Shown here in pieces: positions 1 through 20,972 of a DNA stretch of 20,972 nt. Below the pieces are notes generated by a model, which made no database searches, was not told the DNA's origin, and saw nothing but the letters and a program-made list of their open reading frames with translations. A program made the translations under genes and the position numbers. The first letter of the stretch is position 1; the number at the start of each line of letters is the position of its first letter. The DNA is from a virus, in the IMG/VR virus record IMGVR_UViG_3300035210_000098, positions 1 through 20,972 of that record; one strand, 5' to 3'.

Positions 1-386
1 ATCTTTATCAGCCGCACGCTTGCGCTCTCTGAAAGAAGATCAGCCGTGGTGAATCCCTCAGGCACCCATCCGTCAAGTGCGGCCTTCGCGTCCGTCATCA
101 GATCAAGCACTCCGGGGTTCTCTTCATCGCCGATCATGGATGCTTCCTGTTCAGATATGCTCACGTATGCGATCAGCGTTACCATCAGCGTCTCGCGCCT
201 GGTCCCGCCCCCGGCGTCGTAAGAGATCCCGCCGTCCTTCAACCCGAAGCACGGAAATGCAGCTATCTCTGGGATGTCGTTTTCATCCGGAACAATATAG
301 ATCGCCCGGAGGTCTGCATCCCTCATCGGCAGGTAGGACACCTGCTCGCTCAATCTCGTTTGTAAGTTGGTAAGAAGTTGCTTCAT
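1..386 (-). CDS. Mu gp37-like virion assembly protein (partial)
   Basis: The reading frame runs from an ATG at 386-384 off the left edge of the window, giving about 128 codons without a stop. The protein starts MKQLLTNLQTRLSEQV and is soluble, with no membrane segment. It follows the gpG-like gene by 20 bases on the same strand. In Mu-like head modules the gene near gp36 and gpG is gp37 (DUF1834), a head-to-tail joining or tail-completion protein, and size and position fit that. I base the assignment mainly on gene order, since no diagnostic motif is visible to me. It could equally be another minor tail protein. The start is preceded by a weak SD (GGGGGCAACGGGAAC) in the intergenic spacer. 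The C-terminus is outside the window. Confidence 0.7.
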   Translation of the reverse strand, partial: MKQLLTNLQTRLSEQVSYLPMRDADLRAIYIVPDENDIPEIAAFPCFGLKDGGISYDAGGGTRRETLMVTLIAYVSISEQEASMIGDEENPGVLDLMTDAKAALDGWVPEGFTTADLLSESASVRLIK

Positions 387-405
387 GCTGTTCCCGTTGC
401 CCCCG

Positions 406-936
406 TTATTTGCCCATCACAAACTCTTTCGCCATCTTCGTCAGCGTTTCCCGGTCCGCGTCCTGCAGCAGCATGAACGGCCGTGCCGGAATAAGGGCTT
501 TGCCTTTTATAAATCCTTTTGGTTCTCCACCGTAATGCATCAGCGCAGCCTGTGGTGCGTTTGTACCGATGCTTATGCTCTTGTCCGTCTGTTCCTTTGG
601 CGTGATCGATGCCATCAAAAGCCCAGTGTCTCTGAGCGGATCCGCGCCGCCTGATACAAAATTGTCAGCCGAGGCCTTTGTGATGCGTCCCTTGTTCTTT
701 CCGCTGGAATACGTGTTGAATCGTGCCTTGTCCCGGTAGCGCAAAAGGTACGTTACTTCTGATACTGGTTTCCACTTGTCCGGCCTTCCGCCTTCCATGA
801 AATTGCGCTGCACTGATTCGAGCATCAGCACGCCGCCTACCCGCAGAAACGGAGAAGGGTTTTTCATCCGGTCCATATATCCGTTGATGGTCTCCTGTAC
901 CGTGGGCATGCCCTTTGTTTTTATTGTCAGCGCCAT
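406..936 (-). CDS. Phage virion morphogenesis protein, Mu gpG-like
   Basis: This 176-residue protein resembles the phage virion morphogenesis family (Mu gpG, P2 gpS), which acts in tail completion and head-tail joining. Visible family features are an early helix (ETINGYMDRMKNPSPFLRVG), a basic middle with a W (RPDKWKPVS), a segment reading LRDTGLLMASIT, a tract with IGTNAPQAALMHYGG, and the C-terminal IPARPFMLLQ block. The LRDTG, YAA/MHYGG-like and PARPF blocks are typical of the family. Length is close to the usual 150-180 residues. The start ATG lies one base past the stop codon of the upstream gene (stop at 940-938), so translation is probably coupled. A GAGGCG SD lies 5 bases upstream, inside the upstream gene. 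It is part of the late head operon. Confidence 0.85.
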   Translation of the reverse strand: MALTIKTKGMPTVQETINGYMDRMKNPSPFLRVGGVLMLESVQRNFMEGGRPDKWKPVSEVTYLLRYRDKARFNTYSSGKNKGRITKASADNFVSGGADPLRDTGLLMASITPKEQTDKSISIGTNAPQAALMHYGGEPKGFIKGKALIPARPFMLLQDADRETLTKMAKEFVMGK

Positions 937-937
937 A

Positions 938-1150
938 TCATCGCCTCAATGCCAGAACAAGCAGTCCAACACAAGATGAGCTCAGCACGGTAATAATTAC
1001 CGACACCGACCAGGTTGGCCGTTTTCCAAACTCATCAATTTTGTCGTACAGTTTTTTTAAGTTCTCGGCCAGTGTGGTTTCTACACCGGAGATTCGTCTG
1101 TCCAGATCGGCATGCTTTGAGTCGCATAGTTTTTGAGCCATGTCGTCCAT
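938..1150 (-). CDS. Small coiled-coil plus single-TM protein, XhlA-like
   Basis: This 70-residue protein has a charged, heptad-like helix at residues 10-41 (RRISGVETTLAENLKKLYDK) followed by one hydrophobic segment at about 47-68 and a short basic tail (RR). That layout matches the XhlA/holin-associated group of small phage proteins with an amphipathic cytoplasmic helix and a C-terminal anchor. Its position inside the head module, between the gp36-like and gpG-like genes, is unusual for a lysis gene, so a role in assembly at the membrane is also possible. The ATG at 1150 comes directly after the TAA of the upstream gene (1153-1151), and its stop is one base before the gpG-like start. Function is not proven by sequence alone. 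Confidence 0.75.
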   Translation of the reverse strand: MDDMAQKLCDSKHADLDRRISGVETTLAENLKKLYDKIDEFGKRPTWSVSVIITVLSSSCVGLLVLALRR

Positions 1151-1606
1151 TTACCACACCCCCGTGCTTCCGGGCTCTCCGACGATGTTCCCGTTGATGT
1201 CTGTTTGTGTTCTGCGAAACGTCTGCACAGTTCCATCCGTGGTGCTGCCCGGAAGGCCGCTTGTATCCGTGGCGCCGGGGATGGACATCTTGCCTTCGGA
1301 TATTTTGGTGAGCCACGACATGACCTTGTTGTATCTATCAACCAGAGTTGAAGGCTTCGGCCTGTTGCGATAGAGGTTAAACGCTGCCAGCGTCGCAGAC
1401 CACCCCATCACGATCGGAGGGACAGTGACGAACGGCACCGTATATTTCGCCTGACAGTGTCCGTCGATCTCCGCGTCTGCCTTGGCAATCGCAGCAGTCA
1501 CCATCGCCGTGGCAACCTCGCCCAGGGATTTGTCGTCCGTCAGCGTGATCAGCTCCGCGTTGGTAAGCTCAAGGTTTAATATGTCTGCCTTCGTGCAGTA
1601 GGGCAT
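1151..1606 (-). CDS. DUF1320 family protein, Mu gp36-like
   Basis: The 151-residue protein begins MPYCTKADILNLELTNAEL and has the DUF1320 pattern: an N-terminal 'Y-x-x-x-x-D-I/L' opening, a helix ending in ADAEIDGHCQAKYTVPF, and a VPPIVMGWSATLAAFNLYRNR helix. In that family the segment IDGxLxxRYxxP is the hallmark, here IDGHCQAKYTVPF at about residues 81-93. Mu gp36 is a head-completion or connector protein. An SD (GAGGTTCTC) lies directly upstream of the ATG. The T8 tract of a terminator that follows the capsid gene ends just before that SD. Expression of this and the following genes therefore depends on readthrough or on a promoter I do not see. Confidence 0.85.
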   Translation of the reverse strand: MPYCTKADILNLELTNAELITLTDDKSLGEVATAMVTAAIAKADAEIDGHCQAKYTVPFVTVPPIVMGWSATLAAFNLYRNRPKPSTLVDRYNKVMSWLTKISEGKMSIPGATDTSGLPGSTTDGTVQTFRRTQTDINGNIVGEPGSTGVW

Positions 1607-1615
1607 GAGAACCTC

Positions 1616-1647
1616 AAAAAAAACGGGGGCGGGGTTACCACCCCCGT
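1616..1647 (-). terminator. Intrinsic terminator after the capsid gene
   Basis: On the minus strand a GC-rich stem (ACGGGGGTGG pairing with a CCGCCCCCGT-like arm, one wobble) closes a short TAA loop and is followed by eight T residues at 1623-1616. The stem is at 1623-1632 and 1638-1647. It lies 23 bases past the capsid stop and only 10 bases ahead of the next start codon. The plus strand reads as a weaker terminator with four Ts. It probably lowers expression of the genes past the capsid gene. Confidence 0.85.
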
Positions 1648-1669
1648 TTTGTATTTACGTCATCTGGGA

Positions 1670-2650
1670 CTACGTCAGGAACGTATCGATCCAGAGATAG
1701 CCTGCTACCGTGCCGCTGGCAATGATGTCGGTCATCTCTGCTACTTCGTACACATCCTGGTGAGATGCGTTTTCCCTCCAGGTGGTTACTCTGCGCGATG
1801 CACCCTGAAGCGGTACGCGGCAGGTATAGCCAGCAGAAGGAGTCTTCAACCCCGGTGCCGGAGGAGCATAGTACAAGAAGCCCATGCCCTTGCCTGCGTT
1901 CTTCTCCCAGATCTGGGCTGCGGTGAAGTCGGTTCCGTCTTTCTTTTCTTTTGCCGTGGAATAGATGGCATCGCCGACAATCACCTCTTCAAGTTCCAGC
2001 AAGGCCGCGAGCAAATCAGCGGTCAATACACCACGCTGGGTATACTTGATCTTGTCGAGGATAGTGGCTTCCTGCTTCAGGCTCAGGAAGGTTTTCAGGT
2101 CAAGGAGCAGACGGTTCGGAGTGAATCCGCTTGCGCCCTTAATGGCCTGAATGCCGGTCATGATATTGGCCAGGAACGTATTGCTTCCACCTGCTGCCCA
2201 TGCTCCTGCCGCGTCCGTGCCTCCGGACGTACCGTCAATCCAGGTTTGTGCCAGAATCGTGGCTGCAGTACGACGCTCTCTGGACATATCGATCTTGTCA
2301 GAGCAGAACTCCAGAGCGTCCTGGTCAGGCTTGAGAGGCGGCGCGAATGCAAGGGCCGATACATCGCGGTCTTCGTCCGTTACTTCCTTGGCAAATGCGT
2401 ACTCGGTCGGGGCAATGGTCACCCAGCCGGTCGGATACCCGCCGCGCTTTGCTTGACCACCAGGGCCGCGCACGTCCGCTTCGTCACGGAAGAAGGCGCC
2501 TTTTCCATAGGTGGCTACTTTTGCCAGAGGCGGGCAGTTCTCGATGATCGGGAACACCCGATCCGCCACATAGTTTTTGTTTTTGTACTGAATGCTTACG
2601 TCCCGGAGCGGGCCCTGGACGATCTGTGATCTTACGTCAGGTTGTGCCAT
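1670..2650 (-). CDS. Major capsid protein
   Basis: This 326-residue protein is the expected size for a phage major capsid protein, and it has the expected neighbours: protease/scaffold and decoration protein upstream and a gp36-like connector gene downstream. It starts MAQPDVRSQIVQGPLRDVSI. A charged segment (TYGKGAFFRDEADVRGPG), an acidic 'KEVTDEDRD' region and a Gly-rich middle (DGTSGGTDAAGAWAAGG) follow. The C-terminal half contains VYEVAEMTDIIASGTVAGYL, a beta-rich block common at the end of HK97-fold capsid subunits. A strong SD (AAGGAGGAC) precedes the ATG by 9 bases. A terminator follows the stop, as is common after a capsid gene. The assignment rests on synteny and overall pattern. 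Confidence 0.88.
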   Translation of the reverse strand: MAQPDVRSQIVQGPLRDVSIQYKNKNYVADRVFPIIENCPPLAKVATYGKGAFFRDEADVRGPGGQAKRGGYPTGWVTIAPTEYAFAKEVTDEDRDVSALAFAPPLKPDQDALEFCSDKIDMSRERRTAATILAQTWIDGTSGGTDAAGAWAAGGSNTFLANIMTGIQAIKGASGFTPNRLLLDLKTFLSLKQEATILDKIKYTQRGVLTADLLAALLELEEVIVGDAIYSTAKEKKDGTDFTAAQIWEKNAGKGMGFLYYAPPAPGLKTPSAGYTCRVPLQGASRRVTTWRENASHQDVYEVAEMTDIIASGTVAGYLWIDTFLT

Positions 2651-2685
2651 GGTTTGTGTCCTCCTTGGTTAATGATGAACTACTC

Positions 2686-3081
2686 CTACGCCTTGACCGT
2701 GAGCGGGGTGAGCAAGAGGGTTCCAAGCTCGTCTTCCGCGCCGCCCAAAAGCAGCGTGCCTACCGGATAGCCGGTTGCCACTGCGGCAATGCCCTTGCCC
2801 GCATCAGTTGCAGACACATATTCCATCTGCAAAATTGCGCCGATAGCGAGCGTTGCGCCAAGCTGAACCTTACTGATGCCACCGCCCAGAGGTCTCACGA
2901 CTGCGGCCATGCCAACCGCACTCGGAGCATTCTGCAGAACCCCAAGCGGGATATCCGTTGCAGCGTTCGGTCTACGCACCTTGCCGCTGGTGGCGTCGAG
3001 CACTACGATGCGGAACTGGTCGTTTGAAAGGTCTTCATCCGCCGGGAGCGAGATGTCTAAAACTTTATTCTCAGTTGCCAT
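2686..3081 (-). CDS. Head decoration protein, DUF2190-like
   Basis: The 131-residue protein is Ala/Gly/Val-rich with the repeated short beta segments expected of DUF2190-type capsid decoration proteins. Recognisable stretches are QFRIVVLDATSGKVRRPNAA near the N-terminus, followed by IPLGVLQNAPS and then VRPLGGGISKVQLGATLAIG. The 'G-V-L-Q-N' and 'V-x-x-x-G-x-x-x-V' pattern is typical. Proteins of this group bind the outside of the capsid lattice and stabilise it. The gene lies directly upstream of the capsid gene with 35 bases between them. A good SD (GGAGGAATAGATC) precedes the ATG. Confidence 0.82.
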   Translation of the reverse strand: MATENKVLDISLPADEDLSNDQFRIVVLDATSGKVRRPNAATDIPLGVLQNAPSAVGMAAVVRPLGGGISKVQLGATLAIGAILQMEYVSATDAGKGIAAVATGYPVGTLLLGGAEDELGTLLLTPLTVKA

Positions 3082-3123
3082 GATCTATTCCTCCTTGTAT
3101 TCGTTGTGTTGATTCTGCTTCCC

Positions 3124-3678
3124 TTACTTCGTGATGATTTCCGCGAGGTACTCCGCTGCGAGTTCCGCGTTTTCTTTCTGCACCAGCGTGAAGGCATCAG
3201 CGAAACTGATTACCGTGCCCGCAGACTTTGCGTCGACGATCTTCTTTTCCGTCAGCTTCGCAAGCTTCTCGCTTGCAGTGCATTCTTCGTCCTTGGGTGC
3301 GTCGCCGGTTCCTGCGGTCTCGCCAAAGTGGACGATCTTCCCGAATTGCTCCATGAACTTCTTCATGAAGCCAAGCTGAGAGAGGTCGTCGGCCTTGTCG
3401 CCTTCAGCGAACTTCTGCACCGTGGTGTCTTCGAGCGCTTCCATGAACTTCTCGACGCCCATGTCCTGCATTGCCGGGATGAGCTTGCCGTCGCGTTTCA
3501 GGTTTTCGCAGAACTGATGAATCTCGGCTTTTTTTGCCTTCGTCTGCTCTTCACTGAGTTTCGTGATAGCCTGGTCTTTCTCGGCCTTCAGGGTTTCGAT
3601 GGTCGTGGCCTGCGCGGTAACGGTCTCAGAGAGCTTCGTCACCTGTGCTTGCAACTCCTCAAATTTTTTGACTTCCAT
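3124..3678 (-). other. Internal in-frame start for a separate scaffold protein
   Basis: Inside the protease gene the ATG at 3678-3676 (residue 173, MEVKKFEELQAQV) has its own SD, AAGGAG, nine bases upstream. It would yield a 184-residue protein that is only the coiled-coil and tail, ending at the same stop. In phage Mu the scaffold Z is made from an internal in-frame start of gene I, and lambda makes Nu3 inside C in the same way. The direct evidence is the SD and its placement exactly at the domain boundary, just after a hydrophilic linker (EAEPKSNEKEKSD). Confidence 0.65.
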
Positions 3679-4194
3679 ATCGCTTTTCTCCTTTTCATTG
3701 GACTTTGGTTCGGCTTCATCGAATCCGACCCATGTGGTTTGTCCCTCGGACGTTTCGGCGTAGAGCGCCGCAATGTCCTGGAGGGTCTTCACTTCGGGGA
3801 TGTCTCCCCCAAGGATTGCTACACGACGCAGGGCATTGCCCATGCCTTTATAGTTGTCGTAAATCTCGGAGCTAATGCGTTTGAATGCTCCCTTATTGAT
3901 AAGCTCTGCCAGCAGTTGCGGCACGTCTTTGAATGAAGCGACGAGCTTTGATCCGATCCTGTTCACGCTCGTCATTGTCCCAGCCGAGAAAAGGTCTGAC
4001 TTGGTGAGAAGGTCCTGTTCCTCGCTATGCCCAATGACCGCAACAGGCTTCAGCGTGTCTTTGTGATGATTAAAGTTTTTGACCATGGTGTCGAGAGCTG
4101 CATCGTCATACTTTTTCCCCCGATACGTCCCGGCTTCGAATATCTCAATGTCCTTCAGCTCCGCCATGTCGATGGTTTCTTTTTTGCCTGTCAT
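3124..4194 (-). CDS. Prohead protease with C-terminal scaffold, Mu gpI/Z-like
   Basis: The 356-residue product combines a protease-like N-terminal half with a scaffold-like C-terminal half. Residues 13-150 carry the pattern of Mu gpI-type proteins: IFEAGTYRGKKY, then KPVAVIGHSEEQ (His at about 56), then GAFKRISSEIYDN (Ser at about 108-109). The His and Ser fit the catalytic residues of such self-cleaving proheads, but I infer this. Residues 173-230 form a long heptad-rich coiled coil (FEELQAQVTKLSETVTAQAT), followed by a Lys/Glu-rich tail, as in scaffolds. The chosen ATG at 4194 has an ideal TAAGGAGGAC SD. A TTG at 4215 in the same frame overlaps the upstream gene and has no such site. An internal start is described separately. 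Confidence 0.83.
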   Translation of the reverse strand: MTGKKETIDMAELKDIEIFEAGTYRGKKYDDAALDTMVKNFNHHKDTLKPVAVIGHSEEQDLLTKSDLFSAGTMTSVNRIGSKLVASFKDVPQLLAELINKGAFKRISSEIYDNYKGMGNALRRVAILGGDIPEVKTLQDIAALYAETSEGQTTWVGFDEAEPKSNEKEKSDMEVKKFEELQAQVTKLSETVTAQATTIETLKAEKDQAITKLSEEQTKAKKAEIHQFCENLKRDGKLIPAMQDMGVEKFMEALEDTTVQKFAEGDKADDLSQLGFMKKFMEQFGKIVHFGETAGTGDAPKDEECTASEKLAKLTEKKIVDAKSAGTVISFADAFTLVQKENAELAAEYLAEIITK

Positions 4195-4204
4195 TTTGTC
4201 CTCC

Positions 4205-6640
4205 TTAGCTTCCAAAGCCTTCCTGCGGATCCACGTTCGGGACTTCCGTAATCATGTCTTGGGTAAAGTCATATTTATTGATGCTCACCACTGTGCTTCG
4301 GCAGTTAAAGTGGTTCGGCGGCCAAAACTTGTCCCATGCCGGATCATCAGCCAGCCGAATCATGCCGTCGAGCTCGCTGCAGGTCTCCGTGGTTCTTCCG
4401 TCCATGATCGCCGTGTATTCGAGTGCGGGGAAAAACACACTCACGTCCGGATCGTTATAAATCTCCGACCTGCCTTCGTTGTACGAACTCATGATGTTCG
4501 TGCGGAACACGGTCTCTGCATGGTAGTCGAGCACCGTGTCGTCAGCAGAAGCCTGGCCTACTCCCTCGCGCTCGTAAACTGGCTTGGTGTACTTAATCTG
4601 CAATTCATTCAACTTGTACTTGAAGGTGTCGAGCGACATCCCATTTTTTAGCGCATCGGTCAGGAGTCCTTTGACATCTCCCTCGATCGCGGTTTTGTCA
4701 AGACCAGAAACATAGAACGCCTGGTCCATGAGCTGCTGCACCAGCGCGTCATATTCCTCTTTCGTCATCGGTACTTTGCCTGCAAAGAAGTTAGAGGCTT
4801 CTTCCGGAGTGAACGGGCCGTCCATTAAAGACCAGTCGAATCCAACCTCCGCGAATTTTTTAATTTTTCCGAAGTTGTAGCCCTGGTTCTGCGTCTCTAT
4901 CACCACGTCCGCTCGTCCCATCATGTTTGCTGTGAGCAGCGTGCGGAACAAAACGTCCTTGAGCGGCGCCGGGTTCACGGCGATCTTTGCAGCCGCTGCA
5001 TAGTCGCTGGAAGCAAGGACGTTCTTTTTTTCAACCTGCGAAAGGATGTTTTTAAATATCTGATCGTATGCAGGCTGTGAGATGGCGATTGCCTTGTCCG
5101 TCAGCATCTTCAGCCGGTTGTCAATCTTCGGAATCTCCGCGAACTTTTCGAACTTCGACAGCTCGCGAGAGTAACCGCTGGATTGCTCCGCCATCTTCTC
5201 AAGTGGCTTCGGCTCTTGCTCTTTACTTCCGCCTTCCTTCGCTACCTTCGCGCCTTCGCGGTTAGGTTCTTGCCCAGAGGTCTGTGCTCCAAATGGATTC
5301 ACCGTCACCGGCTGCGTCTTTTCCGGTTCAAGTTCATCGTCCTTCCCAGTCGGCAACGGCATCCTGGTGCGTTCGTAAAACCATGCCTTTGAAATCTTCG
5401 CTCCTGCTTCCTTCCAACTTTTTATCGCTGTTCCGAATGCAACAGGGTCATAGTCCTCGCGCGGGTACCAGTAAAACTCTGGATACTCCGTCACGCCGGA
5501 ATAGTTCAGATCGATGAGGGGACGTACAATCTGCTCATTGATATCTGCCGTCAGGATCATGTCGAGGAACAGCACAAAGAGATCCACTACCTCTTTGTGA
5601 ATCTCTCCCATGTTCCGCGCACCGGTCTTTCTGCCCTCGTTCAGCGTCAGGGTCTCGCCCAGGATGCTTACCGCCATGTCCACGTTGCAGTCAGCCATAG
5701 CCCGGGCATATTCAGAATCTGACGAAGTGGCAACCTGCATCACCTCGATCTCAAGGTCCTCGGGGATGGCAACGCCGGTCTCGTTCTGCCAGGACTTGAA
5801 TATCTCAAGGAGCTTGTTCTTGTTCGCTTCAGCATCTTTGTTTCTGGGATATTTCCCCTTCAGGTTGTTTCCGCTAAAGCGCTCCATGTACACAGACCGG
5901 AGTTTCCAGGCTGTGTCTTTGATCCAGAAAGCCCGATAAGCCGCCCGAAGATCGCTCTGGCCGTAAAGGTTCTCGTATTTTTTCATGTAGCTGAACACGA
6001 AGAATTTTTCAGCAGACAATGACACGTTTGATTCGCCATTTGCAGCCGTGGTCATAATCACGCCGTTGGGAAGAAGATTCATAAATTCGTCAAAAGCAAA
6101 CCCGAAATAGTACGGGTCTTTCGATTTCAACGAACGGATTCTGATCATCCCATCCCAGTCTCCGCCTTCCACCAACTCCAGGACCTTTTCTTGGATTGAA
6201 TGCCCGACAACTAATGCGTCGCACATCTCCCACACGTCTCTCGCAAAACCGCCAGCCAGGTTTTTCAAGTTCCAGAGTACGAACTTCGCACGCTCAACGT
6301 CTCCCGCGTCCGTTGATGCTGGCTTCACGCCCCAGGGTACGGAGAGCAACGCCGTGGTTTTCTGCTGCAATGCCGCCTTGACGATCGGCTCGCGGGTCAT
6401 CTCCTGATAAATCTGTATGCCCTTAGACTTGGATTTCACCAGGTCGTCGGGGTTGTAAGAGCGCATCCAGCCAAGCCGGTTGTTCGTTCCGTGCCATGAG
6501 CCAACGGGATTGTTAGGGTTAAACGCACCAGCAACTTCCGCACCTATCGCCTTGTTGCTCCGGTAGCGAGCGGGCGTGGGTACAGCCGCTGCGGGTGAAT
6601 CCGCAAACCGGCTTGTTATGCGTTTTAGAATGTTCGTCAC
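4205..6640 (-). CDS. Portal (DUF935) fused to MuF head-morphogenesis protein
   Basis: The 811-residue protein joins two Mu proteins that are normally separate. Residues about 1-430 look like the DUF935 portal (Mu gp29): NPDDLVKSKSKGIQIYQEM, REPIVKAALQQKT, VPWGVKP, KTGARNMGEIHKEVV and VTEYPEFYWYPREDYDP are typical. A hydrophilic linker follows at about 445-500 (Gln/Glu/Lys-rich). The last 250 residues are MuF-like and end in the family motif MDGRTTETCSELDGM, then WPPNHFNCRSTVV, at about 745-790. The portal is the DNA channel at one capsid vertex, and MuF is a minor head protein carried inside. The GTG at 6640 overlaps the terminase stop by four bases (GTGA). A TTG one codon earlier is possible. 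There is no frameshift in the linker, so the fusion is real. Confidence 0.9.
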   Translation of the reverse strand: MTNILKRITSRFADSPAAAVPTPARYRSNKAIGAEVAGAFNPNNPVGSWHGTNNRLGWMRSYNPDDLVKSKSKGIQIYQEMTREPIVKAALQQKTTALLSVPWGVKPASTDAGDVERAKFVLWNLKNLAGGFARDVWEMCDALVVGHSIQEKVLELVEGGDWDGMIRIRSLKSKDPYYFGFAFDEFMNLLPNGVIMTTAANGESNVSLSAEKFFVFSYMKKYENLYGQSDLRAAYRAFWIKDTAWKLRSVYMERFSGNNLKGKYPRNKDAEANKNKLLEIFKSWQNETGVAIPEDLEIEVMQVATSSDSEYARAMADCNVDMAVSILGETLTLNEGRKTGARNMGEIHKEVVDLFVLFLDMILTADINEQIVRPLIDLNYSGVTEYPEFYWYPREDYDPVAFGTAIKSWKEAGAKISKAWFYERTRMPLPTGKDDELEPEKTQPVTVNPFGAQTSGQEPNREGAKVAKEGGSKEQEPKPLEKMAEQSSGYSRELSKFEKFAEIPKIDNRLKMLTDKAIAISQPAYDQIFKNILSQVEKKNVLASSDYAAAAKIAVNPAPLKDVLFRTLLTANMMGRADVVIETQNQGYNFGKIKKFAEVGFDWSLMDGPFTPEEASNFFAGKVPMTKEEYDALVQQLMDQAFYVSGLDKTAIEGDVKGLLTDALKNGMSLDTFKYKLNELQIKYTKPVYEREGVGQASADDTVLDYHAETVFRTNIMSSYNEGRSEIYNDPDVSVFFPALEYTAIMDGRTTETCSELDGMIRLADDPAWDKFWPPNHFNCRSTVVSINKYDFTQDMITEVPNVDPQEGFGS

Positions 6641-8241
6641 CAAACTCTTGCCTCTTTTGTCATAAGTGTTGCTCCGCTGCTCACATGCTCAATCGGCCCT
6701 GAAACAGATCCCTTCCCGGTCTCCAAAAAAGCGTTTGCCATTGATGCGCTATCCACTCCGTCATCTCCGAGCCGGGCCTTGATCATGCTATAGAGGTAAT
6801 ATTGTCCAGACGGCGCCCGCTCTGCTCGAATGTTCTTGCACTGCACCAGGAACTTTATCAGCGCCTTGTCGCCTTCCGCCGGATCGCTGAAGTTTTTTGC
6901 CTTTGCCGGATCCCACCGGTCGTCAGATTCTATCTCCAGGAGCGGGCTGAAAAACCGGCCCTCGATGATGTCGTCCCGGAGCGTCTTGAGCATCCAGTGC
7001 TTTTGATATCCGGTGAACCGGATCGGTTGAAACGGCCACTTGTCCCAGTTGCCCTGGCAGTTCTCTTCCGTGCCCTCACGCTGCCGCGAATACGAGACCA
7101 GCCCCTCTGCATACAGCTGGTCGTTGATGTCTGCTATCAAGTTGCTGTCGAAGGCGTCGCCAAATCCGCCGCGCGGCCGGAAATAGCTCCAGAGTTCCAC
7201 GATGTCCCGCTTGACCACCTTCGGGTCCGTGGTGGGTGCCCACTCGCGGCCGTACAGATACCGTTTCCAAAGTCCCACGCGCTCCGTCACCGTGAGAGAA
7301 TATTTCGAGCTTGTTGCCTGCTGCCCCTGGGCGCCCATGTCCAGGCCGAACGATATATCGCCCTCGGAGTCGTACGCTTTCCCGAATTCCGGCAGCACAA
7401 GCTTCATCTGCATCTCCGCGCCGCGCATCTGCATCTTGCGCAGCGCACGTTGCGGAAAGAACTGTCTGCCGCCCTTGTACATGCAGAGCGCGATCCTGAG
7501 CCACTCGTCCGGGGTCAGCTGCTCTTTCAAAAGCTTGAAAAACGCGCGGTCGATCAGCCCGGCCTCGAGCGCGTGATAGATGTTTATCATTGGAGCTTTG
7601 AAAAACGTCTCGTCCTGCGAGATCGCGTATAGGTTCCCCTGCTCCTCCTGGATGGTTCCGGTCAAGATCACCCGCGTGGGCATGCCGTTCTCGTTCTTGC
7701 CCGAGCCGCGCGGAAGAATGCGGTTTTTGAAAACTTCCATGTCCATATCGTCGAACTCGTCCAGGTGCAAAATTGTCGCGTTCACGCCGTCCAGGTTCGA
7801 CTCCTGACCGAATGCCTCTCCGTTGGACCCGTTCATAAATGCGAAGTGGGTTGAAGAGATCTGCCTCCGCCCGAGCCTCGTTTCGATATACGCCAAGAGG
7901 ATTGGCGAGTTCAAGATGATGTCGATCGTGTCCTTCAGGTTTTTCCGCGCCTGATAGACCGCCGGAGCAAAGAATCGAAGGTCTTCCTTCGGGACCGTTG
8001 CCGTCCATTTCACGCACTTCGCATCCACGCCGCGAGACTTGCCCGTCCTCTGCATCGCCACGATTGAGATAAACGGATTCTCGTCCATCTGCGCCATGTA
8101 CATCAGCTGCTGCGGCCGAGGAGTGAAGTTGCAGATGTGTTTCAGCCAGAGCAAGTCCGAGCTCGCGTACTTCTCGATCTCCTCCTCTGCCCTGTTCCGA
8201 ATCTGTATGTTTGGTGCATACGCTTGCGTCATGCATTGCAT
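6637..8241 (-). CDS. Terminase large subunit, Mu gp28-like
   Basis: The 534-residue protein is the DNA-packaging motor. The ATPase half shows an adapted Walker A (AMQRTGKSRG, about residues 62-71) and a Walker B with catalytic acid (ILHLDEFDD, about 157-165). A coupling-motif candidate is ILTGTIQEEQG. The C-terminal nuclease half begins at ISFGLDMGAQG, where the Asp is the expected first metal ligand, and has further acids at GDAFDSNLIADINDQL. The Arg-for-Lys style P-loop 'QRTGKSR' is common in this branch. Two in-frame starts exist. The ATG at 8241 sits almost on top of the GGGG stretch, while ATG 8232 is better spaced, so the N-terminus may be three residues shorter. The gene lies 22 bases from the small-subunit gene, and that gap is made of a repeat element. 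Confidence 0.92.
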   Translation of the reverse strand: MQCMTQAYAPNIQIRNRAEEEIEKYASSDLLWLKHICNFTPRPQQLMYMAQMDENPFISIVAMQRTGKSRGVDAKCVKWTATVPKEDLRFFAPAVYQARKNLKDTIDIILNSPILLAYIETRLGRRQISSTHFAFMNGSNGEAFGQESNLDGVNATILHLDEFDDMDMEVFKNRILPRGSGKNENGMPTRVILTGTIQEEQGNLYAISQDETFFKAPMINIYHALEAGLIDRAFFKLLKEQLTPDEWLRIALCMYKGGRQFFPQRALRKMQMRGAEMQMKLVLPEFGKAYDSEGDISFGLDMGAQGQQATSSKYSLTVTERVGLWKRYLYGREWAPTTDPKVVKRDIVELWSYFRPRGGFGDAFDSNLIADINDQLYAEGLVSYSRQREGTEENCQGNWDKWPFQPIRFTGYQKHWMLKTLRDDIIEGRFFSPLLEIESDDRWDPAKAKNFSDPAEGDKALIKFLVQCKNIRAERAPSGQYYLYSMIKARLGDDGVDSASMANAFLETGKGSVSGPIEHVSSGATLMTKEARVW

Positions 8242-8244
8242 TCC

Positions 8245-8278
8245 CCGTCATTCCCGAATGATGCTATCGGGAATCCAG
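8245..8278 (-). repeat. Dispersed repeat-like hairpin between terminase genes
   Basis: The plus strand reads CCGTCATTCCCGA, a nine-base loop, then TCGGGAATCCAG. The perfect 8-bp arms ATTCCCGA/TCGGGAAT are at 8250-8257 and 8267-8274. I recognise this from memory as a widespread short chromosomal repeat type with a conserved 'GTCATTCCCG...CGGGAATCCAG' form. It provides the last codons (LDSR-stop) of the upstream gene and the spacer before the large terminase. Only one copy is in this window, so its repeated nature cannot be shown here. Confidence 0.6.
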
Positions 8279-9220
8279 TGGTTTTTCTTCCTGCGTTTCC
8301 GCCTCTTCTGCTTGCGTCTCCATTAACGTCTCGTCCTGTTGAGCTGCTGCGCTTCCTTTTGCGATCGCCTTCTGGAAATCCTTCATGTGTTGGTTGTGTT
8401 CGGCGATAAATTCATCAATGGGCTTGCCCTCGGCTGCTGCCTTACCGGCAAGATATCCTTCCAGTGCCGCCTTCGCCTCTTTGCTCTTCGGCGTAAGCGT
8501 CCAGTCGGACAGGCTGAAGCCCATCTTCTCGAGGATCTTGATTGACTCGTTGATGGCGGGGTTGATGCGTTTTTCGTAGCCAATGATTACGCGCTTTTTT
8601 GAGATCGGATCATACTCGTAAATCGGCTGCTCAATATAAATGCCCTCTTCGAAGACTGCCTTGAAGCAGGCATTCATCACCAGGTGCATGCGTGCGTGCG
8701 TGTCCGCAGCGATCATGCGCAGCGATTCTGGATCACCGGATAGATGCGCGGCGCGATATTTTGCAAAGACCTCGCTCTGCCTGTGGCAAATAACTGTCCG
8801 GCACGTCCCCGCAGCGTCTTTGACCTCCTGGTCGCAGTCTTCGCGATCGTTGCATGACTCGCATTCTGCATATTTGCCGGGTTTGGCTGGAGGAAGCACC
8901 TTGGGGATGGCGCCGGACAGGTACGATGAGCCAGTCTTGTATCCGTTCATGCGGACCTTGTTCTTGCCCGCCTCGCTGGTGGGCCCTGTTTGCTTGCCCG
9001 CACAGAGCCGCACGTTTCGCATGTACCACAGCTCCGCGCATTCCACGCCACACTGCGGACAGTCCGCGACATAGTCACCGGATTCATTCGTGCGGATATC
9101 CTCTGCGGGCGCGAAGAAAAAAAACGCCCCCTGCTTGTCCTCGCCTTGGCATTTCGGGCAGACAAACTGAGAGCGTTTCAGGGGGATAGCCGACTTCGTT
9201 TCAGAATTCGTTTCTGCCAC
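8264..9220 (-). CDS. Zn-ribbon protein in the small-terminase position
   Basis: The 318-residue protein precedes the large terminase and is the first gene of the late operon, the usual place for a small terminase subunit. Residues 21-24 (CPKC) and 54-57 (CPQC) form a four-Cys zinc ribbon. Residues 78-97 carry a GPTSEAGKNKVRMNGYKTG motif, the G-P-x-T-x-x-G-K...N...K-x-G pattern seen in many phage DNA-binding proteins. More Cys pairs follow (CESCNDREDC, about 120-129). The middle contains a hydrophobic helical region with IEQPIYEYDP and INESIKILEKMGF. The C-terminal 60 residues are Ala/Glu/Gln-rich and end in residues encoded by a repeat element. The start is GTG with a GGAG SD at 5 bases. Direct evidence for a terminase role is positional only. 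Confidence 0.7.
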   Translation of the reverse strand: MAETNSETKSAIPLKRSQFVCPKCQGEDKQGAFFFFAPAEDIRTNESGDYVADCPQCGVECAELWYMRNVRLCAGKQTGPTSEAGKNKVRMNGYKTGSSYLSGAIPKVLPPAKPGKYAECESCNDREDCDQEVKDAAGTCRTVICHRQSEVFAKYRAAHLSGDPESLRMIAADTHARMHLVMNACFKAVFEEGIYIEQPIYEYDPISKKRVIIGYEKRINPAINESIKILEKMGFSLSDWTLTPKSKEAKAALEGYLAGKAAAEGKPIDEFIAEHNQHMKDFQKAIAKGSAAAQQDETLMETQAEEAETQEEKPLDSR

Positions 9221-9249
9221 CGATCTCCTTGGCGGTAGCGTCTAAAACC

Positions 9250-9283
9250 AAAAACGCCACCAGCCTAATTAAGCTGATGGCGT
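9250..9283 (-). terminator. Intrinsic terminator in front of the late operon
   Basis: On the minus strand ACGCCATCAGC pairs with GCTGGTGGCGT (11 bp, one G-U) across an 8-base AT-rich loop, followed by five Ts (9254-9250). The arms are at 9273-9283 and 9254-9264. It lies between the Mor-like gene and the first late gene, and only about 30 bases separate the T tract from that gene's GTG start. It ends the early transcript, yet leaves no room for a downstream promoter. The 74 bases at 9284-9357 between the stem and the Mor stop hold no gene that I can see. Confidence 0.85.
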
Positions 9284-9357
9284 GACTCTAACGAATTGTC
9301 GAGGAAATTATCAGTGGTAAAATTTCACTATTTTTCAGAATCAGGTAATCGGCCCAA

Positions 9358-9687
9358 TCAGGCCTCTCTTTTCACAAACACAATATTCCGAACCTGCCGG
9401 GCAGAAAGTCCGACCTCTCGTGCGGTTTCTTTACACGCGCCGTTGAACGCCATCTTGATCTGCGTGTCGCGCTCCTCGCGATGGTGCCGCGCAAGTTTTG
9501 GTACATACACCTCTTCTCCGCCGAGCATCGAGCAGATCAGGCGCACAACATCTCCCGCGAATTCTTGGGCGCGAAGGGCCGCCAGCTTTTGATCGAACAT
9601 GTCAGCTGCAAGTTTTTTCTCGGTCTGTCGCGCGATAGCATCCTCAATCTCAGCCCATGTATCAATTCGCCCATCATCGTTTATCAT
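9358..9687 (-). CDS. Mor/C-family late transcription activator
   Basis: The 109-residue protein matches the Mor/C family of Mu (middle and late activators). The N-terminal half is helical (EIEDAIARQTEKKLAADMFDQ). The core has the family's dimer segment (LICSMLGGEEVYVPKLARHH, about residues 58-77). The last 28 residues form a helix-turn-helix, AFNGACKETAREVGLSARQV, ending in a basic tail. 'YVP' before the helix-turn-helix and 'GLSxRQVxxI' in it are the hallmarks. The chosen ATG at 9687 has a GAGGGGGG SD six bases upstream. An ATG at 9711 would add eight residues but is badly placed. It lies between the integrase and the head operon, where a regulator of late genes is expected. A terminator follows immediately. 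Confidence 0.85.
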   Translation of the reverse strand: MINDDGRIDTWAEIEDAIARQTEKKLAADMFDQKLAALRAQEFAGDVVRLICSMLGGEEVYVPKLARHHREERDTQIKMAFNGACKETAREVGLSARQVRNIVFVKREA

Positions 9688-9764
9688 CCAGCGCCCCCCT
9701 CGTAAAATCATGATTTCAAACTAAAACATACCCAATCTCCAAATCAACCCACCCCCCTGTAGGG

Positions 9765-9778
9765 AAGGGGTACCCCTT
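9765..9778. promoter_or_regulatory. 14-bp perfect palindrome, operator-like
   Basis: AAGGGGTACCCCTT is perfectly self-complementary, set in the AT-rich island upstream of the Mor-like gene. It may be a binding site for a dimeric regulator. Nothing in the sequence identifies the protein. Confidence 0.4.
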
Positions 9779-9881
9779 TGCAATTTCTCATAAATACATA
9801 ACCGTTCCCCTGTGTCCATTGGTTTTGATTTAACAATTCAATGCCTTATAGAATTAGAGCAAGGGTTCAAATGTTTATATC

Positions 9882-9890
9882 TGTGGATAA
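9882..9890 (+). promoter_or_regulatory. Perfect DnaA box
   Basis: TGTGGATAA is the exact reverse complement of the consensus TTATCCACA. In a window of this size about 0.16 chance copies are expected on both strands, so it may be meaningful. No second perfect box is seen nearby, which argues against a classical oriC-like array. Confidence 0.4.
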
Positions 9891-9968
9891 GCACACCAAC
9901 ACATGAATAATAAGACATATTAAATTGACCCATTACTAACTAAACCACAGAATACGCAAACGAATATA

Positions 9969-10976
9969 TCAACGCATCTTATTAAACACCACGTCCATCG
10001 GGGTCTTTACATGCTCCAATAGGTTTCGGTCTGTGCCTATGCCTGACCATACGAACGATCGTATTGACTTGTTACGATAGTCCATCGTCTGACTCAATGC
10101 ACTATGCCCAACCCACTGACGCACAACATCAGGGTCAATCCCTATGTCCAACCACCAGGTAATAGCAATGTGCCTGAATGAGTGCGGTGATATCTTGCGC
10201 GTGATTCCCGCAACTACTGCCAAGCGCTTGATTGCATACAACGCGCCATGTCTACTGATCTGCTGAATCGATCCACGCTTGACCGGGAACACAATGTCTG
10301 TGCGCATGCCTATCTTCCTGTTGTTCAGATACTGACTCAAGAAAAACGATGCTTTCTCTGGAACAATAACATCCCACTCCTTGCCGCCCTTCTCACGCAA
10401 CCGAACCATCGTGACCTTAACCTTCTTCCCTCTCCCAGATCGAGGCCCAGATACAATGCCCTGCCCGCAGTGCTGACACTTCTCGGGGATGGTCACATCA
10501 GTTGGCCGAAAATCCTGAATGCGCATAGCGGTCAGTGCGCTCACCCTGCATGCAGTTCCTGCGAGTATCGCCACGATAGCCAGGTCGCGCATGCCCTTCT
10601 CGGTTTTCTTTTCAAACGCTGCGTTCATGAGCCTGGCAAGTTCATCCTCGTCCATCTGATCCGGAGGAGCCTTGCGTATCTTCGGCTTTGCAACTGCCTT
10701 CGCAGGGTTTTCTTTAAACACGCCCTGAGTAATCAGAAAATCAAAATAACTCCTCAACGCTCCCAGATACGACGATCGTGTTGACGGCTTCTGCTTGCGA
10801 TCAGCGAGCAGGTGGTTATGGAACTGCATCACGCGGTCCGGGTCAACCTCCGGGATCCCAATGAGTTGTTTGTCCAGCCAGGAAACAAATATCATGACCT
10901 TGTTCGAATAACTCTTAATCGTCTTCTCTGCTGCCTGGTTGCGCTCCATCCAGCGTATGTATTCCGGGATCATCAT
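9969..10976 (-). CDS. Tyrosine recombinase / phage integrase
   Basis: The 335-residue protein carries a SAM-like core-binding domain at residues 1-95 and a catalytic domain at about 105-305. Catalytic residues are Arg144 (GTACRVSAL), Lys at about 196-199 (REKGGKE), His265 and Arg268 (PHSFRHIAI), His291 (VGHSAL) and Tyr300 (TMDYRNKS). It should catalyse site-specific insertion and excision of the phage. Between the first Arg and the Lys there is an insert with a CxxC pair (CQHCGQGIVSGPRSGRGKK, about 167-185), which is not part of the usual fold. Its ATG overlaps the stop of the O-like replication gene by four bases (ATGA), so it is translated with the replication operon. This is an odd place for an integrase. 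It lies at the end of that operon, upstream of the AT-rich island. Confidence 0.92.
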   Translation of the reverse strand: MMIPEYIRWMERNQAAEKTIKSYSNKVMIFVSWLDKQLIGIPEVDPDRVMQFHNHLLADRKQKPSTRSSYLGALRSYFDFLITQGVFKENPAKAVAKPKIRKAPPDQMDEDELARLMNAAFEKKTEKGMRDLAIVAILAGTACRVSALTAMRIQDFRPTDVTIPEKCQHCGQGIVSGPRSGRGKKVKVTMVRLREKGGKEWDVIVPEKASFFLSQYLNNRKIGMRTDIVFPVKRGSIQQISRHGALYAIKRLAVVAGITRKISPHSFRHIAITWWLDIGIDPDVVRQWVGHSALSQTMDYRNKSIRSFVWSGIGTDRNLLEHVKTPMDVVFNKMR

Positions 10977-11566
10977 CGAAATGTTTTCAACTTTCTCCCC
11001 ATCGCATCAACCGACTGCCCGCTGACGTTTCGGTTTATACTTACAAGCGCCCCTGTCCTGGCTTCACCTAGAGCAGGAGTAGGAGCAGGAGTAGGAGAAG
11101 GAGAAGGAACAGGAGAAGGGGCATTGCTGTTTGATGCGATGGGCAATGCGGTTTCATGCGAACCGCATACGTTTTTTGTAGAGCAATTTTTCTTTTGCCA
11201 ACGGGCACTTGCGCCCTTTTTTGCCGCTGCTACACGGAGGGGAGAATTAAAACAGTAAGCGTTGTGTTCTTTCCATCCATGGATCACAAAAGTGCCTTTT
11301 TTTGTCTGATTGAGGTATCCGCAGCCGATTTTATATCCGCAACCGAGTAATGATGTGATAAAAAGGCTTGGATCTTTACTCCATCCTGATACTTTACAGA
11401 TGTCATCCTGGGACATCCCTTTAAGTATTCCGTTCGGTCTATTTTGCCCGGCAAATAGCCACAGCTTAACCAAACACCACGGAGCCATCTCTCCCGCCAT
11501 GTCTATCAGACGGAGAGTCTTTGGATGGTTTGGAAACGATGTTTTGATGCGTATATCTGTATTCAT
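10973..11566 (-). CDS. Phage replication protein O-like (helix-turn-helix)
   Basis: The 197-residue protein follows a pattern common to phage replication initiators and helicase loaders. Residues 1-95 form a winged-helix-like domain (NTDIRIKTSFPNHPKTLRLI, then SQDDICKVSGWSKDPSLFIT). A KGTFVIHGWKEHNAY strand and a basic segment AAAKKGASARWQKKN at about 112-127 follow. A Pro/Ser/Thr/Ala-rich linker (PSPVPSPSPTPAPTPA) lies at about 149-165. The last 30 residues are polar. It lies directly after dnaB and overlaps its stop by four bases (ATGA). I infer that it recognises the phage origin and recruits the helicase. No ATPase motif is visible, so it is not a DnaC-type loader. Confidence 0.75.
   Translation of the reverse strand: MNTDIRIKTSFPNHPKTLRLIDMAGEMAPWCLVKLWLFAGQNRPNGILKGMSQDDICKVSGWSKDPSLFITSLLGCGYKIGCGYLNQTKKGTFVIHGWKEHNAYCFNSPLRVAAAKKGASARWQKKNCSTKNVCGSHETALPIASNSNAPSPVPSPSPTPAPTPALGEARTGALVSINRNVSGQSVDAMGRKLKTFR
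11071..11120. repeat. Purine-rich GGAGNA/GGAGTA hexamer-like microsatellite
   Basis: The plus strand has tandem six-base units of the form GGAG(T/C/A)A, imperfect, about eight units. They encode the Pro/Ser/Thr/Ala linker of the O-like protein on the minus strand. Slippage here would change linker length without breaking the frame, since the unit is a multiple of three. Confidence 0.7.
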
Positions 11567-12861
11567 GCCCGTACCCCCATTCTGTTTTCGATGCGCGTAT
11601 AAAATTTACTAAACTGAAGAGGAATATTTCCCGTCTCTCCAAAAATCCTATTTTTCAAAAGCTCAGCGTCCAGGGAGTAGTCGTCACCCTTCGGCCTCTT
11701 AATCCTAAGCACCGCGTCCATAGCCGACTCGATCTCTCCGGCGCCCTTCATCCCCATAAGCTCACTCGGGTTGCGCACAGACTCGTTGTTTACCTGAGAA
11801 AGCGTAACGGTGGCGACTTGCAGGTCCTTGGCCATATCATCCATTTTGATTGCAGCGTCTGACAGCACATCATATTTTTTCCCGTCCCCCTGAATCTTCT
11901 GGATATAGTCAAGGCAGACAATATCCAGCCCGCCCTGCAGCTTGTGCTTCTTCACCTTCAACATGATCTCATCGATAGAGCGCACGTCGTCATAAATCAA
12001 TAGTCCCCAAGACTTTATCGCGTCCTCTGCTTCCTGAATGCGGTCTTCGAACCCGCCGATATTATTCATCAGAATTTTTTTCTGCATCACATCAGACAGG
12101 TTCGCAATGAGCTTAATCGCCTTGATCGGCTGCGGGTCTTCGAGGGAAAAGATGGCAACCTTTGCGCCCTGCATACACCAGTCAACCACCATCTGAGCAA
12201 GCAGCGTGCTTTTCCCGCAGCTCGTATATCCACCGATCACCATAGAAAACCCGGGGTAAACAAACGGAATAGGAGGATCATCCAGCAACGTCTCAAAAAG
12301 CGGAATATTAAACCGCCTGATGTCGCCTTTTTGAATCTTCTCAACCTCGATTTTTCTGGCAGCCAGGATGTCCGTCACGTGCGGGCTCTTCTTCTCGCGC
12401 ACCGATGACGACATTTCAACCAGGTCGCTCTCCATGGAGGTAAAAAAATCGCGAACGTCAGTGACGCCCGCATAGGCCTTTGTCGTGATGTCCGAGCTCC
12501 AATGAAGCACACGCCGGAGCATGGCCTTCTCCTTAACAATCTTGGCATGGTGCCGGATGTTCGCAGACGTGGCCACCAGGCTCACCAGGAGCGCCAGATA
12601 TGAGGCCCCACCAACAGAAGCCAAGCCATCTCCCTTTTGTACACGCTCAGTCAACGTCACGAGGTCGATAGACTCCCGGTGGTTAAACATCGAGAGCATG
12701 GCAGCATAGATTTTCCGATGAGTATCTTTATAAAAGTCCTCAGCATGCAGCAGGTCGCTGATCCGCAGGAGCGCATCGTTCTCAATCAGCACCGCGCCTA
12801 AAACCATCTGCTCGGCTTCGATATTTTGCGGCGGGAGCTTTTGAAGATTTGCATCTGTCAT
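11563..12861 (-). CDS. dnaB: Replicative DNA helicase
   Basis: The 432-residue protein is a DnaB-type hexameric helicase. The N-terminal domain (residues 1-150) starts with the family signature PPQNIEAEQMVLGAVL. The RecA-like domain has Walker A GGYTSCGKST (210-219), IFSLEDP, and Walker B with IVCLDYIQ. A C-terminal block with TLSQVNNESV and GMKGAGEIESAMDAVL follows. In most DnaB proteins motif 3 reads SQLNR, here SQVNN. The protein unwinds DNA at the phage fork and interacts with primase and a loader. It is shorter than chromosomal DnaB (about 470) but in the phage range. Its start overlaps the stop of the 43-residue gene upstream by three bases, and its stop overlaps the O-like start. Confidence 0.93.
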   Translation of the reverse strand: MTDANLQKLPPQNIEAEQMVLGAVLIENDALLRISDLLHAEDFYKDTHRKIYAAMLSMFNHRESIDLVTLTERVQKGDGLASVGGASYLALLVSLVATSANIRHHAKIVKEKAMLRRVLHWSSDITTKAYAGVTDVRDFFTSMESDLVEMSSSVREKKSPHVTDILAARKIEVEKIQKGDIRRFNIPLFETLLDDPPIPFVYPGFSMVIGGYTSCGKSTLLAQMVVDWCMQGAKVAIFSLEDPQPIKAIKLIANLSDVMQKKILMNNIGGFEDRIQEAEDAIKSWGLLIYDDVRSIDEIMLKVKKHKLQGGLDIVCLDYIQKIQGDGKKYDVLSDAAIKMDDMAKDLQVATVTLSQVNNESVRNPSELMGMKGAGEIESAMDAVLRIKRPKGDDYSLDAELLKNRIFGETGNIPLQFSKFYTRIENRMGVRA

Positions 12862-12989
12862 GCGACGGTTCCCTTCTTTTCGATATAAACCAATGCTTCA
12901 TGGCAAAAGCACTCCACCCCGCGAATAAGACGCCCGGTAACGATACTTAGTATCATAGGCTCATGGCATTTCGGGCATTCGTGCATCAT
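12858..12989 (-). CDS. 43-residue Cys-rich small protein
   Basis: This small gene starts with ATG ATG at 12989 behind a strong AGGAGGAGGAAGGG SD, and its stop overlaps the helicase start. The product begins MMHECPKCHEPMILSIVTG. It has a CPKC pair (residues 5-8) and a second CFC pair (27-29), so it could bind one zinc ion. It is coupled at both ends, to the membrane protein gene upstream (stop/start overlap ATGATG) and to dnaB downstream. I do not recognise a family. A tight place in the replication operon and the SD support that it is real. Confidence 0.78.
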   Translation of the reverse strand: MMHECPKCHEPMILSIVTGRLIRGVECFCHEALVYIEKKGTVA

Positions 12990-13240
12990 CCCTTCCTCCT
13001 CCTAAACCATCCATGAAACTTCATCGCACAGACAATCCCGATCGGCCCACCGGCCAGATACGCGCCCATCTCAGACGCGCAGGCATTCGGCACCATCTTA
13101 AACAGCATCAGGTTCGATGCTCCGATCATAAAGCTCGTAAAAAATGCTGCTGTATAGTGCCCGTTGTTCACATTCAGGCTTTGAAAGCCCAGGGCGAACA
13201 CGCAGAGGAATGAAGATGTAAAAAGTAAAAGTTCAGTCAT
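12986..13240 (-). CDS. Small phage membrane protein (about three TM segments)
   Basis: The 84-residue protein from ATG 13240 begins MTELLLFTSSFLCVFALGFQ and has hydrophobic spans at about 3-20, 27-47 and 56-75, with a basic tail (KFHGWFRRRKG). The segment FALGFQSLNVNNGHY and the following 'AYLAGGPIGIV' recall a family of conserved phage membrane proteins seen beside replication genes, as I recall. An in-frame ATG at 13258 exists. The 13240 start overlaps the methyltransferase stop as ATGA and has GGAGG 11 bases upstream, which fits this phage's coupling habit. Function unknown. A holin-like or anti-superinfection role is possible but there is no evidence for either. Confidence 0.8.
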   Translation of the reverse strand: MTELLLFTSSFLCVFALGFQSLNVNNGHYTAAFFTSFMIGASNLMLFKMVPNACASEMGAYLAGGPIGIVCAMKFHGWFRRRKG

Positions 13241-14346
13241 TTTGTTAATATCCTCCATGCTGCTGCCACCACTCGCGGAACTTGTCCATTTCCAATGGCT
13301 TTAAGTCTGTCCACCCGAGAGGCCACCCCATGAGCCACTCTACCCACGTCGGGTTCAACTGGCCAATCTCGCCATCCCGTTGTATCTGTTCCACTAGGTT
13401 GACTCCCCTCGGGTGTTCTTGTCTTTTCATGAAGGCTTCTGATCCGTCCGCATGTTGATTCCTGTAATCCCTGGCCGCCGGAGTAGGATAATATTTCACA
13501 TCTACTGGTAGGCCGCTTCGCGGATCGTTCGCTATCTGCCCCCTCTTCTCTGCATCGTTCGCTCGTGGAGTGGGCCAGATCTTCACCGCGCTGTGCAGCG
13601 TGTCCGGTTTGCCCTTGTGCATCCCGCTGTCGTATTCCGCCCGAGGAGTCGGCCACATCTTCACGGCCAGAGTCAAAGGCGGAGTGCTTACCTTGCCCTC
13701 GTTGTATCGCTTCATCCATGTTTCTTCGTTCTCGTCCGTGGTCTTCCCCGCCCTCGGTGTAGGCCACTGTTGCACAAACTCTTCCGGTGATGGAGTCCTG
13801 CCCTTGCCAAACCGTTCCGACCGTATCGCTTGCGTTGCTCTCGGTGTCCCGAGCCAAAATCCACACCCGTTTTCTTCTGTGCGGCGCTCCGGCATCATCA
13901 GCCCCAAGCTGGAGGGGTCGTCGAACGGTGTAACCAAGTCGCCGCAGGTCTCTGATGACCACGGGCAGGTAGCCGCGTATTCCGGGCACGTTTTCAAGCA
14001 GAACGAATCGTGGCCTGACAATCCGAATAACGTCTGCTGTGGCTGGCCACATGTTGCGTTCGTCGTCTGCTCCTTTTTGCTTTCCTGCAACACTGAAGGG
14101 CTGGCAGGGGAATCCTGCGGTAAGCACATCAACCATTCCCGTATAGCTTGCGGCGTACCCTTCACTAACGAATGCTCGGACATCGCCAAAGATTGGCGCG
14201 TAGTCGAGGATGCCGTCCTTGATCCTTTGCGCGAGGATTTTTTGGCAGTACCCGTCCCATTCGACGTAGCCGATATGCCGGAATCCGAGGAGCATGGTGC
14301 CGAGCACCCCGCCGCCTGCTCCTGTGAAGAGTGAGAGTTCATTCAA
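13237..14346 (-). CDS. C5 cytosine DNA methyltransferase
   Basis: The 369-residue protein methylates cytosine at C5. Motif I is LSLFTGAGGGVLG (residues 4-16), motif IV GFPCQPFSVAGKQ with catalytic Cys81, motif VI ENVPG (119-122), motif VIII APHRRKRVWIL (154-164) and motif IX/X RLKAIGNGQVPRVVAAAW. All needed motifs are present. The target-recognition stretch (about 168-340) is odd. It is polar, poor in hydrophobic residues and contains five recurring (V/L)A-D/H-S/T-like blocks, such as VADSSGGIRQRD and LAHSTSERCRE. This stretch is overlapped by a second ORF in another frame. The start is TTG at 14346, seven bases after GAGG. Motif I directly after the start supports it. The usual role would be protection from host restriction. 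Confidence 0.88.
   Translation of the reverse strand: MNELSLFTGAGGGVLGTMLLGFRHIGYVEWDGYCQKILAQRIKDGILDYAPIFGDVRAFVSEGYAASYTGMVDVLTAGFPCQPFSVAGKQKGADDERNMWPATADVIRIVRPRFVLLENVPGIRGYLPVVIRDLRRLGYTVRRPLQLGADDAGAPHRRKRVWILARDTESNASDTVGTVWQGQDSITGRVCATVAYTEGGEDHGRERRNMDEAIQRGQGKHSAFDSGREDVADSSGGIRQRDAQGQTGHAAQRGEDLAHSTSERCREEGADSERSAKRPTSRCEILSYSGGQGLQESTCGRIRSLHEKTRTPEGSQPSGTDTTGWRDWPVEPDVGRVAHGVASRVDRLKAIGNGQVPRVVAAAWRILTK
13245..14342 (-). CDS. Overlapping ORF with WPTPRA repeats, alternate frame of the methyltransferase
   Basis: A 365-codon ORF in the +1 frame relative to the methyltransferase starts with ATG at 14342, four bases after the TTG start, and ends eight bases before its stop. Recurrent motif blocks at residues 164 (LGTPRA), 193 (WPTPRA), 230 (WPTPRA), 256 (WPTPRA) and 285 (YPTPAA) are about 26-37 residues apart. 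The C-terminus has GQLNPTWVEWLMGWPLGWT followed by DLKPLEMDKF. From memory, that tail and the WPTPRA repeats are conserved in many annotated phage proteins of unknown function, which speaks for a real product. The N-terminal 50 residues are Ser-rich and weaker, so the true start may be ATG 14183 (MSEHSLVKG). I do not know its activity. Confidence 0.6.
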   Translation of the reverse strand: MNSHSSQEQAAGCSAPCSSDSGISATSNGTGTAKKSSRKGSRTASSTTRQSLAMSEHSLVKGTPQAIREWLMCLPQDSPASPSVLQESKKEQTTNATCGQPQQTLFGLSGHDSFCLKTCPEYAATCPWSSETCGDLVTPFDDPSSLGLMMPERRTEENGCGFWLGTPRATQAIRSERFGKGRTPSPEEFVQQWPTPRAGKTTDENEETWMKRYNEGKVSTPPLTLAVKMWPTPRAEYDSGMHKGKPDTLHSAVKIWPTPRANDAEKRGQIANDPRSGLPVDVKYYPTPAARDYRNQHADGSEAFMKRQEHPRGVNLVEQIQRDGEIGQLNPTWVEWLMGWPLGWTDLKPLEMDKFREWWQQHGGY

Positions 14347-14358
14347 ATCGCCATCCTC

Positions 14359-14553
14359 TTAAAACAACCTCGGATTTTGTTTCTCTGCTTCGCGTATCTT
14401 TTGCGCCCGTTCCTGCTTCTTGCTCATCCCGACCGGCGCATGCTCCATACACGTCCCCACGCGGCGATCACTCACCCGGTGCATGGTTCTGCGGTTGCAG
14501 GTATTGCACCATGCGGAAACGGCAACGGTATTTCTGGTCTCATGCTTTGACAT
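14359..14553 (-). CDS. 64-residue CxxC phage protein
   Basis: This small basic protein begins MSKHETRNTVAVSAWCNTCN. A CxxC pair (residues 16-19) and a later GTCMEH (residues 33-38) could hold a zinc ion (three Cys and one His). The C-terminal half is a charged helix that ends KQNPRLF. From memory, short proteins with this MSKHETRN start and NPRLF end recur in phages, function unknown. Its stop and the methyltransferase TTG are 12 bases apart in the same frame. A stem-loop directly precedes its start and holds the only plausible SD (GGGGGA). Confidence 0.75.
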   Translation of the reverse strand: MSKHETRNTVAVSAWCNTCNRRTMHRVSDRRVGTCMEHAPVGMSKKQERAQKIREAEKQNPRLF

Positions 14554-14565
14554 TTTTTTAATTTC

Positions 14566-14598
14566 CCCCGGATCCCGGTGCTAAAGCGGGACCCGGGG
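14566..14598 (-). promoter_or_regulatory. GC-rich hairpin masking a start region
   Basis: CCCCGGATCCCG (14566-14577) pairs with CGGGACCCGGGG (14587-14598), 12 bp with one mismatch and a nine-base loop. On the minus-strand mRNA its end contains the GGGGG stretch that lies about 12 bases ahead of the 64-residue gene's ATG, so folding would hide it. The following sequence on that strand is A-rich rather than T-rich, so it is not a terminator there. On the plus strand it is followed by TTGCTTT, a weak terminator at best. Between this hairpin and 14710 there is no convincing gene. Confidence 0.5.
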
Positions 14599-14652
14599 TT
14601 GCTTTAAACGAGTGTAAATCCTGCACAACTACCTACCAACAACAAACAACCA

Positions 14653-14673
14653 GCCTGACTCCAAGGCTCAGGC
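14653..14673 (-). terminator. Possible weak terminator
   Basis: GCCTGA and TCAGGC form a six-base stem around a nine-base loop. On the minus strand the stem is followed by TGGTTGTTTGTTG, T-rich but interrupted. It lies after the 65-codon ORF. Weak evidence. Confidence 0.3.
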
Positions 14674-14709
14674 AAACCCCTGATCGGGCGACGTGTCCAA
14701 AGCCGCCCC

Positions 14710-14907
14710 TCACTCATCAGCATCACCCCCATCTTCCTTATCCGGCAGCGTACACCCTGCCGCTATCTCTGTAGCAGGCCAGGGTGCCTTATTCTGAAAC
14801 TCACACGCCCCAGACTTCGAACAATCAAAACATCGGTAAATTACCTGATCGCCATCGATCTTTCGCGGACCATTCTTCGCAGACCGTTGCCAATGCCGGG
14901 AGCTTAT
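14710..14907 (-). CDS. 65-codon Cys-rich ORF lacking a normal start codon (ATA)
   Basis: An open frame of 65 codons ends at TGA 14712-14710. Its protein has a CFDCSKSGAC zinc-knuckle-like motif at residues 26-35 and an acidic end (LPDKEDGGDADE). No ATG, GTG or TTG lies in frame after the previous stop. A perfect GGAGG SD sits seven bases before an ATA codon (14907-14905) whose last two bases are the first two of the TAA stop of the gene upstream. In the rest of this operon such junctions read ATGA. The simplest reading is that ATG mutated to ATA, with the neighbour's stop changed from TGA to TAA. It is then either started at ATA at low rate or silenced. Confidence 0.5.
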   Translation of the reverse strand: MSSRHWQRSAKNGPRKIDGDQVIYRCFDCSKSGACEFQNKAPWPATEIAAGCTLPDKEDGGDADE

Positions 14908-15122
14908 GCCAACACCTCCCGCCCCTTGGCGTCCATAGTCGCCGTTGATTCTTGGGAAGCGTCAGCCGCGGGCGCCGCCTGCTCAATACGGAGACAGCGG
15001 CACTGCATCGCCTTGCCCGCATGATATCCGGTAATCCCAGTCCCGTGGCAGTTTTTGCAGCCGTCCTTCGCAAAGACCGATTCACCTTTTACTGTTTTAA
15101 AAATCGTCCGACTGTACCGCAT
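14904..15122 (-). CDS. 72-residue zinc-knuckle protein (CxxCxGxG)
   Basis: The protein begins MRYSRTIFKTVKGESVFAKD and carries CKNCHGTGITGYHAGKAMQC at residues 22-41, ending CRC. That CxxCxGxG plus CxC arrangement resembles half of a DnaJ-type zinc finger. The C-terminal 25 residues are Ala/Ser/Glu-rich. SD GAGGAGG lies four bases before ATG 15122, inside the upstream gene, with which it overlaps by 34 bases. Function unknown. DNA or protein binding is an inference from the zinc motif. Confidence 0.75.
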   Translation of the reverse strand: MRYSRTIFKTVKGESVFAKDGCKNCHGTGITGYHAGKAMQCRCLRIEQAAPAADASQESTATMDAKGREVLA

Positions 15123-15463
15123 CCCGCCTCCTCGTTTAAACGCATCGCCATATTCATCTGCTCAGGTTCCACCGGCTTCTGACTTCTGGCTTCTGTCTCC
15201 TGCTTCATCGCCACTTTCCACTTCTCGATCCCAGACATCACAGACCTATACCAATCCAGGCAAGCCCTGCGAAACGCTTGCCGATCACCCTGAGCAATCC
15301 AGATAGCATCGATCTCCTGCTCCAGCCGGAAGATCTCATCGTACAGTTGCTTTTCGGAAACCTCCAGCCAGGCGAAAAACCCGGAGCACTCACCCGCGTC
15401 CTTGCATATCTGCGGGTAAACCTTCCGTTTAAAAAAATCTTCGTGCCAGTTGTATTCGGTCAT
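15089..15463 (-). CDS. 124-residue phage protein of unknown function
   Basis: From ATG 15463 the protein starts MTEYNWHEDFFKRKVYPQIC and is acidic and mostly helical: EVSEKQLYDEIFRLEQEID, then a Trp-rich piece (IWIAQGDRQAFRRACLDWY). No domain is recognised. A TTG three codons earlier is in frame, with only a weak GGACTGG-type SD ahead, so the start is uncertain by three codons. It overlaps the next gene by 34 bases, typical of compact phage early operons. The gap between its start and the gene upstream is small and contains a 7-bp inverted repeat (AAGCCGA/TCGGCTT, 15484-15505). Confidence 0.72.
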   Translation of the reverse strand: MTEYNWHEDFFKRKVYPQICKDAGECSGFFAWLEVSEKQLYDEIFRLEQEIDAIWIAQGDRQAFRRACLDWYRSVMSGIEKWKVAMKQETEARSQKPVEPEQMNMAMRLNEEAGCGTVGRFLKQ

Positions 15464-15524
15464 AATTTTCAAACCAGTCCGTCAAGCCGACTGCGCCTTC
15501 GGCTTGCGGCTTACGTCCGCGTTA

Positions 15525-15944
15525 TCATTTCGGAACGGTAATGCTGAATAGTTTGTCCCGTTCCCGTATTTTGTCCCAAAGAAGTTTATAGCATCCTACC
15601 GCTTGTTCGTCTACGAACCCGGCCTCTTGTAGCACACTGAACGCAAATTCGTTTGAGGACAGGCCATCTTCACAAAGTAGTCCGCTGCTTTCAGAACAAT
15701 GTTGCTGACACATGTCCATCAATGCAATAATCAAAGCAGTATTCCCGCGCTTCAATTCGTCTTGGTGTTTTGCGATCTCGGCAAGCTCGATGATCCTCTC
15801 CGAAAGTTCATAAGCGGCGTTAATGCCGTCAATCGCATTTTTCGGAACAATGGTCCCGACTGTTTCCGCTATCGCAGTCAAAAACTTATTCATTGATTTG
15901 TTGCTTCTCTGTAGGCGTTCAAATTCTCTGGCCTGCTCGCTCAT
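15525..15944 (-). CDS. 139-residue helical protein of unknown function
   Basis: From ATG 15944 the product begins MSEQAREFERLQRSNKSMNK. It has long helices, one low in charge (IIALMDMCQQHCSESSGLLC), and ends WDKIRERDKLFSITVPK. No family is recognised. It is richer in A+T than the flanking zinc-protein genes. It lies alone between two gaps and next to a structured stretch (15957-16271), so it could be a cargo gene. An ATG at 15956 is in frame, but its SD (GAGGA) is only two bases away, so 15944 is preferred. Confidence 0.65.
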   Translation of the reverse strand: MSEQAREFERLQRSNKSMNKFLTAIAETVGTIVPKNAIDGINAAYELSERIIELAEIAKHQDELKRGNTALIIALMDMCQQHCSESSGLLCEDGLSSNEFAFSVLQEAGFVDEQAVGCYKLLWDKIRERDKLFSITVPK

Positions 15945-16271
15945 AATCCCGTCCATTCCTCGGTCGGCTCAACTCGCCCCGTTAAATGTCCGGCCCCAAG
16001 TCGGTGAGGCCGGGTTGCAACTCGCGTTCTATGCCTGGGGGAAAGCCCCTTACTCACGGCATAGGGGATAAGTTCACATGCATCTTTGCCAGTTCCGACT
16101 AATTCAAGGTCGCTTCCATGCACTCCTGCGACGGCACACCGGATTCCTTATCCCTATCTGTGTGTGGTATTCTTTACCGACCGCCTGAATTGTCTCGCAT
16201 CAATGTTCTCACTCAGCTTTGAATTTTCCTTCTTGCAACAGGACGGTCGGTGTTTTTACAATTATAGGGCG
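15945..16271 (-). ncRNA. Candidate structured RNA between ssb and the 139-residue gene
   Basis: No convincing protein gene is seen in these 300-odd bases, but there are several inverted repeats: ACCGACCG/CGGTCGGT (16176-16183 with 16244-16251), CTTATCCCTA with TAGGGGATAAG (16147-16156 with 16062-16072), CTATGCC/GGCATAG (16029-16035 with 16058-16064) enclosing GGGG/CCCC, and CCGGCC/GGCCGG (15990-15995 with 16008-16013). The second and third pairs share bases and so compete. This density of stems on one strand suggests a folded RNA, in the sense of the operon. A fragment of a group II intron or a regulatory RNA are alternatives. I found no reverse transcriptase or domain V. Confidence 0.4.
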
Positions 16272-16673
16272 TCAAAACGGGATCGGCCCTTCATCCATAG
16301 GCGGCTCTTCTATGGGATACTGACTACCGGCCGCTTCCCCCTGCTTCTTCGGCATAAAATTCACAGCCGAAGCAATCAACTCATGCTTGGCTCTGGGCGC
16401 TCCAGACTCCTTCTCGCTCCATCTCCGCTGCCGTATGCGGCCCTCAACAAGCACGCCCTGCCCCTTGGTCAGATACTTCTGGCAGACATCTGCATATTTC
16501 CCGAAAACGATCACATCCAGGTAGCAGACCTCATCTTTTGTCTCGTCTCCCTGCTTATACTTGTGGTTCATCGCGATCCCAAACGTGCAGATCGCCGTCC
16601 CGCTCGGCGTATACCTCGTCTCCGGATCCCGCGTAAGGTTGCCCAGTCCGATGAATTTGTTATAGCTGTTCAT
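16272..16673 (-). CDS. ssb: Single-stranded DNA-binding protein
   Basis: From ATG 16673 the 133-residue protein starts MNSYNKFIGLGNLTRDPETR and has the SSB OB-fold pattern: LxRDPExRYTPSG at residues 13-26, CTFGIAMNHKY, then VCYLDVIVFGKYADVCQKYL and GQGVLVEGRIRQRRW. The acidic tail ends MDEGPIPF, the conserved C-terminal peptide that recruits replication proteins. A TTG further upstream is in frame but the ATG has a GGAGGG SD six bases upstream. It overlaps the end of the 55-residue gene by 14 bases. It protects single-stranded DNA during phage replication. Confidence 0.95.
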   Translation of the reverse strand: MNSYNKFIGLGNLTRDPETRYTPSGTAICTFGIAMNHKYKQGDETKDEVCYLDVIVFGKYADVCQKYLTKGQGVLVEGRIRQRRWSEKESGAPRAKHELIASAVNFMPKKQGEAAGSQYPIEEPPMDEGPIPF

Positions 16674-16827
16674 GTTTGCCCTCCGCAACCGCCTCTTTCA
16701 GTTCCTTCTCCGTCTTGTTCAAATCCTCTTTAATCGCCTGCGTCAGGTGAGTAAGCACCCGCAGCGGCCCATCCATGGCCTGAATAAGATTTTTTGTAGT
16801 ATCGAGTCTCTGACATTTTCCGCACAT
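16660..16827 (-). CDS. 55-residue protein with CxxC start
   Basis: This small ORF starts ATG TGC GGA AAA TGT, giving MCGKCQRLDTTKNLIQAMDG, with a CxxC pair at residues 2-5. The rest is a charged helix with many Lys/Glu (EDLNKTEKELKEAVAEGK). It ends 14 bases into ssb and contains the ssb SD, so the two are coupled. SD GGGGGCG lies upstream. No known family. The overlap with ssb and a good start support a real gene. Confidence 0.72.
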   Translation of the reverse strand: MCGKCQRLDTTKNLIQAMDGPLRVLTHLTQAIKEDLNKTEKELKEAVAEGKHEQL

Positions 16828-16839
16828 ACACGCCCCCGC

Positions 16840-17529
16840 CTATACGCTTTTCCGCTTCACAATCGCCCGGATCGTGCTCGGATGCCACGTTCCGCCCTGT
16901 TTTGTCGGTACCATCCTGGCATTCAAAATAGTTGCGATACCCTTCATCGTCTCACCACGTCCATCGCGAAGCAGTATCTCGTTCACAATCTCCATCTCCT
17001 CCGGAACCTCTACCAGCTGCCCATCAACTTCCCGGTAGCCAAGGGGCACCGTGCCCACCTTTTTCCCTGCCGATCGCATCACGCCCAGGGCCTCGCGTGT
17101 GCGCTGTGAAATTCTGCGCGGCTCGAATTCTGCCACGGCCAGGAGCATGCTGAACATCATCCTGCCGGCAGCGTCGTTCACGTTCAAAATCCCGCCGGTA
17201 TCGATCACATGCAGCTCAATCCCCCGGGCCTTCAACCAGTCCGCAGTCTCCAGCCCGTCCTGAACATTGCGGAAAATCCGGTCAACCTTCGCGCCGATCA
17301 CGTGCTGTACCTTCTTCTCTTTAATCAGCGCAAGGATCCTCGAGCCGCCCGGCCGCTCAAAGAACGGAACCTTCAAAGCAGACGTCTCGTCAGCCACAAC
17401 ATCGATCAGATCCAGACCCTGCATCTTCGCATAGGCCTTGATCGTCTCCGGCTGAGCCGCAAGGCTGTTCGCCTGCTTCTCCTTGTCCGTCGAAACCCGT
17501 ATATATCCGATTGCCTTGTTAAGCAGCAT
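16840..17529 (-). CDS. Serine recombinase (resolvase family)
   Basis: The 229-residue protein has a full resolvase catalytic domain: KAIGYIRVSTDKEKQANSL with catalytic Ser at about residue 13, then VDRIFRNVQD with the DRxxR motif at about 82-86, and the long helix AEFEPRRISQRTREAL at about 134-149. A recombinase-type domain follows (GYREVDGQLVEVPEEMEIV, then IATILNARMVPTKQGGTWHP), but there is no large zinc-ribbon or coiled-coil domain. It is thus intermediate between a small resolvase (about 185) and a large integrase (over 450). It is a second site-specific recombinase beside the tyrosine integrase. It overlaps the upstream gene by 11 bases. Its role may be excision, dimer resolution or inversion. 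Confidence 0.9.
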   Translation of the reverse strand: MLLNKAIGYIRVSTDKEKQANSLAAQPETIKAYAKMQGLDLIDVVADETSALKVPFFERPGGSRILALIKEKKVQHVIGAKVDRIFRNVQDGLETADWLKARGIELHVIDTGGILNVNDAAGRMMFSMLLAVAEFEPRRISQRTREALGVMRSAGKKVGTVPLGYREVDGQLVEVPEEMEIVNEILLRDGRGETMKGIATILNARMVPTKQGGTWHPSTIRAIVKRKSV

Positions 17530-17731
17530 CTTGCCTTTCTCCGTGTCTCCGTGCCTCCGTGGTGGATCCCATCCTCGGCACTTCCCCCGCCCCTATGCCC
17601 AGCGAAAGCTGCTCGCTGTTAAACTCCCGGGTCCTGCGCTCAAGCTCAGCCTGAGAAATCCTGCCCTCAATCTTCGACATCACCAACTCATGAAAATATC
17701 TAGTAGTACGCATACGTTCTGCAAGGCCCAT
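17519..17731 (-). CDS. 70-residue protein with repeat-derived C-terminus
   Basis: ATG 17731 has a GGAGGTGGATC SD six bases upstream. The product begins MGLAERMRTTRYFHELVMSK and continues with a charged helix (ISQAELERRTREFNSEQLSL). The last 20 residues (about MGSTTEARRHGERQDAA) are encoded by a tandem repeat of ACGGAG-type units. This TTEARRHGER tail is, as I recall, common in unrelated proteins because of that repeat. Longer in-frame starts (17812, 17758) lack SDs. It overlaps the 63-residue gene by 32 bases and the recombinase start by 11. Function unknown. Confidence 0.65.
   Translation of the reverse strand: MGLAERMRTTRYFHELVMSKIEGRISQAELERRTREFNSEQLSLGIGAGEVPRMGSTTEARRHGERQDAA
17536..17563 (-). 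repeat. Tandem CTCCGTG repeat (three copies)
   Basis: CTCCGTG occurs at 17539-17545, 17547-17553 and 17555-17561, at exact eight-base spacing, on the plus strand. It lies at the 3' end of a gene and just before the recombinase start, whose SD (AGAAAGG) is its last part. It resembles, from memory, a dispersed chromosomal repeat with units like ACGGAGGC and ACGGAGAC. Confidence 0.7.
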
Positions 17732-17891
17732 GATCCACCTCCGTACAATTCGTATCATCCACTCCCAAAGCAACCCGAAGAAATTTTTCAAAGGTAACGA
17801 CCTTTCTGTCAACCATCAAAACATCATTGTTATGGCACAGCGCCCGGTACGTGTTCCCTACGCGGTCAAGGTCAGCATCAGGTATCTTCAT
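17700..17891 (-). CDS. 63-residue small protein of unknown function
   Basis: From ATG 17891 with SD GGAGG six bases upstream, the product starts MKIPDADLDRVGNTYRALCH and ends CRTYAYY. It has a helical segment with VTFEKFLRVALGVDD and three Cys scattered through it, not arranged as a zinc knuckle. A GTG one codon earlier is possible. It follows the single-TM gene (stop at 17897-17895) with a two-base gap and overlaps the 70-residue gene. No family recognised. Confidence 0.68.
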   Translation of the reverse strand: MKIPDADLDRVGNTYRALCHNNDVLMVDRKVVTFEKFLRVALGVDDTNCTEVDHGPCRTYAYY

Positions 17892-17894
17892 CAC

Positions 17895-18200
17895 CTACCT
17901 CCGCACGCTCGAAACAGAGGCTGCCCGTGCCGCATCCATACTCGGAGCCGGATACACCAGTGCAATACGCCCGTCCTCGCGGTTGCGAAACTGAATCGAG
18001 TAGCCGTTGCTTTTCAGGTTCATGTTCATGTCCACGACAGCCGCCATCCGCGCCTCTTCCTTCGCCATCGCCGTTGTCTGGTGCAGCCCCACGTTATACC
18101 CGAGCAAAAGCACCAGGCAAACCATCACAAACATCATCATGCCCCTGCCGATTCTGTCCGTCTCTTTCCGCATCATATCCTTGGTTCTCCATTTCAGCAT
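17895..18200 (-). CDS. Single-TM small membrane protein
   Basis: The 101-residue protein starts MLKWRTKDMMRKETDRIGRG, a basic lead, then a membrane segment at about 21-38 (MMMFVMVCLVLLLGYNVG). The remaining 60 residues are soluble and probably periplasmic by the positive-inside rule. It overlaps the upstream gene by seven bases, with SD GGAGGGCG six bases before ATG. Function not known. In this operon it could be a superinfection-exclusion or lysis-timing protein, but there is no motif for either. Confidence 0.75.
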   Translation of the reverse strand: MLKWRTKDMMRKETDRIGRGMMMFVMVCLVLLLGYNVGLHQTTAMAKEEARMAAVVDMNMNLKSNGYSIQFRNREDGRIALVYPAPSMDAARAASVSSVRR

Positions 18201-18436
18201 ACGCCCTCCTCAATCTTCACCATGATAGTGGACTTACACCAACAGTTTCTCATTTCCAGGTCATCAAACTTTCGTTTCCCGTCCAGCGTACCGTGCCAGA
18301 CCCCGCAGTGTTGCAGCTTCAACCATTCAGACAAAGAGTACACGGCCCCGCATGCGCATTCTTTCGGAAACTGCCCAGGCAGGTACGTTGTCTTTTTCTT
18401 GACTCTTGCTCCCCGATCCATGCCCCCGTTGTTCAC
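18194..18436 (-). CDS. 80-residue Cys-rich putative zinc protein
   Basis: The protein from GTG 18436 reads MNNGGMDRGARVKKKTTYLP and then ECACGAVYSLSEWLKLQHCG and CWCKSTIMVKIEEGVC. Cys pairs at about residues 27-29 and 66-68 and a central Cys fit a treble-clef or zinc-binding fold. SD GGAGGA is seven bases upstream. The GTG overlaps the TGA of the preceding gene as GTGA. Basic N-terminal region suggests nucleic-acid contact, which is inference. Confidence 0.75.
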   Translation of the reverse strand: MNNGGMDRGARVKKKTTYLPGQFPKECACGAVYSLSEWLKLQHCGVWHGTLDGKRKFDDLEMRNCWCKSTIMVKIEEGVC

Positions 18437-18717
18437 GCTGCCGTCCTCCTGCCAATAGCCGCAGGCTTCACCCTTTGATGAATCAGCTTGATGCTGCGTT
18501 CAAGGTTTCCGGCCAGGATCCTCCGCTGCTCTTCCTTTTCGTCCCGGTCCAGCCGATCTTTCCAAAAGCGCTCCCGAAGGTGCAGCTCCACCAGCTCCCG
18601 GTCAAAGATCATCGGCTTGCCGATTCCCCCCATCTCACGCGCATACCGTTTAATGTAGGCATCGTTCAGATGGTATTCAGTTTTTAGCATCTGTTTCGTC
18701 AGCGTCTCCAGAGCCAT
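18433..18717 (-). CDS. 94-residue helical basic protein, unknown function
   Basis: From ATG 18717, the product starts MALETLTKQMLKTEYHLNDA and is highly charged, with a region DRELVELHLRERFWKDRLDR and RRILAGNLERSIKLIHQRVK. No family recognised. The stop of the regulator upstream (18719-18717) shares bases with this ATG (TGATG), and a GTG one codon earlier overlaps as GTGA. SD is a weak GGGACGG. High Arg/Lys/Glu content is typical of small early phage proteins. Confidence 0.72.
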   Translation of the reverse strand: MALETLTKQMLKTEYHLNDAYIKRYAREMGGIGKPMIFDRELVELHLRERFWKDRLDRDEKEEQRRILAGNLERSIKLIHQRVKPAAIGRRTAA

Positions 18718-19196
18718 CACTTCACCGTCCCTTTAAGCACATAGAGATAGCCCACCAGCTTCTTCGTAGCCTGCCAGACCTCTTCTTCCATCTGCGCAAT
18801 GTCCTTTTGCGAAATCCTAGAGTGAGCCGTAATTTCGTTGTGGCACGCCAAAACGTCCCCGCATTCCTTCATGGCGATCAGCAGTTCTTTTTGGAGGTCA
18901 GAGGTTGTCTTGCTTTGGAGGTTCGGAAGGGTAATGGCAATGCGCCCAAAATGATTGTCCAGATGATCCAGCGGAGCCAGCGCATCTTCCTTTGGACGCC
19001 CAAGGATAAGGCAAGACTCAATGTATTGCTTAAGGATGTCCACCGGGTTCCGCGCGCCGGAGTCAGTAGGGCTTTCAGAGGGCTCCGTCCACTTGTACAC
19101 CGTGCTCCCGGCCAAAGACAGGCGCGTCGCGATCTCCTTGATCATCGATGTCCCCTGCTCTCCTGCGGCACGCTTCAAAGCTTCATGGGATTTCAT
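18717..19196 (-). CDS. CII-like regulator (CP76 family)
   Basis: The 159-residue protein has an N-terminal DNA-binding domain: MKSHEALKRAAGEQGTSMIK, then IATRLSLAGSTVYKWTEPS, a helix-turn-helix-like segment at about residues 20-45. The next part (TDSGARNPVDILKQYIESCL, then PKEDALAPLDHLDNHFG) fits the CP76/CII-like phage regulator family as I know it. The C-terminal half is a helical segment (KELLIAMKECGDVLACHNEI). It is the first gene of the early operon and has SD GGAGG. A regulator here would act in the lysis/lysogeny decision, perhaps by activating the repressor or the integrase. The leader in front has a terminator-like hairpin. Confidence 0.82.
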   Translation of the reverse strand: MKSHEALKRAAGEQGTSMIKEIATRLSLAGSTVYKWTEPSESPTDSGARNPVDILKQYIESCLILGRPKEDALAPLDHLDNHFGRIAITLPNLQSKTTSDLQKELLIAMKECGDVLACHNEITAHSRISQKDIAQMEEEVWQATKKLVGYLYVLKGTVK

Positions 19197-19209
19197 AAGA
19201 ACCTCCGAT

Positions 19210-19303
19210 AAAAAAAGTTAGCCCCTCGATCCGTTTGGGCTCTGGGTGATTAGCGTATGGGGATACGGCAAAGCAGAGAGGACCCAGAACGAACCGAGGG
19301 GCT
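19210..19303 (-). terminator. Leader hairpin with T7 tract (attenuator candidate)
   Basis: In minus-strand sense, AGCCCCTCG (19303-19295) pairs with CGAGGGGCT (19228-19220), with additional pairing inside (CGTT, CTGGGT/ACCCAG), and the apical part holds CGTATCCCCATACG, a small perfect hairpin. Seven Ts (19216-19210) follow. The SD of the CP76-like gene starts three bases after the T tract. A complete terminator in the leader, with the gene directly behind it, is the form of a conditional terminator. Confidence 0.75.
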
Positions 19304-19400
19304 GCTTTCCAGCACGCGAACGCGCTGAAACTTTATAAACTATCGTCGATGTTATAGTGGCGAAATTGCTTGTTGCTTGATATGCTTTGCGTGTCCCCAT
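19218..19400 (-). CDS. Leaderless 60-codon leader ORF
   Basis: An ATG at 19400 lies 8 bases past the -10 box, so it would be at or one base from the transcript 5' end. It opens a frame of 60 codons (MGTRKAYQATSNFATITSTI and on) which runs through the hairpin and stops with TAA at 19220-19218, at the 3' base of the terminator stem. There is no SD. The content is Ser/Thr/Arg/Pro-rich and not obviously a folded protein. If translated, the ribosome would keep the terminator stem open. Whether it is translated is not shown by the sequence, and the open frame could be chance. Confidence 0.4.
   Translation of the reverse strand: MGTRKAYQATSNFATITSTIVYKVSARSRAGKQPLGSFWVLSALPYPHTLITQSPNGSRG
19310..19327 (-). 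promoter_or_regulatory. UUCG-capped hairpin in the early leader
   Basis: CAGCGCG TTCG CGTGCTG (minus sense) forms a 7-bp stem with one G-U pair and a UUCG loop, very stable in RNA. It is seven bases ahead of the terminator hairpin. Two tandem hairpins at the 5' end recall the put antitermination RNA of phage HK022, which is only an analogy. Confidence 0.45.
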
Positions 19401-19415
19401 GGGAGCGAATATACC
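19387..19415 (+). promoter_or_regulatory. Possible repressor promoter
   Basis: TTGCGT (19387-19392), a 17-base spacer and TATACC (19410-19415) on the plus strand. It overlaps the early promoter's -10 back to back, as in many phage switches. Match to consensus is moderate. Confidence 0.35.
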
Positions 19416-19436
19416 AATAAACGATATATCTGTCAA
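19408..19436 (-). promoter_or_regulatory. Early operon promoter
   Basis: TTGACA (19436-19431), a 17-base spacer and TATATT (19413-19408) on the minus strand form a near-consensus sigma70 promoter. Transcription should begin at about 19401-19400. It drives the operon from the CP76-like regulator onwards and is placed where the repressor is expected to bind. ATATA/TATAT half-sites flank the spacer and may be operator parts. Confidence 0.85.
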
Positions 19437-19502
19437 GCCTTTTTTATGTTTTTTGTAAAGCAGCAATTTTAAATGATTTTCTACTACTTTTTGTGAGGTT
19501 AT

Positions 19503-19964
19503 ATGGTTATTTGTCAATTGTCAAAATTCGGGATTGTTGCTAATCTCCCCCTTGTGAAATCAGAAGAGATTGATATTTTGATAGGTCAGAACTTGAGACG
19601 CTTGAGAGAAGCGCAGAAAATGTCTCAGGGCATGTTGGCGGAAATATCTAAAACGCCACAGACAAGGATAAGCGCGATTGAATCCGGACGTGAGGGCATG
19701 GGCAAAGACCTTATGACCAGAATGTGCAACGCATTAAAGGTTGATCCCTGGGAATTCTATTGGACAGACAAAACACCAGTCATAAAAGACAAGCAGGAAC
19801 AACTGGAAATTTTCAGACACAGAGAAGCCACAATGCTTGGAGTAGCGGAAGAGGTAGCAAAATACGAAACGTTCAGGATTGATGAAGCGAAAAAAAAGGA
19901 AGGGCTTGGCAGAGAGAGCGCGAGCAAGAGGGTTCCAAGGAGTCGTATCAAAAAAAGCGCATGA
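19503..19964 (+). CDS. XRE-type phage repressor
   Basis: The 153-residue protein has a helix-turn-helix of the lambda cI/XRE type at residues 28-88: IGQNLRRLREAQKMSQGMLA, then ISKTPQTRISAIESGREGMG and MTRMCNALKVDPWEFYW. The first 20 residues are extra and the rest is a helical, charged tail (EEVAKYETFRIDEAKKKE). No peptidase (LexA-like) domain is present, so induction would not be by self-cleavage. It faces the early operon in the classical divergent arrangement. SD GAGG is five bases from the ATG. A GTG at 19554 could be an alternative start without an SD. A terminator-like palindrome follows. Confidence 0.85.
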   Translation: MVICQLSKFGIVANLPLVKSEEIDILIGQNLRRLREAQKMSQGMLAEISKTPQTRISAIESGREGMGKDLMTRMCNALKVDPWEFYWTDKTPVIKDKQEQLEIFRHREATMLGVAEEVAKYETFRIDEAKKKEGLGRESASKRVPRSRIKKSA

Positions 19965-20031
19965 CGCCCGGCTGCAAATGGTGCTCTTCTAGCTGGTGCA
20001 GAATATTACAGAATGTTGCGGGTGATTGTAC

Positions 20032-20053
20032 ATACCCGGGCCCGGGTATTTTT
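20032..20053 (+). terminator. Palindromic terminator after the repressor
   Basis: ATACCCGGGCCCGGGTAT is a perfect 18-base palindrome. As a hairpin it has a 7-bp stem with GGCC apex, followed by TTTTT (20049-20053). It separates the repressor from the lipoprotein gene. A short echo, CGGGTAT, occurs at 20054-20060. Confidence 0.65.
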
Positions 20054-20087
20054 CGGGTATAAGACAAAAGCTGATGAGGGGGCTGCC

Positions 20088-20546
20088 TTGAAAACCGCAT
20101 ACAGTTTTATTGCTTTTATTATCATTGGTCTGTTTTGTTCCGGATGCCAGCCAGAGAGCGAAAAGCTTAAATCGGCAATAAGCCGAGAGTTCGACTCTCC
20201 AAAAGACGCCTATACCAAACTGTGGGAAATAGATAACCTCTACGACAAGCTGGCCTCCGCGTATCTCAATGAGGACAAGTATGCTTTGGCAATAGAGATC
20301 TACGAACGAAAAATCGAACAGACGCAAGAAAGTATTCGTACCGGTCAATCAAGATACGGCGGCGGGGTCAGAAGGTCGGCGGCCTATGCTGTACAAGCAG
20401 CCCAATTTGAACTGCTCGCGCTTGCGTATGAGCATAAGGGAGATGCAGGCAGCGCGGCAAAGGCAAAGAAAAAAGCAGCGGAGTGCAAACAAATAGCAGA
20501 CTCCGTACAAAAAAACGAATCTCCTAAAAAATCCGTTCTCGACTAA
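20088..20546 (+). CDS. Exported lipoprotein, TPR-like
   Basis: The likely start is TTG 20088 with an AGGGGG SD about 8 bases upstream. It gives 152 residues beginning MKTAYSFIAFIIIGLFCSGC, a signal peptide with lipobox Cys20. The rest is helical with TPR-like pairs: YTKLWEIDNLYDKLASAYLN, then EDKYALAIEIYERKIEQ, and a second unit with QAAQFELLALAYEHKGDAGS AAKAKKKAAECK. An upstream in-frame ATG (20013) would put 25 residues in front of the signal and lies inside the palindrome region. The gene could be host DNA next to the prophage or a phage-borne surface gene. It is not recognised as a known phage protein. Confidence 0.78.
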   Translation: MKTAYSFIAFIIIGLFCSGCQPESEKLKSAISREFDSPKDAYTKLWEIDNLYDKLASAYLNEDKYALAIEIYERKIEQTQESIRTGQSRYGGGVRRSAAYAVQAAQFELLALAYEHKGDAGSAAKAKKKAAECKQIADSVQKNESPKKSVLD

Positions 20547-20557
20547 AGGAGCAGACA

Positions 20558-20972
20558 ATGAAAAATATTTACATCTTGACGATCACCGTACTGCTTGCCT
20601 CATTGTTCCCCACCACTCCCAGCTTCGCGTTTTACGATGAGCCAGCAGCTCAGACAGGATCAACGCCGAGAAACTATTGGGACCCATTACACAACATCTC
20701 GCTCACCTGGGCACCGCGCACCTCAGTCACGGAGTTCGATCCTATTGACGCAACGGTATTCAGAAACGCCCGGATTGTCGTGCGTCCCTTCACCGACGCA
20801 CGCAAGGACACAACAGAGATCGGCCGGAACACGGAAAACCGGGAGATACGTACTGTCACCACAAAAGACAACGTACCTGCCTGGCTCACAGACAGGTTCA
20901 TCAAAACCCTCAGCGAGTTCAGCATCGATGCCCCAAAGGGAGACGGCGCGGTGTTCCTCGATGCCGAGGTCC
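20558..20972 (+). CDS. Exported protein with signal peptide (partial)
   Basis: An SD (AAAGGAG) precedes ATG 20558, which is 11 bases from the previous stop. The frame runs to the window edge (138 codons). The start MKNIYILTITVLLASLFPTT is a signal peptide with probable cleavage after SFA (residue 24). The following sequence has IVVRPFTDARKDTTEIGRN, a pattern that resembles periplasmic or outer-membrane-linked proteins with a 'PFxDxR' segment, but I do not name a family. It is likely co-transcribed with the lipoprotein, and the C-terminus is missing. Confidence 0.75.
   Translation, partial: MKNIYILTITVLLASLFPTTPSFAFYDEPAAQTGSTPRNYWDPLHNISLTWAPRTSVTEFDPIDATVFRNARIVVRPFTDARKDTTEIGRNTENREIRTVTTKDNVPAWLTDRFIKTLSEFSIDAPKGDGAVFLDAEV

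Follow-up and report, generated by a model that had tools for sequence, protein, structure and literature searches.

The window (the whole stretch of viral DNA that was analysed, 20,972 nucleotides) has a phage neighbourhood comprising a Mu-like portal and head gene, a DnaB helicase, an SSB, an integrase and a resolvase, and no restriction gene was noticed among the subset of its ORFs that was searched. Two ORFs on the same strand, here called alpha and beta, have about 1.1 kb in common, beta being the +1 frame of alpha, with their starts 4 bases and their ends 8 bases apart (Table 1). The preliminary description of this DNA had reported this pair of 369 and 365 codons behind a single SD, and its coordinates were confirmed. 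The five TPRA-type blocks it had listed also start exactly where it had placed them (the upper coordinates of cassettes 1 to 5), opposite the alpha-frame blocks given in the same rows.

Table 1. Features of the alpha/beta locus in the window, in the order of transcription.
Feature	Position	Strand	Description
SD-like AGAGGA	14354..14359	-	common to both starts; spacing 7 nt to TTG and 11 nt to ATG
Alpha	13237..14346	-	putative catalytic subunit of a C5-cytosine methyltransferase; 369 aa from a TTG; carries motifs I-VIII and X
Twin start TTGAATG	14340..14346	-	alpha TTG 14346, beta ATG 14342; the TGA between them closes the beta frame upstream
Beta	13245..14342	-	+1-frame ORF nested in alpha; 365 aa from an ATG; putative subunit for target recognition and motif IX
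Alpha motif I (LFTGAGGG)	14308..14331	-	from translation
Alpha motif IV, catalytic PCQ	14101..14109	-	from translation; aligns with M.HhaI
Beta N-terminal conserved domain	13854..14018	-	general form YDxxSxSWKTxQC...SxTWPxWGMxRxG (consensus); dual-coded with alpha motifs V-VIII
Beta cassette 1 (LGTPRATQAIRSERFGK)	13803..13853	-	alpha frame LARDTES
Beta cassette 2 (WPTPRAGKTTDENEETWMKRYNEGKVSTPPLTLAVKM)	13656..13766	-	alpha frame VAYTEGG; L007 has a near-identical copy, L008 and L010 similar ones
Beta cassette 3 (WPTPRAEYDSGMHKGKPDTLHSAVKI)	13578..13655	-	alpha frame VADSSGG
Beta cassette 4 (WPTPRANDAEKRGQIANDPRSGLPVDVKY)	13491..13577	-	alpha frame LAHSTSE; cassette type recurrent in many loci
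Beta cassette 5 (YPTPAARDYRNQHADGSEAFMKRQEHPRGVNLVEQIQRDGEIG)	13362..13490	-	alpha frame LSYSGGQ; counterpart in L041 (Chlorobiota)
Beta motif IX candidate LNPTWVEWLMGWPLGWT	13308..13358	-	tail conservation (z 26, an inflated value); position in L104, L025 and L024
Alpha motif X (AIGNGQVP)	13276..13299	-	from translation

The alpha frame carries motif I, the PCQ nucleophile (motif IV), ENV (motif VI) and motif VIII, the signature of a C5-cytosine methyltransferase. It aligns to M.HhaI over residues 4-167 and matches phrog_363 over its whole length, whereas its match to PF00145 of Pfam (E 4.7e-35) is limited to residues 2-173, covering motifs I-VIII and ending before motif IX. The earlier statement that this ORF has all C5 motifs was therefore slightly too generous, holding for motifs I-VIII and X. 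Neither motif IX nor a conserved target-recognition domain (TRD) was found in the alpha chain, as the Pfam match ends at residue 173 and the middle of the protein is conserved barely above the level forced by beta (see below). Unlike alpha, the canonical enzyme of Streptococcus phage CHPC1148 (L026) shows a second PF00145 stretch. A GN motif X was present in the alpha frame of 132 nested homologous loci, a count for which motif X in that frame was itself part of the criterion.

The twin start is conserved among homologous loci. Among loci in which the second residue of alpha is asparagine, 87 of 88 use the codon AAT, which creates the +1 ATG, compared with 451 of 1107 (41%) for the other asparagine codons of alpha. 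A beta-phase ATG was found at the twin-start place in 104 of 133 loci, including some in which alpha starts further upstream, and the stop directly before it is mostly TGA. This retention of both the ATG and the preceding stop fits independent initiation of beta 4 bases past the alpha start. In some loci (Paenibacillus phage Diva and Stenotrophomonas phage SOVA965), the +1 frame has stops in its N-terminal part, and beta must therefore start inside alpha there; a GAT/ATG near motif IV was considered as a universal internal start and dropped, as ATG occurs there at only 66 of 121 loci. Separately, a three-codon ORF (ATG GCG ATT TGA, 14343-14354 of the window) reaches into the end of the SD and directly adjoins the beta ATG in the same frame, where it could feed reinitiation.

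Beyond a first stretch of about 100 residues, which may be only a leader, beta consists of an N-terminal conserved domain, cassettes of the general form (W/L)PTPxAxD and a tail of the form LNPxWVEWLMGxPxGW. Each locus has several cassette-like units, and cassettes recur between unrelated loci in differing number and order; their boundaries were set by a simple pattern and are approximate, and the single-linkage clusters used to compare them mix some types. Beta has no match in Pfam or NCBIfam. It does match two PHROG families, phrog_26627 of unknown function (E 5e-15) and phrog_1008 with the label 'DNA methyltransferase' (E 3e-28). Its tail is common to many proteins, in line with the earlier remark on it; the labels of these two families mention neither nesting nor a subunit role.

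The alpha/beta arrangement is present in hundreds of other phages and bacteria. Homologous loci were chosen by similarity to the beta tail or to either protein and not by nesting, and the nested ones were then used for pairwise tests. In the search with the tail only, 132 of 156 loci have the equivalent frame exactly +1 inside an intact alpha, which answers the question raised at the outset, whether homologues of the second frame always overlap a methyltransferase, with nearly always; nesting was likewise found in 61 of 80 loci of a partly overlapping set. Species-level genomes gave 453 tail-bearing matches and viral contigs at least 578, with the nested architecture occurring in GTDB genomes of many phyla as well as in viral contigs. 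In the record of Paenibacillus phage Diva (L003:2480-3184), the depositors label the nested frame 'g49 internal gene', a hypothetical protein; in the annotation of other records just one of the two frames is retained. A prophage alpha in E. coli PCP07014 (L189:1517-2278) is annotated as a pseudogene and has an internal stop.

Several comparisons indicate selection on the second frame. None of 1000 synonymous shuffles that kept the alpha protein and its codon usage left the +1 frame as open as it is in the window, and most homologues behaved alike. Across 133 loci, the +1 frame has no stop in the stretch that begins 25 codons beyond motif IV and ends at the tail, against 341.5 expected, and 36 instead of 79.6 from motif I to 20 codons before motif IV. 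Amino acid identity of the beta tail was 0.443 versus 0.223 under alpha-preserving synonymous shuffles, with a z of 26 that is inflated by relatedness among the sequences, since shuffles ignore ancestry, which makes contrasts between regions the safer evidence. Such a contrast is seen in most divergent pairs, where z remains high in the tail and is near 0 at the N-terminus.

The sharpest contrast was found between motifs VIII and IX. Over this region of the 132 nested loci, pairs with less than 70% DNA identity show a protein identity of 0.454 in beta and 0.212 in alpha. In a subsample, the alpha-preserving null predicts 0.196 for beta, far below the observed value, whereas alpha at 0.217 hardly exceeds the 0.192 predicted by the beta-preserving null; even in pairs picked by alpha similarity, beta (0.546) is more conserved than alpha (0.373). 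Judged from these values, the alpha stretch between motifs VIII and X is close to a passive shadow of beta. They also bear out the earlier suggestion that the target-recognition stretch of the methyltransferase is shaped by the second frame. Selection on both frames, as first proposed, was upheld for the strongly selected second frame but not for the full length of the overlap: the first 100 or so residues of beta are almost unconstrained, as the middle of alpha nearly is on the other side.

Fourfold degenerate sites of alpha follow the same pattern. Between the window and its nearest relative (L007), 43% of these sites changed in alpha segment 4-105, and 11% in 106-170, 3% in 171-322 and 16% in 323-369, the three segments over which beta is functional; for L010, the values over the same four segments are 50, 29, 8 and 5%. 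Across pairs, the changed fraction was 0.43-0.68 over the first 100 or so residues of beta, against 0.03-0.08 where cassettes are shared and, in pairs with a retained tail, 0.05-0.23 over that tail. As expected, loci with other cassettes show no suppression of fourfold changes in the variable region relative to the window. In locus L012, the alpha frame breaks before the tail, and fourfold changes are not suppressed in the tail.

These results leave it extremely unlikely that the second frame is a shadow that alpha motifs and codon bias keep open and make look conserved. Over the N-terminal 100 or so codons, beta similarity in divergent homologues is indeed about what alpha forces. Such a shadow would not account for zero stops against 342 expected past motif IV, for beta exceeding alpha in conservation over the variable region, for the frozen synonymous sites, or for an enzyme that encodes the same protein content without overlap (L104, described below); on stops, conservation, fourfold sites and L104, the shadow model was ruled out for the cassette and tail regions. 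Over these regions we found neither a broken frame, nor a lack of amino acid constraint, nor matches confined to shadows, which the preliminary description had named as signs against a selected second frame. This comparative evidence marks beta as a frame that codes for protein, is under selection and keeps its start, and not as a shadow.

Two further observations concern unusual open frames. The canonical one-chain methyltransferase of Streptococcus phage CHPC1148 (L026, 1646-2071) contains a 141-codon open stretch in its +1 frame that was matched in 0 of 1000 synonymous shuffles, and +1 constraint may thus be more general among C5 methyltransferases of this family. On the + strand of the window, a 254-codon ORF (13570-14334) is open across the same gene, likely as a by-product of stop avoidance.

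The place of beta in the enzyme is suggested by homologues with other architectures. A 730-codon one-frame enzyme from an Actinomycetota MAG (L104) carries, in order, motifs I-VIII, a domain of the form SWRS...WPRSG, PTP cassettes, the tail and GNGQVP. Its domain downstream of motif VIII is of the type found at the N-terminus of beta and is encoded without overlap, and its motif IX-like tail (LNPDWVEWLMGWPVGW / LNPDWVEWLMGWPVGWT) lies between the PTP cassettes and motif X. The canonical one-chain family phrog_116 matches L104 over residues 3-693. In two further loci, mycobacteriophage Datway gp76/gp75 (L024) and a Paraburkholderia locus (L091), the enzyme is split end to end, and the second gene comprises cassettes, an LNP-type tail and motif X; phrog_116 also matches the C-terminal part of Datway gp75 (E 3.8e-8). 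In a Gordonia phage (L025), the IX-like tail LSPVFVEWMMGLPRGWV and motif X are both in the alpha (catalytic) frame. The order of elements in the one-frame and split homologues implies that the parts of beta stand where the TRD and motif IX would be; by content and position, beta corresponds to their motif VIII-X region.

Motif IX of M.HhaI (KLHPRECARVMGYPDSY) was compared with the beta tail LNPTWVEWLMGWPLGW. The hhalign program paired the tail with canonical motif IX every time, with E values of 0.65 and 0.83, or 0.011 with motif X included; as these scores alone are not significant, the assignment of the tail to motif IX is based on position and on the PHROG matches. Searches of PDB sequences with beta, a beta tail profile and a split-type profile returned nothing relevant. 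AlphaFold gave no usable fold for beta alone with 75 homologues (pLDDT 58). For the natural alpha-to-beta read-through ORF of L249, the catalytic domain was predicted confidently and the C-terminus with a pLDDT of about 30. Neither prediction lends support to the reading of beta as a part of the enzyme.

Taken together, alpha and beta very probably form a heterodimeric C5 methyltransferase, in which alpha would be the catalytic subunit with motifs I-VIII and X and beta would contribute target recognition and motif IX. Beta might instead be a real, selected protein overprinted on the methyltransferase and not a part of the enzyme, for example a regulator, an anti-restriction factor or a DNA-binding protein. 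Frame selection and a conserved start show only that a protein is made and not its role, and the motif IX similarity is not significant alone, but we consider such a separate protein unlikely: alpha without motif IX and a conserved TRD would need them from elsewhere, the same cassettes and tail stand between motifs VIII and X in the one-frame and end-to-end split homologues, and complete loci almost always have beta overlapping a methyltransferase.

A few loci read alpha straight into the cassettes and tail (L136, and L249 and L253 with a 14-G tract) or into the tail only (L224), as might be expected if ribosomal or transcriptional slippage joined the frames into one alpha-beta fusion in place of two subunits. 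This is very unlikely as a general explanation, because the SWKT domain of beta overlaps alpha motifs V-VIII and a fusion would lose one or the other, a beta-phase ATG right behind a TGA is conserved, and a common slippery site was not seen among the loci. As to the tracts themselves, the 14-base poly-G runs at the first cassette (L249:2506-2519 and L253:666-679) let alpha run into the cassettes and LNP tail and leave beta cut off; a tract length divisible by three would restore nesting, and the tract could reflect either an error of assembly or a phase-variable switch. In Mycobacterium phage Jarcob (L277, 1489-2659), gp69 ends just past GYDAQW, which resembles motif VII, and the +1-frame gp70 contains motif VIII, PTP cassettes, an IX-like tail and motif X, the frames having been merged by an indel.

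The closest precedent for a heterodimer of alpha and beta is M.EcoHK31I (YGGCCR), to which the pair was likened by description. According to Lee (1995), its small-subunit gene is reportedly nested in the large one in another frame, and such nesting of the second gene is found in the alpha/beta family as well. The division of motifs is also the same, as the large subunit of M.EcoHK31I has motifs I-VIII and X and motif IX is on a second, smaller polypeptide (PMC3404938). Its predicted TRD, however, was placed in the large subunit (PMC3404938), and by that measure alpha/beta are not of the same type; in the alpha/beta family, which is broad, the cassette region is conserved in beta and not in alpha, whose middle is reduced to a shadow. 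When the DNA of three relatives and of the tail was used to search 5426 E. coli genomes, M.EcoHK31I was not found, and only prophage relatives of the alpha/beta family were recovered, in four genomes. Given this precedent and the one-frame and split homologues, which place beta at the TRD and motif IX, the original view that the second frame has no described function and might modulate the methyltransferase was too weak.

Two other systems offer partial parallels. M.AquI consists of two polypeptides, the second of which has the distal variable region and motif IX (PMC3404938). Its small subunit also carries motif X, whereas in the window motif X stays in alpha, and the pair is not of the M.AquI type; the Paraburkholderia locus L091 and mycobacteriophage L024, whose second polypeptide has motif IX as well as motif X, are closer to it. 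Multispecific C5 methyltransferases of Bacillus phages (SPR, H2 and SPbeta type) have tandem target-recognition domains (PMC8936443). These enzymes are one chain in one frame, whereas in the window the other frame encodes the tandem cassettes, as part of a second polypeptide, with a recognition role suggested by their position. No description of a nested, cassette-bearing phage family was found in the literature searched, which was mostly that outside subscription journals.

Under the heterodimer model, one stretch of mRNA would code for both subunits, with a single SD guiding ribosomes to either TTG 14346 (alpha) or ATG 14342 (beta). Alpha would fold as the catalytic domain, with the AdoMet site, the PCQ nucleophile and motifs I-VIII and X but without motif IX. 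Beta would provide the domain dual-coded with motifs V-VIII, the (W/L)PTPxAxD cassettes as target-recognition modules and motif IX (LNPxWVEWLMGxPxGW). The alpha-beta complex would methylate one or several sequences, most simply protecting phage DNA against host restriction. In this model we infer translation of beta, its binding to alpha, target reading by each of the cassettes and a role in anti-restriction.

There is about an even chance that the locus stands for a class of C5 methyltransferases that is widespread in phages and prophages and has swappable target cassettes in a frame overlapping the catalytic subunit over 0.7-1.1 kb. In such a class, recombination would swap both frames at once, the catalytic middle would tolerate any shadow, the twin starts 4 bases apart would set a fixed proportion of subunits, and each beta would equip its enzyme with several methylation targets.

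The locus is a very long same-strand gene overlap in which selection on both frames is testable, and the arrangement is common. Gene callers often retain just one of the frames (alpha in ABMM1, beta in SOVA965), with the result that annotation covers only half of many such enzymes, which would then seem inactive or be assigned a wrong specificity. If the cassettes are target-recognition modules, the family would be a ready-made natural library for programming DNA methylation, as well as a system for studying how two frames divide labour, each being under selection where the other is free.
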